The notes under the pieces are model-generated. The model saw only the letters and a list, made by a program, of their open reading frames with translations, did not search any database and had not been told where the DNA came from. A stretch of 64,000 nucleotides of DNA from Luteimonas fraxinea. Its GTDB lineage: Bacteria > Pseudomonadota > Gammaproteobacteria > Xanthomonadales > Xanthomonadaceae. Of this stretch, positions 1 to 64,000 are shown piece after piece. Made by a program: the position numbers and the translations under genes. The stretch is taken from assembly GCF_021233355.1 (NCBI RefSeq), contig NZ_CP089507.1, positions 3,349,001 through 3,413,000 on the forward strand. The letters run 5' to 3'. The stretch's first letter is position 1; every line of letters begins with the position of its first letter.

Positions 1-141
1 GATCGCCAGCGCGATCGCGGTGGTCGCGTTCTGGCTCATCTGCACGATGCGGCCGTACGCGGCCTGGTCGCCACCGCGCGCGGCGGGCAGTTCCAGATGG
101 ATCCGGTCTTCGAGGCCCAGGTCGGCGGCGATGGCGTTCAT
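1..141 (-). CDS. RNA polymerase sigma factor, sigma-70 family (N-terminal fragment)
   Basis: The first 47 codons of a minus-strand gene that runs off the left edge of the window. The visible peptide has the pattern A-YGRIVQMSQNATTAIALAI, which resembles region 2 of ECF-type sigma-70 factors, where a short acidic N-terminus is followed by a helix containing a R-x-V-x-x-x-Q motif. Such proteins direct RNA polymerase to a small regulon. The start ATG (139-141) is followed at once by open coding sequence. The family call rests on fewer than 50 residues, so the subfamily cannot be judged. Confidence 0.5.
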   Translation of the reverse strand, partial: MNAIAADLGLEDRIHLELPAARGGDQAAYGRIVQMSQNATTAIALAI

Positions 142-238
142 GGCGATCCTTGCAGGTCAGGTCGCTTTCAAGGACGCGACCCGGGCGCCGGATGTGACCG
201 GCGCGCTCGATGATGCCCGCGGACGCGCGCGGCTGCGA

Positions 239-1057
239 TCAGTCGGCGGCGTCGAACTGCCAGTCGCGACCGTCGCGGCGAACGTCCAGCGTGCGCGTGA
301 TCAGGCCCTGCGCGGCATCGCTGCCGCCGCGGACCAGATCCACCGTGCCCTGGCCGGAGCCGTCGGTGCGGTAGTTGGTAATGTCCAGCGACGAGGCCTG
401 TCCGTCTCCGCCACCACAGGCAGAAGACGGGCGCACGTCGGGATAACCGGCTTCGAGTTCGGCCAGCAGTGGCGCGGCAGGCGCATCGCCGTCGATCGCC
501 ACGCAGACCGGACCTGCCCGCGAAGCCAGCGCATCGGCCAGCACGGCCGTCGCGAGCGCGCGCGGCACCGGTGCGCGGTACTCGGTGGCTTCGACGGTCG
601 GCGGCACCATGTCGAGCACCGTCTCCGGGGCTGCGGCGACAGGTGACTCCAGAGGCGTCTCCGTCGACGGCCGGCTCCACCACGACAGCGCGATCACCAG
701 CACCGCGCCGCCGATCAGCGTGTAGCGCACCTTGGACGCACGCGACATGCCCTTGCGCGCCTCGGCCGCCGGCGCGAACACCACGTCGGCCTGCTGCAGA
801 TAGTTGCGGGCCGACGGCTGGCTCTGCAGCAGTCCGGCCTCGCGCAGCAGTTCGCGCGCGCGCGGCTGTTCGTCGGAGCGGGTGACCCACACCGCCGGCC
901 TCGGGCCGCCGGCATCCTCGCGATAACTGAAGTTGCTGCGGCGGTTGCCCTTGTAGGAGCGGCCGTTGAGGATCTGCACTTCGATGCCGGCATCGCGCAG
1001 CAGGGCGGCGACACGTTCGACGTTCTCGAGGCGGGGACTGGAGAAGACCTGACGCAT
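239..1057 (-). CDS. DUF2007-type pathogenicity-like membrane protein
   Basis: A 272-aa protein. Residues 1-75 match the putative signal-transducing DUF2007 fold: it opens MRQVFSSPRLENVERVAALL, followed by a basic stretch near residue 35 and an acidic R-x-ARELLREAGLL helix. One membrane segment lies at about residues 112-128, and the remainder looks periplasmic, with no catalytic motif I can recognise. Similar proteins in xanthomonads are annotated pathogenicity-like, although no biochemical role is established. It starts one base after the tesB stop, so the two are probably co-transcribed. Confidence 0.65.
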   Translation of the reverse strand: MRQVFSSPRLENVERVAALLRDAGIEVQILNGRSYKGNRRSNFSYREDAGGPRPAVWVTRSDEQPRARELLREAGLLQSQPSARNYLQQADVVFAPAAEARKGMSRASKVRYTLIGGAVLVIALSWWSRPSTETPLESPVAAAPETVLDMVPPTVEATEYRAPVPRALATAVLADALASRAGPVCVAIDGDAPAAPLLAELEAGYPDVRPSSACGGGDGQASSLDITNYRTDGSGQGTVDLVRGGSDAAQGLITRTLDVRRDGRDWQFDAAD

Positions 1058-1058
1058 C

Positions 1059-1961
1059 TCAGCCCGCCTTCGCCGCGGCGTCGTCGCCCGGCAGCACGCG
1101 GATCATGCCTTCCTGCGCGGTGCTGGCGACCAGGCGTCCTGCGCGGTCGAAGATCTGACCGCGCGCGAGCCCGCGTGCACCCTGCGCGCTGGGGCTGTCG
1201 AGCGAATAGAGCAGCCAGTCGTCGACGCGGAACGGGCGGTGGAACCACAGCGCGTGGTCGAGCGAGGCCATCTGCACGTTCGGCTGGTAGTAGCTGATGC
1301 CGTGCGGGAACGTGGCAGTGCCCAGCAGCTGGAAATCGGACGCGTACGCCAGCAACGCGCGATGCAGCGCGGGCGCATCGCCGACCGGGCCGGTCAGTCG
1401 GAACCACATCTGCTGGAACGGCGGACGCTTGCGCGGGTGCAGTTCGTCGCGGCGGGTTTCGCCGGGCGCGATGACGTGGCGGAATTCGAACGGGCCGCTG
1501 CGATCGAGCCAGCGCTGCACCTTGACCGGCAGTTTCGCCAGCACTTCGGCCGGCAGCGGATCCTGCGGTGCGATGTCCTCGGGCGCGGGCACGTCCGGCA
1601 TCACCGGCTGGTGCTCGGCGCCGGACTCTTCTTCCTGGAACGAAGCGGCGCAGAAGAAGATCACCTTGCCGTGCTGGATCGCGGTCACGCGACGCACCGA
1701 GAAGCTGCCGCCATCGCGGGTGCGGTCGACGTCGTAGACGATCGGCGCGTCCACATCGCCAGCGCGCAGGAAATACGCGTGCAGCGAATGCGCCGGGCGC
1801 GGGCTGGTCATCGTGGCCTGCGCGGCCGACAGCGCCTGGCCCAGTACCTGACCACCGAACACGTACTTGGTGCCGATGTCGCGGCTCTGGCCGCGGAACA
1901 GGTTGTCTTCGAGGCGCTCGAGCGAGAGCAGGTCGATCAGTTCGGAAACGGGCGGGGTCAT
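1059..1961 (-). CDS. tesB: Acyl-CoA thioesterase II
   Basis: Hydrolyses acyl-CoA esters to free fatty acid and CoA in the cytoplasm. The 300-aa product has the double-hotdog architecture and length of TesB. The N-terminal hotdog contains YVFGGQVLGQAL, and the second carries YASDFQLLGTA (the family's catalytic Asp), then SLDHALWFHRPF and a C-terminal Q-EGMIR segment that fits the family's catalytic Gln. I chose the inner ATG, beginning MTPPVSELIDLL, because it aligns with the usual N-terminus; an ATG five codons upstream is also open. The next gene on this strand follows after one base. Confidence 0.9.
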   Translation of the reverse strand: MTPPVSELIDLLSLERLEDNLFRGQSRDIGTKYVFGGQVLGQALSAAQATMTSPRPAHSLHAYFLRAGDVDAPIVYDVDRTRDGGSFSVRRVTAIQHGKVIFFCAASFQEEESGAEHQPVMPDVPAPEDIAPQDPLPAEVLAKLPVKVQRWLDRSGPFEFRHVIAPGETRRDELHPRKRPPFQQMWFRLTGPVGDAPALHRALLAYASDFQLLGTATFPHGISYYQPNVQMASLDHALWFHRPFRVDDWLLYSLDSPSAQGARGLARGQIFDRAGRLVASTAQEGMIRVLPGDDAAAKAG

Positions 1962-2051
1962 CGCGGGGCCGTGCACGGTGGGGGCGGCAACGCGGACGCG
2001 TGCCGGCCGACGATTATAGGTGGGGGCGGGTCGCGGCCCTGACGCAGGCGT

Positions 2052-2624
2052 TCAGACGCCGATGCGGGTCAGCGGGACGCTCGCCAGCACGTCCTTCCAC
2101 GGGAAGAGCGGGCCGGGGTCACGCTTGCGGGCGACGGTCAGGGCCGGATCGTCGCTGGCGGCGACGCGATCGGTGTCCAGATCCTCGTGGCCGGCAATGT
2201 CGCGCAGGTTCGGCAGCGTGGCGCACAGATGCGCGAGCAGGGCGACGAGCGCGTCGATCTGCGCCGGTGTGTAGGCCTCGCCCATCGCCTGGTGGCGGCT
2301 GTCGTACCAGTCTGGGAAACGGCCGGTGTTGACCAGTTCGATGCCAAGCGACTGCGCGTTGTGGCCGCGCACATGATGGGCGACTCGGGTCGCCGGCACG
2401 TATTCGGCGATGCGGCCGTCGCGGTCGATGTACCAGTGGCCGCTGGCGCCGGTCCCGCTGTCGTAGAGCACGCGCTCGCCGTAGACACGCGCCGTGGCGA
2501 GGTCGGGCAGCTCGGTGCAGTGGATGACCACCAGGGTGATGTCCGATGCCGCGCGCGGCGCCAGCAGGTCCACATAGGGCAGCGGTTGCAGCGCGATCCG
2601 GGGCGCGGACGTGGGGTCGGACAT
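2052..2624 (-). CDS. N-acetylmuramoyl-L-alanine amidase, Amidase_2/AmpD-like
   Basis: A zinc amidase that cleaves the MurNAc-L-Ala bond in cell-wall fragments. The 190-aa protein carries VVIHCTELP (first zinc-ligand His), SGHWYIDRDGRI, HVRGHNAQSLGIELVNTG and a late GHEDLDTDR, which supplies the second His and an acidic ligand, in the order seen in the Amidase_2 fold. It has no obvious signal peptide, which suggests a cytoplasmic recycling role like AmpD. The start used gives MSDPTSAPRIAL; an upstream in-frame extension of 82 codons would run into the divergent MOSC gene and is rejected. Only 23 bp separate the two divergent starts. Confidence 0.85.
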   Translation of the reverse strand: MSDPTSAPRIALQPLPYVDLLAPRAASDITLVVIHCTELPDLATARVYGERVLYDSGTGASGHWYIDRDGRIAEYVPATRVAHHVRGHNAQSLGIELVNTGRFPDWYDSRHQAMGEAYTPAQIDALVALLAHLCATLPNLRDIAGHEDLDTDRVAASDDPALTVARKRDPGPLFPWKDVLASVPLTRIGV

Positions 2625-2647
2625 GGCCCGGATGCTAGCATTCACAC

Positions 2648-3148
2648 ATGAGAAATCCGCCGCCAGACTCCGACCTGCACGCCCTGATGACGCAGTTTCC
2701 GCGCGTCGGACGCGTGGACTGGATCGGCTTGCGGCCGGCCCGTGAGGTGCCGATCCGCGCGGTCGACAGCGCTGTCGCGGTGACCGGCATCGGTCTCGAA
2801 GGCGATCGTTACACCGGCGGCAGCGGCAAGCGCGGCGTGACCCTGATCCAGGCCGAGCATCTGCCGGCAATCGCCGCGCTGAGCGGCCATGCCGAGGTCA
2901 CGCCGGTGACGCTGCGCCGCAACCTCGTGGTCTCGGGCATTCCGCTGATCGCGCTCAAGGGGCGGCGTTTCCGCGTCGGCGATGTGCTGCTCGAAGGCAC
3001 CGCGCCCTGCGATCCGTGTTCGAAGATGGAGGCGGCGCTCGGCCCCGGCGGTTACAACGCGATCCGCGGCATGGGCGGCCTATGCGCGCGCGTGATCGAG
3101 GGTGGCGCGCTGAAGATCGGTGACGCGGTCGAATGGGTGGACGCATGA
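2648..3148 (+). CDS. MOSC domain-containing protein
   Basis: A 166-aa protein that is nearly all MOSC domain (molybdenum-cofactor sulfurase C-terminal type): G-LEGDRYTGG, KRGVTLIQAEHL, LRRNLVVSG, FRVGDVLLEGT, then APCDPCSKME containing the conserved cysteine. Stand-alone MOSC proteins bind metal-sulfur cofactors; YiiM and YcbX homologues take part in detoxification of N-hydroxylated bases. The substrate here is unknown. The next gene starts inside its stop codon (ATGA), so the two are translationally coupled. Confidence 0.85.
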   Translation: MRNPPPDSDLHALMTQFPRVGRVDWIGLRPAREVPIRAVDSAVAVTGIGLEGDRYTGGSGKRGVTLIQAEHLPAIAALSGHAEVTPVTLRRNLVVSGIPLIALKGRRFRVGDVLLEGTAPCDPCSKMEAALGPGGYNAIRGMGGLCARVIEGGALKIGDAVEWVDA

Positions 3149-3675
3149 GTACGCGCGGCCACTGCATCCTCTCGCACGGGTTCGAAAGCGGCCCCGATGC
3201 CTCCAAGGTCACCGCGCTCGCCGAGGCCGCGGAACGCCTGGGCTGGAGCCACGAGCGCCCGGACTTCACCGATCTCGACGGCAAGCGCGACGTCAGCCCG
3301 CTCGGGGATGTCGCCGCGCGCATCGAACGGCTGCTGCGGCTGACCCTCGATGCCGCCGCGCGCGGACCGGTGGTGCTGGCCGGTTCCAGTCTCGGTGCGT
3401 GGATCGCGGGGCATGTCTCGCTGCAGGTGCCGGTCGCCGGCCTGTTCCTGATGGCGCCGCCCGTGCGCCTCGACGCCGCGCATCCGCTGCAGGCGGCCGA
3501 GGTGCCGCTGTCGGTCGTGCACGGCTGGGACGACGAACTGATTCCCGCCGCCGATGTCGTCGGCTGGACCTGCGCCCGCCGTGGTCGGCTGCTGCTGGTC
3601 GACGACAATCACCGTCTGACCGCGCATGTGGACGCGTCGGCGGATGCATTCGCGGCCTTGCTGCGGTCGATCTGA
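3145..3675 (+). CDS. Small alpha/beta hydrolase (YqiA-like)
   Basis: A 176-aa protein with an alpha/beta-hydrolase core: ILSHGFESGPDASK at the N-terminus (oxyanion region), nucleophile elbow GSSLG, then VVHGWDDELIP for the acidic residue and DDNHRL for the catalytic His. Size and order match the YqiA/UPF0227-type esterases. The ATG at 3145 overlaps the MOSC stop by four bases and is preferred over an ATG four codons upstream. Substrate unknown. Confidence 0.78.
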   Translation: MSTRGHCILSHGFESGPDASKVTALAEAAERLGWSHERPDFTDLDGKRDVSPLGDVAARIERLLRLTLDAAARGPVVLAGSSLGAWIAGHVSLQVPVAGLFLMAPPVRLDAAHPLQAAEVPLSVVHGWDDELIPAADVVGWTCARRGRLLLVDDNHRLTAHVDASADAFAALLRSI

Positions 3676-3722
3676 AGCGCGAAAAGCTGATGTCCGCATC
3701 CACGTCTTCCAGAACCATTTTC

Positions 3723-3818
3723 GTCATTCCGGCGTAGGCGGGAATCCAGTGCCTTGATCGGCACACATCGCTCGGCCAGCACGTCAAGACACTCGATTCC
3801 CGCCCGCGCGGGAATGAG
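3723..3818. repeat. Extragenic inverted repeat, GTCATTCC family, copy 1
   Basis: Begins GTCATTCCGGCGTAGGCGGG and ends with CGCGCGGGAATGAG in inverted orientation, with about 45 nt between the two palindromes. Two further copies with the same layout occur at 34,179-34,317 and 58,600-58,709. It fills the gap between the hydrolase and rlmKL. Such paired palindromes are common extragenic elements in GC-rich proteobacteria and may terminate or stabilise transcripts. Confidence 0.75.
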
Positions 3819-3860
3819 GGAGTCGACACGTCGGCCTTCAAACGTACGACCCAGGTCCCC

Positions 3861-6068
3861 ATGAAATTTTTCGCCAGCTGCCCCAAGGGCCTCGAATATC
3901 TGCTCGTCGACGAGCTGCTCGCACTCGGATGCGCGCACGCCACAGCGACGACCGCCGGCGCCAATGTCGAGGGCACCCTGCATGACGCGCAACGCGCGGT
4001 GCTGTGGTCGCGCCTGGCCAGCCGCGTGCTGTGGCCGATCGCCGACTACGCCTGCGAGGACGAGGACGCGCTCTACGCCGGCGCGCGCGCGATCGACTGG
4101 ACCGCGCATCTCGACGCGACCATGACGCTGGCGATCGATCCGCATGTCTCGGGCAGCGCGATCACCCACGCGCGCTACGCCGCGCAGCGGGTCAAGGACG
4201 CGATCGTCGACGGCTTGCGCGAAGCGACCGGTGCGCGGCCGGACGTCGATGTCGAATCGCCGGATCTGCGCCTGAGCCTGGTGGTGCGCAAGGGCCGCGC
4301 GATCCTGTCGGTCGATCTCGGCGGTGGCCCGCTGCATCGTCGCGGCTGGCGTCGTGCACAGGGCGAGGCGCCGTTGAAGGAAAACCTCGCGGCTGCAGTG
4401 CTGATGCGCGGCGGATGGCCGGCGCTCTACACCGAAGGTGGCGCGCTGCTGGATCCGATGTGCGGCAGCGGCACGCTGCTGATCGAAGGCGCGCTGATGG
4501 CCGCCGATGTCGCACCGGGCCTGGCGCGTGATGGCGGTGCGGCGACGGCTGGCCGTGCGCCGAGCCGCTGGCGCGGGTTCGACGTCGCGCACTGGGAAAC
4601 GCTGTGCGAAGACGCCCTCGCGCGCGAACGGACCGGCCGTCAGCGCCTGCGCGCCGTGTTCTTCGGCCGCGATCTCGACCCGCACGCGATCCACGCCGCG
4701 CGCGAGAACGCGACGGCCGCCGGTCTGCGCGAGGCGATCGAGTGGCAGATCGGCGACATCGCCACCCTGCAGGCACCGGTGCCGCCGGCCTCGCAGGAGG
4801 ACGCCACGCTGGCGGAATCGGTGAAGCGCGGCCTCGCGGTCTGCAATCCGCCCTACGACGCGCGCCTTGCCGCCGACCCGGCGCTGTATCGCACGCTCGG
4901 CAATGCGCTGGGACGCGCGGTGCCCGAGTGGCGCGCGAGCCTGCTGTGCGGCGACCCCGAACTCGCACACGCCACCGGCCTGCGCGCGAAGAAGAAGTAC
5001 CAGGTGTTCAACGGCGCTATCGAGTGCAGCCTGATCGTCTGCGATCCGGTACGGCTGCCGCAGCGCGCCGTCAGCGAGACAGCGGAAGAGCTCGGCGAAG
5101 GCGCGACGATGGTCGCCAACCGTCTGCGCAAGAACCTGCGCAAGTTCAAGACCTGGCGCGAGAGAGAGGGCGTGACCTGCTACCGCGTCTACGACGCCGA
5201 TCTGCCGGAATACGCGGCCGCGATCGACGTCTACATCCAGTCCGAAGCGGATGTCAGCGCCGAAGGCACGCCACTGTGGCTGCACATCCAGGAATACGCA
5301 GCGCCGGCCGAGATTCCGGAGGACGTGACGCGGCGCCGCTTCGGCGATGTGCTCGCCGCTGCGCGTGACGTGTTCCGCATTCCGCGCGAGCGCATCGCGG
5401 TCAAGACACGTTCGAAGGGCAAGGGCGGCAGCAAGTACGGCCGGTTCGATGCGCGCCACGAATTCCTGCTGGTCGACGAAGGCCGCGTGCACCTGCGCGT
5501 GAACCTGTTCGACTATCTCGACACCGGCCTGTTCCTCGATCACCGGCCGATGCGTCTGCGCATTGCCGACGAAGCCGCCGACACCCGCTTCCTCAACCTG
5601 TTCGGCTACACCGGCGCGGCCACCGTGCATGCGGCCGGCGGCGGCGCGCGCACCACGACCACAGTCGATCTGTCGGGCACATACCTGCAGTGGTGCGCCG
5701 ACAACCTCGGCGCGAACGGCTACGGCGGCGCGAAGCATCGCCTGGTGCAGGCCGATGCGCTGCAGTGGCTGGAAGCCGAGACGGCGCAGTACGATCTGAT
5801 TTTCTGCGACCCGCCGACGTTCTCGAACTCGGCGCGTGCCAAGGATTTCGACATCCAGCGCGAACACGTGCGCCTGCTGGAAGCCGCGGTCGCGCGGCTC
5901 GCGCCGGGCGGCGTGCTGTATTTCTCCAACAACTTCCGCCGTTTCAAGCTCGACACCGAAGCTGTCGCCGCTTTCGCGCACGTCGATGACATCAGCCCGG
6001 CGACGATTCCGCAGGACTTCGAACGCAACCCGCGCATCCACCGCGCCTGGCGCATCACCGCGCGCTGA
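3861..6068 (+). CDS. rlmL: Fused 23S rRNA methyltransferase RlmL/RlmK (m2G2445 and m7G2069)
   Basis: A bifunctional ribosome-assembly enzyme. Residues 1-385 form the RlmL half: a THUMP segment near 50-160, then the UPF0020 methyltransferase with [17 protein letters not shown] and the catalytic CNPPYDARL. The C-terminal half (about 400-735) is RlmK-like: an [11 protein letters not shown] segment, [19 protein letters not shown] (SAM site) and [11 protein letters not shown]. At 735 aa it is close to the E. coli fusion (about 700). The reading frame is intact throughout. The start follows the copy-1 palindrome without a strong Shine-Dalgarno sequence. Confidence 0.95.
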
Positions 6069-6106
6069 AGCGTCGGCTCGGGCCGCCACGTTCCGGGCTG
6101 ATTCGA

Positions 6107-6141
6107 GCCCCTCTCCCCTTGGGAGAGGGGTTGGGGTGAGG
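6107..6141. repeat. CCTCTCCC/GGGAGAGG extragenic palindrome, copy 1
   Basis: CCCCTCTCCCC, a two-base loop, GGGAGAGGGG, then TTGGGGTGAGG. Related copies lie near 9,008, 24,383 and 24,525. It sits directly downstream of rlmKL, where it could fold in RNA. Confidence 0.7.
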
Positions 6142-6312
6142 CCAAGCGGGTTGCAACGGTCGCTCTCCGCGCGCGTAAGCTTTATCGACATTCGACCGTC
6201 CGCGCTGCTCCCACCGTCGTCCTGTCCCCACAGAAACCTCCGTTCCACCCGCGCGCGTAGAAACCACCCATCGCGCCCGCATCGTGTCAGCACACCCGAC
6301 AGGAGCCGCCCG

Positions 6313-7164
6313 ATGACCACCACCGATGCCGTCCGCATCATCCGCCACCTGCGCGGCATGCCCGCCAGCGACGGTGCCGGGGTGAAGCTCACGCGCGTGA
6401 TCGGCAGCCCGCAGCTGCCCGATCTCGATCCGTTCCTGATGCTCGACGAGTTCGGCACCGACCGCGCTGAGGATTACCTCGCCGGCTTCCCCGAACATCC
6501 GCACCGCGGCTTCGAAACCGTCACCTACATGCTCGACGGCCGGATGCGCCACAAGGACAACCACGGTAACGAGGGCCTGCTGGTGCCGGGCAGCGTGCAG
6601 TGGATGACCGCCGGTCGCGGCCTCGTGCATTCGGAGATGCCCGAACAGGAGGCAGGCCGCATGCGCGGCTTCCAGCTGTGGGTGAACCTGCCGGCGAAGG
6701 ACAAGATGACCGCGCCGAAGTACCAGGAATTCGCACCCGAGCGCATTCCAGTTGTGCAGGCAGGTGAAGGTGTGTCGGTGAAGGTGATCGCCGGTGTCGT
6801 CGACGGCGTCAGCGGACCGATCGCGCAGCCCGCGACCGATCCGCTCTATCTCGACATCACGCTCGCTCCCGGTGCCGCCTGGCGTTACGCGCTGCCCGAA
6901 GGCCACAACGCATTCGCTTACGCCTTCGAAGGCGATGCGCGCGTGGGCGAGGGCAACGACGCGCGTCCGCTGTCGTCGCAGGAACTCGCCGTGCTCGGCG
7001 GCGGCGCGCAGTTGATTCTGGAAGCCGGCGATACAGGTGCGCGATTGATCCTCGTCGCAGGTCGGCCGCTGCGTGAGCCGGTCGCCCGTCATGGACCGTT
7101 CGTCATGAACACCCGCGAAGAACTGATGCAGGCGTTCGTTGATTTCGAGCAGGGCCGGTTCTGA
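6313..7164 (+). CDS. Pirin family protein (1)
   Basis: A bicupin iron-binding protein of 283 aa. The pirin N-domain shows D-FLMLDEFGTD, FPEHPHRGFETVTYMLDG, a metal-site glutamate region near MRHKDNHGNEG and QWMTAGRGLVHSEMP; the C-domain follows LYLDITLAPGA. Bacterial pirins have been reported as quercetinases or redox/metabolic regulators; which applies here cannot be read from sequence. The start MTTTDAVRI is preceded by an AGGAG-type site about 8 nt upstream; longer in-frame extensions through the palindrome are rejected. Confidence 0.88.
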   Translation: MTTTDAVRIIRHLRGMPASDGAGVKLTRVIGSPQLPDLDPFLMLDEFGTDRAEDYLAGFPEHPHRGFETVTYMLDGRMRHKDNHGNEGLLVPGSVQWMTAGRGLVHSEMPEQEAGRMRGFQLWVNLPAKDKMTAPKYQEFAPERIPVVQAGEGVSVKVIAGVVDGVSGPIAQPATDPLYLDITLAPGAAWRYALPEGHNAFAYAFEGDARVGEGNDARPLSSQELAVLGGGAQLILEAGDTGARLILVAGRPLREPVARHGPFVMNTREELMQAFVDFEQGRF

Positions 7165-7441
7165 TGCGCGCCGTACTCTGACGCGATCGTCGACGGCGGG
7201 CCAATGAAGTCATCACCGTCACTCCGACCGACGCCGGAGGTGCTTCATAACAGAGGATCGCGCTGGTCATCCAGCGCCTTGGACGCCCGAAGCAGTGAAC
7301 GCGCTGCGGAACTGTCGGATATCAGCTTACGTATGCGACGTCACTGGATAGCCGCACGTTGCTGTGGCGCAGCTCGTGCTTTCGCCACGACGACAGCTGA
7401 CACTTAGGAGTCGAGGCAGTTGCCGTTAGGCGATGCAAGTC

Positions 7442-7897
7442 CTACTTGCTGCCGAGCCGCACATCCGAAAAATGCAGCGACTCGGCATCGTGCAACGAGC
7501 GCGTCAGGCCGGCCTCGTCCCGCGCGCGCACGATGATGTGCGCGTAGTCGCCTGACGGCAGTTCCAGCAGCGTCTCGCGCACCATCGCGCCGGTCAGTTC
7601 GTTGTCCGGCGCGTGCCACCACGTGCGGGTGCCGTCGATGGTCACGCGATCACCCACGCGATCGTTGCGGCGCGGCTTGAAGGTCGCGTTGCGCCCCACG
7701 GTCACCGCGAAGGCCTGTTGACCACTGGCGATGTCCATCGCCCGGCAGAACACGAAGTCGGGCCCGGGCTGTACTTCCCAGCGCACTGTGGCCTCGGGCG
7801 GCAGTTGCGGGCATTCGGTGGCGGTCTGCGCCTGTGCCGTCCCCGCACAGAGCAGCGCGCCCAACAGCGCAAGCGGTCGGATCGAAAGCATCGTCAT
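7442..7897 (-). CDS. Hypothetical secreted protein
   Basis: A 151-aa protein with a clear Sec signal peptide (MTMLSIRPLALLGALLCAG-TAQAQ, cleavage after about residue 23). The mature part has two cysteines (TECPQL and VFCRAMD), which could form a disulphide, and a beta-rich sequence without a motif I recognise. The start is supported by AGGGG 7 nt upstream. It lies downstream of the second pirin on the same strand, 72 bp apart. Confidence 0.6.
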   Translation of the reverse strand: MTMLSIRPLALLGALLCAGTAQAQTATECPQLPPEATVRWEVQPGPDFVFCRAMDIASGQQAFAVTVGRNATFKPRRNDRVGDRVTIDGTRTWWHAPDNELTGAMVRETLLELPSGDYAHIIVRARDEAGLTRSLHDAESLHFSDVRLGSK

Positions 7898-7969
7898 GGT
7901 CCCCTGTGACTCAGCCTTCGACCATACGCCTGCATCCGTGCTGCGGCGCGGCAGCGATTGTGACAACCG

Positions 7970-8830
7970 TCACCGTTCCGGAAGCGGAATGAACTCCGGA
8001 TCGCCCGGCACCGTGCCGAAGCGACCCGCACGCCAATCGTCCTTGGCCTGCTCGATCCGGTCTTTCGAAGACGACACGAAGTTCCACCACAGGTGACGCG
8101 GTCCATCGAGCGGTTCGCCGCCGAACAGCATCGCCTTGAGCGGCGTCTTCGCGCGCAGCTTGGCGACCGCGCCTGCATCCAGCACAGCAAGATGGCGCGG
8201 CGGAATGTCCGCACCGTCGAGTTGCGCCTCGCCTTCGAGCACGTAGAGCGCGCGCTCGGCATGCGAAGGGGGGATCAAAATTTCGGCGTCCGGCTCGAGA
8301 TCCAGCGCCACGTTGAGCGTGTCGGCGAACACGCGCACCGGCGATTCCTCGCCGAAACCACGACCCGCGATCACTCGCACCCACGCGCCATCGCGGCGGA
8401 ACTGCGGCAGCGTCGACGCGGCATGGTGATGGAACTCCGGCGCGGTTTCCTCGTACGTCTTCGGCAGTGCGACCCAGGTCTGCATACCGTGCAGCGGGTG
8501 CTCGCCTTCGCGCAGCGATTGCGGCGTGCGCTCGGCATGCGCGATGCCTCGACCGGCCGTCATCCAGTTCACGTCGCCCGCGGTGATGTCCTGCGAGTAG
8601 CCGAGCGTATCGGCGTGATGGATCGTGCCCGACCACAGGAACGTCACCGTCGCCAGGCCGATATGCGGATGCGGCCGCACGTCCACGCCGGCGCCCTTCT
8701 CGAAAATCGCAGGGCCCATGTGGTCGACGAACACGAACGGCCCCACGCTGCGCGCCTGCAGCGTCGGCACCGCGCGGCGCACCTCGAACCCTCCGAGATC
8801 GTGGGTACGTGGATTGATCAACAAGGTCAT
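7970..8830 (-). CDS. Pirin family protein (2)
   Basis: A 286-aa bicupin. The N-domain contains FVFVDHMGPA, VRPHPHIGLATVTFLWSG and NWMTAGRGIAHAERTP; the C-terminal half carries a YVLEGEAQLDG cupin and ends D-WRAGRFG-VPGDPEFIPLPE, typical of the larger pirin subgroup. It differs substantially from the pirin at 6.3 kb, so the two are not a recent duplication. Starting at MTLLINPRTHDLGG is preferred because upstream codons lack pirin similarity. Confidence 0.88.
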   Translation of the reverse strand: MTLLINPRTHDLGGFEVRRAVPTLQARSVGPFVFVDHMGPAIFEKGAGVDVRPHPHIGLATVTFLWSGTIHHADTLGYSQDITAGDVNWMTAGRGIAHAERTPQSLREGEHPLHGMQTWVALPKTYEETAPEFHHHAASTLPQFRRDGAWVRVIAGRGFGEESPVRVFADTLNVALDLEPDAEILIPPSHAERALYVLEGEAQLDGADIPPRHLAVLDAGAVAKLRAKTPLKAMLFGGEPLDGPRHLWWNFVSSSKDRIEQAKDDWRAGRFGTVPGDPEFIPLPER

Positions 8831-9007
8831 GGCGCGGCTCCGACGGCGGCGAGGGCAGGGCGCCAGCATGCCAGTGGCATCGCCTGCGCGGCCTATGGTC
8901 AGCGGGACGATCCGTTGCGGCTGGCAGCGGGTGAGCGTCGGTTGGAGGAGTCGGCAATGGCTGTGCTGCACGAGCTGAGGCAGAGCGTCGATTCGTTCGG
9001 TCCTGGC

Positions 9008-9055
9008 ACCTCTCCCTATGGGAGAGGTCGACGCGCGAAGCGTGTCGGGTGAGGG
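9008..9055. repeat. CCTCTCCC/GGGAGAGG extragenic palindrome, copy 2 (variant)
   Basis: CCTCTCCCTATGGGAGAGG followed after 16 nt by GTGTCGGGTGAGGG. It is the same family as 6,107-6,141 but with an insertion between the hairpin and the GGTGAGG tail. It lies between the convergent ends of two minus-strand genes. Confidence 0.6.
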
Positions 9056-9085
9056 ACCACTCCGCGCGGGTGGCTCTTCAGTGAC

Positions 9086-9592
9086 TCACGGACCAACCAG
9101 CCCCACACGCCAGGCCGCCAGCTTCGCCTCGAACCCAAGCGCTGCATGTGCCGGACTCGTCGACGGCAGTCGCAAAAGATCGGGCACGACGTCCAGCGTC
9201 GGCAGCACATGCCGCCGGAACAGCGACTCCGCGGCCGCGCCGTTGAACCGGATACGCTCGATGCCCGGATAGCGCGCCAGCAGTCCACCGATATCGTTCG
9301 GCACTACGCTGCCCGCCTCGATGCGCGCATCAAGGCTTCCGGGACGCACGCATTCCCCAGCCACGTCCCACAGCGCCACGCCACACGCTGTCAGCCGCGC
9401 AAGCCGCGCGTCATACGACAGCGCCGGATCGAATCCGAACAGCGTTCCGACAATCGGCCAGAACAGATTCCGCGGATGGGCGTAGTAGCGATCTGCATCA
9501 AGCGACGCCACGCCCGGCATGCTGCCGAGTACCAGCACACGAGCACGGTCGTTGGCCACCGGCGCAAAGCTGCGGATCAAGGATCCGGTCAT
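9086..9592 (-). CDS. DNA-deoxyinosine/uracil glycosylase (UDG superfamily)
   Basis: Base-excision repair glycosylase of 168 aa, close to the size of the hypoxanthine-DNA glycosylase (UDG family 6) group. Motifs: VLVLGSMPGVASL (motif 1), YYAHPRNLFWPI, a central GVALWDV, and the C-terminal LPSTSPAHA that takes the place of the UDG H-S-P motif. It acts on deaminated bases in DNA. The start MTGSLIRSFAP is chosen because the family begins there; 86 further codons upstream are open but unlike the family. It is the first chromosomal gene beyond the distal end of the cassette array. Confidence 0.85.
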   Translation of the reverse strand: MTGSLIRSFAPVANDRARVLVLGSMPGVASLDADRYYAHPRNLFWPIVGTLFGFDPALSYDARLARLTACGVALWDVAGECVRPGSLDARIEAGSVVPNDIGGLLARYPGIERIRFNGAAAESLFRRHVLPTLDVVPDLLRLPSTSPAHAALGFEAKLAAWRVGLVGP

Positions 9593-9909
9593 CCGGCCAA
9601 CCGTCCACAGCAGCCGCAATACAAGACCATGCCCGCACGATCTCCAAGAACAGAATGCTGTCGCACGCACGACTCCCCGCAAAGCGCGGCCATCGTAACG
9701 GTGATCCAGATGCATCGCTGTCGAAGCAGGCGGGTCGCGCATCCGGCGTAAGCCTCGGCTTGACTCGGAAAGATCGGGTGACGCAAGCGCGCGTCTGAAC
9801 GAACTAAGTGCGCACAGCACCCCTGGCCGCCGGGAACGATCTCGGCGCACATCATCGCGCCGGAGAACACATCACAGCGCTAGAAGGTGAGCAAAGCTGC
9901 AGTGCGCGG
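9593..9909. other. Distal boundary of the integron array, no gene seen
   Basis: 317 bp between the last cassette gene and the glycosylase. There is no convincing ORF. A possible degenerate attC spans about 9,805-9,918: ACTAAGTGCGCAC on the left and GTGCGCGGCTAGGC on the right are partly complementary, and the stop of the last cassette gene falls in the right arm, as it does in several intact attC sites. The match is weak. Confidence 0.35.
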
Positions 9910-10335
9910 CTAGGCGTCGCGAGACTCCGATGGTGGCAATGGTTGGCGTCGGAACGCGTAGATCAACCACCCAAATCCGAACGTAATCAGGCTTGGCCCG
10001 ACGCCGAAACCAAGAATAAGCGAGGGGAACCCTGGCTGCCTTTCAACCACCAAGTTGTACAGCACCCATAGGACGACCGCTGTCCCAGCGATCAAGCACG
10101 TGAAGCCCAGGAGAGCCTGCGGAACACCCAACAAGATGCCCAGTATGCGTAATGCTGGACTCGGGTCTTCAGCCGCGCGCAACTCGGCACCGACATCGAG
10201 CCAGTACATGATTGCCAAAATCATCGCGGCAATGAATGTGAAGAAAAAGACGTCCGAGTGCATGTGCCTCAGTGCCAAAACTGACAGCACCATGGCCGCG
10301 AAAGCTGAGAGAAGTTTTCTGAAGGCGAGTCTCAT
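9910..10335 (-). CDS. Integron cassette 15: multi-pass membrane protein, unknown
   Basis: A 141-aa protein with about four hydrophobic segments (roughly residues 10-24, 29-46, 65-95 and 105-128) and a polar C-terminus ending SESRDA. I do not recognise a family. It is the cassette farthest from attI and therefore probably the oldest insertion. Its TAG stop falls in what may be the remnant of its own attC. Its start lies only 2 bp from attC14. Confidence 0.55.
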   Translation of the reverse strand: MRLAFRKLLSAFAAMVLSVLALRHMHSDVFFFTFIAAMILAIMYWLDVGAELRAAEDPSPALRILGILLGVPQALLGFTCLIAGTAVVLWVLYNLVVERQPGFPSLILGFGVGPSLITFGFGWLIYAFRRQPLPPSESRDA

Positions 10336-10337
10336 CG

Positions 10338-10396
10338 GTCCAACGCCTGAGTTAAGCCGCGCTGCGAAGCGGCGTCGGCTTTGACGAACTGTTAGG
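10338..10396 (-). repeat. attC14
   Basis: An imperfect palindrome with the arms GTTAAGCCGCGCTGCGAAGC and GGCGTCGGCTTTGACGAACTG. The right boundary carries CTGTTAGG; the left core reads GTCCAACGC instead of CCTAACGC, so the crossover core is non-consensus on the side joining cassette 15. Confidence 0.8.
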
Positions 10397-10640
10397 CCTC
10401 ACTCCGGCAGGCCCGAGGCTTGCGGCTTGAGCGATTGACGGCCGCACGGAATACGGCGCATGCCACTAACAAGCCAAGTGCCACCGCGGACATGACAACT
10501 GCAGGCAAGAGCCATGGCGGGGAGCCTTCTGCTGCTGCGATCAGGCGCGGCGCAGCGATGATTCCGACGATGGCGCCCGCTAGCGCGAGCACGTACACCA
10601 GTAGCGAGCGACGTGGTGAAAGTTTTTGGCTGTTACTCAT
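10392..10640 (-). CDS. Integron cassette 14: two-helix membrane protein, unknown
   Basis: An 82-aa protein. A short basic N-terminus (KLSPRRS) is followed by hydrophobic segments at about residues 13-36 and 43-66 and a basic C-terminal tail. No family is recognised. The TAA stop is supplied by the conserved CCTAAC of attC14, so the cassette's recombination site finishes the gene. The start is 22 bp from attC13. Confidence 0.55.
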   Translation of the reverse strand: MSNSQKLSPRRSLLVYVLALAGAIVGIIAAPRLIAAAEGSPPWLLPAVVMSAVALGLLVACAVFRAAVNRSSRKPRACRSEA

Positions 10641-10662
10641 AAGCCGAGAATGCTCCTGTGAG

Positions 10663-10721
10663 GCCTAACGCCTGAATTAAGGCGTGCTGCGAAGCGGCGT
10701 CGGCTTGAATGAATTGTTAGC
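10663..10721 (-). repeat. attC13
   Basis: A 59-bp element: GCCTAACGCCTGAATTAAGG, a short GC loop, then GTCGGCTTGAATGAATTGTT and AG. The core is intact on both sides. Confidence 0.9.
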
Positions 10722-11148
10722 GCGCACTGCCGCACCGTGCATGTTGCGGTGTAAAAGACTCAAGCCTCACGAAAGCTGGCTTGCCCTCAAACTCGAGCGG
10801 CTCAGGGATAACTGCTACTTGGTACTCAGCTAGAGTGTCGAATAGGCAGTTAGTACATTCCCGAGCAGCCAGAACTCGCAGGCGAGTGCCGGCCGCGAGT
10901 GGGAGGAGAAACGTCCTTTCCGGACCGCTGAATCCTGGATTCCAGATAGACACGTAGTCCGTCTTCTTGTCTTTCTCAAGCTTCGTTGCAACCCCATGGG
11001 CACGAATGGCTACAAGCAACTCACATGTGTCCCCGATAAGGTCGCGGTACTTAGGGGTTCCAGAGGTGTCCTTATATGTTTGCTTCATATCGCAACCAAG
11101 GAGCGAGATGGCGGCGATAAGTGCCACAAACGACCGAGATTGTTTCAT
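10717..11148 (-). CDS. Integron cassette 13: putative lipoprotein, unknown
   Basis: A 143-aa protein with a lipoprotein signal: MKQSRSF-ALIAAISLLGC, lipobox LLGC, lipidated Cys at residue 19. The mature part has four more cysteines, including an ECTNC pair, and no recognisable family. The ATG at 11,148 is preferred over upstream in-frame codons that lie inside attC12. The TAA stop is formed by attC13. Confidence 0.6.
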   Translation of the reverse strand: MKQSRSFVALIAAISLLGCDMKQTYKDTSGTPKYRDLIGDTCELLVAIRAHGVATKLEKDKKTDYVSIWNPGFSGPERTFLLPLAAGTRLRVLAARECTNCLFDTLAEYQVAVIPEPLEFEGKPAFVRLESFTPQHARCGSAR

Positions 11149-11153
11149 GTTCG

Positions 11154-11265
11154 CACTAACACTAGAGTTCAGCGGCGTTGTAGCGGGATGGGGACGAGGT
11201 GGCAAGCTCTACCTGCCGTCTGGGCCGCAGACCGATGCAACGTCGGCTGCAACGACTCGTTAGGC
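11154..11265 (-). repeat. attC12 (long form)
   Basis: A 112-bp attC. The outer arms GCACTAACACTAGAGTTCAG and CTGCAACGACTCGTTAGGCA keep CTAAC and GTTAG cores, but the central stem-loop is about 50 nt longer than in its neighbours. Variable-length central regions are normal in attC, so this cassette probably came from a different source array. Confidence 0.75.
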
Positions 11266-11298
11266 ACCAGCTAGTCCACCTGCGAGCAGCAACTAAGC

Positions 11299-11676
11299 TC
11301 ACATGAACCAACTGAAGTGTGTGTGGCTTACATAGCTACCCATGTGCAGCGAAGCTCGTTTCCCGCGAACGATCAGATAGAACGCAGGCATTCGCGGATC
11401 GCGGCCGTCGTATCGAAGGACCATGCTTCTTTGAAACCTGAAAGCTTCTACCGTCAACCCGGCATTGACATGCACCCATTCGTTCGAGCCCGGTGTTTCG
11501 GCACGAACTATGGTGACACACGTTTCAGGTTGCCGGCGAGGTGGATGCTCACATGTCCCGATGCCGATATCGATGGAGTAGCCGTTTCCGTCTCCGAAGT
11601 AGAGCGAATGAGATGCTCGGGCGCTACCGGAGATCAGAGACAGCAAGATCGCGATGATCCCGAAAACCCGAGTCAC
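11299..11676 (-). CDS. Integron cassette 12: secreted protein, unknown
   Basis: A 125-aa protein with a Sec signal peptide (MTRVFGIIAILLSLISGSARA, cleavage at about residue 21) and a mature domain with two cysteines (GTCEHPP and ETCVTIV), probably disulphide-linked in the periplasm. It is rich in beta-type sequence. No family recognised. The stop lies about 34 bp before attC12. Confidence 0.55.
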   Translation of the reverse strand: MTRVFGIIAILLSLISGSARASHSLYFGDGNGYSIDIGIGTCEHPPRRQPETCVTIVRAETPGSNEWVHVNAGLTVEAFRFQRSMVLRYDGRDPRMPAFYLIVRGKRASLHMGSYVSHTHFSWFM

Positions 11677-11695
11677 GATGAATCTCTCTCCGTGT

Positions 11696-11754
11696 GCCTG
11701 ACGGCTGAATTAAGCCGTGCCGCAAAGCGGCGTCGGCTTGAATAAATTGTTAGA
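11696..11754 (-). repeat. attC11
   Basis: A standard 59-bp element with CGGCTTGAATAAATTGTTAG on the right. The left core reads GCCTGACGG, giving GTCAGGC rather than GTTRRRY on the recombining strand, so one crossover point is mutated. Confidence 0.85.
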
Positions 11755-11762
11755 GGGGCAGC

Positions 11763-12138
11763 CTACGTGGCGTCGTGGCTGATTGCCAGGCTGCCGACGA
11801 ACCACAGGTACGCGGCTGCTGTGACAGTAAGCAGGGGCAGCGCGCCGATCCAGCGCCACCGAAGGGCCAAGACCGAAGGGGCAACTAGGGCGACCGTGAC
11901 GATGAGTCCAGCCAGTGGAAGTACCTGGCGAGTTGCGATGATTCAATGCCGGGGATGCCTGCCACAAAATATGAGGCCGCAAAGAGAAAGAAAGCAGAAA
12001 GGCCTGCGGCTGACGCCTTGAGCTTACGGTTCGGCGTCGCAGTGAGAGCGAAACCGGGAGGATAGCGGTGAGCGCGATGAGTCCGGGAATACCTTGTTCC
12101 GCGGCAAAGAGAGTGTGGTCCCAATCCATAACTGTCAC
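11763..12138 (-). pseudogene. Integron cassette 11: decayed membrane protein gene, two apparent frameshifts
   Basis: No single frame accounts for this cassette, but three consecutive frames join into a plausible multi-pass membrane protein. Frame one, from GTG 12,138 or ATG 12,129, reads MDWDHTLFAAEQGIPGLIAL. A second frame supplies ASAAGLSAFFLFAASYFVAG. A third supplies LPLAGLIVTVALVAPSVLAL and ends at TAG 11,763-11,765 just before attC11. The frame switches fall near 12,050 and 11,905-11,930. The three hydrophobic stretches in sequence make chance unlikely. Sequencing error at two places is the alternative. Confidence 0.6.
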
Positions 12139-12140
12139 TG

Positions 12141-12200
12141 CCCCTAACGCAAGAATTAAGCGTACCCGCGAAGCGAATTCGGCTCGAATTAATTAATAGG
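12141..12200 (-). repeat. attC10 (degenerate)
   Basis: The left core CCCTAACGC is intact, but the right arm reads CGGCTCGAATTAATTAATAGG instead of CGGCTTGAATGAATTGTTAG, so the inner conserved box of this site is eroded. The hairpin ACCCGCGAAGCGAATTCGG is imperfect. Confidence 0.75.
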
Positions 12201-12623
12201 GCGTATCGCGACTACCGAGATGTTGCGCGAAACGAATCAGGTAGCCATCCGGGTCCTGGACGAGGAACTCGCGCTGCCCTTTTTTAAATTGGATGCGGCC
12301 GAGTACCACGTGTCCTTGACTTCTCGAAAGATGGTCACGCCGGAAGCCAGCAAGGCAGATCGGACTGCATCGGCATCCACGACTCCGATCTGGAAGTTAA
12401 CGCCTCGCCCAAGCGGGCGATCAAGAGGGGTGACATTCCATCCGCGCTCGTGTTGTTGTTCAAGCATCAGCTGAGCTTGCCCGAGTTCGAGGTAGGCAAA
12501 TGGGGGTTCGTCTCGCTGAAATCGAACAGAAAAGCCGGCAGTTGTGTAGAAGCGAAGTGAGGTTTCAATCCGGTCCACCGTGAGTTCGGGTACGAGAGGG
12601 TTCCAGTAAGGTTCTTCGGGCAT
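12193..12623 (-). pseudogene. Integron cassette 10: VOC/bleomycin-resistance-like protein, frame interrupted at A-AAA-AAG
   Basis: The zero frame (12,237-12,623, 128 aa) begins MPEEPYWNPLVPELTVDRIE, with SLRFYTTAGFSVRFQRDEPP and AYLELGQAQLMLEQQ, an ordinary glyoxalase/bleomycin-resistance (VOC) fold. At 12,279-12,285 the coding strand reads A AAA AAG in frame. After it the zero frame continues into low-quality serine-rich sequence and stops. The minus-one frame continues the conserved VOC C-terminus GQREFLVQDPDGYLIRF and ends with TAA at 12,193-12,195 inside attC10. Either one base was lost from the homopolymer, or a minus-one slip restores a protein of about 143 aa. VOC cassettes are common in integrons. 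Confidence 0.7.
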
Positions 12624-12648
12624 GTGAGAGTCCGTGGATAATTGTGCG

Positions 12649-12759
12649 GCCTGACGCCTAAGTTAAGCCGAGACGCGTAGTGGAGCGAAGCGCATAGCAA
12701 GCTGTACCTTCCATGTGCTTTGCGGAACGAGGCGGCTTCAGCTTGAACGCATTGTTAGA
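12649..12759 (-). repeat. attC9 (long form)
   Basis: A 111-bp element. The left arm is GCCTGACGCCTAAGTTAAGC (core again GTCAGGC on the recombining strand) and the right arm is CAGCTTGAACGCATTGTTAG. About 60 nt of central sequence contain imperfect complementarity. Confidence 0.75.
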
Positions 12760-13201
12760 CCGCGCCGCCAGAAAGCCTGACCCAAGACTGCCGAAGCCCC
12801 ATAAGATGGACGATGCCAATCAATAGGCAGATTGAAGAACTCACGGCCCAGAACGTCATGCTGTTCCCGGGGAAGTAAGCCATGGCCGGCGCGAATGCGA
12901 TGCCACGAACAATGTAGATGGCGGTGATCACGGAGAGAGCGGTACGCCGCAACGGTAACTTGCGAATCAGACCGGCGCCGGAGAGAGCGTAGGCGCTCCA
13001 CCCAGTGAGAACGCTGGCAATGATTAGGGTAACGACGGTGGGGTACCAGTGACCGGCCAAGTGCAGCTGCGCCATTTGCTCTCCGGCCCCCAAGAGCCGA
13101 AACAGCGGAGCGCCCACCACCAGGCACGCTAAATGCATCAGCGCAGCGAGGCCGCTGAGGGCGCCGCCGAATACCAGAAGCTTGTTTGTTGGACTGGCCA
13201 T
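12755..13201 (-). CDS. Integron cassette 9: four-helix membrane protein, unknown
   Basis: A 148-aa protein with about four membrane segments: LLVFGGALSGLAALMHLACL, TVVTLIIASVLTGWSAYAL, TALSVITAIYIVRGIAF and FWAVSSSICLLIGIVHLMGL. The arrangement recalls small integral proteins of unknown function often seen in cassettes. It starts 15 bp from attC8, and its TAA stop comes from attC9. No family assigned. Confidence 0.6.
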   Translation of the reverse strand: MASPTNKLLVFGGALSGLAALMHLACLVVGAPLFRLLGAGEQMAQLHLAGHWYPTVVTLIIASVLTGWSAYALSGAGLIRKLPLRRTALSVITAIYIVRGIAFAPAMAYFPGNSMTFWAVSSSICLLIGIVHLMGLRQSWVRLSGGAV

Positions 13202-13215
13202 GTTGCTCCCCTGCG

Positions 13216-13274
13216 GCCTAACGCTTGAATTAAGCCGTGCCGCGAAGCGGCATCGGCTTGAATGAATTGTTAGG
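13216..13274 (-). repeat. attC8
   Basis: GGCCTAACGCTTGAATTAAG, loop CGCGAAGCGG, CATCGGCTTGAATGAATTGT and TAGG. Intact cores; a single-base difference in the left arm relative to the commonest form. Confidence 0.9.
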
Positions 13275-13664
13275 GCGCAGGCGACGATGCCACGCCAAGG
13301 AAAAGCACACGCCAACGCTGGCGAAAACAAGGTGCAGCCCCCATGCCCGTGAACAGTACCACTCCCAGTTGATGGGGTAGTTGGAGAGCACGAAGAGCCC
13401 GAGCCAAACCCCAACTGGGCCGGATACGGCCCCAACAAGAAGGCGAACCGCCAACGAACGGTTGCCACGCAACGCGAGTTGGAAAGGCACCGCAACGGCG
13501 AACAAAAACATCGCGGTGAGAACAATGCCGACCACCGCAGCACCCAACGTGTCTAGCGAAGGTCTAAACGGCCATGTGCCAGGAAAAAAGAGCAGCGCCC
13601 AAGCCGCGAAAGCGCATGACCCAAGTAGTGCCGATTGGACAATGAAGAACCGAACAAGCTTCAT
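13230..13664 (-). CDS. Integron cassette 8: four-helix membrane protein with attC-encoded tail
   Basis: A 144-aa protein with hydrophobic segments near residues 5-28, 37-62, 70-90 and 108-124. The reading frame does not stop at the attC boundary but continues through attC8, so the C-terminus PNNSFKPMPLRGTA is encoded by the recombination site. No family is recognised for the membrane domain. The start MKLVRFFIVQ lies 5 bp from attC7. Confidence 0.6.
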   Translation of the reverse strand: MKLVRFFIVQSALLGSCAFAAWALLFFPGTWPFRPSLDTLGAAVVGIVLTAMFLFAVAVPFQLALRGNRSLAVRLLVGAVSGPVGVWLGLFVLSNYPINWEWYCSRAWGLHLVFASVGVCFSLAWHRRLRPNNSFKPMPLRGTA

Positions 13665-13669
13665 CTGCG

Positions 13670-13728
13670 CCCTAACGCCTGAGTTAAGCCGCGCCGCGAA
13701 GCGGCGTCGGCTTGAATGAATTGTTAGG
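13670..13728 (-). repeat. attC7
   Basis: GCCCTAACGCCTGAGTTAAG, CGCCGCGAAGCGGCG, TCGGCTTGAATGAATTGTTA and GG. Canonical cores and near-perfect central hairpin. Confidence 0.92.
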
Positions 13729-14055
13729 CCCCGGCCGAGCAACCTTGACCTGCCCCTCTAGAGTAGGACCGCGGAGAGTTGCAGTCTGGTTTGGACGGGA
13801 GAACAGAATACGTGCGTCCCGGAATTCTCCGCCGTCAATGAGCCTTGCAGTACCAAGTGCGACTGCATCTTTCTGACCCGGAGTGCGGTACACAAGCTCC
13901 CGGTGAATGTACTGAACTGGAAAGATGACACCGCCGCCTGAAGAAACGTACTCCAAGAGGAACAGCGTAAGTTCTTGGCCGGCGCCAAGCTCGGCAACGA
14001 TGCCTGACGTGAGTGGGGGAAGCTCGTGGAAGTATTCGCTGTCAGGAGTTGCCAT
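13684..14055 (-). CDS. Integron cassette 7: hypothetical protein with attC-encoded tail
   Basis: A 123-aa soluble protein without signal or membrane segment, with beta-rich sequence (ELTLFLLEYVSSGGGVIFPV, then YIHRELVYRTPGQ). No family recognised. The frame reads into attC7, which supplies the last 14 residues PNNSFKPTPLRGAA and the TAA. The start is 15 bp from attC6. Confidence 0.55.
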   Translation of the reverse strand: MATPDSEYFHELPPLTSGIVAELGAGQELTLFLLEYVSSGGGVIFPVQYIHRELVYRTPGQKDAVALGTARLIDGGEFRDARILFSRPNQTATLRGPTLEGQVKVARPGPNNSFKPTPLRGAA

Positions 14056-14070
14056 AGTGCTTTCCCGGGG

Positions 14071-14129
14071 GCCTAACGATTGAGTTAAGCCGTGCCGCGA
14101 AGCGGCATCGGCTTGAATGAGTTGTTAGA
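14071..14129 (-). repeat. attC6
   Basis: GCCTAACGATTGAGTTAAGC, CGCGAAGCGG, CATCGGCTTGAATGAGTTGT and TAG. Cores intact; GATTG replaces GCCTG next to the left core. Confidence 0.9.
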
Positions 14130-14175
14130 CGCGCGCCTGCAGACGTCAAATCCCGACGCTTCTTGCCAAGCAGCG

Positions 14176-14601
14176 TCAAGGAAGTTGGACATGCAGTCTC
14201 CACTCAGGCGAACACTCAGCGTAGCCGAGCTGATTTGAGTACTCAGAGATGTAACTGTAGCCATGGCCGCGCTGCGAAAGATCAAGCAAGAACGCGCAGA
14301 AGGCCTCCAGAACCTCCGCACTACCGCGCATCCTGAGAATACTTCGCTGCGTCCAATCAATCATTGTTGGATAGGAATCATCCTGGTTCTGAAGCGAGGT
14401 GAAGAGCTCCGGTTGGTTAGGATCTTTTGTGATCTCAATGCCGATGCGCGAAGACGTCTGAAGCATTTCTGGCTCTCCGCTGCTGATGGCTGATCGCAAC
14501 TGTCGGGCGAATGACTCGTAGTCAGACGGACTACCACGCACCACAAAGTCATCGATGAGGCCGTTGGAGCGATGCATCTGTCGATGTTCGAGATCAATCA
14601 T
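14176..14601 (-). CDS. Integron cassette 6: hypothetical cytoplasmic protein
   Basis: A 141-aa soluble protein with mixed alpha/beta composition. Notable segments: SPSDYESFARQLRSAI, a TMIDWTQRSILRMRGSAEVL helix and a C-terminal YISEYSNQLGYAECSPEWRL. Its size, acidity and position next to an Imm32-like cassette would suit an immunity or antitoxin-type protein, but I cannot assign it to a family. The stop is about 45 bp before attC6; the start is 7 bp from attC5. Confidence 0.55.
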   Translation of the reverse strand: MIDLEHRQMHRSNGLIDDFVVRGSPSDYESFARQLRSAISSGEPEMLQTSSRIGIEITKDPNQPELFTSLQNQDDSYPTMIDWTQRSILRMRGSAEVLEAFCAFLLDLSQRGHGYSYISEYSNQLGYAECSPEWRLHVQLP

Positions 14602-14607
14602 TCGCGC

Positions 14608-14666
14608 GCCTAACGCCTGAATTAAGCCGCGCCACGAAGTGGCGTCGGCTTGAATGAATTGTTAGG
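14608..14666 (-). repeat. attC5
   Basis: GCCTAACGCCTGAATTAAGC, CGCCACGAAGTGGCG, TCGGCTTGAATGAATTGTTA. The two base changes in the stem (C to A, G to T) compensate each other and keep it paired. Confidence 0.92.
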
Positions 14667-14949
14667 GCGCATCCTTGGATAAGCCGTGCTTATGCGCCCA
14701 ATCTTGAGTCCAACCATAGAGCTTCAGGTGATGGACCTGCCTGCAGCCGGAAGACTGCTCTTGCAGCAACATTGACTCTGTAAGCTCCGCGCCACCCCAT
14801 GACTCGCTAAAGAGATGGCTGTCTTCACACTCGCCTTTTTCGACGCGCTGACGCAAAGAAGAGATCGCTTTCTCAAGGGCTTCGAGGCCGGCCAAGTCTG
14901 CGTGCAGGTAAACCACATCTCCCGACTGTTCTGCGACGATGCTCAGCAT
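14662..14949 (-). CDS. Integron cassette 5: Imm32-like immunity protein
   Basis: A 95-aa acidic protein matching what I know of the Imm32 family. An N-terminal beta strand is followed by LAGLEALEKAISSLRQRVEK, the SWGGAELTES motif and a C-terminal VHHLKLYGW strand. Imm proteins neutralise cognate polymorphic toxins delivered by neighbouring cells. No toxin gene is nearby, so it would be an orphan immunity gene. The TAA is supplied by attC5. The call is from motif recognition; a profile search would settle it. Confidence 0.6.
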   Translation of the reverse strand: MLSIVAEQSGDVVYLHADLAGLEALEKAISSLRQRVEKGECEDSHLFSESWGGAELTESMLLQEQSSGCRQVHHLKLYGWTQDWAHKHGLSKDAP

Positions 14950-14973
14950 TTGGTCTCCAAGATCGCGAATGCG

Positions 14974-15033
14974 CCCTAACGCCTGAATTAAGCCGCGCCG
15001 CGAAGCGACGTCGGCTTGAATGAATTGTTAGCC
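14974..15033 (-). repeat. attC4
   Basis: GCCCTAACGCCTGAATTAAG, CGCCGCGAAGCGACG, TCGGCTTGAATGAATTGTTA and GC. Canonical cores. Confidence 0.92.
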
Positions 15034-15042
15034 CGCGGCGCG

Positions 15043-15666
15043 CTACCGGGGATAGCTTTCCTCATAAGGATGATCTCCGGCTGTACCGAGCCACGGTGTA
15101 AGTGATGACAATGGTCTTTCTGACGCTGTGAAAGAGACATTGATGTTGTCCTGTGTGCACCGCGCTGGGTGGCGATTGCCGCTATGAACTATGTTTCCAG
15201 TAACTACTACCTGAAGGGCACTGCCTTTTTGGGTGATGTTGATCTGGCCGCGTTCGATGGTGCCGGAGCAGGCAGCATGCGGCCATGCTGAGCTACCTTT
15301 TGTGTGCACCACGACCACCGAATCGTCAATGGCAATAGCACCTGGGTCTGGCCCTGAGTTCTTGAACCAGATCGTCAACTTCTCAAACACTTCATCGTCC
15401 ACCGTAAGCGCCCCACCTGGGGAATAGAAGCGGTGAGCAACAACCGTGCCTTGTCCAGATGACAGCCTATGAGCAAATAACCCCATCTCGGAGCGGTCTA
15501 GTGCAGCTACATTCTCGGGTCGCACGCCCAGTTCAGAAAGATAATCTGGATCTGCTAGCACAGCATTATGGACGAAGAATCCATCGTTCCGCGCCTTGCC
15601 CTGACCCATGACCGTGCAGGAGGACAAGAACGAAGCGATTAAGAAGACGGCGGCGTGCTTAGTCAT
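15043..15666 (-). CDS. Integron cassette 4: putative lipoprotein, unknown
   Basis: A 207-aa protein, the longest cassette product. Lipoprotein signal MTKHAAVFLIASFLSSC with the lipobox LSSC and lipid-modified Cys at residue 17. The mature region is beta-rich and has further cysteines (HAACSG and ARCTQD). No family recognised. It starts 5 bp from attC3. Confidence 0.58.
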   Translation of the reverse strand: MTKHAAVFLIASFLSSCTVMGQGKARNDGFFVHNAVLADPDYLSELGVRPENVAALDRSEMGLFAHRLSSGQGTVVAHRFYSPGGALTVDDEVFEKLTIWFKNSGPDPGAIAIDDSVVVVHTKGSSAWPHAACSGTIERGQINITQKGSALQVVVTGNIVHSGNRHPARCTQDNINVSFTASERPLSSLTPWLGTAGDHPYEESYPR

Positions 15667-15671
15667 GAGCG

Positions 15672-15730
15672 GGCTAACGCCTGAATTAAGCCGTGCCGCG
15701 AAGCGGCATCGGCTTGAATGAATTGTTAGG
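15672..15730 (-). repeat. attC3
   Basis: GGCTAACGCCTGAATTAAGC, CGCGAAGCGG, CATCGGCTTGAATGAATTGT and TAGG. Canonical cores. Confidence 0.92.
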
Positions 15731-16187
15731 CGACAAACCTTGCAACTACGAACGCGCCGACTGAGAAGGCTGCCAGCAAACCGTAGAAGTTAAGAATGTG
15801 CCACCGATTGCGATTGCCGAGAATAGAGAAGACACGAGGCACCGACGGATACTGGAGCTTGCGACCAAAACTGTGGTGGTAGCCAGAAAGTAGATCTGGT
15901 GCTGCTGAGTCGGCCAAGTACCTGTCGATGCGCGCGGAGATATCTGTGGTGTGTTGAATCGCCGTGTCTTGAAACGACTTGTAGATGAGTTCTAAGTAGA
16001 TGAAGGCAACAAGCAAAGCCAAGTTGGAGAGTGCAATCAGGTCTTGGCCTTGCGACACAGAGAAAGCGATGACAGCCGATGACGTAAGAAGTGCCCAGTT
16101 CTTGATCTTGAAGATGTGGTCATCGCACTTGTCGATGAATCCAAGTGTCTGGGCGAAATCTTCTTTCAGAGCTTCGATTGGCTGCAT
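15726..16187 (-). CDS. Integron cassette 3: membrane protein, unknown
   Basis: A 153-aa protein with two adjacent N-terminal membrane helices (about residues 30-68), a soluble central region of about 60 residues and a final helix (LNFYGLLAAFSVGAFVVARF). Two helices flanking a cytoplasmic domain is a layout also found in membrane effectors of defence systems, but no specific family is identifiable. The TAA stop is from attC3; the start is 5 bp from attC2. Confidence 0.55.
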   Translation of the reverse strand: MQPIEALKEDFAQTLGFIDKCDDHIFKIKNWALLTSSAVIAFSVSQGQDLIALSNLALLVAFIYLELIYKSFQDTAIQHTTDISARIDRYLADSAAPDLLSGYHHSFGRKLQYPSVPRVFSILGNRNRWHILNFYGLLAAFSVGAFVVARFVA

Positions 16188-16192
16188 TTGTC

Positions 16193-16252
16193 GCCTAACA
16201 CCAGAATTAAGCCGACCCGCGAAGCGGGTTCGGCTTGAATGAATTGTTAGCC
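16193..16252 (-). repeat. attC2
   Basis: CGCCTAACACCAGAATTAAG, ACCCGCGAAGCGGGTT, CGGCTTGAATGAATTGTTAG. The central stem differs from the other sites but is fully complementary. Confidence 0.92.
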
Positions 16253-16253
16253 G

Positions 16254-16601
16254 TCAACTCGGACGGTACCCGTCAAACTCCCACAGCAACTCGTGATTGA
16301 GAACTTGGGCAACCTCCTGCCAACTCGGACGGGAAGCGTGCGCAAGCAGACGATCGACCGCACGCTCTACCTGAAGCCAAGAGAAAGAGTCAACCACGAG
16401 TGTGCCGCGTCCCCAGCCAAACATCTTCGACTCTGCCAAAGCACTTGGTGTGGCAACAGCAAAAGAGAAGTCATCTCCGGCCTTACCGGAGCTAGGCCCA
16501 ATCTTAGCTAGCACTTGGACAAAGCAATGCCTTGGATCCGGAGGAAGCTCTCCGGGAGCAAGATCGGAGCTAGAGAGACTGAGTAGTTTGGGAAAGATCA
16601 T
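16254..16601 (-). CDS. Integron cassette 2: Imm8-like immunity protein
   Basis: A 115-aa protein resembling the Imm8 family: FVQVLAKIGPSSGKAGDDFS near the N-terminus, SKMFGWGRGTLVVDSFSW in the middle, and the diagnostic end SWQEVAQVLNHELLWEFDGY. Imm8 proteins protect against polymorphic nuclease or deaminase-type toxins. No toxin partner lies in the array, so any benefit would be protection from toxins of competitors. TGA lies one base before attC2. As the second cassette it should be well expressed if Pc is active. Confidence 0.68.
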   Translation of the reverse strand: MIFPKLLSLSSSDLAPGELPPDPRHCFVQVLAKIGPSSGKAGDDFSFAVATPSALAESKMFGWGRGTLVVDSFSWLQVERAVDRLLAHASRPSWQEVAQVLNHELLWEFDGYRPS

Positions 16602-16605
16602 TGAC

Positions 16606-16664
16606 GGCTAACGCCTGAGTTAAGCCGTGCCGCGAAGCGGAATCGGCTTGAATGAATTGTTAGG
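16606..16664 (-). repeat. attC1
   Basis: GGCTAACGCCTGAGTTAAGC, CGCGAAGCGG, AATCGGCTTGAATGAATTGT and TAGG. The attC closest to attI. Confidence 0.92.
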
Positions 16665-16905
16665 TGTCATTGGCATTGATGCCAGAACGAGCGCCTATGC
16701 AGAGAAAGATTAGTCCCGCGACTGAGGCGGCGATGGCCCCCAATTTGCTGATACCAATATGGGTGTGAAGTTGCCAAAGGACTAAGCCAGCCACAAGAGC
16801 GAGCGCTCCCAACGTTGTCCAAGCCCCAATTGGCCCGTTGTCGATCTGGCAGAAACGCCCGTCATCGCGGTTTATCCATCTCCGAAGCCTCGACAGACTC
16901 TGCAT
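16660..16905 (-). CDS. Integron cassette 1: two-helix membrane protein, unknown
   Basis: An 81-aa protein beginning MQSLSRLRRWINRDDG, then membrane segments at about residues 27-45 and 52-70 (IGAWTTLGALALVAGLVLW and LGAIAASVAGLIFLCIGA). The ATG at 16,905 lies 11 bp inside the cassette junction. Longer in-frame starts upstream would begin inside attI and are rejected. The TAA stop is supplied by attC1. As the first cassette it is the most recent acquisition. No family recognised. Confidence 0.58.
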   Translation of the reverse strand: MQSLSRLRRWINRDDGRFCQIDNGPIGAWTTLGALALVAGLVLWQLHTHIGISKLGAIAASVAGLIFLCIGARSGINANDT

Positions 16906-16910
16906 TTGAC

Positions 16911-16917
16911 ACCTAAC
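16911..16917 (-). other. attI: attI core, junction with cassette 1
   Basis: On the minus strand the sequence is GTTAGGT, a perfect GTTRRRY core. It separates the non-palindromic intI leader from the first cassette. The sequence beyond it towards intI (16,918-17,078) has no attC-like arms, as expected for attI. Crossover is expected between G and TT. Confidence 0.75.
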
Positions 16918-16951
16918 TAGTATTCGACCGCGGATGTGGGGTGTTGTACCG

Positions 16952-16981
16952 AGTATGCGTTGCAGTCGGCTCGTTCGCCAA
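16952..16981 (-). promoter_or_regulatory. Candidate cassette promoter Pc
   Basis: On the minus strand, TTGGCG (16,976-16,981) and CATACT (16,952-16,957) are separated by 18 bp, a fair sigma-70 match, about 46 bp upstream of the first cassette start and within the attI region. In known integrons Pc lies in attI or in intI. The match is not strong enough to be certain. Confidence 0.35.
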
Positions 16982-17053
16982 GCGGGGATTTCCGACTTGA
17001 GATCAATGGCTTGTCGCAATCCTCCAGGCTGTAGCCCGGTCTAGCCTGCCTGC

Positions 17054-17100
17054 GTTATCCGGCGCAGTGAGGCGCGACGTGTTATCCGACGAAAGTGAGG
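17054..17100 (+). repeat. Direct repeat in the intI leader
   Basis: GTTATCCGGCGCAGTGAGG (17,054-17,072) and GTTATCCGACGAAAGTGAGG (17,081-17,100) lie 27 bp apart and straddle the likely intI start. They could be an operator, an accessory IntI-binding repeat, or a chance duplication of the ribosome-binding region. Confidence 0.5.
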
Positions 17101-18086
17101 TGGTAACAGGGGTGGTCGCTGCGCCCCGCTTGCTGGATCAAGTCCGTGCGTGTTGTCGGGTACGGCATCTGAGTCTGCGCACCGAACAGGCATATGTCGG
17201 TTGGATCCGACGTTTCATTCTGGCCAACGGCAAGCGGCATCCGCGGGACATGGACGGGCATGATGTCTCGGCGTTCCTCACGGTGCTGGCCACGAGGCAT
17301 CGGGTTGCGGCGGGTACGCAGAACCAGGCGCTGGCGGCGCTGCTGTTTCTGTATCGGGACGTGCTGGGCGTCGAATTGCCGTGGATGGATGCGGTCATCC
17401 GGGCAAAACGGCCACGGCGAGTGCCGGTGGTGCTGTCCGTGGATGAGGTGCAGCGCCTGTTGCTGGCGATGGAGGGACGCACCGCGCTGCTGGCCGGTCT
17501 GCTGTACGGCACGGGGATGCGCCTGATGGAGGCGCTGCGGCTGCGGGTGAAAGATGTCGATTTCGCGCAGCGGCAGATCGTGGTGCGTGAGGGAAAGGGC
17601 GGAAAGGATCGCCATGTGCCGCTGCCCGAGCGTCTGGCGCCTAGTCTGCGCGACGAGATCGCACGTGCGGGACATGTGCACGCGGGTGATCTCGAGGCCG
17701 GTCATGGCGCGGTCTGGCTGCCGTACGCCCTGGCACGCAAGTATCCCGGGGCGGCGCGTGAGCGTGGCTGGCAGTACGTGTTTCCTGCGCAGCGGCTGTC
17801 GCGTGATCCACGCGACGGCATGATCCGCCGCCATCATCTCGACGAATCGGTGCTGCAGCGTGCTGTGCGTAGCGCACGGCTGCGCGCTGGCATCCTGAAA
17901 CCTGCGAGTTGCCATACGCTGCGGCACTCGTTCGCGACGCATCTGCTGGAAGCGGGTCAGGACATCCGGACGATCCAGGCCCTGCTGGGCCACAAGGATC
18001 TGTCGACGACACAGATCTACACCCATGTACTCAATCGGGGCGGGTTGGGGGTTCGCAGTCCGTTGGACCGGCTGCCAGCGGCATGA
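17079..18086 (+). CDS. intI: Integron integrase (tyrosine recombinase)
   Basis: Recombines attC with attI to capture or excise cassettes. With the GTG at 17,079 (preceded by GAGG at 6 nt) it is 335 aa, and its N-terminus then aligns with that of IntI1; GTG at 17,067 is an alternative. The N-terminal domain has LSLRTEQAYVGWIRRF. Catalytic residues are present: Arg148 in GTGMRLMEAL, Lys in REGKGGKDRH, HTLRHSFATH, LLGHKDLSTTQ and Tyr in IYTHVLNRGG. The IntI-specific insertion is present as LARKYPGAARERGWQYVF to DPRDGMIRRHH; it separates IntI from XerC/D. No truncation or frameshift. No LexA box is evident upstream. Its stop overlaps the comEC start. Confidence 0.95.
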   Translation: MLSDESEVVTGVVAAPRLLDQVRACCRVRHLSLRTEQAYVGWIRRFILANGKRHPRDMDGHDVSAFLTVLATRHRVAAGTQNQALAALLFLYRDVLGVELPWMDAVIRAKRPRRVPVVLSVDEVQRLLLAMEGRTALLAGLLYGTGMRLMEALRLRVKDVDFAQRQIVVREGKGGKDRHVPLPERLAPSLRDEIARAGHVHAGDLEAGHGAVWLPYALARKYPGAARERGWQYVFPAQRLSRDPRDGMIRRHHLDESVLQRAVRSARLRAGILKPASCHTLRHSFATHLLEAGQDIRTIQALLGHKDLSTTQIYTHVLNRGGLGVRSPLDRLPAA

Positions 18087-20464
18087 CAGCTGCGCGGATC
18101 CCGGGTGTGGGACTCGGCATCGCCGCCGCGCTGGTACTGGGTGCGATCGCCTGTCTGCAACTACCCGTATTGCCGCCCCGGTGGGTGATGGCACTTGGGC
18201 TTGCGATCGGGTTTGCGGCATGGATTTGGCAGCGCGGTGTCGGACGCGCGGTTGGCGCGTTTCTGTTCGGTGCCGCGCTGTGCGGGCTGCACGCGGCATA
18301 CGCCTTGTCCATCCAGTTGCCGGCGTCGATGGAGCGGGGCGATTTCGTGGTGAGCGGGCAGATCGCCGGGTTGCCGGTGCATGAGCCGCAGCGCACGGCA
18401 TTTCTGTTTCGCGTTGCCGATGACGACCCGGTGCCGAAACCCTTGCGCGGTCGGCTGCTGCGTCTGTCCTGGTACGACGATCGGCGCGAGGGAACAGATC
18501 TTCGGCGGCATGCGCTGCACGCCGGCAGCGACTGGACACTCACCGCGCGGCTGCGTGCGCCGCGCGGGCTGCGCAATCCGGGTTGGTTCGATGGCGAGAA
18601 ACGGGCGATGGCGCAGCGGGTCACGGCGGTGGGCTATGTGCGCAGTGCCGAACCGGTCACGCGTCTCGATACGGGCGGCGGCGTGGACCGGTGGCGCGAG
18701 CGGGTCGCGACGCGGATCGATGCGGTCGTCGAGCGCGACAGTGCGCGCTATGTGCGGGCGCTCGCGATCGGTGATACGCGCGGGCTCGGCGATCTGGACT
18801 GGGAGGCATTGCGCGCGACCGGGCTGACGCATCTGATCGCGATTTCCGGTTTCCACGTCGGCATGGTCGGTGGTTTCTTCGCGCTGGTCGCCACCGGTAT
18901 GTGGTGGTGCCTGCCATGGCTCGGCCGCTGGCTGCCAAGACCGCAGGCGGCGGCGATCGTCGCGTTGCTGGCGAGCACGGTCTACGCGGCGGTTGCCGGA
19001 TGGGAGCTGCCCACCGTGCGCACGGTGCTGATGATCGGCGTGGTCGTGATCGCGCGGTTGGCGCGACGGCATCTGCGCATCGCCGATTCGCTGGCCTATG
19101 CCGCCATCGCTGTCGTGCTGGTCGATCCGATGTCGGTGCTGTCGGCGGGCTTCCGGCTGAGCTTCACCGGCGTCGCGTGGCTGGTCTGGTGCCTGCCCGA
19201 TGCGCGTGAGTTGTCGAAGCTGCGCGGCCTGCTGGCCTCGCAATGGGTCGCGACCATCGGCCTGTTGCCACTGACCGTGATCCTGTTCGGGCAAGCCTCG
19301 CTGGCCGGGCCGATCGCCAATCTCGTCGCGATTCCGTGGTGGAGTCTGGTCGTGGTGCCGCTGGCGCTTGTCGGCACCGGGCTGGAGGCGATCCACAGCG
19401 GCGCCGGCGACTGGGCCTGGCGCAGCGCGGCGTGGGCGTTCGATCTGAGTTGGCCGCTGTTCGACTGGCTCGCCGCGAGTCCGATTTCGCTGTGGTGGCT
19501 GCCCGAGCCGCACTGGCTGGCGCTGCCGTTCGCACTGCTGGCCGCGTTCTGGATGCTGTTGCCGCGCGGGGTGCTGGGGAAATGGCTGGCGACCCTGCTG
19601 TGGTTGCCGCTGCTGTGGCCGGATCGACAGCTGCCCCGCGAGGGCGAAGCCGAGCTGGTTGTTTTCGATGTGGGGCAGGGCCTGTCGGTGCTGATCCGCA
19701 CCGCGCATCACGCGGTGCTCTACGACACCGGCCCGGCGATACCGGAGGCCTATGACGCTGGCGAACGCGTCGTGGTGCCGGCGCTGCACGCGCTGGGCGT
19801 GCGGCGACTGGACGCGATCGTCGTCAGCCATGGCGATGCCGACCATGCGGGCGGATTCGGTGCCGTGCAGCGACGCTTTGCCGCGCCGGTGGTCTTCGCG
19901 CCGCAATGGGATCGTGTGCCGGGCGCATCGCCATGCCTGATGGGGAGTGCCTGGCGGATGGACGGCGTGACGTTCCGCTTCCTGCATCCCGACCTGCACT
20001 TCCCGGCGTTCCGCAATCCGTCGAGCTGTGTGCTGCGGGTCGAGACCGCACATGGCGCGGCACTGCTGCCGGGCGACATCGACGATCTGGTCGAACGGCT
20101 GCTGGTCCGGCGCGATGCCGCCTCGCTCGCAGCCGATGTCGTGATCGCCGCGCACCACGGCAGCCGCAGTTCGTCCGATCCCGCATTCGTGCGCGCGTCC
20201 GGCGCCGCGGTCGCGATGATGTCGGCCGGTCACGGCAATCGCTTCGGGCATCCGCATGAGGAAGTCGTCGAGCGCTGGTCGAAGGCGGAGACTGCGGTGG
20301 GCAGCACCGCGGGCGGCGGGGCGACCCGGTTCCGGCTGCAGGCCGGTGGACTGGTGGTCACGCAGGAACGCGTGCGCCGGCCGCGCTTGTGGGATGCCGC
20401 GCTGCAGGCCGAGGCGCGGGCCGGGGCGGCCGGGCAGGCTGGGCTATCCTATTCCCCGGATTGA
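18083..20464 (+). CDS. comEC: DNA internalization-related competence protein ComEC/Rec2
   Basis: Inner-membrane channel for single-stranded DNA uptake. The 793-aa product has the full order: N-terminal DUF4131 with membrane helices (residues 1-170), the competence domain with GLTHLIAISGFHVGMVGG and about eight helices (210-500), and a C-terminal metallo-beta-lactamase-like domain with VVFDVGQGLSVLI, VVSHGDADHAGGF and VIAAHHGSRSS. The ATG overlaps the intI TGA (ATGA), so it is translationally coupled to the integron integrase. An in-frame extension into intI is rejected. ExbB/ExbD genes follow. Confidence 0.95.
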   Translation: MTAARIPGVGLGIAAALVLGAIACLQLPVLPPRWVMALGLAIGFAAWIWQRGVGRAVGAFLFGAALCGLHAAYALSIQLPASMERGDFVVSGQIAGLPVHEPQRTAFLFRVADDDPVPKPLRGRLLRLSWYDDRREGTDLRRHALHAGSDWTLTARLRAPRGLRNPGWFDGEKRAMAQRVTAVGYVRSAEPVTRLDTGGGVDRWRERVATRIDAVVERDSARYVRALAIGDTRGLGDLDWEALRATGLTHLIAISGFHVGMVGGFFALVATGMWWCLPWLGRWLPRPQAAAIVALLASTVYAAVAGWELPTVRTVLMIGVVVIARLARRHLRIADSLAYAAIAVVLVDPMSVLSAGFRLSFTGVAWLVWCLPDARELSKLRGLLASQWVATIGLLPLTVILFGQASLAGPIANLVAIPWWSLVVVPLALVGTGLEAIHSGAGDWAWRSAAWAFDLSWPLFDWLAASPISLWWLPEPHWLALPFALLAAFWMLLPRGVLGKWLATLLWLPLLWPDRQLPREGEAELVVFDVGQGLSVLIRTAHHAVLYDTGPAIPEAYDAGERVVVPALHALGVRRLDAIVVSHGDADHAGGFGAVQRRFAAPVVFAPQWDRVPGASPCLMGSAWRMDGVTFRFLHPDLHFPAFRNPSSCVLRVETAHGAALLPGDIDDLVERLLVRRDAASLAADVVIAAHHGSRSSSDPAFVRASGAAVAMMSAGHGNRFGHPHEEVVERWSKAETAVGSTAGGGATRFRLQAGGLVVTQERVRRPRLWDAALQAEARAGAAGQAGLSYSPD

Positions 20465-20490
20465 ACCGGCCATCGGCCGAAGGGGTTGGC

Positions 20491-21132
20491 GTGCTCGAAC
20501 TGGTGAAGGCTGGCGGCTGGCCGATGCTGCCCTTGCTGCTGCTGTCGGCATTCGCGCTGGCGATCATCGTCGAGCGGTTCTGGGCGCTGCGCCGCAAGGC
20601 GGTGTTGCCGCCGGGTCTGGGCGAGGAAGTCCGTGCCTGGGCCGCGCGCGGCACGCTCGATCCCGCACACATCGAATCGCTACGCGGCACTGCGCCATTG
20701 GGCGCGCTGCTGGCCGCCGCGCTGGACGTGCGCAACCGGCCGCGCGAGGAGATCCGCGAGCGGGTCGAGGATGTCGGCCGGCATGTCGCGTTCCGCATGG
20801 AGCGCTATCTCAATGCGCTGGGCACGATCGCTGCTGCCGGTCCGCTGCTAGGCCTATTCGGCACGGTGGTCGGCATGATCCAGATGTTCATGGGCGTCAT
20901 GGACCACGGCGTGGGCGATGTGAACCAGCTCGCCGGCGGCATCGGCAAGGCGCTGGTGTGTGCAGCCGCGGGCATGATCGTCGCGGTGCCGGCGTTGATG
21001 TTCCATCGCCATTTCCGCGCGCGCATCGACGGTTACATCGTGCAGATGGAACACGAGGCGATCGCGCTGATGGATGTCATCGATCCGCGCAACCGCCGCG
21101 GCGCGCAGGTGCAGGCACCGGTGCAGGGCTGA
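20491..21132 (+). CDS. exbB: MotA/TolQ/ExbB proton channel family protein
   Basis: Energises outer-membrane transport together with ExbD. The 213-aa protein has a first helix (MLPLLLLSAFALAIIVERFW) after a short periplasmic N-terminus, and the family signature helices: NALGTIAAAGPLLGLFGTVVGMI and KALVCAAAGMIVAVPALMF. The GTG start at 20,491 is supported by AGGGG five bases upstream; the open frame further upstream lies inside comEC. It is followed by exbD with a 3-bp gap. Confidence 0.9.
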   Translation: MLELVKAGGWPMLPLLLLSAFALAIIVERFWALRRKAVLPPGLGEEVRAWAARGTLDPAHIESLRGTAPLGALLAAALDVRNRPREEIRERVEDVGRHVAFRMERYLNALGTIAAAGPLLGLFGTVVGMIQMFMGVMDHGVGDVNQLAGGIGKALVCAAAGMIVAVPALMFHRHFRARIDGYIVQMEHEAIALMDVIDPRNRRGAQVQAPVQG

Positions 21133-21135
21133 CGC

Positions 21136-21585
21136 ATGCGCATCCGCGACCGCCGCGCCGAGGACAATCCGGAACTCAACCTCGTGCCGCTCATCGACGT
21201 GATCCTGGTGCTGATCATCTTCTTCGTGATCACGACCACCTTCGATGCGCGCTCGGTGCTCAAGCTCGAACTGCCGCAGGCCAACGGCGAGCGCAACGAT
21301 GCGCAGGACGGCACGCTGAGCCTGCTGATCAATGCCGACGGCCGTTACTTCGTCGACGACCGCGAGGCGCTGCGCACCGATGTCGAATCGCTCAAGCGCA
21401 CGATCGCCGAGGTCGCGGGCGACGACCGCGAACGCACCGTGCTGCTGCGCGCCGACGCGCGCACCCCGTGGCAGGCCGTCGTGACCGCCTACGACGCGCT
21501 GGGCCAGCTCGGTTTCAAGCGCATCGCGAATGCGACCGCGCCGCAGACGGCCGCAGTGCCATCTGCCGCCACGCAAGAGGAATGA
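21136..21585 (+). CDS. exbD: ExbD/TolR family biopolymer transport protein
   Basis: A 149-aa partner of ExbB. It has a cytoplasmic N-terminus (NPELNLVPLIDVILVLIIFF) whose single helix carries the conserved Asp (PLIDV) used for proton transfer, followed by a periplasmic domain of about 90 residues ending ALGQLGFKRIANATAP. In this operon ExbBD precedes msbA and lpxK, a standing arrangement in xanthomonads and other gamma- and betaproteobacteria. Confidence 0.92.
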   Translation: MRIRDRRAEDNPELNLVPLIDVILVLIIFFVITTTFDARSVLKLELPQANGERNDAQDGTLSLLINADGRYFVDDREALRTDVESLKRTIAEVAGDDRERTVLLRADARTPWQAVVTAYDALGQLGFKRIANATAPQTAAVPSAATQEE

Positions 21586-21586
21586 C

Positions 21587-23389
21587 ATGAGTACCGTTGT
21601 GGACAAGGCGCAGGATGACGCGCCGACGCCGGGACCCGCGCGCGCCGATCGCGCGTGGCCGGTCTACCGCAGGCTGCTGAAGTTCGCCACCGACTATCGC
21701 GGCCTGTTGTCGGTCGCGCTGATCGGCATGCTGATCGAAGCGGCCGCCGGCGGCGCTTTCACCAAGATGATGGAGCCGATCATCGACGAGACCTTCGTCG
21801 GCGAGAACTCGGGCGTGAACCTGTGGTTGCCGGCGGCGATTATCGGCCTGTTCGTCATGCGCGGCATTGCCGGTTATCTGGCCGACTACAACATGGCCAA
21901 GGCCGGCCGCGGCATCGCCCGCGATCTGCGCGTGCTGGTGCTGGGCAAGTATCTGCGTCTGCCGGGCATGCGTTTCGATGCCGAGCCGGTGCCGTCGATG
22001 CTGGTGCGTCTGGGCTCGGATTCCGACCAGGTCTCGCAGGCTGCCGTGGACGCGGCCAAGGTGATGATCCAGCAGTCGCTGCAGATCATCGCCTCGCTGA
22101 TCGTGATGCTGTGGACCAGCTGGCAGGTGACGCTGACGATCCTCGTGATCGCGCCGCCGCTGTCTTGGATCATGGGCAAGGTCGCGCGGCGCTACCGCCG
22201 CGTCAGCCACAACATCCAGGACAGTTCGGCGCTGCTGCTGCAGGCGGCCGACCAGTCGCTGAGCAACCAGCAGGAAGTGAAGATCTATGGCGCGCAGGCG
22301 GCCGAGAACGCGCGCTATCGCGCAGTCGCCGATGTGCACATGCGGCTGAACCTCAAGGTCGAGGCCACGCGTGCGATCTCCTCGGCGGTCGTGCAGCTGA
22401 TGGGCTCGGTGGGTCTGGCGCTGCTGATCGTCATCGCGGGTTACGAAGCCTCGCAGGGACGTCTGACTGCCGGCGGTTTCGTCGCGCTGATGATCGCGAT
22501 GATGGCGATCATTCCCGCGCTCAAGCAGCTGACGAACGTGCAGAACATGCTGCAGCGGGGCGTGGCCTCGGCCGAGCGCCTGTTCGAGATCCTCGATTCT
22601 GACGACGAGCGCGACACCGGTTCGCGGCCGCTGGCGCGTGCGCGCGGCGAGATCGAGTTCCGCAACGTCGGCGCGCGCTATCCGGGCCAGAATTCGCCGG
22701 CGCTGGAGGGGGTCAGCTTCACCGCGAAGCCGGGCACGGTGACCGCGATCGTCGGTCGCTCGGGCAGCGGAAAATCGACGCTGATCAAACTGATTCCGCG
22801 CTTCTACGCGCAGGCCGAAGGCGAGATCCTGCTCGACGGCCATCCGATCGACGATTACAAACTGTCCGACGTGCGCCGGCAGATCGCGCTGGTCGGCCAG
22901 CAGGTGATGCTGTTCGACGACACCGTGGCCGCGAACATCGCCTACGGCGAGATGGCCGGCGTGTCGCCCGAAGCGCTGGACGCGGCAATCCGCGGCGCGA
23001 ACGCGATGGAGTTCATCGAGAAGCTGCCCAAGCAACTCGAAAGCGGCATCGGCAGTCGCGGCGGTCGCCTGTCGGGCGGCCAGCGCCAGCGCCTGGCGAT
23101 CGCCCGCGCGATGCTCAAGGATGCGCCGATCCTGATCCTCGACGAAGCCACGGCTGCGCTCGACACCGAGTCCGAACGTCTCGTGCAGGACGCGCTCGAA
23201 CATCTGATGCCCGATCGCACTACGCTGGTCATCGCGCATCGCCTGTCGACGATCGAACACGCCGACCAAGTGCTGGTGCTCGATCACGGCCGACTCGTCG
23301 AACACGGCACGCACCAGCAGCTGCTCGAACGTGACGGTCTGTACGCCCGCCTGCATCGCATGCAGTTTCGCGAGGGCGACGCTGGATGA
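21587..23389 (+). CDS. msbA: Lipid A export ABC transporter MsbA
   Basis: Flips lipid A-core across the inner membrane. 600 aa: an N-terminal six-helix transmembrane domain (to about residue 340), then an ATP-binding domain with Walker [11 protein letters not shown]-loop [10 protein letters not shown], signature LSGGQRQR, Walker [13 protein letters not shown] and the H-loop VIAHRLST. The ATG starts one base after the exbD stop. lpxK begins inside its stop. Confidence 0.95.
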
Positions 23390-24357
23390 AAGCGCCGCGG
23401 TACTGGTTCGACGGCAGCCGTCCGCCGCTGCATGCGCGCGCGCTCGCCCGTGTCTACGGCGCGGCGTCGCGATTGCGGCTGAAGTTCGTGCGGCCGCGCA
23501 AGGTGTCGAAGCCCGTGCTGGTGATCGGCAACCTGATCGCCGGCGGTAGCGGCAAGACGCCGCTTGCGATCGCGATCGTCGCGCGTCTGCAGGCTGCGGG
23601 CTGGACACCGGGCGTGGCGAGCCGTGGCTACGGCCGTGACGAGGCTGGCACACCGCGCTGGGTCGAGTCGGTGACCGATCCAAAACTCGCCGGCGACGAG
23701 CCCGTGCTGATCGCCGCGCGCACCGGCGCGAAGGTGCGCGTGGATGCCGATCGCGTCGCGGCTGCCAAGGCCTTGATCGCCGCCGGCTGCGACATCGTGG
23801 TCTGCGACGACGGTCTGCAGCATTACCGGCTGCGCCGCGATGTCGAGATCGAAGTGATCGACGGGCTGCGTCGCTACGGCAACGGCTTGCTGATTCCGGC
23901 TGGCCCGATGCGTGAACTGGCGACGCGCAGCGCCGATGTCGATTTCCGCGTGCTCAATACCGGCAGCGCGACCGATGTCAAAGCCGAATTCGGCGAGTGG
24001 CCGATGCGCCTGGTGACCGGCCAAGCGCTGCCGCTGGCCGGTGGGCGCGCATTGCCGCTGTCGCGTTTCTCCGGCCAACGCGTGCACGCGGTCGCCGGCA
24101 TCGGTGATCCCGAACGCTTCTTCGCGACGCTGCGCAGTCACGGCATCGCGATCGTCCCGCATGCTTTCGCCGACCATCACCGCTACACCGCCGAAGACTT
24201 GCGTTTCGGCAGCGATCTGCCGGTGCTGATGACCGAGAAGGACGCGGTGAAGTGCATGCGCTTCGCCGGCGAACGGCATTACAGCGTGCCGGTGTCGGGG
24301 GAATTGCCCGAGGCGTTCTGGATCGCGCTGTTGGACCGGTTGTCCAACCTGCGCTGA
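23386..24357 (+). CDS. lpxK: Tetraacyldisaccharide 4'-kinase
   Basis: Phosphorylates the 4' position of the lipid A disaccharide at the inner membrane. 323 aa, the normal size. Landmarks: RYWFDG near the start, [19 protein letters not shown] (P-loop), [36 protein letters not shown], and the late MTEKDAVKC. The ATG overlaps the msbA stop (ATGA). Confidence 0.95.
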
Positions 24358-24374
24358 TCAGGGGGCGAGGAGGC

Positions 24375-24632
24375 TCGACTTGAACCCCTCTCCCTCGGGA
24401 GAAGGGTTGGGGTGAGGAAGACGCTCGCGATATGTCATATCTGCGCGCCGCTTTTTACGCGATGGGTTTCGCTGCGCTCTACCCATCCTACGGACAACGC
24501 GCCGACCGACCAGGTTCGCTTCGAGCCCCTCTCCCCCTGGGAGAGGGGTTGGGGTGAGGGCAGACGCTCGCGAGATGCCGTACCTGCATCGCCGTCCATG
24601 CGATCGGTTTCGCTTCGCTCCACCCACTCTGC
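24375..24632. repeat. Two tandem copies of a composite extragenic repeat
   Basis: Fills most of the 354-bp lpxK-kdsB gap. Each copy (24,375-24,490 and 24,517-24,632) has the CCTCTCCC/GGGAGAGG hairpin with its GGTTGGGGTGAGG tail, then AGACGCTCGCGA-ATG, then a GGTTTCGCT-CGCTC-ACCCA motif. They are diverged but collinear over about 115 bp. I see no gene in this interval, although the kdsB frame is open through part of it. Confidence 0.8.
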
Positions 24633-24711
24633 GATCCGCCGAGTTGGCCTTCGCGCTCGCGTCGCGAGGCGCCCCACAGCCCCGCGCACCGCGATCTGTG
24701 ACAATCCCCGC

Positions 24712-25482
24712 ATGAGCACATCCACCGGTTTCGTCGTCGCCATTCCCGCGCGTTACGCGTCCACACGCTTGCCGGGCAAGCCCCTGCAACTGCTCGGCGG
24801 CGAACCGCTGGTGCTGCATGTCGCGCGGCGTGCGCTGGCGGCCGGGGCAGGCGAGGTCTGGGTCGCGACCGACGACACCCGCGTGCGCGACGCACTGGCC
24901 GGCACCGCGGTGCAGGTGGCGATGACGTCGCCCGATCATCCGTCCGGCACCGATCGTCTGGCCGAGTGCGCCGCGCTCGCCGGTTGGGACGACACGCGCG
25001 TGGTCGTGAACCTGCAGGGCGATGAGCCGTTCGCGCCGGTCTCGGGCATCCAGGCAGTCGCCGAGCTTGCATCGCAACAAGGCGTGGATCTCGCGACGCT
25101 GTGCGTGCCGGTCGAGGATGTCGAGACGTTGCTCGATCCCAATGCCGTCAAGGTCGTGCGCGGCGCGCAGGGCGATGCGCTGTACTTCAGTCGCGCGCCG
25201 GTGCCGTGGCCGCGCGATGCGTTCGCGCGCAGCCGCGATGTGATGCCCGAGGGCGACTGGTGGCGGCACATCGGCATCTACGGCTATCGCGTCGGCTTCC
25301 TGAAGCAGTTCGCGGCGATGCCGCCGGGGCGGCTGGAACAGATCGAAATGCTCGAACAACTGCGCGTGCTCGAGGCCGGGCACCGCGTGGCGGTCGGCAT
25401 CGCGGCCGAGTCGTTCCCGCCGGGCGTCGATACGCCCGAAGACCTCGCCCGCGCCGAAGCGCGTCTGGCGGCTGGCGGATGA
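24712..25482 (+). CDS. kdsB: CMP-3-deoxy-D-manno-octulosonate cytidylyltransferase
   Basis: Activates KDO with CTP for LPS inner-core synthesis. 256 aa. It begins [19 protein letters not shown] (nucleotide-binding loop), followed by [46 protein letters not shown] and [15 protein letters not shown]. All family motifs are in order. The start MSTSTGFVV is chosen; a much longer upstream frame only reads through the extragenic repeats. The next gene overlaps its stop. Confidence 0.95.
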
Positions 25483-25961
25483 CCCGCCTGCTGGTGGTGT
25501 GCCTCGGCAACATCTGCCGCTCGCCGGTGGCCGAAGGTGCGTTGCGCGCGCGGATCGAGGCGGCGGGCCTGCGCGATGTCATCGAGGTCGATTCCTGCGG
25601 CACTGGCGACTGGCATGTCGGCGATCCGCCGGACCCGCGCGCGATCCGCAGCGCCGCCGCGCACGGCGTCGACATCGCCGGCCTGCGTGCCCGCAGGCTC
25701 GACGACGCGGATTACCGCGACTTCGACGTGCTGCTGTGCGCCGACGCCAGCACCCTGCGCATCGTGCACGAGCGCCAGCCGGCCGATGCCACCGGCGAAA
25801 TCGCCCTGTTGCTCGACTGGGCCGGGCAGGGCAGCGGTGACGTGCCGGACCCGTACACGGGCGACGCGGCGGGCTTCGAATCGGTCTGGCAAATGGTCGA
25901 TGCGGCGGCCGAAGCGGTCGTCGCGCGGCATCGACGCGGCGCCCCGGCCGTTCGCGCATAA
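25479..25961 (+). CDS. Low-molecular-weight protein-tyrosine-phosphatase
   Basis: 160 aa. The active-site loop [10 protein letters not shown] (C-x5-R-S) is at the very N-terminus and the general-acid loop PDPYTG near residue 125, both in the usual positions. Such enzymes dephosphorylate bacterial tyrosine kinases (often of exopolysaccharide synthesis) or small metabolites. ATGA overlap with kdsB indicates co-expression. Confidence 0.92.
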
Positions 25962-25968
25962 TCCGGCC

Positions 25969-27396
25969 ATGACCGACGCCGTGACCGCACCCGAGTTCCC
26001 GGCCAGCCTGGAGTGGCTGAACCTGACCGACCCGCTGCGCATGTCGCAGCTGCGGGGAAAGGTGTGTGCGCTCGCGTTCGTGAATCTCGCCTCGGCCTGG
26101 TCGCAGCAGCGTCTGGCGGATCTGGGTCATCTGCGTGCGCGGCATCGCGAACGGCTCAATGTCGTCGCGGTGCACGTACCGCGGTTCGATGCCGAGCGCG
26201 AATCACGCCGCAGCAGCAAACGCGCGCATCGCCAGCACGTCGAGTTTCCGGTCGCCCACGATCCGGACTGGACGCTGTGGCAGCACTACGGCATCGAAGC
26301 CTGGCCGACGGTCGTGCTGATCGATGGCGAGGGCCGGGTGCGCGAACGCATCGTCGGCGAAGGCGGCATCCGCGAACTCGATGCACGCGTCAGCGCGCTG
26401 GCGGCCGAACTCACCCCGCACGCGGTCAACGGCGATCCGATCCGCATGCGTCGCAGCGGCGAACCGCCGTTGCCGTTGCGCTTTCCGGTCGGCCTCGCGC
26501 TGTCGGGCAATTTTCTCTATGTCGCCGACAGCGGCCATCACCGCGTGCTCGAATGCGACACCAGCGGCCGCGTGCTGCGGCAGTTCGGCAGCGGCAGTCC
26601 CGGTTTCATCGACGGGCCGATGGAACTGGCTGCGTTCACCCGGCCGCACGGCATCTATGTCGAACGCGATGTGCTCTATGTCGCCGACACCGGCAATCAC
26701 GCGGTGCGGCGCATCGAACTGCGCAGCGGTGACATCTCGACGATCTGTGGTGCGGGCCGTCCCGGCATTACCGCCGAGGGCGCGCTGAGCGATCCGCGCG
26801 CCGTCGCGCTCGACCAGCCGCGCGACATCGTGCTGGCCGGCGACAAGCTCTACATCGCCTGCGCCGGCGACAACCGCATCTGGCGGCTCGATCTCGGCCG
26901 TTCGACGATCGAACTGCTGGCCGGCAACGGCAAGCTCGCGGTGATGGATGGCAGCGGGTCGATGGCCTCGTTCGGTGAACCGGTATCGCTGGCCTGCGTG
27001 CAGCAGACGCTCTACGTCTGCGATGCCAGCGGCTCCGCGATCCGCAGCGTGCACACGCGCACCGGTGCGGTCTCGACGCTGGTGGGCCAGGATCCCTGGC
27101 AGTTCGGCCGCGTCGACGGTCCGCGTACCGACGCCCGCATGCAGCATCCGCAGGCGCTCGCGCTCGAACCCGATGCGCCGGTGCTGTGGATCGCCGATGC
27201 CGGCAACGACAGCCTGCGTCGTCTGCGGCTGGGCGGCGGCGAACTGACTTCTTTCGATCTGCCGCAGCGCCTGCATGCGCCCGGCGGTCTGGCGATCGGC
27301 AGCGATGCGGTGTGGATCGCCGATACCGATGCGCACGCCGTGCTGCGGCTCGACCCCGTCAGCGGCGCCGTGCGGCACGTTCCGATAGGCGAATGA
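25969..27396 (+). CDS. Thioredoxin-like/NHL beta-propeller fusion protein
   Basis: 475 aa. Residues 10-145 form a thioredoxin-fold domain (ALAFVNLASAWSQQRLADLG to WPTVVLIDGEGRVRERIVGE). Residues 165-470 are NHL repeats with recurring LYVADSGHHRVL, LYVADTGNHAVRR and LWIADAGNDSLRRL blades. The layout resembles NHLRC2. The redox site W-C-x-x-C is absent: ASAWSQQ occupies that position, so it is probably not an oxidoreductase. No signal peptide is seen. It overlaps uvrC (ATGA). Confidence 0.82.
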   Translation: MTDAVTAPEFPASLEWLNLTDPLRMSQLRGKVCALAFVNLASAWSQQRLADLGHLRARHRERLNVVAVHVPRFDAERESRRSSKRAHRQHVEFPVAHDPDWTLWQHYGIEAWPTVVLIDGEGRVRERIVGEGGIRELDARVSALAAELTPHAVNGDPIRMRRSGEPPLPLRFPVGLALSGNFLYVADSGHHRVLECDTSGRVLRQFGSGSPGFIDGPMELAAFTRPHGIYVERDVLYVADTGNHAVRRIELRSGDISTICGAGRPGITAEGALSDPRAVALDQPRDIVLAGDKLYIACAGDNRIWRLDLGRSTIELLAGNGKLAVMDGSGSMASFGEPVSLACVQQTLYVCDASGSAIRSVHTRTGAVSTLVGQDPWQFGRVDGPRTDARMQHPQALALEPDAPVLWIADAGNDSLRRLRLGGGELTSFDLPQRLHAPGGLAIGSDAVWIADTDAHAVLRLDPVSGAVRHVPIGE

Positions 27397-29318
27397 CCGG
27401 GCCGCGCAAGACAAGCGGCGGCGGCGTGATGTTCGACGGCAAGGCGTTCGTCGCTGGGCTCAGCACCGCACCGGGCGTCTACCGCATGTATGCGGCGGAC
27501 GACGCCGTGCTGTACGTGGGCAAGGCCGCGGACCTGCGCAAGCGCGTGGCGAGCTACTTCAACGCCTCGCCCAAGGTCACGCGGACGATGGCGATGATCG
27601 CGCAGATCGCGCGCATGGAAACCACGGTGACCCGCAGCGAAGCCGAAGCGCTGCTGCTGGAAAACCAGCTCATCAAGTCTCTCAAGCCGCGCTACAACGT
27701 CTCGCTGCGCGACGACAAGAGTTATCCGTACGTGCTGGTGACCAGCGACGACTGGCCGCGCATCGCCGTGCATCGTGGGCCACGCAACGTGCCCGGCCGT
27801 TACTTCGGCCCGTATCCGGGCGTGACCGCGGTGCGCGAGACGCTGAATCTGATGCAGAAGCTGTTCAAGCTGCGCAACTGCGAGGACAGCGTATTCCGCA
27901 ACCGCTCGCGGCCGTGCCTGCAGCACCAGATCGGCCGCTGCACCGCGCCCTGTGTCGGCATGATCTCCGCGCAGGACTACGGTGATGCCGTGCGCCGCGC
28001 GTCGCTGTTCCTTGACGGTCGCAGCGACGAACTCACGCAGGAAGTCACGCGCGACATGGAAGCGGCGGCCGATAAGCTCGACTTCGAAGACGCCGCGCGC
28101 CTGCGCGATCTGCTCGGCAACATGCGCAGCATGCAGGCGCGCCAGTACGTCGACGGCAAGGTCGCCGAACTCGACGTACTCGCCTGCGCGATGCAGGGCA
28201 GTCAGGCCTGCGTGCTGCTGCTGGCGTTCCGCGACGGCCGCAATCTCGGCACGCGCGCGTTCCATCCGCGCACCAACGGCAGCGACGATCCGGCCGAAGT
28301 GCTGGCCGCGTTCGTGTCCCAGCATTACGCCGAGCAGACGCCGCCGCGCGAGATCGTGCTCGACCGCGCGATCGAGGACATCGCGCTGCTCGAACAGGCC
28401 TTCAGCGAGTCCACCGGCCGCCGTGTGCAGATCAAGACCAGCGTGCGCGGCGATCGTGCGCGCTATGTGGATCTCGCGCGTCGCAACGCCGAGATCTCGC
28501 TGGCGACGGAAATGAGCAGCCAGGCCGCGCAGAACGCGCGCGCCGAATCGCTGCGCGAGATGCTCGGCCTCGCCACGCTCGCGCAACGCATCGAGTGTTT
28601 CGACATCAGCCACACCATGGGCGAGGCGACGGTCGCCTCGTGCGTGGTGTTCGATGCCGCGGGCCCGGTGCGCGGCCAGTACCGGCGCTACAACATCGCC
28701 GGCATCGAGCCGGGCGACGATTACGCGGCGATGCACCAGGCGTTGACACGGCGCTTCCGCAAGGCGGCTGACGCGCGCGCGGCAGAAGTCGCAGCGGTGG
28801 AGGCGGGCACGCAGGTACCTGTGGCCGCGGAAGCAGCGGGCATCCTGCCCGACGTGCTGCTGATCGATGGCGGTACGGGTCAGGTCGCGCAGGCGCGCGC
28901 CGTGCTCGACGCGCTGGGCATCACCGGCATCTGTCTGGTCGGCGTGGCCAAGGGCGAGGCGCGCAAGCCGGGCGACGAGACCCTGCTGCTGCCGGACGGT
29001 CGCGCGCTCAAGCCCGGCGCAGCCTCGCCCGGCCTGCAACTGGTGCAGCAGGTGCGCGACGAAGCGCACCGCTTTGCGATCACCGGTCATCGTGGACGCC
29101 GCCAGAAGGCGCGCACCACCAGCCGCCTCGAGGACATTCCCGGCATCGGCCCGCGCCGCCGCGCCAGCCTGCTGAAGCATTTCGGCGGCCTGGGCGGGCT
29201 CAAGGCCGCCGGCGCCGAGCAGATCGCCCAGGTGGAAGGCGTCAACGCAGCGCTCGCGCAACGCATCTATGCGACCCTACACGGGCTCGACCCCGGCCCT
29301 GGCGCCGGACACGACTGA
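27393..29318 (+). CDS. uvrC: Excinuclease ABC subunit C
   Basis: Makes both incisions in nucleotide-excision repair with UvrA and UvrB. 641 aa. GIY-YIG domain at the N-terminus (PGVYRMYAADDAVLYVGKA), four-cysteine-type segment C-x-HQIGRC-APC, UVR domain (LDFEDAARLRDLL), RNase H-like endonuclease with RIECFDISHTMGE and VLLIDGGTGQV plus EAHRFAI, and C-terminal helix-hairpin-helix (DIPGIGPRRRASLLKHFGG). The start is the ATG inside the previous stop. pgsA follows 18 bp later, the usual partner. Confidence 0.96.
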   Translation: MTGPRKTSGGGVMFDGKAFVAGLSTAPGVYRMYAADDAVLYVGKAADLRKRVASYFNASPKVTRTMAMIAQIARMETTVTRSEAEALLLENQLIKSLKPRYNVSLRDDKSYPYVLVTSDDWPRIAVHRGPRNVPGRYFGPYPGVTAVRETLNLMQKLFKLRNCEDSVFRNRSRPCLQHQIGRCTAPCVGMISAQDYGDAVRRASLFLDGRSDELTQEVTRDMEAAADKLDFEDAARLRDLLGNMRSMQARQYVDGKVAELDVLACAMQGSQACVLLLAFRDGRNLGTRAFHPRTNGSDDPAEVLAAFVSQHYAEQTPPREIVLDRAIEDIALLEQAFSESTGRRVQIKTSVRGDRARYVDLARRNAEISLATEMSSQAAQNARAESLREMLGLATLAQRIECFDISHTMGEATVASCVVFDAAGPVRGQYRRYNIAGIEPGDDYAAMHQALTRRFRKAADARAAEVAAVEAGTQVPVAAEAAGILPDVLLIDGGTGQVAQARAVLDALGITGICLVGVAKGEARKPGDETLLLPDGRALKPGAASPGLQLVQQVRDEAHRFAITGHRGRRQKARTTSRLEDIPGIGPRRRASLLKHFGGLGGLKAAGAEQIAQVEGVNAALAQRIYATLHGLDPGPGAGHD

Positions 29319-29336
29319 ATCCCCCACAGGCGTCCG

Positions 29337-29936
29337 ATGAAATTCACGATTCCCACCTGGATCACGCTGATGCGGATCATGCTGATCCCGGTGCTGGTGC
29401 TGGTGTTCTATTTGCCGTTCCAGTGGACCAACTTCGCGACCGCGATCGTGTTCGCATTCGCGTCGATCACCGACTGGCTTGACGGCTGGATCGCGCGCAA
29501 ATACCACCAGTACTCCGCATTCGGCGCATTCCTCGATCCGGTGGCCGACAAGCTGATGGTCGCGGTCGCGCTGTTCCTGATCGTGCAGGGTCACCCGACG
29601 CCGTGGATGGCGTTCTGGGCGGCGGTGATCGTGGGTCGCGAGATCGCGGTGTCCGCGCTGCGCGAATGGATGGCCGAACTCGGCCAGCGTGCGACCGTGC
29701 GCGTCGCGGCGATCGGCAAGATCAAGACGATCGCGCAGATGGTCGCGCTGCTGTGCCTGCTGTACTCGGTGACGCCCGACCAGCCGCCGCGTCCGCTGCC
29801 GTGGCTCGGCCGCGAGATCTTCATCATCGGCGACTGGTTGCTGGCGATTGCAGCGATCCTGACGTTGTGGTCGGGGCTGCTGTATCTGCGTGCCGCGTGG
29901 CCGATCATGCGCGCTGCGGAAAAGAACAAGTATTGA
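29337..29936 (+). CDS. pgsA: CDP-diacylglycerol-glycerol-3-phosphate 3-phosphatidyltransferase
   Basis: Commits CDP-diacylglycerol to phosphatidylglycerol synthesis in the inner membrane. 199 aa with several membrane helices and the CDP-alcohol phosphotransferase signature DWLDGWIARKYHQYSAFGAF-LDPVADK, matching D-x2-DG-x2-AR-x8-G-x3-D-x3-D. The operon ends here, and the tRNA promoter overlaps its stop codon. Confidence 0.95.
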   Translation: MKFTIPTWITLMRIMLIPVLVLVFYLPFQWTNFATAIVFAFASITDWLDGWIARKYHQYSAFGAFLDPVADKLMVAVALFLIVQGHPTPWMAFWAAVIVGREIAVSALREWMAELGQRATVRVAAIGKIKTIAQMVALLCLLYSVTPDQPPRPLPWLGREIFIIGDWLLAIAAILTLWSGLLYLRAAWPIMRAAEKNKY

Positions 29937-29960
29937 CACCCCGGTGGCGATGGGTAGAAT
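29933..29960 (+). promoter_or_regulatory. Promoter of the tRNA cluster
   Basis: TTGACA (29,933-29,938), 16-bp spacer, TAGAAT (29,955-29,960), 12 bp before the first tRNA-Gly. The -35 box contains the pgsA stop codon. Confidence 0.7.
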
Positions 29961-29972
29961 TTCGCCTCCCAA

Positions 29973-30048
29973 GCGGGAATAGCTCAGTTGGTAGAGCGCA
30001 ACCTTGCCAAGGTTGAGGTCGAGGGTTCGAGCCCCTTTTCCCGCTCCA
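29973..30048 (+). tRNA. tRNA-Gly(GCC), copy 1
   Basis: 76 nt including encoded CCA. Acceptor GCGGGAA pairs with TTCCCGC; D-arm AGCTCAGTTGGTAGAGC; anticodon loop CTTGCCAAG with GCC; T-arm GAGGGTTCGAGCCCCTT. Identical to the copy at 30,245. Confidence 0.97.
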
Positions 30049-30055
30049 GTTTCGA

Positions 30056-30094
30056 AGACGAAGCCCCGGTTGTACGCGGGGTTTCGTTTTGTCG
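30056..30094 (+). terminator. Hairpin between tRNA-Gly and tRNA-Cys
   Basis: CGAAGCCCCG, 8-nt loop, CGGGGTTTCG followed by TTTTG: a stem with a short T run. It could terminate or act as a processing stem. Confidence 0.55.
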
Positions 30095-30124
30095 ACAGGA
30101 CCCAAAGTCCTGCACGGCGTCACC

Positions 30125-30198
30125 GGCCTGGTGGCAGAGTGGTTATGCAGCGGATTGCAAATCCGTGTACGCCGGTTCGATTCCGACCCAGGCCTCCA
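30125..30198 (+). tRNA. tRNA-Cys(GCA)
   Basis: 74 nt. Acceptor GGCCTGG/CCAGGCC, discriminator T and encoded CCA; anticodon loop GATTGCAAATC with GCA; T-arm GCCGGTTCGATTCCGAC. Confidence 0.96.
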
Positions 30199-30244
30199 GC
30201 CGGCGCACCACACAGGTCGCAGGCGGGTTACAATTCGGTTCCAA

Positions 30245-30320
30245 GCGGGAATAGCTCAGTTGGTAGAGCGCAACCTTGCCAAGGTTGAGGTCGAGGGTTC
30301 GAGCCCCTTTTCCCGCTCCA
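30245..30320 (+). tRNA. tRNA-Gly(GCC), copy 2
   Basis: 76 nt, identical in sequence to copy 1 at 29,973-30,048, including the encoded CCA. GCC anticodon in CTTGCCAAG. Confidence 0.97.
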
Positions 30321-30324
30321 GTTC

Positions 30325-30353
30325 GAAAGGCCCTGCAGATGCAGGGCTTTTTC
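30325..30353 (+). terminator. Rho-independent terminator after tRNA-Gly copy 2
   Basis: AAGGCCCTGCAGATGCAGGGCTTTTTC: the stem GCCCTGCA/TGCAGGGC with a two-base loop and a run of five T. Confidence 0.8.
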
Positions 30354-30423
30354 GTATCTGGCGTCGCGCGATTGACGCGGCGGTTCCAATCGACGGCGCG
30401 CTGGGGCACGCTGTCGACCGCCT

Positions 30424-30510
30424 GCCCGGATGGCGAAACTGGTAGACGCACCGGACTTAAAATCCGTTGGCCGCAAGGTCGTGCCGGTTCGATTCCGGCT
30501 CCGGGCACCA
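30424..30510 (+). tRNA. tRNA-Leu(TAA)
   Basis: 87 nt with the long variable arm of class II tRNAs. Acceptor GCCCGGA/TCCGGGC, encoded CCA; anticodon loop GACTTAAAATC with TAA; variable arm TTGGCCGCAAGGTCGT; T-arm GCCGGTTCGATTCCGGC. Confidence 0.96.
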
Positions 30511-30690
30511 TCGTCGGCCGCTGCTTCTGCAGACCGACTTCGCAGTTCCCACGCATTCCCCACAGTTCGACGCGTGTCTTCACGGGCACATGCGCGCGAT
30601 CGGTTCAGGGTTCGACCACAGCGGATGCAGGGCTGGTCGGCGAGAGGGACGGGTACGCCGCCGGCGTGCCCCGGGACGGGCGCCACCACG

Positions 30691-31662
30691 ATGATTTCGA
30701 GACTCCGGAACAATTTCCAACTGGCCATCATCACCCTGCTCGGGCTGGTGACTGCGGTCGTGCTCGGCAGTTTTCTGGTGTGGCGAGTCGCGCGCGGCGA
30801 CTGGGGCGTCGCGATGCTGGATGCAGCCGTCGTCGTCACGATGGTCGCGATCGTACGACTGGCGTGGCGCGAGGGGCGCACCGAACGCGCAGGCGCGTGG
30901 ATGGTGGTGCTCAATTCCGGTTTCGCGATTCTTGCGTGCCTGACCCTCGGCCCGGCGGCAAGCGGCTGGGTCTACGTCGCGCTGATGACCAACTTCTATC
31001 TGGCGCCGCTGCGCGTGGCGACGTGGAGCGGGGCAGTGCTGCTGGTCGCGTCGGCGACGCTGCTGTGGCGCGACGTCGGGCCGTACCACATCAGCACGCT
31101 GGTGACGTGGTCGCTGGTCTATGGCTTCTCACTGGTGTTCGCGCGACGGCTGCGTACGCACAGCGATTCGCTGGAACTGATGGCGAGCGTCGATCCACTG
31201 ACGCGCATCCCCAACCGCGGCATGCTCGAAGCCGATCTGCGGCATGCAATCGCCACTGGCCAGACCGGTCGCGCAGGTCTGCTGGTGCTCGACATCGATC
31301 GCTTCAAGACCGTCAACGACACCTTCGGCCATGCGGCCGGCGACGCGGTGCTGATCGATCTGGCCGTGCTGCTGCGCGAAGAGCTGCGGCAGGGCGATTC
31401 GGTCTATCGCTTCGGCGGCGAGGAATTCGTGATGCTGTTGCCGGTGCTGTCGGAGCAGGCGCTGACACGCGCGGCCGAGCGCGTGCGTGATGCGGTGGCG
31501 ACGCGACTTGTCGGGCCTGGCGGACGGATCACCGTCGCAGTGGGCGGCGCGATGCTGTCGGCGGAGCGCGACTGGCAGGACTGGTTCGCACGCGCGGACG
31601 CGTCGCTGTATCAGGCCAAGCGCGCGGGTGGCAATGCGATCCACATCGCCGAGCCGCTCTGA
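30691..31662 (+). CDS. Membrane-bound diguanylate cyclase (GGDEF)
   Basis: Makes cyclic di-GMP from GTP. 323 aa: about five or six N-terminal helices (residues 10-150), then a C-terminal GGDEF domain with DPLTRIPNRGMLE, LLVLDIDRFKTVNDTFGH and the active-site motif RFGGEEF. The product-inhibition I-site RxxD (RQGD) is present five residues upstream of GGEEF. The start MISRLRNNFQ has the nearest plausible methionine to the first helix. It is transcribed after the tRNA-Leu gene and converges with the next genes. Confidence 0.93.
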   Translation: MISRLRNNFQLAIITLLGLVTAVVLGSFLVWRVARGDWGVAMLDAAVVVTMVAIVRLAWREGRTERAGAWMVVLNSGFAILACLTLGPAASGWVYVALMTNFYLAPLRVATWSGAVLLVASATLLWRDVGPYHISTLVTWSLVYGFSLVFARRLRTHSDSLELMASVDPLTRIPNRGMLEADLRHAIATGQTGRAGLLVLDIDRFKTVNDTFGHAAGDAVLIDLAVLLREELRQGDSVYRFGGEEFVMLLPVLSEQALTRAAERVRDAVATRLVGPGGRITVAVGGAMLSAERDWQDWFARADASLYQAKRAGGNAIHIAEPL

Positions 31663-31674
31663 GCGACTCGCCGA

Positions 31675-31983
31675 TCAGCCGGGGCCGGCGTGATGCGCGA
31701 CGCCGCTTGCATTGTCGTCTTCCCAATCGCGCTGCACGGTGCCGTCGCGTGCAGCGCGTACGCGGCGGACTGCAGAGAGTCTGCGCCGCCAGCGCAACGC
31801 GGCGCCGAGGATCGACAGCATCCCGAGCCCGGCCGCCATGACGATGACCCAGGGCGCGAGTCCCACGAGTGGCGACAGAATCGAACCGGCCGTATTGCGC
31901 AAGGCGAGTGCGAATACCGCGCCCGTGATCAGGATGTAGGTGGGCAGTACGAGCAGGCGCCAGATCGTCCGCGGCGAGATCAT
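31675..31983 (-). CDS. Small membrane protein, unknown
   Basis: 102 aa, two hydrophobic helices (about residues 9-30 and 38-62) and a highly basic then acidic C-terminus (RWRRRLSAVRRVRAARDG). No family recognised. It overlaps the stop of the upstream 83-aa gene by four bases, so the two form a two-gene unit. Confidence 0.6.
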   Translation of the reverse strand: MISPRTIWRLLVLPTYILITGAVFALALRNTAGSILSPLVGLAPWVIVMAAGLGMLSILGAALRWRRRLSAVRRVRAARDGTVQRDWEDDNASGVAHHAGPG

Positions 31984-32231
31984 GAGGCTGTGCCCTGCGA
32001 GGTGAGCTGCTCCAGTCCGACGACCGGCGCTGCATCCGGCAGGCCGCGCATGCTGCGGAAATGCGCGGCGGCAGCCTCACGTGCCGTGTCCCAGGCGATC
32101 GCGCGCGGCATCTGTTCCCACTGCGCGCGCAGCACCGGTTCGAGTTCATGCCAGTCCGCGTCGGGACGGTCCGCGTGCACGGCGCGCGTCATTTCCGCGA
32201 GGACCACCGGGTTGTAGGCAAGTTGCGACAT
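31980..32231 (-). CDS. Hypothetical 83-aa protein
   Basis: A small soluble helical protein: MSQLAYNPVVLAEMTRAV, W-ELEPVLRAQWEQMPRAIAWDTAR and a C-terminal low-complexity tail. No family identified. The start used is the internal ATG; the longer in-frame ATG at 32,309 overlaps the leader of the divergent flavoprotein. Coupled to the membrane protein downstream. Confidence 0.55.
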   Translation of the reverse strand: MSQLAYNPVVLAEMTRAVHADRPDADWHELEPVLRAQWEQMPRAIAWDTAREAAAAHFRSMRGLPDAAPVVGLEQLTSQGTAS

Positions 32232-32468
32232 GGACGTTCGGGCATGGGTGGGGTTCGATTCGACAGTAGGCAGCGCCCCGCCAAACCCCCGTGAAGCAGA
32301 CGGGTGCACAACGGAACATTCAGTTTCGGGTGGCCCCGTGACAGTTCGCTACCTACCATGCGTACAACGCGCAGCATGGGCCGGAACGGCCTGCAACTGG
32401 ATTTCACCGTCGTCCGGGGAGGATGGCGCGCCGGGCGTCATCTGCCGGCGGTCTTGAAAGGGAACCCG

Positions 32469-34100
32469 ATGACCCGCTATCTCACATTCGCTCTGTGCGT
32501 CGTCTTGGCGCTGGTCTCGATCGCCATGGCGTCGCTGCACCAGTCGATGGGGTGGGCGCTCGCCGCGGTGCCGTTGCTGGCGCTGTCGGTGCTGGGCACG
32601 GTCGATCTGTTGCAGACGCGCGCGACGCTGCGCCGCAGCTATCCGCTGACCGCGCACTTCCGCTACGGCCTCGAAGCGTTCCGTCCCGAGATCCGCCAGT
32701 ACTTCATCGAGGACGACCAGGACGAAGTGCCGTTCTCGCGCCAGCAGCGCGCCCTGGTTTACCAGCGGGCGAAGAACGTCAGCGACGTAGTGCCGTTCGG
32801 CAGCGAGTTGCCGATGTACGGCACGCAGTACGAGTGGATCAACCATTCGCTGGTGCCTGCGCATGCCGCGTCGCACGACTTCCGCGTGCCGGTCGGCGAC
32901 GAACGCGCGCAGCCGTACACCGCGAGCATCTTCAACATCTCGGCCATGAGTTTCGGCTCGCTGTCGGCGAACGCGATCCGCGCGCTGAATCTCGGCGCGA
33001 AGCGCGGCAACTTCTTCCACGACACCGGCGAAGGCGCGATCTCGGATTACCACCGCGAGCATGGCGGCGATCTGGTCTGGGAGGTCGGCTCGGGGTACTT
33101 CGGCTGTCGCGATGCCAAGGGCCGATTCGATGAAGACCTGTTCGCACGCCATGCGGCCGAGCCGCAGGTGCGCATGGTCGAACTGAAACTCTCTCAAGGC
33201 GCCAAGCCCGGTCATGGCGGCATGCTGCCCGGCGCCAAGGTCACGCCGGAAATCGCGGAAACGCGGGGCATTCCGGTCGGCCAGGACTGCGAATCGCCGG
33301 CCGCGCACACCACGTTCTCGACGCCGCTCGGCCTGCTGGAATTCGTCGACCGCATGCGCACGCTGTCGGGCGGCAAGCCGGCGGGATTCAAACTCGCGAT
33401 CGGACATCCCTGGGAATGGTTCGGCATCGCGCGCGCGATGCTCGACAGCGGCATCCTGCCGGACTTCATCGTCGTCGATGGCGCCGAGGGCGGCACCGGC
33501 GCGGCGCCGTCGGAGTTCATCAACCATGTCGGCCTGCCGCTACAGGAGGCGCTGATGCTGGTGCACAACACCCTGGTCGGCATCGGCTTGCGCGACCGCA
33601 TCCGCGTCGCCGCGGCCGGCAAGATCACCAGCGGCTTCGACATCGCGCGCACGCTGGCGATGGGCGCGGACTGGTGCAACGCAGGCCGTGGTTTCATGTT
33701 CTCGCTCGGCTGCATCCAGTCGCGCACCTGCCATACCGACCAGTGCCCCACGGGCGTGGCCACGCAGGATCCGGCGCGCTGGCGCCTGCTCGACGTGCCG
33801 GACAAGGCCAACCGCGTGTTCCATTTCCACCAGAACACGCTGAAGGCACTGCGCGACATGATCGGCGCTGCAGGACTGGAACACCCGATGCAGATCGGCC
33901 CCGAGCACATCCTGCGTCGCGTTTCGCCGACCGAAGTGCGTTCACTGGCGGCGCTGTATCGCTTCCTCGAGCCGGGAGAGCTGTTGACCGGCGTGCCCGA
34001 GCACGCGGTGTTCAAGACCTTCTGGCCGAGCGCGCGCGCCGACAGCTTCGCGCCGCCGGCGCGGGCATCGGCGATGCACGTGGCGAAGCGGACGCACTAG
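32469..34100 (+). CDS. FMN-binding glutamate synthase family protein (GltB2-type)
   Basis: 543 aa. Two N-terminal membrane helices (about residues 5-22 and 27-46), then the central FMN/Fe-S TIM-barrel domain of glutamate synthase: SIFNISAMSFGSLSANAIRA, FHDTGEGAISDYH, ELKLSQGAKPGHGGMLPG, DFIVVDGAEGGTGAAP, AAGKITSGFDIARTLAMGAD and the cluster CIQSRTCHTDQCPTGVAT. There is no amidotransferase domain, so it is not a classical GOGAT, and its substrate is undefined. The ATG is preceded by AAAGGGAA. Confidence 0.9.
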   Translation: MTRYLTFALCVVLALVSIAMASLHQSMGWALAAVPLLALSVLGTVDLLQTRATLRRSYPLTAHFRYGLEAFRPEIRQYFIEDDQDEVPFSRQQRALVYQRAKNVSDVVPFGSELPMYGTQYEWINHSLVPAHAASHDFRVPVGDERAQPYTASIFNISAMSFGSLSANAIRALNLGAKRGNFFHDTGEGAISDYHREHGGDLVWEVGSGYFGCRDAKGRFDEDLFARHAAEPQVRMVELKLSQGAKPGHGGMLPGAKVTPEIAETRGIPVGQDCESPAAHTTFSTPLGLLEFVDRMRTLSGGKPAGFKLAIGHPWEWFGIARAMLDSGILPDFIVVDGAEGGTGAAPSEFINHVGLPLQEALMLVHNTLVGIGLRDRIRVAAAGKITSGFDIARTLAMGADWCNAGRGFMFSLGCIQSRTCHTDQCPTGVATQDPARWRLLDVPDKANRVFHFHQNTLKALRDMIGAAGLEHPMQIGPEHILRRVSPTEVRSLAALYRFLEPGELLTGVPEHAVFKTFWPSARADSFAPPARASAMHVAKRTH

Positions 34101-34178
34101 CGCGTTGCAGCGTTCTGCATCCTGCAGAACAAGCCGGATGCGGCCTTCTTTCTTCAAGGCGCATTGCTGTGTCTCGCC

Positions 34179-34317
34179 GTCATTCCCGCGCAGGCGGGAA
34201 TCCATGGACTCTCCTCTTGAGTCGTCCACGTCCTCTAGTCACGACAAGCGCTGTCGAAATGCTTGAGGGGTCGACCGACCACAACGTCCTTGGATTCCCC
34301 CCTGCGCGGGAATGACC
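34179..34317. repeat. Extragenic inverted repeat, GTCATTCC family, copy 2
   Basis: Opens GTCATTCCCGCGCAGGCGGG, closes CCCCTGCGCGGGAATGAC. The two outer palindromes are complementary over about 20 bp with about 95 nt between. It fills the gap between the convergent flavoprotein and arsC genes. Confidence 0.8.
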
Positions 34318-34332
34318 TGTTTCTGGTTCTTC

Positions 34333-34689
34333 TCAGTCCAGCAGTGCCAGCAACCGTTCCGTTGGTCTGCCGATCACTGCACGCTCCCCGTGCACCAGGA
34401 TCGGACGTTCGATCAATTCGGGATGCCGGACCATCGCCTCGACGATCGCATCGTCATCGAGCGCTGCATCGGCGAGTCCGAGTTCGCGATACGCATCCTC
34501 GCCGGTGCGCAGCAGACCCCGCGGTGAGATGTCGAGGCGCCGCAGCAGCGTGCGGAGTGCTTCCGCATCGAGCGGTGTGTCGAGATAGCGCACGACGTCG
34601 GCGTCGATGCCGCGCGATTGCAGCAGTTCGAGCGCAGCGCGCGATTTCGTGCAGCGCGGGTTGTGCAGCAGGGTCCAGGTGTCGGTCAT
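34333..34689 (-). CDS. arsC: ArsC/Spx-family arsenate reductase-like protein
   Basis: 118 aa, the glutaredoxin-type arsenate reductase fold. HNPRCTKSRAALELL carries the catalytic Cys at residue 13, then RYLDTPLDAEALRTLLRRL, LLRTGEDAYREL and the conserved ERPILVHGERAVIGRP. It probably reduces arsenate with glutathione/glutaredoxin, though homologues of this size (YfgD-like) often have no proven role. ATGA overlap with the symporter. Confidence 0.85.
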   Translation of the reverse strand: MTDTWTLLHNPRCTKSRAALELLQSRGIDADVVRYLDTPLDAEALRTLLRRLDISPRGLLRTGEDAYRELGLADAALDDDAIVEAMVRHPELIERPILVHGERAVIGRPTERLLALLD

Positions 34690-35972
34690 GTCGGTGGAAG
34701 ATCCGCAGTGGCTGACGTACCGCTGTGGCGGGCGACGACGGCGGTCGCGGTGACGTCGGCGGTGGTGTTGGCGACGGTGGCGAAGGCGTCGGGCAGCGTG
34801 TCGACCGCGAGCAGCACGCCCAGCGGTTCGATCGGCAGGCCCATCGCCTGCGTCACCGGCAGGTTGTTGGTCATGAAGCTCACCTGGCCCGGCAGGCCGA
34901 CCGAACCCATGCTGATGACGATGCTCAGGCCGACCGCGATCGCGAGCTGCGCCGGCCCCAGATCCGCGCCGTACATCCAGGCGATGAACACCACGACGCT
35001 CAGATACTGCGTGGGGCTGGCGATGCGGAACAGCGACACCGCCATCGGCAGCACCAGCGAGGTCACCGCCAGCGGATAGCCCAGACGGTTGCGTGCGCTG
35101 TCGATCATCACCGGCAGCGATGCGAGCGAGGACTGCGTGCTCGCGGCGATGGCCTGCACCGGCAGCAGTGCGGCGGCGAAGCGAGGCAGGCGCTCGCCGG
35201 CGACCGTCACCGCGACCACGTACATCAGCAGCGTGATCGCCACGTACAGCACGCACTGCAGCGCGATGTAGTAACCCAGCGCGGTCAGCACACCGAGGCC
35301 GACGTGCGCGCAGACCGCGAGCACCAGCGCGAACACACCCACCGGCGCCGCCCATAGCACCCAGCGCACGACGACGATCATCGCGTCGCCGATCGTGCGC
35401 ACCAGATCGAGCATCCGCTCACGTCGCTCGGGTTCGAGCCGGGTCAGCGCGAAGCCGAAGAACATCGAGAACACGACCAGCGGCAGCATCGCGCTGGCGG
35501 CCGCCGCGGCGATCGCATTGCTCGGAATCACGCTGGTGATCCACAGGCCGAAGCTCGGCGCCTGCGGCAGGACTTCGGGCGCCTGGATCGCAGCGCGGAA
35601 CGCACCGACCAGGGCGTCGTCGCGCGGCACCAGCGACAGCAACGCCGGCGCGGCGATCGCGGCGAAGGTGCCGCAGATCGCCAGCAGTACCGCGAACGTC
35701 GCCATCGCCATGCGCGCGTTGCGTCCGGACGCTGCCGCATCAGCGGCGCCGTTGATGCCGACCACGACCAGCGCCGCGACCAGTGGCACCACGGTCATCT
35801 GCAGCGCGTTAAGCCAGAGCTTGCCGATCGGTTGCGCGAACTCGGCGACGCGCAACGCGGTGTCGGCGTTCCAGGCCGCGAGCGAGAGACCGACGACCGC
35901 GCCGGCCAGCAACGCCAGCAGCACGCGGACCGAGGCGGGAAGGGTGCGACGTGCGGGAACAGCTTCGGTCAT
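34686..35972 (-). CDS. Dicarboxylate/amino acid:cation symporter (DAACS)
   Basis: 428-aa inner-membrane carrier. Eight or more helices. The family's reentrant loops are visible as IAASTQSSLASLPVMID and the GSVGLPGQVSFMTNNLPVTQAMGLP region, with the substrate-binding stretch VDTLPDAFATVANTTADVTA near the C-terminus. The family moves glutamate, aspartate, dicarboxylates or serine/threonine with Na+ or H+. In this operon, import of glutamate or other amino acids freed from wall peptides would make sense (inference). Confidence 0.9.
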   Translation of the reverse strand: MTEAVPARRTLPASVRVLLALLAGAVVGLSLAAWNADTALRVAEFAQPIGKLWLNALQMTVVPLVAALVVVGINGAADAAASGRNARMAMATFAVLLAICGTFAAIAAPALLSLVPRDDALVGAFRAAIQAPEVLPQAPSFGLWITSVIPSNAIAAAAASAMLPLVVFSMFFGFALTRLEPERRERMLDLVRTIGDAMIVVVRWVLWAAPVGVFALVLAVCAHVGLGVLTALGYYIALQCVLYVAITLLMYVVAVTVAGERLPRFAAALLPVQAIAASTQSSLASLPVMIDSARNRLGYPLAVTSLVLPMAVSLFRIASPTQYLSVVVFIAWMYGADLGPAQLAIAVGLSIVISMGSVGLPGQVSFMTNNLPVTQAMGLPIEPLGVLLAVDTLPDAFATVANTTADVTATAVVARHSGTSATADLPPT

Positions 35973-36042
35973 GGAGCTCGGCCGGTTCGACGGACCGCAG
36001 CAGCATGCCATGCAGCGTGGCGGCCGCGCGGTCGTCGATGCA

Positions 36043-36510
36043 TCAGGGGCGTGTGCCCAGATCGAGCGCGAGCATGTCGCGGTGGCCGTCGACGAAATCC
36101 GCGCGCAGGTACAGCGCCTTCGCGCGCGGATTGTGGTGATGCACTTCCAGACGCAGCACGGCGACGCCCCAGACGCGCGCCTGCGTGCTGGCGATCTCGA
36201 GCGCCTGCGCGCCGAGTCCACGACCGCGCGCGGCCGGCGCGATGTAGAGCTCGTCGAGCAGGGCATGGTGGCCGCCCTGTTCGAGGCTGAAGCCGCGGGT
36301 CAGCGCCATATATCCGTCGGTACCGTCGGCGCCGAGCAGCAGCAGCGCGCCGCAGCCGGGATCGGACAGCAGCGCCGACACCGCGCGCGGCGTGGCGACC
36401 TCGTCGAAGTTCAGGCGGTCCTCGCTGTAGAAGGCCCGCATCATCGCCAGCACAGCGGGCAGATCGTCGAGTGTGGCGATGCGCGAAACCAGAGGCGTCG
36501 CGGCGCTCAT
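36043..36510 (-). CDS. GNAT family N-acetyltransferase
   Basis: 155 aa. The acetyl-CoA-binding motif ARGRGLGAQALEIAS (R/Q-x-x-G-x-G/A) is preceded by the strand LDELYIAP and followed by VLRLEVHHHNPRAKALYLRADF, the typical GNAT C-terminal half. Substrate unknown; a possible role is acetylation of an amino-acid or dipeptide product of the wall-peptide pathway in which it is embedded. Its start overlaps the preceding gene's stop by four bases. Confidence 0.88.
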   Translation of the reverse strand: MSAATPLVSRIATLDDLPAVLAMMRAFYSEDRLNFDEVATPRAVSALLSDPGCGALLLLGADGTDGYMALTRGFSLEQGGHHALLDELYIAPAARGRGLGAQALEIASTQARVWGVAVLRLEVHHHNPRAKALYLRADFVDGHRDMLALDLGTRP

Positions 36511-37286
36511 CGCGGCAGCGCCGGCAGCTGCCAGGCGGTCTGCAGACGCGCGTATTCGGCGTCGGGCAGCAGCACGAAGCGCGGTGTGCGCGCCGGGTCC
36601 AGCCAGCCGAGCAGAGCGTCCATCGCCGCATCGCTCATCGCGGTGCAGCCGGCCGTGGTCTCATCGGGGCGGCGTAGCAGGTGGGCGAAGATGCAGCTGC
36701 CGCGGCCGGCCTCGCCTTGTGCGTTGTGTTCGATGACGAAGCCCTGGCGATAGCGCACGTCGCCATCGTTGTGCAGGTCGAGACGCATGCGCTCGCTGGA
36801 ACCCTCCACCGCGGCCGCACCGACGTCCTTCTCGTCGACGATGCGGTTGTAGAGCGGCGAGGCCGGCACGTCGATGCAGTAATGCGAGGCCTGCATCGGC
36901 AGGTAGGGCAGGGCGCCGATGCCGGTGGGTGCGTAGCCGAAGGCTTCGCCGATCGCGAACACGCCGGCAGGTGCGCGGCCGTCGCCTTCGCGTTTCTGCG
37001 GTTCGCCTGCCTGCGCAGGATGCAGGCCGATGCCCCAGCCGCTGCCGTTGCGGCCCAGCATCACTGGTACCGCATCGCCGACCGCGCGCCAGGCGCCGTT
37101 GCCATCGCGTTCAAAGCGCTGCATGCGCGCCTCCGAAGCGTCCCAGTCGGCCGAAGTCACGACGACGAGCTGCTGCGCACCGGTCAGTGGTGCTGCAGCC
37201 GGCGTTCGGGTGGTGCCGCAGGCGGCGAGCAGCAGTGTGGTCAGCAGCAGCGCGGCGCTCGCGGCGCGTCGAGGGAATCGGGGCAT
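36507..37286 (-). CDS. L,D-transpeptidase-fold (YkuD-like) lipoprotein
   Basis: 259 aa. Lipoprotein signal MPRFPRRAASAALLLTTLLL-AAC. The mature domain has VTSADWDASEARMQRFERDG near the N-terminus, HYCIDVPASPLYNRIVDE, and the catalytic block IFAHLLRRPDETTAGCTAM, where H and C are at the spacing of YafK/YkuD-type L,D-transpeptidases. It could act on wall peptides as a transpeptidase or carboxypeptidase. The start has AAGGA 7 nt upstream. Coupled to the GNAT gene. Confidence 0.78.
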   Translation of the reverse strand: MPRFPRRAASAALLLTTLLLAACGTTRTPAAAPLTGAQQLVVVTSADWDASEARMQRFERDGNGAWRAVGDAVPVMLGRNGSGWGIGLHPAQAGEPQKREGDGRAPAGVFAIGEAFGYAPTGIGALPYLPMQASHYCIDVPASPLYNRIVDEKDVGAAAVEGSSERMRLDLHNDGDVRYRQGFVIEHNAQGEAGRGSCIFAHLLRRPDETTAGCTAMSDAAMDALLGWLDPARTPRFVLLPDAEYARLQTAWQLPALPR

Positions 37287-37303
37287 GGAAGCGTCCTTGG
37301 AAG

Positions 37304-38143
37304 TCATGGATCGAGCAGGCGGCGCATGCGCGCCTGGTGATCGGCGAGTCGCGCCTGCCGGCCGGGCATCGCGCACAGCTGCACAATCAGGATATCGAGA
37401 AGCTGCTGCAGGGCGCTGTGATAGAGCAGCATCGCGACATGCGGCTGCGCGTCGTGCGCCGAGACCAGCAGCGCATGATCGGCGCGGGTGCGCAGCGGAT
37501 TGCTGGAATGCCGCGTCGCCGACAGCACACGTGCGCCGCGCTCGTGCGCGAGCCTGGCGAGTTGCAACAACGCCGGCTGCTGGCCCTGCTCGGAGAACAG
37601 CGCCAGCAGGTCGCCTTCGCCGAGGCCGGCGACCTGCGCAGCGGCAAGTGTGGGATCCGGGTGATAGGCCGCAGGGACACCGAGCAGCGACAGCCGCATC
37701 GCGAACGCGCGTGCGGCGAGATTGTCCTCGCCCGAGCCGACCACGACCACGCGTCCCGCCACGTGCAGCGCGGCCGCGATCGTCTGGAGACCGGGTTGGG
37801 GATTGATCGAACGCGTCGCGGCTTCGGCCTGGCTCTTGCCCTGCCACAGCGCGTCCGCAACCGCGGGCAGCTCGACCGTCGCGGCGGTCGTGATGGTCGC
37901 CGGCTCGCGTTCGCGCGCGACCGATTCGCCCACCGAGAACTTCAGATCCGGATAGCCGCGGAAGCCGAGCTTCTGGCTGAACTTCACCACGCTCGACTGG
38001 CTGATGCCGAGCGCACCGGCGAGCTGTTGCGAGGAGTAATCGCGCAGCAGGTGCGCGTTCTCCAGCACGAAGTCTCCGATGCGGCGCTCGATCGCCGACA
38101 GCCGGTCGCGTTCGGCGCGGATCTTCAGCAGCGGCGAGGCCAT
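37304..38143 (-). CDS. MurR/RpiR family transcriptional regulator
   Basis: 279 aa. N-terminal HTH_6 domain (SAIERRIGDFVLENAHLLRD to QLAGALGISQSSVVKFSQKL), a linker, and a C-terminal SIS sugar-phosphate-binding domain (VAGRVVVVGSGEDNLAARAF, MLLYHSALQQLL). MurR represses MurNAc catabolism in E. coli; here, among wall-peptide genes, it probably senses a muropeptide-derived ligand. A palindrome at 40,772-40,785 is a candidate operator. It lies 7 bp downstream of the epimerase. Confidence 0.9.
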   Translation of the reverse strand: MASPLLKIRAERDRLSAIERRIGDFVLENAHLLRDYSSQQLAGALGISQSSVVKFSQKLGFRGYPDLKFSVGESVAREREPATITTAATVELPAVADALWQGKSQAEAATRSINPQPGLQTIAAALHVAGRVVVVGSGEDNLAARAFAMRLSLLGVPAAYHPDPTLAAAQVAGLGEGDLLALFSEQGQQPALLQLARLAHERGARVLSATRHSSNPLRTRADHALLVSAHDAQPHVAMLLYHSALQQLLDILIVQLCAMPGRQARLADHQARMRRLLDP

Positions 38144-38150
38144 CTGCACG

Positions 38151-39248
38151 TCAGCAGGCGATGGGCTGCACGCCGCGTATCGACACGATCCCGAGCCCCG
38201 GCGCGTCGCCGATCGAGATCTCGGCATCGTCGAACGAGACGCCGCCTTCGACCGGATTCCACGCGCACAGCGACGGCCCGTCGAGATCGATCTTGGTGAT
38301 GACATCGGACTTGGCGACGGCCAGATGCGCTGCCGCAGCGACGCTGATGCTGGTTTCGATCATGCAGCCGATCATGCAATCCACGCCGTGCAGGCCAGCG
38401 ATGTCGGCGAGCTTGATCGCGTTCGACAACCCGCCGGTCTTCATCAGCTTGATGTTGACGATGTCGGCCGCGCGCATGCGGATCAGTTCGATCAGTTCGA
38501 CCGGGCCGAACACGCTTTCGTCCGCCATCACCGGCACGTGCACGCGATCGGTGACGTACTTCAGGCCGGCAAGATCATGGGCCTTGACCGGCTGCTCCAG
38601 CAGCTCCGGTTCGATGCCGGCGTCTTCGAGCTGGCGCATCGCATGCACGGCCTGCTTCGGCGTCCAGCCCTGGTTGGCGTCGAGGCGCAGCAGTGCACGG
38701 CCGTCGACCGCGGCATGGATCGCGCGGATGCGTTCTAGATCGACGCCCAGATCCTTGCCGACCTTGATCTTCAGCGCGCCGAAGCCGCGGTCCACGGCCG
38801 ATAGCGCATCGGCGACCATCTTGTCGATGTAGTCGACGCTGATCGTGATGTCGGTGCTGATCACCGGATCACCGCCGCCGAGGATGCGGTACAGCGGCGC
38901 GCCATGCAGTTGTGCGAACAGATCGTAGAGCGCGATCTCGACCGCGGCCTTGGCGCTGGTGTTGCGCTCGAGCGCGGTCTGCACGAGCCGCGTCAGCGCG
39001 TTGAAATCTGCGATCTCGCGGCCGACCAGTCGTGGCGCGATGACGGTCGAGATCGCCGCGACGATCGAGCCGTGGGTATCCCCGGTGATCACCGCGGTCG
39101 CCGCGGCTTCGCCGTAGCCGATGTGGCCGGTGTCGGTGTGGATCGACACGATGATGTCGTCGACGCTCTCCACGGTGCGCAGCGCGGTCTTGAACGGCGT
39201 CTTCAGCGGCACGCGCACCATGCCCAGCTGGATGTCGGTGATCTTCAT
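38151..39248 (-). CDS. Dipeptide epimerase (L-Ala-D/L-Glu epimerase)
   Basis: Interconverts L-Ala-D-Glu and L-Ala-L-Glu, making murein dipeptide usable. 365 aa, enolase superfamily, muconate-lactonizing subgroup. The KIKVGKD lysine, the metal ligands in LLRLDANQGW, LLEQPV and VMADESV, and the second lysine in VNIKLMKTGG are all present and in order. The IKVGKD and DES/KTGG context is that of YcjG-type enzymes. It follows the NlpC/P60 peptidase, the enzyme that releases its substrate. Confidence 0.92.
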   Translation of the reverse strand: MKITDIQLGMVRVPLKTPFKTALRTVESVDDIIVSIHTDTGHIGYGEAAATAVITGDTHGSIVAAISTVIAPRLVGREIADFNALTRLVQTALERNTSAKAAVEIALYDLFAQLHGAPLYRILGGGDPVISTDITISVDYIDKMVADALSAVDRGFGALKIKVGKDLGVDLERIRAIHAAVDGRALLRLDANQGWTPKQAVHAMRQLEDAGIEPELLEQPVKAHDLAGLKYVTDRVHVPVMADESVFGPVELIELIRMRAADIVNIKLMKTGGLSNAIKLADIAGLHGVDCMIGCMIETSISVAAAAHLAVAKSDVITKIDLDGPSLCAWNPVEGGVSFDDAEISIGDAPGLGIVSIRGVQPIAC

Positions 39249-39269
39249 GGGTGTCCGGTGAGTCGCGCG

Positions 39270-40673
39270 TCAGCGCACGCGCTGGATGCTTGTGATGCGG
39301 TCAATGGTGGTGCCGTCCTCGCCCGACAGCATCGGCGTGACCGGCGTGACCACGACGCCGTTGAGTGGCAGGCGCGCGATGGCACCGTCGGCGTCGCGCA
39401 GGCTCATGCCGGCGGTGTCGTGGATCACCCAGGGCTCGCCGTCGATGTGGCCGATGACCATCATCACGTGGCCCGGAATGAACACCATGTCGCCGACGCC
39501 GGCGTCGCGCAGCAGCTGCAGGCGCTGCGCGTGCGGCATATCGGCCGTGACCTCGATGCGATTCAGTGCGGGACTCGTCGCCTGCGCGCTGGTGTTGCGC
39601 GGCAGCAGGATGCCGACGCTGCGGTAGATCTCCGATACGAAACCGCTGCAATCGCGCGCGTTGTACGAGTGCCCCCAGCCGTAGCGTTCGCCGAGGAACT
39701 TGAACGCCTGGCGGATCAGCGCTGCGCGCGTGTAGGGCAGCACGTCGTCGGCGACATCGGCGGAGGCCGGCAGCAGCGCCGGCGAAAACGACAGTGCACC
39801 GTCGTCACCGCGCACCGGCAGCTCGACGATGTGGCCGAATGCCGGCACCTGGCCGTGCAGCACACGCGTCGCATCCCGATCGGCACGCGGCACACGCACG
39901 CCCATCTCCAGCTGCACGTCCGAGACCGCTGGCGCTTCGGGCGTGAACACCGTGCGCGCGGTGGCGCCGGTGACGACGACGCCATCAGCCGCACGCGCCG
40001 CGTACCCGGCAACCGCATCACGCGTGCCAATCGCGATGTGCGTGGTCTCGACCCAGGCGCGATAGCGCTCGCTGACCACGAACAGCCAGTCGCCGTCGCG
40101 GCTGGCATGCAGCACCGCGACCGGTGCGCCCGGGAACAGGGCATCTTCCTGGAAGCGGTCGATGTCGGTGTCGCCGGGGCGGCTGAAGACGCGGGTCGCG
40201 GTCGGGAATGCGCGCAGGTCTGCACGGCGCACCACGAGACCGAAACGCGGCGTCACGTGCGCGGGCACGGCGTCGAGCGCCAGCGCGTCGATCCAGCCAT
40301 CGAGCGTCGCGGCATCGACCGGGCCATCGACAGTGAAGCGTGGCGCCGTGGGGCGCTTCGACAGCGCTTCGATCCAACCGGCGACGGTACGCCGATCGAG
40401 TCGATCATGCAGGGCGAGTGGATCCTGGATCGACACATCGTCGCGACGCATCACGGTGTTCTGCGCGTCGATCGAGGCGGCATCGAGGACCACCGCATCA
40501 GGTGCGTCGAGTCGCGCGATCCAGTACGCCGGCGACAGCATCGGCGCGGTCAGGCCCGGAATCGCCGGCGACGCGGCATGCGTCGCGCCGGGCGCCGGCA
40601 GCAGTGCGGCGAGCGTCAGCAGCGTAGCGAGCGTGCAACGCATGGCGAACGGGGACAGTCGGTTGAAACGCAT
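39270..40673 (-). CDS. SH3/NlpC-P60 (C40) murein peptide endopeptidase
   Basis: 467 aa with a Sec signal peptide (cleavage near ATHAA, residue 34). SH3-like modules occupy about residues 150-300. The C-terminal NlpC/P60 domain has RYGWGHSYNARDCSGFVSEI (Cys342), GDMVFIPGHVMMVIG (His) and a third polar residue in WVIHDTAGM. The layout matches gamma-D-glutamyl-diaminopimelate endopeptidases that release L-Ala-D-Glu, exactly what the next gene product epimerises. First gene of the minus-strand operon. Confidence 0.9.
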   Translation of the reverse strand: MRFNRLSPFAMRCTLATLLTLAALLPAPGATHAASPAIPGLTAPMLSPAYWIARLDAPDAVVLDAASIDAQNTVMRRDDVSIQDPLALHDRLDRRTVAGWIEALSKRPTAPRFTVDGPVDAATLDGWIDALALDAVPAHVTPRFGLVVRRADLRAFPTATRVFSRPGDTDIDRFQEDALFPGAPVAVLHASRDGDWLFVVSERYRAWVETTHIAIGTRDAVAGYAARAADGVVVTGATARTVFTPEAPAVSDVQLEMGVRVPRADRDATRVLHGQVPAFGHIVELPVRGDDGALSFSPALLPASADVADDVLPYTRAALIRQAFKFLGERYGWGHSYNARDCSGFVSEIYRSVGILLPRNTSAQATSPALNRIEVTADMPHAQRLQLLRDAGVGDMVFIPGHVMMVIGHIDGEPWVIHDTAGMSLRDADGAIARLPLNGVVVTPVTPMLSGEDGTTIDRITSIQRVR

Positions 40674-40771
40674 CGCGGCTCCTGCGGTCGGTGCGCACGC
40701 AGGTGCGCGCCGGTCTGCGGTCGAGCGTTCGAGAATATTTGTTTTCCGCGTCAGGACAAGGCGGAATAATT

Positions 40772-40785
40772 AATTGACATCAATT
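40772..40785. promoter_or_regulatory. Palindromic candidate operator between the divergent wall-peptide units
   Basis: AATTGACATCAATT, a perfect inverted repeat of AATTGA with a 2-bp centre, in an AT-rich island inside an otherwise GC-rich 256-bp divergent region. It is about 100 bp upstream of the peptidase gene and about 145 bp upstream of the receptor gene, well placed for the MurR/RpiR-type regulator of the operon. The assignment to that protein is inference. Confidence 0.45.
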
Positions 40786-40929
40786 CATGACGGGTGTTAA
40801 TCACATGGTCATACCCGTCCGGTAAGGGGCCCTCCGGGGCGGCCGGGTTGCTACCGATCTCGGCCGCACCGGTATGACCTGCCGGTTGCGTGCGCCGTGT
40901 CGCCACGCCACCTGGGGAGTCCGTTCCGC

Positions 40930-43725
40930 ATGTCCTGCCAGCCCGCTTCGCACCCGCCCGTCCTTCGTCGCCTGAGCGCCGCGCTGCTGTTGGCGCTGGC
41001 CACGCCCGCGATCGTCCATGCGCAGACGTCCACTGCCGAGGAACGCGTCAGCACGCTCGACCAGGTGCAGGTCACCGGCTCGCGCATCGCGCGCACCGAA
41101 ATCGAGGGTCCGGCGCCGGTCACGGTGATCACCGCCGAAGACATCCAGAAGCAGGGCTTCAGCACGGTCTGGGAATCGCTGGGCACGCTGACCCAGTTCA
41201 CCGGCAACACGCTCAACGAATCCGACCAGACCGGCAATTCGCCCAACGGGCAGTTCATGAATCTGCGCGGGCTGGGGCCGGGCTACCAGCTGATCCTGCT
41301 CAACGGCCAGCGCCTGGCCGACTACCCGCAGCCCTATGGCTCCAACGGCACCGCGGTGAGCCTGGGCAGCATTCCGGCGGCAGCGATCGAACGAATCGAA
41401 GTCATGAGCGGCGGCGCCTCGGCGATCTATGGATCGGACGCGGTCGCCGGCGTCGTCAACATCATCACCAAGGAAAACTTCAGCGGCGACACGATCCGCC
41501 TGCGCGGCGGTACCACCACGCAGGGCGGCGGCGACACCGGCCTGTTCCAGTGGACGGGCGGGCGCACCGGTGATCGCTGGAGCCTGACCTACGCGATCGA
41601 GCGGCTCGACCGCGAGGAGATCGTCGCCTCGCAGCGCGATCTCACGTACCTGGCACATCCGCAATACCGCACGAATCCCGAGCGTCCGACCGCATCGATC
41701 AGCGGCGTGTACTACCGCGCGGGCCAGAACTATTTGTGGCGGAACGATGCGGGCGCGCTGTCGCCGTCCTACCAGGCGCTGCTGGACGCCTGCGATGCGA
41801 CCAATCCTGATTTCGTACCTTTCCATTCTGCGACGACCGTCGCGGTGCCCAACCGCTGCGGCGCGCTCGACTACTACAACGCGCGTTCGATCCAGAACGC
41901 CTACGGCAAGACCTCGGCCTATGTGTCGGGCAGCTTCGACTTCAGTGACACCGTGACCGGCTATGCGCAGCTGCTCGGCAGCGATTCCAACGACAAGAGC
42001 TCCAGCCAGACGCATTACTACATCGGCGAAGGTCCGTTCACCGTGCGCGATCCCGTGCGCGGTCTCGTCACTGCCCAGCGCATCTTCCTGCCCGATGAAG
42101 TGGGCGGCACCAAGTACATCGAGTACGACGAACGCGCGTGGTCGATCAACGCCGGTCTGCGCGGCACGCTGGTCGACGGTCGCTTCGACTGGGACGTGAG
42201 CCTGACCTCGTCCCGCTTCGAGATCACCACCACACGTCCGCGCTTCCTCACCCGCGCCGTGCGCGATTACTACATGGGTCCGGTGCTGGGCATCGCGCCT
42301 GACGGCAACGAGATCCGCGAGTTCTACACCGATCGCTTGTTCGCGCCCGGCTCTGCTGCGCTGTACGACCAGCTCACCACCACGGTGGTCAGCGACGGCG
42401 TGTCGAAGTCCGACCAGGCGCAGTTCGTGTTCAGTGGTCCGCTGTTCGATCTGCCGGCCGGCCCGCTGCAAATGGCCGCGGTGCTCGAAGCCGCGAAGCA
42501 GGAGTATTCGCTAACGCCCGATCCGCGCACGACCGTCGACTACACCGGCCCCGACCGCGTCTACAACCTGACCAGCACGCCGGGCGGTGGCCCGCGCGAC
42601 CGCTTCGCACTCGGTCTCGAATTCCGCGTGCCGGTGTTCTCGAGTCTCGAAGCCACGCTCGCCGGTCGCTACGACAAGTACGACGACATCACGTCCGTCG
42701 ACGACGCGGTGACCTGGCAGGCGGGCCTTGAATGGCGCCCGTTCCGCAACCTGCTGCTGCGCGGCGCGCATGCGACCAGCTTCCGCGCGCCCGACCTGCT
42801 GTGGATCTATGCCGGCACCACGGGTTCCAACCCGATCGTCGACGACGAGTACCTGTGCCGGCTCAACGGCATCGCCCCCGAAACGCCCGCCTGCACTGCG
42901 GCGTTCAACTACCAGACCTACATGACCCAGTCGTCGAACCCGCTGCTCGAAGAAGAGAAGGGCAAATCGACGACGCTGGGTGTGGTCTGGGATGTGCTGC
43001 CGAACCTGTCGGCGAGCGTCGACTGGTATCGCATCGAACTCGAAGGCCGGGTGCAGACGCTGTCGAACAGCTACTACCTCGAGCAGGAAGCGAACTGCCG
43101 GCTCGGCCAGGATCGCAACGGCGGCGCAGTCGACACGAACTCGCAGGCCTGCCAGTTCTACGCCGGCGCCGTGCAGCGCGTGGTGTCCGACCTCAATCCG
43201 GACGGCCGCATCACCCGCTTCGCGACCTATCCGATCAATGCCTCGCTGATGCGCACCGAAGGTCTCGACGCATCGCTGCGCTACGGTCTCGAGCTTGGCC
43301 GCTGGGGCGATCTGAACCTGCAGGCCGGCTACACCCACGTGCTCGAATTCGAGGTCGCGCAGTTCGGCGACGAAGCGCCGCGCGATGTGCGCAGCACCGT
43401 CGAATACAACAGCCAGCGCAGTCGCGCGAACTGGCGCGCCAGCTGGTCGAACGATGCCTGGAACACCAGCCTCTACGGCTACCGCTACGGCAGCCGGCCG
43501 AACTACAACGGCAACGTGCTGCCGGGCCGCACGTCGGGCTACGTGATCTGGAACGCGGATGTGTCGCGTCGCATCACCGACGACGTGACGCTGGGCATCA
43601 GCGTGCTCAACTTGCTCGATGAAATGCCGCCGCGCGACGATTCGCATACCGCGTGGCCGTATTTCGCCAGCAGCTACAGCGCGATCGGGCGCCAGGTGTT
43701 CGCCAATATCACCTTCGACTTCTGA
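40930..43725 (+). CDS. TonB-dependent outer-membrane receptor
   Basis: 931 aa. Signal peptide (RRLSAALLLALATPAIVHAQ), a TonB-box region (STLDQVQVTGSR), plug domain (PVTVITAEDIQKQGF, LNLRGLG-type repeat MNLRGLGPGYQLILLNGQRL, IERIEVMSGGASAIYGSDAV-AGVVNI) and a beta-barrel ending in FANITFDF, the terminal aromatic. The class (oar/CirA-like) uses ExbB/ExbD energy to import large substrates. In this setting the likely cargo is a wall peptide or peptide fragment (inference). ATG 40,930 is chosen over one 11 codons upstream. Confidence 0.93.
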   Translation: MSCQPASHPPVLRRLSAALLLALATPAIVHAQTSTAEERVSTLDQVQVTGSRIARTEIEGPAPVTVITAEDIQKQGFSTVWESLGTLTQFTGNTLNESDQTGNSPNGQFMNLRGLGPGYQLILLNGQRLADYPQPYGSNGTAVSLGSIPAAAIERIEVMSGGASAIYGSDAVAGVVNIITKENFSGDTIRLRGGTTTQGGGDTGLFQWTGGRTGDRWSLTYAIERLDREEIVASQRDLTYLAHPQYRTNPERPTASISGVYYRAGQNYLWRNDAGALSPSYQALLDACDATNPDFVPFHSATTVAVPNRCGALDYYNARSIQNAYGKTSAYVSGSFDFSDTVTGYAQLLGSDSNDKSSSQTHYYIGEGPFTVRDPVRGLVTAQRIFLPDEVGGTKYIEYDERAWSINAGLRGTLVDGRFDWDVSLTSSRFEITTTRPRFLTRAVRDYYMGPVLGIAPDGNEIREFYTDRLFAPGSAALYDQLTTTVVSDGVSKSDQAQFVFSGPLFDLPAGPLQMAAVLEAAKQEYSLTPDPRTTVDYTGPDRVYNLTSTPGGGPRDRFALGLEFRVPVFSSLEATLAGRYDKYDDITSVDDAVTWQAGLEWRPFRNLLLRGAHATSFRAPDLLWIYAGTTGSNPIVDDEYLCRLNGIAPETPACTAAFNYQTYMTQSSNPLLEEEKGKSTTLGVVWDVLPNLSASVDWYRIELEGRVQTLSNSYYLEQEANCRLGQDRNGGAVDTNSQACQFYAGAVQRVVSDLNPDGRITRFATYPINASLMRTEGLDASLRYGLELGRWGDLNLQAGYTHVLEFEVAQFGDEAPRDVRSTVEYNSQRSRANWRASWSNDAWNTSLYGYRYGSRPNYNGNVLPGRTSGYVIWNADVSRRITDDVTLGISVLNLLDEMPPRDDSHTAWPYFASSYSAIGRQVFANITFDF

Positions 43726-43730
43726 CAGCC

Positions 43731-45302
43731 GTGCCGACGCGCGTCGCGCGCTGGATGCTGATCGCCTGCCTCGCTGTCGCGGGGCAGGCGGGTGCACGCG
43801 AGGCGCAGATCGATCCTGCACGGCTCGCGTCACTGGTCGACGACGCGGTCGCCCGCTACGCACTGCCCGGGATCGCGGTGGGCGTCGTCGTCGATGGCGA
43901 GGTGGTGCTGCGCCACATGCGCGGCGAACTGCGCGCGGGGCAGGGCGAGCCGGTCGACGCGGCCACGCTGTTCAAAATCGCATCCAACAGCAAGGCCATG
44001 ACCGCGGCGGTGCTGGCCCGCCAGGTCGATGCCGGTCTGCTGCGCTGGGATGATCCGGTGGTGCGGCATCTGCCCGATTTCCGCATGGCCGACGACTGGG
44101 TCACGCGCGAGATCCAGGTCCGCGATCTGCTGATTCACAACAGCGGACTCGGCCCCGGCGCTGGCGATCTGATGCTGTGGCCGTCGCCGAACCGCTTCAC
44201 GCGCTCGGACGTCATCCACGGCCTGCGCCATCTGCAGCCACGCTGGAGTTTCCGTTCCCGTTACGCCTACGACAACACGCTCTACATCGTTGCCGGCGAA
44301 GTGGCGGCCGCCGTGGCCGGCGTGCCGTTCGATGTGCTGGTGCGGCGCGAAATCTTCGAACCGCTCGCCATGACGCGCTGCCAGGCCGGCAGCTGGTCGC
44401 GCGACGCGGTCGGCAACGTCGCCCAGCCGCATGCGCGCATCGACGGTCGCACCGTCGTGGTGCGCGCCGATGACACGACGATTCCGGACGAGCCGATGAT
44501 GGCCGCCGGCGGACTCCGCTGCAGCCTCGACGACATGCTGCGCTGGGCGCAGGTCTGGCTCGATGCCAGCGGTGACGATTCTGAGCAGGCGTGGTTGTCG
44601 CAGGCGCAGCGCGATGCCGCGTGGACGGCGCACATGCCGATTCCGCTCAGCCCGCGCATGCGCGCGTGGGATCGCAGCCACTTCTCGGCCTATGGCTACG
44701 GCTGGCGGCTGACCGATGTCGATGGCACGTCGAAGGTCTCGCACACCGGCACGCTCAAGGGCATGTATTCCGCGCTGACGCTGTTGCCCGAGCGCGGCGT
44801 GGGCATCGTCGTGTTGATCAACGGCGATGCGGACGAGGCGCGCACGGTGTTGATGCAGGCGCTGGTCAAGCAGTTCACCGGTGCAGCTGGCTCGCACGAT
44901 GTCGCGTATTACGCCGGTTTGCTCGCAGCAGAGCGTGCCGACAGTGACGCGTCCGGATCCGGTGCGCGAGGTCCGGCGCGCGCGCCGACCGCGGCGGAGA
45001 CTGCGAACGTCGTCGGGCGCTGGCGCGATCCGTGGTTCGGCAGCGTCGACGTGTGTCCTCAAGGAGATGGACTGAGCTTCGTCTCCGAGCGTTCGCCAAA
45101 ACTGCACGGCGATGTCGTCGCGGTCGATGGCCGGCTGCAGGTGCGCTGGCGGGACACCGATGTCGATGTCGACGCGTGGCTCATCGCATCGCCGGCGCAG
45201 GGCAGCGCGACCGCGCTGCACATGGCCAAAGTCGATCCGGACGCGGATTTCAGCTACGACTTCGAAGATCTCGCATTCGTACGCGAAAGCGATTGCCGGT
45301 AG
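43731..45302 (+). CDS. Secreted serine hydrolase, beta-lactamase/class C (S12) family
   Basis: 523 aa, starting at GTG 43,731, five bases after the receptor stop. Signal peptide WMLIACLAVAGQAGA. The catalytic SxxK is in LFKIASNSKAMTAAV; RYAYDNTLYIVAGEV supplies the Y-x-N; SKVSHTGTLKGMYSAL supplies the H-x-G. A C-terminal domain of about 100 residues follows. The family includes D-aminopeptidases and D,D-peptidases. Coupling to the receptor suggests it trims D-amino-acid-containing peptides for uptake (inference). Confidence 0.88.
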   Translation: MPTRVARWMLIACLAVAGQAGAREAQIDPARLASLVDDAVARYALPGIAVGVVVDGEVVLRHMRGELRAGQGEPVDAATLFKIASNSKAMTAAVLARQVDAGLLRWDDPVVRHLPDFRMADDWVTREIQVRDLLIHNSGLGPGAGDLMLWPSPNRFTRSDVIHGLRHLQPRWSFRSRYAYDNTLYIVAGEVAAAVAGVPFDVLVRREIFEPLAMTRCQAGSWSRDAVGNVAQPHARIDGRTVVVRADDTTIPDEPMMAAGGLRCSLDDMLRWAQVWLDASGDDSEQAWLSQAQRDAAWTAHMPIPLSPRMRAWDRSHFSAYGYGWRLTDVDGTSKVSHTGTLKGMYSALTLLPERGVGIVVLINGDADEARTVLMQALVKQFTGAAGSHDVAYYAGLLAAERADSDASGSGARGPARAPTAAETANVVGRWRDPWFGSVDVCPQGDGLSFVSERSPKLHGDVVAVDGRLQVRWRDTDVDVDAWLIASPAQGSATALHMAKVDPDADFSYDFEDLAFVRESDCR

Positions 45303-45328
45303 CTCCGCACCCCAGGAATCGAGATCGA

Positions 45329-45368
45329 CACAAACGAAAAACCCCTGCATTTCTGCAGGGGTTTTCGC
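45329..45368. terminator. Bidirectional terminator between serine hydrolase and tRNA-Asp
   Basis: AAAAACCCCTGCA, three-base TTT loop, TGCAGGGGTTTTCG: a strong stem with A and T runs on the two sides, so it can end both the plus-strand hydrolase transcript and the minus-strand tRNA-Asp. Confidence 0.82.
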
Positions 45369-45375
45369 TTGCAAA

Positions 45376-45452
45376 TGGCGGAGCGGACGGGACTCGAACC
45401 CGCGACCTCCGGCGTGACAGGCCAGCATTCTAACCAACTGAACTACCGCTCC
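45376..45452 (-). tRNA. tRNA-Asp(GTC), copy 2
   Basis: 77 nt. GGAGCGG acceptor, D-arm TAGTTCAGTTGGTTAGAA, anticodon loop CCTGTCACG with GTC, T-arm CGCGGGTTCGAGTCCCG, CCGCTCCGCCA end. Identical to the copy at 45,940-46,016. Confidence 0.97.
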
Positions 45453-45939
45453 AAGGCGCGAGATTCTACATGAAACTTCGGGCTTGGGAAGAGGCTGCGC
45501 GCACTTTTTTTCGCGGTGTTCGACGTGGCATCGAATCAGCCGCCGATAATGGTCGGCGATTGCGCTCCAGCGTGCTGGTTGTCGTTGCACGCAACACGTT
45601 CTGCTGCATGCGGGGCGATGCCTGCGGACGCTCGGATCACACGCGATTCGCAGACGCGAGGATGCAGACTTTGGGTGGAATGACTCGATCATCGTGGCTG
45701 CTGATCGTGCGCCGTTCGATGTCGACGCGCCCGCCAAACTCAGGAAGTTCGCGTTGATCATCTAATGCGGAAACCAGCGCGCACGATTTCTCCGGAAAGG
45801 CGCAATCGGAACACCGATCCTGCGAGCGTGCCTGCCATGTCGATGCTTGCAATCGAAAAGCCCGCTTCGCACTGCGCGCCTCCGAAAAACGCAGGACACA
45901 AAAAACCCCGCATCTCTGCAGGGTTTTTTGCTTGTAAAT
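45453..45939. other. 487-bp spacer between the two tRNA-Asp genes
   Basis: No convincing gene: the short frames on either strand lack a ribosome-binding site and have atypical composition. It contains a terminator of the same design as the one after copy 2 (AAAAACCCCGCA, loop, TGCAGGGTTTTTTG) at 45,899-45,931. The duplicate tRNA plus duplicate terminator indicates an ancestral duplication of about 120 bp. Confidence 0.5.
45899..45931 (-). terminator. Terminator after tRNA-Asp copy 1
   Basis: AAAAAACCCCGCATCTCTGCAGGGTTTTTTG. The stem has one mismatch and a run of six T/A on either side. Confidence 0.75.
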
Positions 45940-46016
45940 TGGCGGAGCGGACGGGACTCGAACCCGCGACCTCCGGCGTGACAGGCCAGCATTCTAACCA
46001 ACTGAACTACCGCTCC
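45940..46016 (-). tRNA. tRNA-Asp(GTC), copy 1
   Basis: 77 nt, same sequence as copy 2, GTC anticodon, encoded CCA. It lies 15 bp downstream of tRNA-Val on the same strand. Confidence 0.97.
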
Positions 46017-46031
46017 GCGCTTTGAAACTCT

Positions 46032-46106
46032 TGGTGGGTGCTGAGGGTTTCGAACCCCCGACCCTCTCCGTGTAAAGGAGACGCTCTACCGCTGAGCTAA
46101 GCACCC
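46032..46106 (-). tRNA. tRNA-Val(TAC)
   Basis: 75 nt. GGGTGCT/AGCACCC acceptor, D-arm TAGCTCAGCGGTAGAGC, anticodon loop CTTTACACG with TAC, T-arm CGGGGGTTCGAAACCCTC, encoded CCA. It follows the HU gene by 20 bp and is probably on the same transcript. Confidence 0.96.
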
Positions 46107-46126
46107 ATGCGGAACAATCGAGCCGC

Positions 46127-46408
46127 TTACTTTACTGCATCCTTCAGCGCCTTGCCAGCCTTGAAAGCAGGCACGGTCGAAGCGGCGATCTGGATCGGCT
46201 CCTTGGTCTGCGGGTTCAGGCCGGTGCGCGCAGCACGCGGACGGGCAACGAACGAACCGAAGCCGACGAAGTTGGCCGCGTCGCCGTTCTTCAGCGCCTC
46301 GGTGATCGTGTCGAGCAGGCCGTCGACAGCGCGGCCAGCGTCGGCGCGCGACAGGCCGGACTTCTCGGCAACCGAAGCGATGATGTCGGACTTGGTGAGG
46401 TTTGCCAT
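46127..46408 (-). CDS. hupB: DNA-binding protein HU
   Basis: A 93-aa nucleoid protein that bends DNA. MANLTKSDIIASVAEKSGLS, then the DNA-binding arm core GFGSFVARPRAARTGLNPQT and PAFKAGKALKDAV, which is nearly the full bacterial HU pattern. RBS AGAGGAA about 9 nt upstream. Adjacent to ppiD, as in many gammaproteobacteria (hupB-ppiD), but here divergent. Confidence 0.95.
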   Translation of the reverse strand: MANLTKSDIIASVAEKSGLSRADAGRAVDGLLDTITEALKNGDAANFVGFGSFVARPRAARTGLNPQTKEPIQIAASTVPAFKAGKALKDAVK

Positions 46409-46669
46409 CTGTGAATTCCTCTTCTTCTTGAGATATCGACGTGTCGTACGTCTGGAGCATCCGGCCGGCCGCGCTGTGCGCTGCTGGTCCGGACGGGGAT
46501 TCCGGTCAGGCGCGCATGTTACGCGATCCCCTAGGCGATTACGACCGGATTCCGGATCGCGACTGAACAGGTGCGAGCGCGCTCGCGGCGCGGCGTGGAC
46601 GGGCCTTGCGCCTGCGCGGCCGCGGGCTTGCGGGTACACTGGGCGGCTCGCCATCCTGTGTCCTGACCC

Positions 46670-48655
46670 ATGCTGCAAGCGCTTCGAGATAAGACCAGTG
46701 GTTGGATCGCCATCGCCATCGTGGCGGTACTCGCGGTCCCCTTCGCGTTCTTCGGCATGGAGCAGTATCTGTTCCAGAACAATGCCGACTATGCCGCCAA
46801 GGTCGAGGCGCCGCCGAAATGGTGGCAGTCCGCGCCGGACTGGTGGCTGGTGCGCAAGTTCGCGTGGTCCTCGGCCGAAGTCAGTGCCGAAGAATTCCGC
46901 CAGACCTTCGACAGCATGCGTGAGCAGCGTCGTCAGCAGGAAGGCGAAGCGTTCGACGCGCGCGCGTTCGAGACGATGGAGAGCAAGCGTGAAGTGCTCG
47001 AGCAGCTGATCGACCGTGCGGTGCTCGGCCTCGCGGCCGATCGCGCCAACATCGTCGTCGGCGATGCGCAGGTGCAGGAGATCATCCAGTCGATCCCGGC
47101 ATTCCAGGTCGAAGGCCGCTTCGATCCGCAGCGTTATCAGATGGCGCTGCAGTCCACGCAGCCGCCGCGCACGCCGCGCGAGTTCCAGGAAGGCATCCGC
47201 ATCGATCTGCAGCGCGCACTGGTGCCGCAGTCGATCGCCGAAACCGCGTTTGTCACGACGGGCGAGTCCACGCGTCTGATGCGTCTGCTCGGCGAACGTC
47301 GCGATGTCAGCTTCGTCGTCGTGCCGCCGCTGGCCGTCGACGCGGCTGAAGTGTCGCAGGCCGACCAGCAAGCCTGGTACGAGTCGCACGCCGCGCGATA
47401 CCGCGAGCCGGAGAAGGTTGCGCTGGAATACGTCGAATTGAAGGCCGCGGCCGACGCCGGTGCAGAGAACGCGACGGTCGACGAAGCCGAAGCGCGCGCC
47501 CACTTCGAGCAGGTGAAGTCGCGCTTCGCGACTGCCGAGCGTCGTCGGGCCTCGCACATTCTCGTCGAAGTGCCGGCCGGTGCCGACGAGGCCACGCAGC
47601 AGGCTGCGCAGAAGAAGGCCGCCGATATCGCCGCCAAGGCGCAGGCGCCGGGCGCCGATTTCGCCGCGCTCGCACGCGAGAATTCGGACGATCCGGGTTC
47701 CAAGGACGGCGGCGGCGATCTGGGCTGGGTCGAGAAAGGCATGATGGCCGGCGCGTTCGAAGATGCGCTGTTCGCGATGCAGCCCAATGCGGTCAGCGCG
47801 CCGGTGCGCACCGACTTCGGCTGGCACGTGCTGCAGCTGCGCGAAGTGGACGCCGGCAAGCCGGTCGCGTTCGAAGACGTGCGCGAGCAGATGGAAAAGG
47901 AAGTCAGCGAGGGCGACAGCTCGCGTGTCTACAACGAGCAGGTTGGTCGCTTCGTCGACGAGATCAACAAGAACCCGATGTCGCTGGAACCCGCAGCGGC
48001 CGCCGGTGGCGTGCAGATCCAGACCATCGCGCCGTTCGCGCGTGGCGCCGGCAGCGGCATCGCGGCCAACAACGCCGTCGTGCAGGCGGCGTTCTCCGAA
48101 GCGCTGACCCAGGACGGCACGGTCAGCGATCCGATCGAGATCGGCCCGAACCAGACGGTATTCATCCGCGTCACCAGCCACACGCCCGAGCGCGCGCAGC
48201 CGCTGGCGCAGGTGAGTGAGCGCGTGATCGCCGAGGTCCGCGCCGACCGTGCGCGCAAGCAGGCCGAGCAGGCTGCCGATGCGATGGTCGCCGAGATCAA
48301 GGGCGGCAAGACCCTGCAGGCGCTGGCCGGCGAACGCCAGCTGCAGGCGCAGGACGTGCCGGGCATTCCGCGCGGTGCACCGGTGCCGGACGCGAGCGCC
48401 AGCCAGGCCTATTTCCGCGCGGCGCCGCCGACCGGTGATACGCCGACGCCGGGCAAGGTGATGCTGGCCGATGGCAGTTCGGTGGTCTTCGCCGTGACCA
48501 AGGTCGAGCCGGGCAAGCCCGAGGACGCGAGCGAGCAGGAGCAGAGGATGCTGCGTCAGCAGCTCGGCAGCCTGCTGGGCAGCGAGGATGCGGAAATCAT
48601 GCAGCGCAGCCTGCGCCGCGAGATGAAGATCACGGTCAACGAAGCGCGCCTGTAA
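46670..48655 (+). CDS. ppiD: Periplasmic chaperone/peptidyl-prolyl isomerase PpiD
   Basis: 661 aa. One N-terminal membrane anchor (GWIAIAIVAVLAVPFAFFGM), a SurA-like N-terminal chaperone region, a parvulin domain at about residues 285-385 (RRASHILVEV, GGGDLGWVEKGMM, FGWHVLQLREV) and a second, degenerate rotamase region. It assists folding of exported proteins near the Sec translocon. Length and position beside hupB fit PpiD. Confidence 0.94.
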   Translation: MLQALRDKTSGWIAIAIVAVLAVPFAFFGMEQYLFQNNADYAAKVEAPPKWWQSAPDWWLVRKFAWSSAEVSAEEFRQTFDSMREQRRQQEGEAFDARAFETMESKREVLEQLIDRAVLGLAADRANIVVGDAQVQEIIQSIPAFQVEGRFDPQRYQMALQSTQPPRTPREFQEGIRIDLQRALVPQSIAETAFVTTGESTRLMRLLGERRDVSFVVVPPLAVDAAEVSQADQQAWYESHAARYREPEKVALEYVELKAAADAGAENATVDEAEARAHFEQVKSRFATAERRRASHILVEVPAGADEATQQAAQKKAADIAAKAQAPGADFAALARENSDDPGSKDGGGDLGWVEKGMMAGAFEDALFAMQPNAVSAPVRTDFGWHVLQLREVDAGKPVAFEDVREQMEKEVSEGDSSRVYNEQVGRFVDEINKNPMSLEPAAAAGGVQIQTIAPFARGAGSGIAANNAVVQAAFSEALTQDGTVSDPIEIGPNQTVFIRVTSHTPERAQPLAQVSERVIAEVRADRARKQAEQAADAMVAEIKGGKTLQALAGERQLQAQDVPGIPRGAPVPDASASQAYFRAAPPTGDTPTPGKVMLADGSSVVFAVTKVEPGKPEDASEQEQRMLRQQLGSLLGSEDAEIMQRSLRREMKITVNEARL

Positions 48656-48671
48656 CGGCGCTTTGCACGGA

Positions 48672-48708
48672 CCACGAAAAAGCCCGGCTCGCGCCGGGCT
48701 TTTTTTAT
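48672..48708 (+). terminator. Terminator after ppiD
   Basis: GAAAAAGCCCGGC, TCGC loop, GCCGGGCTTTTTTT. Strong stem with seven T; the A run on the other side may also serve mltD, which converges on it. Confidence 0.88.
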
Positions 48709-48755
48709 GGGGTGCGGTGTGCGGAAAGGTGTATCCGCACGCGCGTCGCGCCCGA

Positions 48756-49928
48756 TCAGCGCTCGTCGATCAGCAGTTCCATGCCCGGCCGCAGCACGCT
48801 GCGTGCATCGAGCGCGTTGCGGGTCAGCAATTCCTGCGTCCGCAGGCCATAGCGCTTGGCGATGGACCACGGCGAATCGCCGCGGACGACCGTATGCATG
48901 CGTCGTGCGGCGGTGGCGGCTTCGCTGGCGGCCTGCGGGATGTCGACCTCTGGCGGCGCCTCGGCCATGAACACCGGTGGCGCGGCCGCAGCCTGCGGCA
49001 CCAGCAGCGTGACCGGCTGGCCGATCTGCGCGAGGCGGCCGTCGACGTGCGCGGGATTCAGGCGCTTGAGGCGCGCGGCGTCGGTCTCGTGGCGACTCGC
49101 CAAGGTGTCGAGATCGCGAACGCCGTCCGGCACTGCGATCGCGGTCAGCGCCGGCACTTCGCGGTCCATCGAGGCCATCCAGGTCTCGCGCTCGCCGGCT
49201 TCCTTGATCAGGCACGACAGCGCGTGCAGCTTGCGCACATAGGCCTGGGTGGTCTGCGGCATCGGCAGCGTGTCGGGTGTCGCGTCGCGGGCCTCCTGGC
49301 CGGCGCGCTTGAGCGCACCGAACACACGGTACTCACCGGCGTTGTAGGCCATCACCGCCAGACGCCAGTCGCCGGCGAACATGCCGTGCAGGGTCTTCAG
49401 ATAGCGCACCGCGGCGCGGGTGGAATCAGCGGGCGACAGGCGGCCGTCGTAGCCGGGCCGGATCGGAATCTCGTGGTTGCGCGCGGTCACCGCGATGAAC
49501 TGCCACAGGCCCGCGGGACCAGATGCGCTGCGGGCGCCGGGCCGGTAACCGCTCTCGACGAAGGGAATCAGGGCGAACTCGGTCGGCAGATGCTGGGCGC
49601 GCACCTCTTCGACCACGTAGGCGAACAGCGGCAGCACATCGTTGCCGAGCGAGGCCAGCTGACGTGGCACATGGCCGAAGTGGGAGCGCCAGCGCTCGGT
49701 CGCATCCGCGGCGCACTCAGGCTCGGACAGGCCGTCGAGAAAACGACGATAGACCTCCTGGCCATTGCGCGTGACCACCGGCGTCGAAGTGCCGGAGGCG
49801 GCAAGCGTGGCCGGGACCAGGACCGCGGCAGATGCGTTGGAAGCGGCGTTGTTCGCGAAGCTGGTCGCTGCCGGCGCTGCGAATACGAGCAGCGCCGCGG
49901 CCAGCCGGGTCACGCGCCCCCGCCTCAT
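48756..49928 (-). CDS. mltD: Membrane-bound lytic murein transglycosylase D
   Basis: 390 aa. Signal peptide near the N-terminus ([18 protein letters not shown]). Lytic transglycosylase domain with catalytic Glu125 in [11 protein letters not shown], then [10 protein letters not shown] and [12 protein letters not shown] single C-terminal LysM ([27 protein letters not shown]) and a more degenerate LysM before it bind glycan. Part of the mltD-gloB-yafS-rnhA-dnaQ synteny. Its ATG overlaps the gloB stop. Confidence 0.94.
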
Positions 49929-50689
49929 GCGCGGAAGCCGTCTTTCCAGCGCCGCAATGCGGCGAAGACATCGACCCGGTCGGTCAGCGCCGTGCCCGCC
50001 TGACGCGAGGCGGCGGCGCGGACGGCGTCGGTGTCGACGCGGAGGAAGGGGTTGCAGGCGAGCTCGCTGGCGAGCGCGACGGGCAGGGTGGGGCGCGGAA
50101 CGCTGCGCATGTCGAGGATCTCCTGTTCACGGCGCCGCAGCGCTGCGTTGTCCGGGTCGACCACGCGCGCGAAGGCTGCGTTGGACCGGCTGTATTCGTG
50201 ACCACAGCAGACCAGTGTATCGGCAGGCAGGGCGGCCAGCCGGTCGAGCGAGGTCAGCATCTGGGCCGCGGTACCTTCGAACATGCGCCCACAGCCGAGG
50301 CTGAACAGGGTGTCCCCGCTGAACAGATGGCCGTGTCCGTGGAAGGCGATATGGCTGCTGGTATGGCCCGACACCGTGAGCACATCGAAGCGCCAGTCGG
50401 CGATTTCGACGGTGTCGCCATCGCCTACCCGGACCGTCGCCTGCGGAATCCGCGGATCGTCGGGCGCGTACACGGGTAGATCCGGCCAGCGCGCCAGCAG
50501 CGCATCCACGCCGCCGATGTGGTCCGCATGGTGGTGGGTCAGCAGCAGCGCGATGGGCGTCAGCCCGTTTTCGGCCGCGGCGAGTACCGGCCCGGCTTCG
50601 CCCGGATCGACCACGATGGCGCGTCCGGACGCGTCCGACAGCGTCCAGATGTAGTTGTCCTCGAAGGCGGGCAAGGGCTGCAGTCGCAT
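49925..50689 (-). CDS. gloB: Hydroxyacylglutathione hydrolase (glyoxalase II)
   Basis: Hydrolyses S-D-lactoylglutathione to D-lactate and glutathione. 254 aa. Metal-binding [10 protein letters not shown] at residues 51-60, [29 protein letters not shown] and [10 protein letters not shown] are all canonical. The start [15 protein letters not shown] is chosen because the family begins there; 15 further codons upstream are open. Divergent from the methyltransferase by about 35-45 bp. Confidence 0.95.
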
Positions 50690-50732
50690 CGGTTCGGCTC
50701 GGCGGCGGCTGGAAGCCATTACAATGCCGACC

Positions 50733-51386
50733 ATGCCCGCGATCTCCCCGGCCGGTCAACCCGGCAGCGCCCGCAACTGGTTCGAGACTCCGGCCGGCCG
50801 CGCGATTCTCGACAGCGAGCACACGCTTGTCACCGACGCGCTGGGCTCGCATCCGGGTCTTCCGTGGCTGTGGTTGACTCCGACCGTGCCCGAGCTGCAG
50901 GTGGAAGGCCGCGGCCTGTGTCTGGTGCGGCAGGGCGATGGTCTGCATGGCCCGGTGCGCTGCGGCGTGCCCCTGCCACTGCCGAGTGAAGCCTTCGGTG
51001 CGGTCGTGCTGCAGCATGTGGTCGGCGGCCGTGGCGACGCGCTCGGCCTGCTCGCCGAGGCCGCGCGCGTCCTCGCGCCAGGCGGACACTTGTGGCTGCT
51101 GGTCCTCAATCCGCTCACGCCTTACCGCTGGCGGTGGCGCGGGACGGGCATCGCCAGTGCCGAACCGCTGACCTGGCGTCGTCGCATGCGCGATGCCGGC
51201 CTCGCGCCGGACGCGGTGTCGAACGGCATGGGCCCGAGCTGGCGCACCGAGGCCGCTACTGAATCCCAGAACGGCCCGGGTCTGCGCGCGGCCTACGCAT
51301 TGCGCGGGCAGAAGCGGCATCTGCCGCTGACGCCGATGCGCAGCCGCCGCGCGATGCCGATGCCGTTGGCCGCTCCGGCGGCCTGA
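50733..51386 (+). CDS. Class I SAM-dependent methyltransferase (YafS-like)
   Basis: 217 aa. It is a divergent methyltransferase: the SAM site is not a clean GxGxG, but [20 protein letters not shown] and the following [13 protein letters not shown] strand correspond to methyltransferase motifs II-III. Position between gloB and rnhA is that of E. coli yafS. Start at 50,733 or 50,724; both fit. Substrate unknown. Confidence 0.8.
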
Positions 51387-51411
51387 TCCTCATTTTTTTT
51401 GCGGAACACCG

Positions 51412-51858
51412 ATGAAGTCGATCGAGATCTACACCGATGGCGCGTGCCTCGGCAATCCCGGCCCCGGCGGCTGGGGCGCGTTGCTGCGCTACAAGGCCAC
51501 CGAGCGCGAGTTGTCGGGTGGCGAGCCGCAGACCACCAACAACCGCATGGAACTGATGGGCGCGATCGCCGCGCTCGAAGCGCTGAGCGAGCCCTGCGAG
51601 ATCGTGCTGCACACCGATTCCCAGTACGTGCGCCAGGGCATCACCGAGTGGATGCGCAACTGGATCAAGCGGGGCTGGAAAACCGCCGGCGGCGGCGCGG
51701 TCAAGAACCAGGATCTGTGGCAGCGGCTGCAGGTCGCCTGCGAGCGCCACCAGATCGACTGGCGCTGGGTGAAGGGCCATTCCGGCCATCCCGAGAACGA
51801 GCGCGTCGATGCGCTCGCCAGTGCCGCCGCGCGCGAACAGCGCACCGCCGCAGCCTGA
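51412..51858 (+). CDS. rnhA: Ribonuclease HI
   Basis: Cleaves the RNA strand of RNA-DNA hybrids. 148 aa. [19 protein letters not shown] (catalytic Asp9), [15 protein letters not shown] (Glu), [15 protein letters not shown] (Asp), [18 protein letters not shown] (last Asp). Standard length. It shares the stretch with dnaQ, 13 bp downstream. Confidence 0.97.
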
Positions 51859-51871
51859 GAAGAGGACACGC

Positions 51872-52597
51872 ATGCGCCAGATCGTGCTCGACACCGAAAC
51901 CACCGGCCTGGAATGGAAGAAAGGCAACCGCGTCGTCGAAATCGGCTGCGTGGAACTGGTCGAGCGCCGCCCGACCGGTCGCACCTATCACCAGTACATC
52001 AAGCCCGACCGCGACTTCGAACAGGGCGCGGCCGAGGTCACCGGCCTGAGTCTGGAGTTCCTCGCCGACAAGCCGCCGTTCGCCGACATCGCTGACGCGT
52101 TTCTGGAGTTCATCGAAGGCGCCGAACTGATCATCCACAACGCGGCCTTCGACGTCGGCTTCCTCGACAACGAACTCTCGCTGCTGGGCCCGGACTACGG
52201 AAATCTGCGCCAGCGGGTGACGGTGGAGGATTCGCTGCTGCTCGCGCGCCAGCGCTACCCGGGGCAGCGCAATTCGCTCGATGCGCTGTGCCGTCGCCTC
52301 GGCGTCGACAACGCGCATCGTCAGTTGCACGGCGCGCTGCTCGATGCCCAGTTGTTGGCCGAGGTGTATCTCGCACTCACCGCAGGGCAGCACGAGATCG
52401 GTTTCGGCGCAGCGGTCGAGCCCGAGCGCAACACGCGCCACATCGTGCTCTCGCAGCCTGCCGGCGCGCGGCCGGTGCTGAGGGTGCAGGCCGAGGAGCT
52501 CGCCGCGCATGCAGCGCGGATTGAATCGATCCGCAAGAAGGCGGGCGTATGCCTGTGGGAACCCGTGGGCGTGCCGGCAGAACTGGAACCGGCCTGA
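51872..52597 (+). CDS. dnaQ: DNA polymerase III epsilon subunit (proofreading exonuclease)
   Basis: 241 aa. 3'-5' exonuclease with the DEDDh motifs: IVLDTETTGLEW (ExoI), IIHNAAFDVGFLDNEL (ExoII), and ALLDAQLLAEVY with the preceding histidine in HRQLHGALLDA (ExoIIIe). The C-terminal segment fits the alpha-binding tail. AGAGGA precedes the ATG by about 7 nt. Confidence 0.96.
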   Translation: MRQIVLDTETTGLEWKKGNRVVEIGCVELVERRPTGRTYHQYIKPDRDFEQGAAEVTGLSLEFLADKPPFADIADAFLEFIEGAELIIHNAAFDVGFLDNELSLLGPDYGNLRQRVTVEDSLLLARQRYPGQRNSLDALCRRLGVDNAHRQLHGALLDAQLLAEVYLALTAGQHEIGFGAAVEPERNTRHIVLSQPAGARPVLRVQAEELAAHAARIESIRKKAGVCLWEPVGVPAELEPA

Positions 52598-52612
52598 AAT
52601 CAGCGCCGGCGC

Positions 52613-53317
52613 TCAGTGCCGGCGGATCAGGATCACGGTGACGTTGTCAGAGCCGCCGCCATCGAGTGCAGCGGCCACCAGTCCATCGACGCATTCCTGC
52701 GCGCTGCATTCCAGATGCGCCAGCACGCGCGAGATCGCGCGGTCGTCGACTTCCTCGGTCAGGCCATCGCTGCACAGCAGCAGCTGGGTGCCGGGGCTCA
52801 GCTCGCCTGACAGGGTCTCGACGTTGAGCGTCTGCGGATCGGTGACGCCCAGCGCTTGGGTCACCACATTGCGATGCGGATGGCTGCGCGCCTGGTCGAT
52901 GCTGATCGCGCCCTGGGCGATGAGCTCCTGCACGTAGCTGTGGTCCTGCGACAGCTGCGCGAGCTTGTTGTCGCGCCACAGATAGACCCGGCTGTCGCCG
53001 ACCCACGCTACCTCGAATCGATTGCCGGTCACCCGCGCGGCTACGACCGTGGTGCCCATCGGCAGGCTGTCGTTGCGTCGGCGCGAGGCACGGATGATCT
53101 CCTCGTCGGCGATGCGGATCGCCTGCGGCAACGCGGTGCCCTGACGGATCTCGCGGACGATGGTCTCGCGGGCGAGCGCGCTGGCGACTTCGCCGTACTC
53201 GTGACCGCCCATGCCATCGGCGATCAGCCACAGCCCGAGCTCGCTGTCGCCGTAATAGGTGTCCTCGTTGAGGTCACGCCGCAGGCCCACATGCGTCAGG
53301 TGGCCGAACTCGATCAT
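52613..53317 (-). CDS. PP2C-family serine/threonine protein phosphatase
   Basis: 234 aa. Metal-dependent phosphatase: VGLRRDLNEDTYYGD, LIADGMGGHEYGE (the two Asp ligands), MGTTVVAARVTGN, VAWVGDSRVYLWRD, LLLCSDGLTEEV and GGGSDNVTVILIRR are all in the PP2C order. The start is preceded by AGGGGA. Such stand-alone enzymes oppose Hanks-type kinases. The kinase is not in the window. Confidence 0.93.
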   Translation of the reverse strand: MIEFGHLTHVGLRRDLNEDTYYGDSELGLWLIADGMGGHEYGEVASALARETIVREIRQGTALPQAIRIADEEIIRASRRRNDSLPMGTTVVAARVTGNRFEVAWVGDSRVYLWRDNKLAQLSQDHSYVQELIAQGAISIDQARSHPHRNVVTQALGVTDPQTLNVETLSGELSPGTQLLLCSDGLTEEVDDRAISRVLAHLECSAQECVDGLVAAALDGGGSDNVTVILIRRH

Positions 53318-53866
53318 GCGTGTCCCCTGGCGAAGCCGGAACGGGGTGTCTGTAGCCGACAACGCGACGGTTCCCCGGGTGCGGCCAAGACGGGTCGGCA
53401 GATGGCGCGAGACACGATACGGAGCGTCCGGAACGGGGAGGAGAGGCGCATTCGGTATTGTGACGGTGGACCCGTTCGGGAGCATAGGGCAAGCGTCGTG
53501 CACGTGGTGCATTGCGTGGGGTGATCGATGCGCGTCGAGTCAGAGACGCCATCCCAGCGGACGTTGGAGGCGCCTCTCAGCAGTCGGATGGCGGGTCGGC
53601 CATTTTGATCTCGGCTATCGAATCGATGATGCGCGAGGTTGCGCGGATGTTCGGGCGCTCCGATGAAGCGGCGCTTCGCGTCTGTCAGTTGTTGCGCGCT
53701 CGTCTACCGGGGGATCGACTCGGCCCATCCATGGGCCTCGTCCCTTCGGGGGAAGTCTGCGGCTGTCCGGATCGGCAATCCTGCCGATCCGTCGAATCCG
53801 CGGGGGGTTCTCATCCGCCGCTCTGCGCCAGAAACGCAAAACGCCCCTTCCGGGGCGTTGCGAATC
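53318..53866. other. 549-bp gap upstream of the PP2C gene and downstream of tRNA-Ser; paralogous repeat
   Basis: No gene supported. From about 53,546 it resembles 62,660-63,022: ATCCCAGCGGACG, CCATTTTGATCTCGGCTA, GGCCCATCCATGGGCC, GCGGCTGTCCGGAT, GTCGAATCCGCG, and CCAGAAACGCAAAACGCCCC, in the same order. The last 35 bp (53,830-53,864) form the tRNA-Ser terminator. Confidence 0.6.
53830..53864 (-). terminator. Terminator of tRNA-Ser(CGA)
   Basis: CGCAACGCCCCGGAAGGGGCGTTTTGCG on the minus strand, a long GC stem with the run TTTT. It extends the CGCCAGA/TCTGGCG dyad of the tRNA end. Confidence 0.75.
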
Positions 53867-53957
53867 TGGCGGAGAGGGGGGGATTCGAACCCCCGAGGCG
53901 CTATAAACGCCTGCCTGATTTCGAGTCAGGTACATTCAACCGCTCTGCCACCTCTCC
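53867..53957 (-). tRNA. tRNA-Ser(CGA)
   Basis: 91 nt, class II. Acceptor GGAGAGG/CCTCTCC, D-arm GGCAGAGCGGTTGAATG, anticodon loop GACTCGAAATC with CGA, long variable arm GCAGGCGTTTATAGCGCCTC, T-arm CGGGGGTTCGAATCCCCCC, encoded CCA. Confidence 0.95.
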
Positions 53958-54070
53958 AGATGGTCCCCGAGCGCCTCGCGGCGTCCGGGGGCGCAATCAT
54001 ACGGGCGCTCCGCGTGGGCGACAAGCGTGGCGTTACACTGGCCGGCCCGTTCACCTCCACGGCGCTGTCC

Positions 54071-54481
54071 ATGTCCGAAATCACCGTCCCCGTCTCGTTC
54101 GGCGAACTCCTCGACAAGCTCTCGATCCTGCAGATCAAGTCCGAGCGGATGGACGATCCCGCGAAGCTTGCCAACGTGCGCACCGAGCTGAGTGCGCTGG
54201 AACAGACGTGGATGGCGCACCCGGCCGCGGGCCACGACATCGTGCGGCTGCGCGCGGACCTCAAGGCGGTCAACGAGCGCTTGTGGGACATCGAGGACGC
54301 GGTGCGGGTCAAGGAGCGGGCCGGCGAGTTCGGCGACGATTTCGTACAGCTGGCGCGCAGCGTGTATCTCGAGAACGACGAGCGCGCGCGGATCAAGAAG
54401 GCGATCAATCTCGCGCTGGGTTCGGCCTACGTCGAAGAGAAGTCCTACGCCGACTACCGGGCTGGCAAGACCGCGCCCTGA
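54071..54481 (+). CDS. DUF6165 family protein
   Basis: 136 aa. The start and pattern VPVSFGELLDKLSILQIKSE, KAVNERLWDIEDAVRVKE and the end YVEEKSYADY recall DUF6165, small helical proteins found near LPS or glycosyltransferase genes. Consistent with that, the next genes are a heptosyltransferase and KdkA. Function unknown. A longer frame through tRNA-Ser is rejected. Confidence 0.72.
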   Translation: MSEITVPVSFGELLDKLSILQIKSERMDDPAKLANVRTELSALEQTWMAHPAAGHDIVRLRADLKAVNERLWDIEDAVRVKERAGEFGDDFVQLARSVYLENDERARIKKAINLALGSAYVEEKSYADYRAGKTAP

Positions 54482-54484
54482 GGC

Positions 54485-54859
54485 TCAGTCGGCGGCCGCC
54501 ACGTCCGCGCGCCGCGCCTTCTGTTCGATGTATTCGTCCATGCGGCTGAGCAGCCGCCACCATTCGCTGCCGTCGTCGCGATAGGTGCGCACCGCGCCGG
54601 CGCGCACCAGGATGCGCCGCAGTTCGTCGTCCTCGAAGCCGCCCAGATGCTTGCGCAGCACGTCGAAGGAGCGATCGGTGTAGCCGCGATGGCCGAGGAA
54701 ATGCCGGGCGGTGTCCTCGGCCGCGAATTCGGTCTTGTGTTCGGTGCGCAGACGTTCGAGCTGCTGCGCGTGCAACTGCCGGTTGAGCAGGAAACTGACC
54801 CCGCCGCCGACGATCGCGCCGACGAGGGTGGCGAGCAGGCCGGCGACGATGGGATCCAT
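54485..54859 (-). CDS. Single-pass membrane protein, unknown
   Basis: 124 aa. One N-terminal membrane helix (IVAGLLATLVGAIVGGGVSF), a coiled-coil-like stretch (LNRQLHAQQLERLRTEHKTE) and a soluble winged-helix-like part (GFEDDELRRILVRAGAVRTY, WWRLLSRMDEYIEQK). No family recognised. Its ATG shares one base with the TGA of the heptosyltransferase. Confidence 0.6.
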   Translation of the reverse strand: MDPIVAGLLATLVGAIVGGGVSFLLNRQLHAQQLERLRTEHKTEFAAEDTARHFLGHRGYTDRSFDVLRKHLGGFEDDELRRILVRAGAVRTYRDDGSEWWRLLSRMDEYIEQKARRADVAAAD

Positions 54860-55938
54860 CAGGTGCGCTCCAGGTCGGCGCGGCGGCATTCGAAAGCGTC
54901 GATCGCGTCGTCCACGGTGACCAGCGCCATCACGTCGTCGAATTCGATCTTCGTGCCCCACTTGAGATCCGCGGCCGGCTTGCCGAGGAACTTGCGGGCG
55001 GCGTCGTCATAGCGATCCACGCAGAAGCGGCGGTCGGAGTACGGGCCGCTGCGTTCGGGATTGCTGGCCGCGTGCAGGCCCAGCACCTTGGTGCCCATCG
55101 CATTGGCGATGTGCATCGGACCGGAGTCGGGCGTGACCAGCAGCTGAGCGCGCGACAGCAGGGCAGGCAACTGCTTGAGCGTGTCCTTGCCGACCAGATC
55201 GAGGGCGTCATTGCGCATCGCCGCGATGATGGCGTCGGTGGTCTTCCGCTCCAGATCGCTGCGACCCCCGCACAACACGATGCGCCAGCCGGCATCGGCG
55301 GCGTGATCGGCGAGCGCGGCGTAGCGATCCGGGTACCAGTTACGACGCACATGGCTGGAGCACGGCGAGATCATCAGCACCGGGCGGCCATCGTCCGGCC
55401 ACTGCGCGCGCGCCCAATCGAAGGCGTCGGCTGGCACCGGCATGTCGCGCCAGTCCACGTCGTCCTGCCGGAGCCCGAGCGGTTCGCAGAAACTGCCCAG
55501 CGCGTCGAGCACATGGATGCCCTGGCGATCGGCAATGCGTGTGTTGATGAAGAGCCCATGCAGATCCTTGGAGCGCGCAGCGTCATAGCCCACGCGGACG
55601 CGCGCGGGAATGAACGCCGACAGCAGGTTCGCGCGCGCGGCGACCTGCATCTGCAGCAGGGCATCGAAACGTCCAGCCGGGCCCAGGCGCGCTTTCAACT
55701 CGCGGCGCAGCGCGCGCATGCCGGCGATGCCGGTCTTCTTGTCGTAGACCACGAAGTCGACGCCCGCCAGGCCTTCGAGCAGCCGGTGTTCGCCCTTGCC
55801 GATCACCCAGGTCAGCGCGACGTCCGGCCAGGCCGCGCGCAGGGTGCGGATCAGCGGCAGCACGTGGGTGACGTCGCCCAGCGCGGAGAGGCGCAACAGG
55901 CAGATCGAACGCGGCCGCGCGAGCGAGCTGGAGGTCAT
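54859..55938 (-). CDS. Lipopolysaccharide heptosyltransferase family protein (GT9)
   Basis: 359 aa, GT-B fold. N-terminal [21 protein letters not shown] is the family opening. Then [14 protein letters not shown], and in the C-terminal half [38 protein letters not shown] (the nucleotide-sugar site). It adds heptose or another sugar to LPS core at the cytoplasmic face. The exact acceptor cannot be read. Divergent from kdkA (56 bp apart). Confidence 0.88.
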
Positions 55939-55994
55939 TGTCGAGGAGTCGGAACCGGGCAGGGCAGGCGTCAAGGCTTGATAGACTCGCTTTG

Positions 55995-56765
55995 ATGAGC
56001 AGATTCGATCCCGCCGAAAGCCTGACGCCGATACCGGCGGGCGATCGCGCGAGCGGACAGGCGGGCACGTGCGGAGCCATTCTGTTCGACGGCACGCAGC
56101 TGCGGCAAGCCGACCCGCGCTGGTTCGATCCCGAGGCTTGGGGCGAGCGCGCGCAGCGCGTCGACGGCAGTGGCCGCGGCGGTGCCTGGTTCATCGATGC
56201 CTCGCACGGGCCTTGCGTGCTGCGGCAGTACCTGCGCGGCGGCATGGTCGGGCGTTTCAACCGCGACCAGCATCTGTGGCGCGGCACGCAGCACGTGCGC
56301 AGCTTCGTGGAATTCCGTCTGCTGCGTGAACTGCTGCGACGCGATCTGCCGGTGCCGCAGCCGATCGCCGCGAGCTATCTGAGGCGTGGACTTTCCTATC
56401 GCGCCTGGATCCTGATGGAGCGGATCCCCGACGTGCGCTCGCTGGCCGATCAAATGGCCGACTTACCCGCAGATGCGCCGCTGGAACAGACCGGGCGTCT
56501 GATCGCACGCTTCCATCGTGCCGGTCTGGACCATGCCGATCTCAACGCGCACAACATCCTGTTCGACGGCGTCGGCAAGGGCTGGTTGATCGATCTCGAC
56601 CGCGGCGCGCTGCGCATTCCCGAAACCCGCTGGCGCGAACAGAATCTTGCGCGCCTCAAGCGCTCATTGCTAAAGCTGCGTGGCGCGCGACCGGAGGCGG
56701 ACGTCGAACAGGATTTCGCGCGGCTGCGCCGCTCCTACGACGCGCTGTGGAGCCGGGGCACCTGA
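55995..56765 (+). CDS. kdkA: 3-deoxy-D-manno-octulosonic acid kinase
   Basis: Phosphorylates KDO in the LPS inner core. 256 aa, a small lipopolysaccharide-kinase fold: [20 protein letters not shown] (nucleotide loop), [16 protein letters not shown], the catalytic loop [16 protein letters not shown] and [10 protein letters not shown] (metal Asp). The phosphorylated KDO type of core is typical of xanthomonads and Pasteurellaceae. The next gene's ATG shares a base with its TGA. Confidence 0.9.
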
Positions 56766-57535
56766 TGGTGGGCGGTGACGACTGGGCGCTGCGGTTCCAG
56801 GGCGTGGGCAACGCGTCGGCGGTGGCGCTCGGCTCGCCGATGGCCACGATCGAATGCGACGGCGCGCCCTGGCTGACGATCGACTGCGGCGCCGAAGGCC
56901 TGACCGCGTATCTCGATCACTACGGCGAAGCGCCGCGCGCGCTGTTCGTCACCCACGTGCACCTGGATCATGTCGCCGGCTTCGAGCGTCTGTTCGTTGA
57001 CCGCTACTTCGATCCCGCGCGCCGCGGCCGCCTGCCGATCTACGTGCCGGCGCCGGTGGTGCCGCTGCTGCACAAGCGGGTGGGCGACTATCCGAACGTG
57101 CTGGCCGAAGGCGGCGCGAACTTCTGGGATGCCTTCCAGCTGATTCCGGTCGGTGATGCGTTCTGGCACGACGGTGTGCGTTTGGAGGTGTTCCCGGTGC
57201 GCCACCACTGGCCGGAAACCGCGTACGGCCTGCGTCTGCCGGGCAGCCTGGTGTGGAGCGGCGACACGCGGCCGATTCCCGAGATGCTGGCGCGCTTTGC
57301 CGATCGCGACGAGCTCGTCGCCCACGACTGCGGCCTGTACGGCAACCCTTCGCACAGCGGCATCGACGATCTGGAGCGCGAGTATCCGCGCGACCTGCTG
57401 GCGCGCTGCGTGCTGTATCACTACGCGTCCGAAGCCGACGGCGCGGCGCTGGAAGCGCGCGGGCAGCGGATCGCCCGCCCTGGCGCCCGTTTCGCGCTGC
57501 GTCCACCGCGCGTGGCGCAGGCTCCACTCGTATGA
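56765..57535 (+). CDS. MBL-fold metallo-hydrolase
   Basis: 256 aa. Zinc-binding VTHVHLDHVAGF is preceded by WLTIDCGAEG, followed by HHWPETAYGLRLPGSLVWSGDTRP and LVAHDCGLYG and VLYHYASEADG, the full MBL layout of the beta-CASP-free RNase Z-like hydrolases. Substrate unknown. Overlaps kdkA by one base; moaA overlaps its stop. Confidence 0.85.
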   Translation: MVGGDDWALRFQGVGNASAVALGSPMATIECDGAPWLTIDCGAEGLTAYLDHYGEAPRALFVTHVHLDHVAGFERLFVDRYFDPARRGRLPIYVPAPVVPLLHKRVGDYPNVLAEGGANFWDAFQLIPVGDAFWHDGVRLEVFPVRHHWPETAYGLRLPGSLVWSGDTRPIPEMLARFADRDELVAHDCGLYGNPSHSGIDDLEREYPRDLLARCVLYHYASEADGAALEARGQRIARPGARFALRPPRVAQAPLV

Positions 57536-58554
57536 GCGCCCTGCCACATCTGCCCCAGGCGCCCCTCGACCGGCTTGGACGTCCGCTGCACGACCTGCGT
57601 CTGTCGGTGATCGAAGCCTGCAATTTCCGTTGCGGATACTGCATGCCGGCCGATCGCGTGCCCGATGATTACGGCTTCGACCAGGCCGGGCGGCTGTCCT
57701 TCGACGAGATCGAAACTCTGGTGCGCGGCTTCGCGCGACTGGGCATGCACAAGCTGCGCCTGACCGGCGGCGAGCCGCTGCTGCGCAAGAACCTGCCGGC
57801 GCTGGTCGAACGCCTGGCCAAGGTGCCGGGCATCACCGACCTGGCGATGACGACGAACGCGTCGCTGCTGGCGCGCCATGCGCAGGCCCTGCGTGATGCC
57901 GGCCTGCAGCGGCTGACCATCAGTCTCGACGCGCTCGATCCGGATCTGTTCCGCACGCTGTCGGGCGGACGCGGCGAGATCGGCGACGTGCTCGCCGGCA
58001 TCGCTGCCGCCGAGCGCGCGGGATTCCCGGCGATCAAGTTCAACTGCGTCGTCCAGCGCGGCGTCAACGACCACGAAGTCGAACGCATGGCCGCGCATTT
58101 CCGCGGCAGCGGCCATGTGCTGCGTTTCATCGAGTATATGGACGTGGGCACCTGCAACGGCTGGGATCGCGCGCGGGTGGTGCCGTCGCGTGAGCTGCAT
58201 GCCCGCATCGACGCCCGCTGGCCGCTGCGCGCGCTGGATGCGAACTACCGCGGCGAAGTGGCCGAGCGGCACGCCTTCATCGACGGCGCCGGCGAGATCG
58301 GCTTCATCAGTTCGGTCACCGCGCCGTTCTGCGGCGATTGCCAGCGTGCCCGCGTCTCGGCCGACGGCAGCCTCTACACCTGCCTGTTCTCCGGCAGCGG
58401 CCAGCCGATGCGCAGCTGGCTCGGCGATGGCGAGGCGGCGTTCTCCTCGCGGCTTGCCGACCTGTGGTCGCGCCGCGCTGACCGCTACAGCGAACTGCGC
58501 GGCAGCGTGCGTGCGCCGCGCAAGCACGTCGAGATGTTTCTGGTCGGCGGCTGA
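57532..58554 (+). CDS. moaA: GTP 3',8-cyclase (molybdopterin synthesis)
   Basis: First step of molybdenum-cofactor synthesis. 340 aa, radical-SAM: IEACNFRCGYCMP binds the first 4Fe-4S cluster, KLRLTGGEPLLRKN the SAM, and the C-terminal CGDCQRARVSADGSLYTC the second cluster. The double-glycine end (FLVGG) needed for activity is present. ATG 57,532 overlaps the MBL stop. Confidence 0.95.
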   Translation: MSALPHLPQAPLDRLGRPLHDLRLSVIEACNFRCGYCMPADRVPDDYGFDQAGRLSFDEIETLVRGFARLGMHKLRLTGGEPLLRKNLPALVERLAKVPGITDLAMTTNASLLARHAQALRDAGLQRLTISLDALDPDLFRTLSGGRGEIGDVLAGIAAAERAGFPAIKFNCVVQRGVNDHEVERMAAHFRGSGHVLRFIEYMDVGTCNGWDRARVVPSRELHARIDARWPLRALDANYRGEVAERHAFIDGAGEIGFISSVTAPFCGDCQRARVSADGSLYTCLFSGSGQPMRSWLGDGEAAFSSRLADLWSRRADRYSELRGSVRAPRKHVEMFLVGG

Positions 58555-58599
58555 GCTTGTTCTGTCAGGGGCGCAAACATCTCCACTTCAGCCTTGATC

Positions 58600-58709
58600 G
58601 TCATTCCGGCGGAAGCCGGAATCCAGAGCCTCTACGCGGGTCTCGCCGAGTGCGGCCAGACTGAGCGAGGGTAGGCAAGTCGCTGGATTCCGGTTTTCGC
58701 CGGAATGAC
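58600..58709. repeat. Extragenic inverted repeat, GTCATTCC family, copy 3
   Basis: GTCATTCCGGCGGAAGCCGG and TTTTCGCCGGAATGAC flank about 75 nt. It sits in the 311-bp moaA-moaC gap, in which I see no gene. Confidence 0.8.
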
Positions 58710-58865
58710 GGGAAGACCTTCAGGGCTGCCGTCTAGCCTTCCGGATTTCCGGTACTCGATCCGTGCATGTTTCGAATCGGATTTTCGTCATCGAACTCCA
58801 AGTGTCGCGAGCCACTTCAGACCGGCCCCGGTAACATCCGCTTTCCGCAGTCACGACGCAGGCGC

Positions 58866-59381
58866 ATGGCCCGCACGAAACCCAAAGCGCCCGCAGCGCT
58901 GACCCATATCGATGCCGCCGGCCGTCCGACGATGGTCGACGTGTCCGCGAAAGCGACCACCGCGCGCGTCGCCAGCGCCGAATGCCGCGTGCGCTTTCCC
59001 GCGGATGTCGCCGCGCAGTTGCACGCCAATGGGTTGAAGAGCGCGAAGGGCGGCATCGTCGACACCGCGATCATCGCCGGCACGATGGCGGTCAAGCGCA
59101 CACACGAGCTGATTCCGTTCTGTCACCCGCTGCCGATCGACGGCATCGCCATCGCCATCGACTGGCAAGGCGAACGCGAGCTGCGCATCGAATGCACGGT
59201 GAAGACCACGCACCGCACAGGCGTAGAGATGGAGGCGCTGACCGGCGCGACGATTGCGGCGCTCACCGTCTACGACATGTGCAAGGCGCTGTCGCACGCG
59301 ATCGTGCTGGGCCCGGCAAAACTGGTCGGCAAGCGGGGCGGCAAGCGCGATGTCGGATCGATCGCGGGCGGTGCGCGATGA
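58866..59381 (+). CDS. moaC: Cyclic pyranopterin monophosphate synthase
   Basis: Converts the MoaA product to cyclic pyranopterin monophosphate. 171 aa. The family pattern runs [67 protein letters not shown] and the terminal TVYDMCKAL. The ATG (MARTKPK) is the nearest to the conserved region. Confidence 0.95.
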
Positions 59382-59620
59382 GCGACGTGCGCGTGCTGTA
59401 TTTCGCCAGCCTGCGCGATGCCGCGGGGCAGGGCGAGGAAACCTGGACCACAGACGCGGCCGACTTGCGCACGCTGTACGCGGAACTGCGTGCGCGGCAC
59501 GGCTTTGTGTTGCCGGTCGAGCGTCTGCGCGTCGCTGTCGATGGCACGTTCGCGCGCTGGGACGATGCGCTGCAGGCCGGCAGCGAGATTGCCTTCATTC
59601 CACCGGTCAGCGGAGGCTGA
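59378..59620 (+). CDS. moaD: Molybdopterin synthase sulfur-carrier subunit
   Basis: 80 aa, ubiquitin-like. [18 protein letters not shown] at the N-terminus and the obligatory C-terminal FIPPVSGG, whose terminal glycine is thiocarboxylated. ATGA overlap with moaC; moaE starts two bases after it. Confidence 0.95.
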
Positions 59621-59622
59621 GC

Positions 59623-60066
59623 ATGGACAGTCGTGAATTCTGGCTGGCGGATGCGCCGGTCGATCTGGCGCCGCTGCGCCGCCGCGTGCAGCACGATCGT
59701 GCAGGCGCGTTCGCGAGCTTCGAAGGCTGGGTGCGCGACCACAACGACGGGCGCCCTGTGCTCGGCCTGCGTTACGAGTCCTACGTGGCGCTCGCCGAGG
59801 CCGAAGGCGCGAAGGTCGTCGCCGAGGCGCGCGAACGGTTCGACCTGTGCGCGGCGCTGTGCGTGCACCGCATCGGCGACCTGGCGATCGGCGACATGGC
59901 CGTGTGGGTTGGCGTGACCGCCGCGCATCGCGGCGCGGCGTTCGACGCCTGCCGCTACATCATCGACGAGATCAAGGACCGGGTTCCGATCTGGAAACAC
60001 GAGCGGTATGCCGATGGCGACGCCGGCTGGCTGCATCCCGAATCGACCCGCGGCGGTGATGCATGA
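59623..60066 (+). CDS. moaE: Molybdopterin synthase catalytic subunit
   Basis: 147 aa. Transfers sulphur from MoaD to form molybdopterin. Landmarks: GAFASFEGWVRDHNDGRPVL, LRYESYVALAEAEG, VHRIGDLAIGDMAVWVGV, AAHRGAAFDACRYIID and VPIWKHERYADG. Overlaps the next gene by four bases. Confidence 0.96.
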   Translation: MDSREFWLADAPVDLAPLRRRVQHDRAGAFASFEGWVRDHNDGRPVLGLRYESYVALAEAEGAKVVAEARERFDLCAALCVHRIGDLAIGDMAVWVGVTAAHRGAAFDACRYIIDEIKDRVPIWKHERYADGDAGWLHPESTRGGDA

Positions 60067-61070
60067 GGCGGTTCGTGCTCGCCGCGGTGCTGGTCGCGGC
60101 CATGTGCAGCGCGCACGCCGCGCCGCGGCTGCTGGTCGGCAACAAGTCGGCCGATACCGTCTGGGCGCTCGATCGCGCGACGGGCGCACGTCTCGCGGAA
60201 TACGCGACCGGCCCCGCGCCACACGAGATCGCAGTCTCGCGCGATGGCCGTACCGCTGTCGTTACCACCTACGGTCACCAGGACGCGCACCACGCGCTGT
60301 CCGTGATCGATCTCGTCGATGTCGGCACGCGCACGATCCACCTCGGCACGCACGGGCGGCCGCACGGACTGCAATTGCTTGCAAATGGCGATGCGCTGGT
60401 CACGACCGAAAGCAGCGGTGCGCTGCTGCGCGTCGACATCGCGCGCGGCGTGGTGGCAGGCGTCGCAGAGGTTGGCGATGGCATCGGTCATATGGTCGCG
60501 ATCTCGAAGGACGGCGCGTTCGCGTACGTCAGCAAGATCCGCGCGGGCACCGTGGTGCGTGTGGATCTGGCGACCATGCGTGCGACCGCGGAGCGGCCAG
60601 CGGGCGCCGGCGCGGAAGGCATCGCGGTCGCGCCCGACGGGCGCGTGTGGGTCACCAATCGCGCCGACGACACCGTGACCGTGCATGACCCCGAGTCGCT
60701 CGACATCGTCGCGACGCTGCCGAGTGCGGGATTCCCGATCCGCGTTGTGTTCACGCCCGATGGCCGGCATGCGCTGGTCACCAACGCGACTGCCGCGACG
60801 CTGTCGGTGTTCGACGTCGCATCGCGCCGCGCGGTGGCGTCGGTCGCACTGGCGCCGTCGGATGCCGCGCTGCAGACGACGCTGCTCGGCAACGGGCCGT
60901 TGCCGATCGGTGCGATCGTGGATCCCGACGCGCCGCGCGCATATGTGGCGATCAGCGGTGCCGACCGGATTGCAGTGATCGATACGCGCGATTGGCAGGT
61001 TCTCGAATACTGGACGACCGGGCGCGAACCCGATGCGCTGGCGCTGGTGCCGGGCGAGGTCGCGCCTTGA
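60063..61070 (+). CDS. Secreted YncE-like beta-propeller protein
   Basis: 335 aa with a signal peptide (FVLAAVLVAAMCSAHAA) and repeated YVTN-type blades: VAISKDGAFAYVSK, IAVAPDGRVWVTNRADDTVT, VVFTPDGRHALVTNATAATL and AIVDPDAPRAYVAISGADR. Periplasmic propellers of this kind are common scaffolds. No enzyme motif. Overlaps moaE (ATGA), which may be positional only. Confidence 0.82.
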   Translation: MRRFVLAAVLVAAMCSAHAAPRLLVGNKSADTVWALDRATGARLAEYATGPAPHEIAVSRDGRTAVVTTYGHQDAHHALSVIDLVDVGTRTIHLGTHGRPHGLQLLANGDALVTTESSGALLRVDIARGVVAGVAEVGDGIGHMVAISKDGAFAYVSKIRAGTVVRVDLATMRATAERPAGAGAEGIAVAPDGRVWVTNRADDTVTVHDPESLDIVATLPSAGFPIRVVFTPDGRHALVTNATAATLSVFDVASRRAVASVALAPSDAALQTTLLGNGPLPIGAIVDPDAPRAYVAISGADRIAVIDTRDWQVLEYWTTGREPDALALVPGEVAP

Positions 61071-61630
61071 TCCGAGGTGCCGGCGTGCTGGTCTGCATCG
61101 CAGGCCTCGCAGGCTGTTCCTCAGCGCCGTCGATCGCACCGGTTCAGCCGCCGGATCCGCCACCGCAGGGCGCGGTTGGTGCATCGTTGATCGAGCCGGC
61201 GGCGGACACGCCGCGCATGGACCTGCAGCGCAACCGTCGTTTCATCCATCCCAATCTCGACATTCCCGCGGCAATGCCGGTCTATCCAGCGGACCAGTTG
61301 CCGCTGCGTCTCGCGCCGGTCGTGGTGTGCATCGATGCGGCCATCGACGCGACGGGCGCGGTATCCGCAGCTGCGCCGCGGACCGACGCAGATTGCGCGC
61401 CGCCAGCGGATATCGAAATCCCGGCATTCATCGATGCAGCGCTGGCCGCAATCGGCCAGTGGACCTACGCGCCAGCATTTCTGTGCGTGGCGCCCGCGAC
61501 GTTCGAAGGCACCGATGCCTGCCAAGCGGACGATGTCATCGAAACCCCGACCGCCGTCCGCCTGTCCTATGCGTTCCGATTCAGCCAGCAGGCCGGCACG
61601 CCCGAGGTCGAGCGCATCGGTGCGCCGTGA
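61067..61630 (+). CDS. Putative lipoprotein, unknown
   Basis: 187 aa. Start TTG at 61,067 overlaps the propeller stop; GTG at 61,085 is an alternative. Lipobox LAGC with lipid-modified Cys at about residue 17. The mature part has cysteines in VVVCIDAAID, DADCAP, LCVAP and DACQAD, possibly two disulphides. It probably stays with the propeller in the periplasm. No family recognised. Confidence 0.65.
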   Translation: MIRGAGVLVCIAGLAGCSSAPSIAPVQPPDPPPQGAVGASLIEPAADTPRMDLQRNRRFIHPNLDIPAAMPVYPADQLPLRLAPVVVCIDAAIDATGAVSAAAPRTDADCAPPADIEIPAFIDAALAAIGQWTYAPAFLCVAPATFEGTDACQADDVIETPTAVRLSYAFRFSQQAGTPEVERIGAP

Positions 61631-61725
61631 TGCCTCGAAGCGGATAGGCGAGTCGCCGCGGGCCTGCTAGACTCCGCGTCCCGTCGTCATGGCGGGGTCG
61701 GGCGCAAAGCCCGGCGCGTGTCTCC

Positions 61726-61841
61726 ATGGTGGCCCCGTCGGCCCCTCGCGACGCTAGATCGAAAATCCCGCCAGGGCCGGAAGGCAGCAACGGTATCGGT
61801 CGATGCGGGCGCCGAGGTCAGTCGGCGGGGCCATCACCTTT
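61726..61841 (+). ncRNA. ffs: Signal recognition particle 4.5S RNA
   Basis: About 116 nt. The conserved SRP-domain loop CCAGGGCCGGAAGGCAGCAA is at 61,771-61,790. Outer ends pair: GGTGGCCCCGTCG with CGGCGGGGCCATCACC. A CTTTT run follows. It binds Ffh to target nascent membrane proteins. Confidence 0.93.
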
Positions 61842-61926
61842 TGTGGTACACGCCAGCGACGGTTTGCTTCGTTCTGCACGTCTGCGCTGCGGCGGATCGA
61901 CATGAACCGATCCGCCATGTCGATGC

Positions 61927-62481
61927 TCAGCGCGTTTCGCGAGCACGCTCGAAGGTGATGATGCTGCGCGTCTCGCCTTTGTCGGCCCAGTTCGGCATGA
62001 CCCGCCACGGGGTCAGCACCTGCAGACGATCGCCGTCGAGCTTGAACTGGCGACGCTGTTCGGTGCCGACCCATGCCGGGTTCCAGGCCACATCGACCGC
62101 GGTGATCCAGGTGTCACCTTCAATCCGGTAACGGCCGGTATAGGCGATCACGGTTTCCAGCAGACGCGCCTTCTCCTGCGCACTCTCGCCCGGCTCGCGG
62201 CCTTCGCCGGTCAGCACGAACCACACGCGGCCTTCAGGCGAGAACATCACGTAGCCGGTCGGCTGATCGCCCATCGGCGGAAAGGTCTCGCCGCCTTCCT
62301 TGACCTCGACTTCGTAGGACACGAGTCGCCAGCTGCCTTCGACGGGCGCGGGTGTCGCCGCGGTTGCAGTGGTCGCGGGCGTGTCCTGCGGGGTCGGGGG
62401 TGCAGTTTGGGCCATGGCGAATGTGGACAGCGGCAGTGCGATGGACATCAGCAGCGGGGCGACGAGACGGCGGGTCAGCAT
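61927..62481 (-). CDS. Secreted lipocalin-like protein
   Basis: 184 aa. Signal peptide (MLTRRLVAPLLMSIALPLSTFAMA). A proline/threonine-rich linker precedes a lipocalin-like barrel: EGSWRLVSYEVEVKEGGETF, G-QPTGYVMFSPEGRVWFVL, YTGRYRIEGDTWITAVDVAWNP and RQFKLDGDRLQVLTP. This is the Lipocalin_5 pattern. Ligand unknown. A start at 62,667 would only add unrelated sequence. Confidence 0.8.
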   Translation of the reverse strand: MLTRRLVAPLLMSIALPLSTFAMAQTAPPTPQDTPATTATAATPAPVEGSWRLVSYEVEVKEGGETFPPMGDQPTGYVMFSPEGRVWFVLTGEGREPGESAQEKARLLETVIAYTGRYRIEGDTWITAVDVAWNPAWVGTEQRRQFKLDGDRLQVLTPWRVMPNWADKGETRSIITFERARETR

Positions 62482-62962
62482 GGCGGATCTCCGGGTGGGA
62501 TGCGATGCGGGCGTGCGCCGGATGCGGACTGGGAGCGCGGGCCCTTCGGTCGTGCAGCGATACCTCTTGATGCGTGAACATGTTGTTGGAGGGGAGGCGT
62601 CCGTGAATTCTTCAAAGGAATAGCCGTACGTGTCTCCGACCGAACGTGTGAGTACGCAAGCCGTCATCCCAGTGGACGCTGGGATCCATTTTGATCTTCG
62701 CTACGGTCGGAGATGGGGCGAACGATCTGTGCAACGAGCGGATTGCTCGGCCCATCCCTGGGCCTCACTCCTCCGGCGCAGTGCGCCTGCGGGGCCAGCC
62801 ATTCGGCTGTCCGGATTCGCTCCCGGCGAATCCGAGGCTCGGCCCATCCATGGGTCTCGCCCCTCCGGCGCGATGCGCCTGCGGGGCCAGCCGTGCGGCT
62901 GTCCGGATTCGCTCCGGGCGAATCCGTCGAACCCGCGCGGGTTCTTTCACCCCCCTCTCTCC

Positions 62963-63004
62963 GCCAGAAACGCAAAACGCCCCACGAGGGGGCGTTTGCG
63001 TTTC
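62963..63004 (-). terminator. Terminator-like dyad beside the tRNA-Ser remnant
   Basis: GCCAGAAACGCAAAACGCCCC, ACGA, GGGGGCGTTTGCGTTTCTGG. Equivalent to the tRNA-Ser(CGA) terminator at 53,830-53,864. Confidence 0.65.
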
Positions 63005-63022
63005 TGGCGGAGAGAGGGGGAT
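63005..63022 (-). other. tRNA-Ser 3'-end remnant, candidate att site (left junction of an integrated element)
   Basis: On the minus strand ATCCCCCTCTCTCCGCCA, the last 18 nt of a serine tRNA. Upstream of it, where the rest of the tRNA should be, is unrelated sequence beginning CCTCTAGAGATCC. Its downstream side keeps the terminator and repeats found downstream of the intact tRNA-Ser at 53,867. This is the pattern left when an element integrates into a tRNA 3' end. Confidence 0.65.
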
Positions 63023-63076
63023 CCTCTAGAGATCCTGCCTAACCCGCTGAATTCCTTGACAAGCCACCAGCCGGAA

Positions 63077-63096
63077 TGTGTCCCAGAGAGTGTCCC
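63077..63096 (+). repeat. Paired GTGTCCC direct repeat near the att remnant
   Basis: TGTGTCCC (63,077-63,084) and GTGTCCC (63,090-63,096), centred 12 bp apart, about 60 bp inside the putative element. Short direct repeats close to an att core are typical arm sites of tyrosine recombinases; this is inference. Confidence 0.35.
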
Positions 63097-63263
63097 GACA
63101 CCCTAACGTAGCCAAAGCACGAGACCAAGTCTTTTCTAAAGCTCCAATGCTTGCGGGACCGGCGCTGGCGAGGCGACTTCTGTCAACATCTGCGCGGGAC
63201 ACGGAGGCGAACGCGTCAACCTCGACCTTAAACGGAAAAGCGCGTGCAAAAGGAACTTGATCG

Positions 63264-64000
63264 ATGGGTATCTTTCTACGCAAGAGCGTTCGAGTCGGGC
63301 CGTTTCGCTTCAATCTGTCTAAGGGAGGGGTGGGCGTCTCAGTCGGCATCAAGGGCCTGCGCCTCGGTGCGGGGCCTAGGGGCAACTATGTCCATATGGG
63401 GCGAGGCGGCGTTTACTACCGCGCGACGCTTCCGGCGCTTTCAGCGCAGCGCGGACCTCAACGTCCGCCCGCGCCGCGATCACCCTCGCTCGACTGGGTC
63501 GACGTGCCGGCAGGCACACACGGGCCCATGGTGGCGATCGACTCCGCGCTCGCGACGACGATTGTCGATTCGTCGTCAGCCGAACTTCTGGAAGAACTGA
63601 GCGCGAAGCAAAAGCGCGTTCGTAGGTGGCCTTGGGCCTTGGCGGCGTCGCTCGCCGCCTTGCTGATCCTGCTCATACGAGGTGCTCCGGACTGGGCACT
63701 TTGGGGCGCCGTCTTTGCCGGGGGGATCGTTACTGCCTGGGCCTGCTACACAGACCTTCTCAGAAAATCTGTGGTGCTTCTCTACGAACTCGACAGTGAT
63801 GTCGAACGGGCACTCGACGCGTTCCACAGGGCAGCCGACGGCATCGCGGCGGCCGCTCGTGTGTGGCATATCTCTGCGCGCGCTCATGTGCACGACACGA
63901 AGTATCACGCGGGCGCCAGCGGCCTGATCAAGCGTAAAAGAACGCGCGTCTCCCGCGCGGCGCCGCCATATGTCAAGACCAACATCGAAACGGTCGCCAT
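63264..64000 (+). CDS. DUF4236 domain-containing protein (C-terminus beyond the window)
   Basis: At least 245 aa, open to the right edge. The N-terminus MGIFLRKSVRVGPFRFNLSK, then GGVGVSVGIKGLRLGAGPRG and GRGGVYYRATLP, is the DUF4236 signature. Two helices follow (ALAASLAALLILLIRGAP and ALWGAVFAGGIVTAWACY), then a soluble region with KYHAGASGLIKRKRTRVSRA. Function unknown. DUF4236 genes are frequent on mobile or accessory islands. ATG is preceded by AAAGGAAC. Confidence 0.82.
   Translation, partial: MGIFLRKSVRVGPFRFNLSKGGVGVSVGIKGLRLGAGPRGNYVHMGRGGVYYRATLPALSAQRGPQRPPAPRSPSLDWVDVPAGTHGPMVAIDSALATTIVDSSSAELLEELSAKQKRVRRWPWALAASLAALLILLIRGAPDWALWGAVFAGGIVTAWACYTDLLRKSVVLLYELDSDVERALDAFHRAADGIAAAARVWHISARAHVHDTKYHAGASGLIKRKRTRVSRAAPPYVKTNIETVA

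Follow-up and report, generated by a model that had tools for sequence, protein, structure and literature searches.

An integron integrase gene overlapping comEC, and attI-headed arrays without an integrase gene, in a Luteimonas chromosome

Results

In a 64,000-nucleotide stretch of the Luteimonas fraxinea chromosome (the window), positions 9910-18086 hold a complete chromosomal integron, by its gene content of the sedentary chromosomal type, whose integrase gene intI ends inside the start codon of comEC, the gene for the DNA-uptake channel; the same genome has a single intI but carries attC sites in three arrays, all of them headed by an attI-like sequence. We consider it rather probable that the integrase of this integron is translationally coupled to an ssDNA uptake channel and serves the extra platforms in trans.

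The integron occupies the spacer that separates comEC from a divergent uracil-DNA-glycosylase-superfamily-like gene on the left flank (9086..9850, minus strand), which is assigned by synteny and a PF03167 match of 22.3 bits, just below the cutoff of 24.3, and whose true start is probably lower. The locus is on a single 4.0-Mb contig, and relatives whose fetched sequence extends to the far flank (L006, L007, L159 and L160) have the same flanks. The genome falls in the genus group of Luteimonas sp. 9C, and Xanthomonas was rejected as its host. The cassettes run from attI in the direction opposite to intI and comEC, with a GC content of 0.54-0.58 in the array and 0.66-0.70 in its neighbors (2-kb steps). 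A comparison of five species places the attI recombination core, GTTAGGT, at 16911..16917 (minus strand): attI and the region upstream of intI (16911..17066, minus strand) are alike in all five, the cassette side is unrelated, and the alignment breaks at the core.

The attC sites were searched with two models. Model R1, built on 12 60-bp sites taken from the window itself and hence circular for those 12, returned 13 minus-strand sites (E <= 3.4e-9), all within 10338-16665; its remaining nine matches (E <= 1) are plus-strand mirror matches of the same sites. It missed the long attC 12 even with filters off (8.2 bits, 11211-11265). Model R2, built on 11 long sites, ten of them from relatives and one being attC 9 itself, found attC 12 at 68 bits (E 1.8e-20) and also recovered the other 13 sites, the weakest at 12142-12201 (25.2 bits, E 2e-6). 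Measured by model coordinates, 12 of the sites span 60 bp and the other two 112 bp. In eleven comEC loci of the genus without intI there (L144-L153, L163), used as a control, no attC was found at E <= 0.05. The 14 attC sites and the GTTRRRY attI core of the first-pass annotation are thereby confirmed; its 15 small genes between attC sites become 14 attC-bounded ORFs, the fifteenth (9910..10335) standing at the array end with no attC behind it.

All 15 cassette ORFs are mechanical ORF calls and, like the attC sites, are on the minus strand. Nearest to attI is ORF 1 (16660..16905; 81 aa), which matches a Fulvimonas integron locus at 46% over 72/83, followed by attC 1 (16606..16665; 84.8 bits, an R1 score like those below unless marked); ORF 2 (16254..16601) is Imm8-like (PF15586, 58.6 bits, cutoff 27), is 90% like a cassette of Luteimonas sp. 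9C, and is bounded by attC 2 (16193..16252; 85.5 bits). ORF 3 (15726..16187), with attC 3 (15672..15731; 90.6 bits), gave a weak match to PDC-M50A (E 0.0028), the one match obtained when 10 of the 15 ORFs were run through PADLOC. Next come ORF 4 (15043..15666), without a Pfam match, and attC 4 (14974..15033; 87.7 bits); ORF 5 (14662..14949), Imm32-like in Pfam at a score below cutoff, and attC 5 (14608..14667; 89.3 bits); ORF 6 (14176..14601) and attC 6 (14071..14130; 85.3 bits); and ORFs 7 (13684..14055) and 8 (13230..13664), which extend into attC 7 (13670..13729; 89.7 bits) and attC 8 (13216..13275; 90.7 bits), respectively. ORF 9 (12755..13201) is 83% like a stretch of genome G030 that lies next to its comEC-linked intI, over 147/148, and precedes the long attC 9 (12649..12760; 46.1 bits). 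They are followed by ORF 10 (12237..12623), glyoxalase-like in Pfam, again below cutoff, with attC 10 (12142..12201; 62.9 bits); ORF 11 (11710..12138) with attC 11 (11696..11755; 79.8 bits); and ORF 12 (11299..11676) with the long attC 12 (11154..11265; R2 score as above). ORF 13 (10717..11148), 72% like a stretch of a Pseudoxanthomonas wuyuanensis array over 144/144, with attC 13 (10663..10722; 79.6 bits), and ORF 14 (10392..10640) with attC 14 (10338..10397; 75.3 bits) complete the bounded series. Near-full-length relatives among the fetched loci were found for 4 of the 15 cassette proteins, and shared cassettes stand in different arrays and positions.

The intI gene (17067..18086, plus strand; start at 17067 or at a later GTG) encodes 339 residues that match TIGR02249 at 474 bits (cutoff 265) and align with the solved IntI4 (2a3v) over 314 residues (E 1.3e-91). 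The full RKHRHY set is in place (R152, K180, H283, R286, H309 and Y318, as assigned by motif), which bears out the earlier claim of a complete IntI with all catalytic residues. Among comEC-linked IntIs, dN/dS is 0.039-0.201 (nine pairs); 6 of 25 have arginine at the column taken as the lysine. The low ratios, the differing sequence after attI, the few cassette relatives and the shared cassettes in different arrays and positions are indirect signs that the platform may be active. The suggestion of an independent or still active locus is partly supported: the platform is real, unbroken and away from ilvD. A one-off independent locus or a xanthomonad oddity is not supported, as comEC is immediately preceded by intI in 14 of the 52 genomes from the genus and also in further genera.

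The junction itself is tight. intI and comEC (18083..20464, plus strand; 793 aa; TIGR00361 at 313 bits, with PF03772, PF13567 and PF00753) overlap by the ATGA at 18083..18086; no other comEC start candidate is listed in the 120 nt before the intI stop or in the stretch that runs to the start of the alignment. Since the IntI reading frame terminates within the start codon of comEC, the two genes appear, from this stop/start arrangement, to be built as one translationally coupled unit. The 25 distinct comEC-linked intI loci all have the two genes on the same strand with overlapping or abutting stop and start: a 4-bp overlap in 14, which are all the linked loci of the genus, and gaps of 1 nt in 7, 3 nt in 2 and 8 nt in 2. 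Against this reading, 16600-18400 showed no sigma-70-like promoter and had four terminator-like matches, compared with 1.0 in shuffles; two of the four fall within intI. None of five LexA-type box patterns was found in 16601-17300.

The integron could also be an ordinary sedentary chromosomal one whose position beside comEC is accidental and whose overlap reflects genome compaction with no regulatory meaning. This would fit the presence of intI at several other loci within the genus. At loci away from comEC the nameable neighbor families are mostly convergent (tail to tail) with intI, but two, which also fit this view, are co-directional, with one locus each in which the first ORF start falls inside the intI end (a DinG-like helicase in L026, at -7, and an MFS-acyltransferase in L024, at -10). 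Against it, all 25 linked junctions keep to the range from a 4-bp overlap to an 8-nt gap, although at empty sites the distance from the glycosylase-like gene to comEC (between match ends) is 238-415 bp in four genomes and reaches 3 kb elsewhere. The linkage also extends over four or more of the family's genus groups; we regard an accident as unlikely.

The linkage is not required, since 26 of the 40 intI-bearing genomes of the genus have intI only at other loci. In the family, the adjacency is seen in at least nine genomes (G000, G020, G062, G063, G104, G154, G190, G230 and G250). A survey of the class found intI in 139 of 369 genomes (E <= 1e-60); 29 loci were fetched, two of them from the same family and the rest from other families of the class, and none of the 29 has a comEC match in its flanks (<=1.5 kb). 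On the IntI tree the comEC-linked integrases are polyphyletic: a single clade is rejected (p-AU 4.8e-5), and the linkage changes nine times, seven of them forced.

One possible history makes the glycosylase-like/comEC spacer a hot spot colonized several times by unrelated integrons, as the distribution of the linked IntIs over several clades would suggest. The empty sites agree: ten gaps yielded no clear intI relic (a single 27% match, E 0.009), so loss of intI there is not supported. Independent landings would not, however, be expected to produce the same tight stop/start junction. A further point against them is that, among ten pairs whose comEC genes are related but whose IntI bodies diverge, in groups picked after the comEC tree had been viewed, two share the last 99 nt of intI at 90% (background, 51 of 4155 pairs at >= 88% with bodies at 60-70%), hinting that intI bodies may have been replaced in place; the other eight do not, and pairwise identity profiles are mixed. 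Repeated colonization, too, seems to us improbable. Less probable again is that the coupling benefits comEC and not the integron, comEC having come under the intI promoter and depending on an open reading frame of intI, be the integrase functional or not: the linked IntI of G017 (L092) lacks the catalytic tyrosine while its frame stays open to the overlap and a second intI stands at another locus, but the tyrosine is kept in the other 24 of 25, dN/dS is low in the nine pairs, and the frameshifted linked intI of G013 (L018, a draft assembly) would mean, unless it is a sequencing error, that the open frame is not always kept. The lost tyrosine in G017, the frameshift in G013 and the six arginines at the lysine column also count against our preferred reading.

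Elsewhere in the genome, the two extra arrays carry six and seven attC sites, and their attI-like heads (E 2.4e-12 and 6.6e-10) stand directly before the first cassette. No second integron integrase was found in the genome, and the best match to a neighboring intI at the extra arrays (L178/L179) reaches only E 0.014. G045, of the same genus group, has one of these platforms again, with attI and the same neighboring genes, and the other recurs in G045 and G012; the extra platforms of these two genomes have one cassette stretch in common. Within G045, cassette DNA of the comEC array is found again in an attI-only array (93% over 603 bp and 95% over 260 bp), and cassette DNA is also shared between species. 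One integrase thus probably serves several platforms in trans. Locus L223 has nine attC sites. Genome G047, with no intI at E <= 1e-60, retains three attC sites at 51-60 bits; we dropped the idea that arrays without intI decay, as low attC scores are uninformative on this point: in G006, where intI looks intact, the sites of the array next to it also score no more than 49-63 bits.

Discussion

If intI and comEC are coupled as their junction suggests, transcription yielding IntI would also yield ComEC, so that the integrase and the channel that delivers ssDNA would appear together; incoming ssDNA would fold its attC sites, IntI would insert the cassette at attI, and the single IntI would serve the two platforms without intI in trans. 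More tentatively, and with somewhat more doubt than confidence, this can be extended to a competence-coupled, distributed integron, in which one coupled mRNA would encode integrase and ssDNA channel, capture would be switched on with uptake and not by SOS alone, and one integrase would feed several attI-headed arrays at fixed sites. The genome has dprA, but so do 10 of 14 control genomes.

To our knowledge, the source of the cassettes of environmental integrons is largely an open question. With uptake and capture genes joined in several genera, the question of cassette supply becomes directly testable in environmental bacteria. Like CALINs (clusters of attC sites that lack an integrase), the two extra arrays lack intI and are possibly served in trans; they differ in opening with an attI-like head directly before the first cassette, and one or two related species have them at the same loci. 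This suggests that among the arrays classed as CALINs there may be genuine platforms that an integrase serves in trans. A literature search, its scope short of most subscription papers and all preprints, gave no intI-comEC linkage among the matches listed, as far as their accessible text goes, and no attI sites without an integrase.

In Vibrio cholerae, IntIA captures cassettes that enter the cell as ssDNA by transformation and inserts them at attI (PMC8191803, PMC8946536, from the accessible parts of both). Its superintegron is likewise of the sedentary chromosomal type; there the link to DNA uptake runs through SOS induction, and these parts name no intI-comEC linkage, whereas here the genes overlap. 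The Xanthomonas ilvD integron, in the available text of Colombi et al. 2025 (PMC12444791), is, like ours, a chromosomal integron of Lysobacteraceae with IntI, attI and an array, and it too is accompanied by further attC clusters (CALINs) whose loci are conserved. There, apart from two exceptions, intI is situated downstream of ilvD, and most strains lack it or carry a truncated copy, whereas the window intI is intact, overlaps comEC and does not adjoin ilvD; for the CALINs no attI is mentioned in the best 12 of 13 places of that text, in contrast to the attI-like heads here. In our comparison set, an ilvD family member adjoins intI in six loci, convergent with it.

A complete integron adjoins comEC

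The window spans positions 3349001-3413000 of contig C1, which at 4.0 Mb is the only contig of its genome (G000), and a complete integron (9910-18086) is found in it between a uracil-glycosylase-like gene on the left (9086-9850, minus strand) and comEC, the gene of the DNA-uptake channel, on the right (18083-20464, plus strand). In 2-kb steps, the GC content is 0.54-0.58 over the array, compared with 0.66-0.70 in the neighbouring steps. An attC model derived from 12 of the 60-bp sites of the window itself (R1) found 13 attC, all on the minus strand (its remaining 9 matches mirror the same sites), and did not find the long site at 11154-11265; a model built from 11 long sites, 10 of these from relatives (R2), recovers this site at E = 1.8e-20 plus the remaining 13, so that together the two models bear out all 14 attC reported in the first-pass annotation. 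The 15-gene array described there stands for the 14 ORFs that have an attC behind them and not for the last minus-strand ORF (9910-10335), which has none. IntI (17067-18086, plus strand, with its start at 17067 or at a later GTG) had been called complete, in agreement with its score against TIGR02249 (474 bits; cutoff 265), its alignment to the solved IntI4 (2a3v) across 314 residues, and the presence of R152, K180, H283, R286, H309, and Y318, whose catalytic roles and placing in the motifs we assume. When the window is aligned with four relatives (L005, L006, L007, and L018), similarity extends from the CTAAC core (GTTAG when read on the cassette strand) toward intI, which delimits attI; beyond the core the sequences are unrelated, and the first cassettes therefore differ.

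Cassette proteins were compared with 179 fetched loci, two copies of the window region being left out. Near-full-length relatives were found for 4 of the 15: ORF 2 (90% to Luteimonas sp. 9C, where the match sits close to the distal end of the array), ORF 9 (83% to genome G030), ORF 13 (72% to Pseudoxanthomonas wuyuanensis), and ORF 1 (46% to Fulvimonas). Imm8, assigned to ORF 2, is the sole Pfam family above its cutoff among the cassette ORFs. ORFs 7 and 8 have short-stretch matches only, some of which we read as attC-encoded tails, and the other 9 proteins have no match among these loci. It should be noted that cassette-strand ORFs cross their attC at 13230-13275, 13684-13729, and 14988-15140, and that such ORFs end in a shared C-terminal tail of the type NNSFKPTPLRGAA; being attC-encoded, this tail gives false protein matches between cassettes. 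The window's integron is genuine, and it belongs to a known kind of chromosomal integron.

intI overlaps or closely precedes comEC at linked loci

The intI stop codon TGA and the comEC start codon ATG share the ATGA at 18083-18086, and this ATG is the only candidate start listed there. comEC lies directly behind intI in 10 of 80 named loci (the best 80 of 557), in 14 of the 52 genomes of the genus (judged by coordinates; 40 of the 52 have intI at E ≤ 1e-60), and, of 217 genomes sampled across the family, 142 of which carry intI at E ≤ 1e-90, in at least 9, which fall in four genus groups. After removal of duplicates, 25 distinct loci have this linked arrangement. All 14 linked loci of the genus have a 4-bp frame overlap (ATGA or GTGA), and in the 11 from outside it the frames are separated by 1 nt (7 loci), 3 nt (2), or 8 nt (2); here, comEC starts were taken from the frame, several loci having alternative starts further down and four (L018, L063, L076, and L081) also one further up, within intI.

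For the 86 distinct intI loci away from comEC, conserved neighbours were grouped and named via Pfam on one representative per group. Convergent with intI are an Lrp/AsnC regulator (11 loci, one at a distance of 1.2 kb), mfd (8), GH94 (7), ilvD (6), an unnamed family (6), S9 peptidase (2), VanY (2), and MgtE (2), a few of these ORFs sitting 0.6-1.1 kb from intI; the co-directional neighbours are a DinG-like helicase (2 loci) and an MFS-acyltransferase (2 loci, 0.9 kb off in one of them). Because the neighbours are mostly convergent, a tight co-directional junction is, among the named neighbour groups, a mark of the comEC loci, although this does not imply exclusivity. As a side observation, an Lrp/AsnC-regulator-like gene adjoins intI in several genus genomes, among them G037, G039, and G040, with intI lying about equally far into the assembled chromosome (21-25 kb from where the contig begins).

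Eleven genus loci with comEC and no intI beside it were compared. The order pirin gene, glycosylase-like gene, comEC is kept in 10 of them, with both pirins in 6 of the 10, and is not seen within the stretch of the eleventh (L163, genome G039). The gaps, measured between match ends, range from 238 to 3056 bp and contain no clear remnant of intI, and none of the 11 sites has an attC at E ≤ 0.05.

Linked IntIs have dN/dS values of 0.039-0.201 (9 pairs; our own script, Nei-Gojobori counting), and the column taken for the lysine is arginine in 6 of the 25 linked and 7 of the 86 other IntIs. The linked intI of L018, in a draft assembly, is frameshifted into two pieces in different frames. At L092/L155 (G017:C45) the catalytic tyrosine is replaced by histidine, with the frame open up to the comEC overlap; this genome has a second intI on another contig.

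A single clade of linked IntIs is rejected (p-AU 4.8e-5). On a tree of 111 IntIs, 25 of them linked, the linked state needs 9 changes, 7 of these forced by well-supported branches; on a 41-row comEC tree, an uneven sample because 30 rows are from the genus and 11 are linked loci from outside, it needs 7. Two histories would fit: an old locus with replacement of intI bodies in place, or a locus filled several times. Among 10 pairs with related comEC and divergent IntI, the last 99 nt of intI are 90% identical in 2 (L101/L102, from G030/G035, and L063/L173) and not in the other 8, against a background of 51 of 4155 pairs at ≥ 88%. Over the final 800 nt of intI, identity between L005 and L006 is 96-99%, against 79-97% in comEC windows, which suggests that the intI region may recently have been exchanged between the two species.

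attI-headed arrays without intI

Two further attC clusters are present in the window genome, with 6 sites at C1:1260349-1262343 and 7 sites at C1:1953605-1958392, and a second integron integrase was not found in this genome. Used as a query against the genome, the window's attI had three matches: its own position and one further site beside each extra cluster, at the end where the first cassette lies (76% over 107 bp with E = 2.4e-12, and 89% over 45 bp with E = 6.6e-10). The first of these attI-headed arrays (L178, C1:1259979-1262343) lies beside a kinase-like gene and recurs with its attI in the relative G045, where the kinase-like gene is 97% identical; the second (L179, C1:1953605-1958935) lies beside an M3-peptidase-like gene and recurs with its attI in G045 and G012, where that gene is 92-93% identical. 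Both genes were named by inspection, and locations were matched for G045 and G012, not G013. Across the genus, attI matches at E ≤ 1e-4 occur in 5 of 52 genomes (G000, 3; G045, 3; G012, 2; G013, 2; G031, 1), a search that a more distant attI would escape. The extra arrays hold 7 and 9 attC in G045, 9 in G012, and 9 in G013. No intI was found at E = 1e-3 in the four extra-platform loci of relatives, and the best intI match in the two of G000 has E = 0.014.

Within G045, cassette DNA of the comEC array recurs in an attI-only array (93% over 603 bp and 95% over 260 bp); G012 and G045 share cassette DNA at the same platform (89% over 513 bp), as do different platforms of different species. These data fit a model in which one IntI would serve several platforms in trans. 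The attI search gave no match at three attC clusters away from intI in relatives (G012:C23:11639-14090, G031:C5:145141-148031, and G006:C1:986034-988273). Decay of arrays lacking intI, considered for G047, which has no intI and keeps 3 attC of 51-60 bits, was dropped because attC of the array on the intI side in G006 score equally low (49-63 bits), making the G047 scores uninformative.

Possible coupling of cassette capture and DNA import

As read from the sequences, the overlap, the intact IntI, the attI-headed arrays, and the shared cassettes are established. IntI recombines folded single-stranded attC, and in V. cholerae transformation-borne ssDNA induces the integrase via SOS and cassettes of transforming ssDNA are inserted at attI, according to excerpts of PMC8946536 and PMC8191803. 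In the window, a single transcript would carry both intI and comEC, such that capture and import would be made together. Counting against a single transcript, 16600-18400 has no consensus promoter and contains 4 terminator-like matches, two of them inside intI. dprA is present in G000, as in 10 of 14 control genomes.

Xanthomonas integrons sit at ilvD, mostly without a full integrase, and CALINs (attC clusters lacking an integrase) occur at conserved loci, according to the excerpted text of PMC12444791. In the excerpt of PMC9024848, one of the papers listed for integrons together with comEC, the single occurrence of "comec" is in a journal DOI, and among the papers searched none came up for attI sites lacking an integrase. 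At the sequence level, two features stand out, their functions being putative: intI and comEC overlap, and some arrays are headed by attI but lack intI.

Elsewhere in the window, an sX4 sRNA match (RF02223, 53809-53971) encloses a tRNA match on the same strand (53870-53957).
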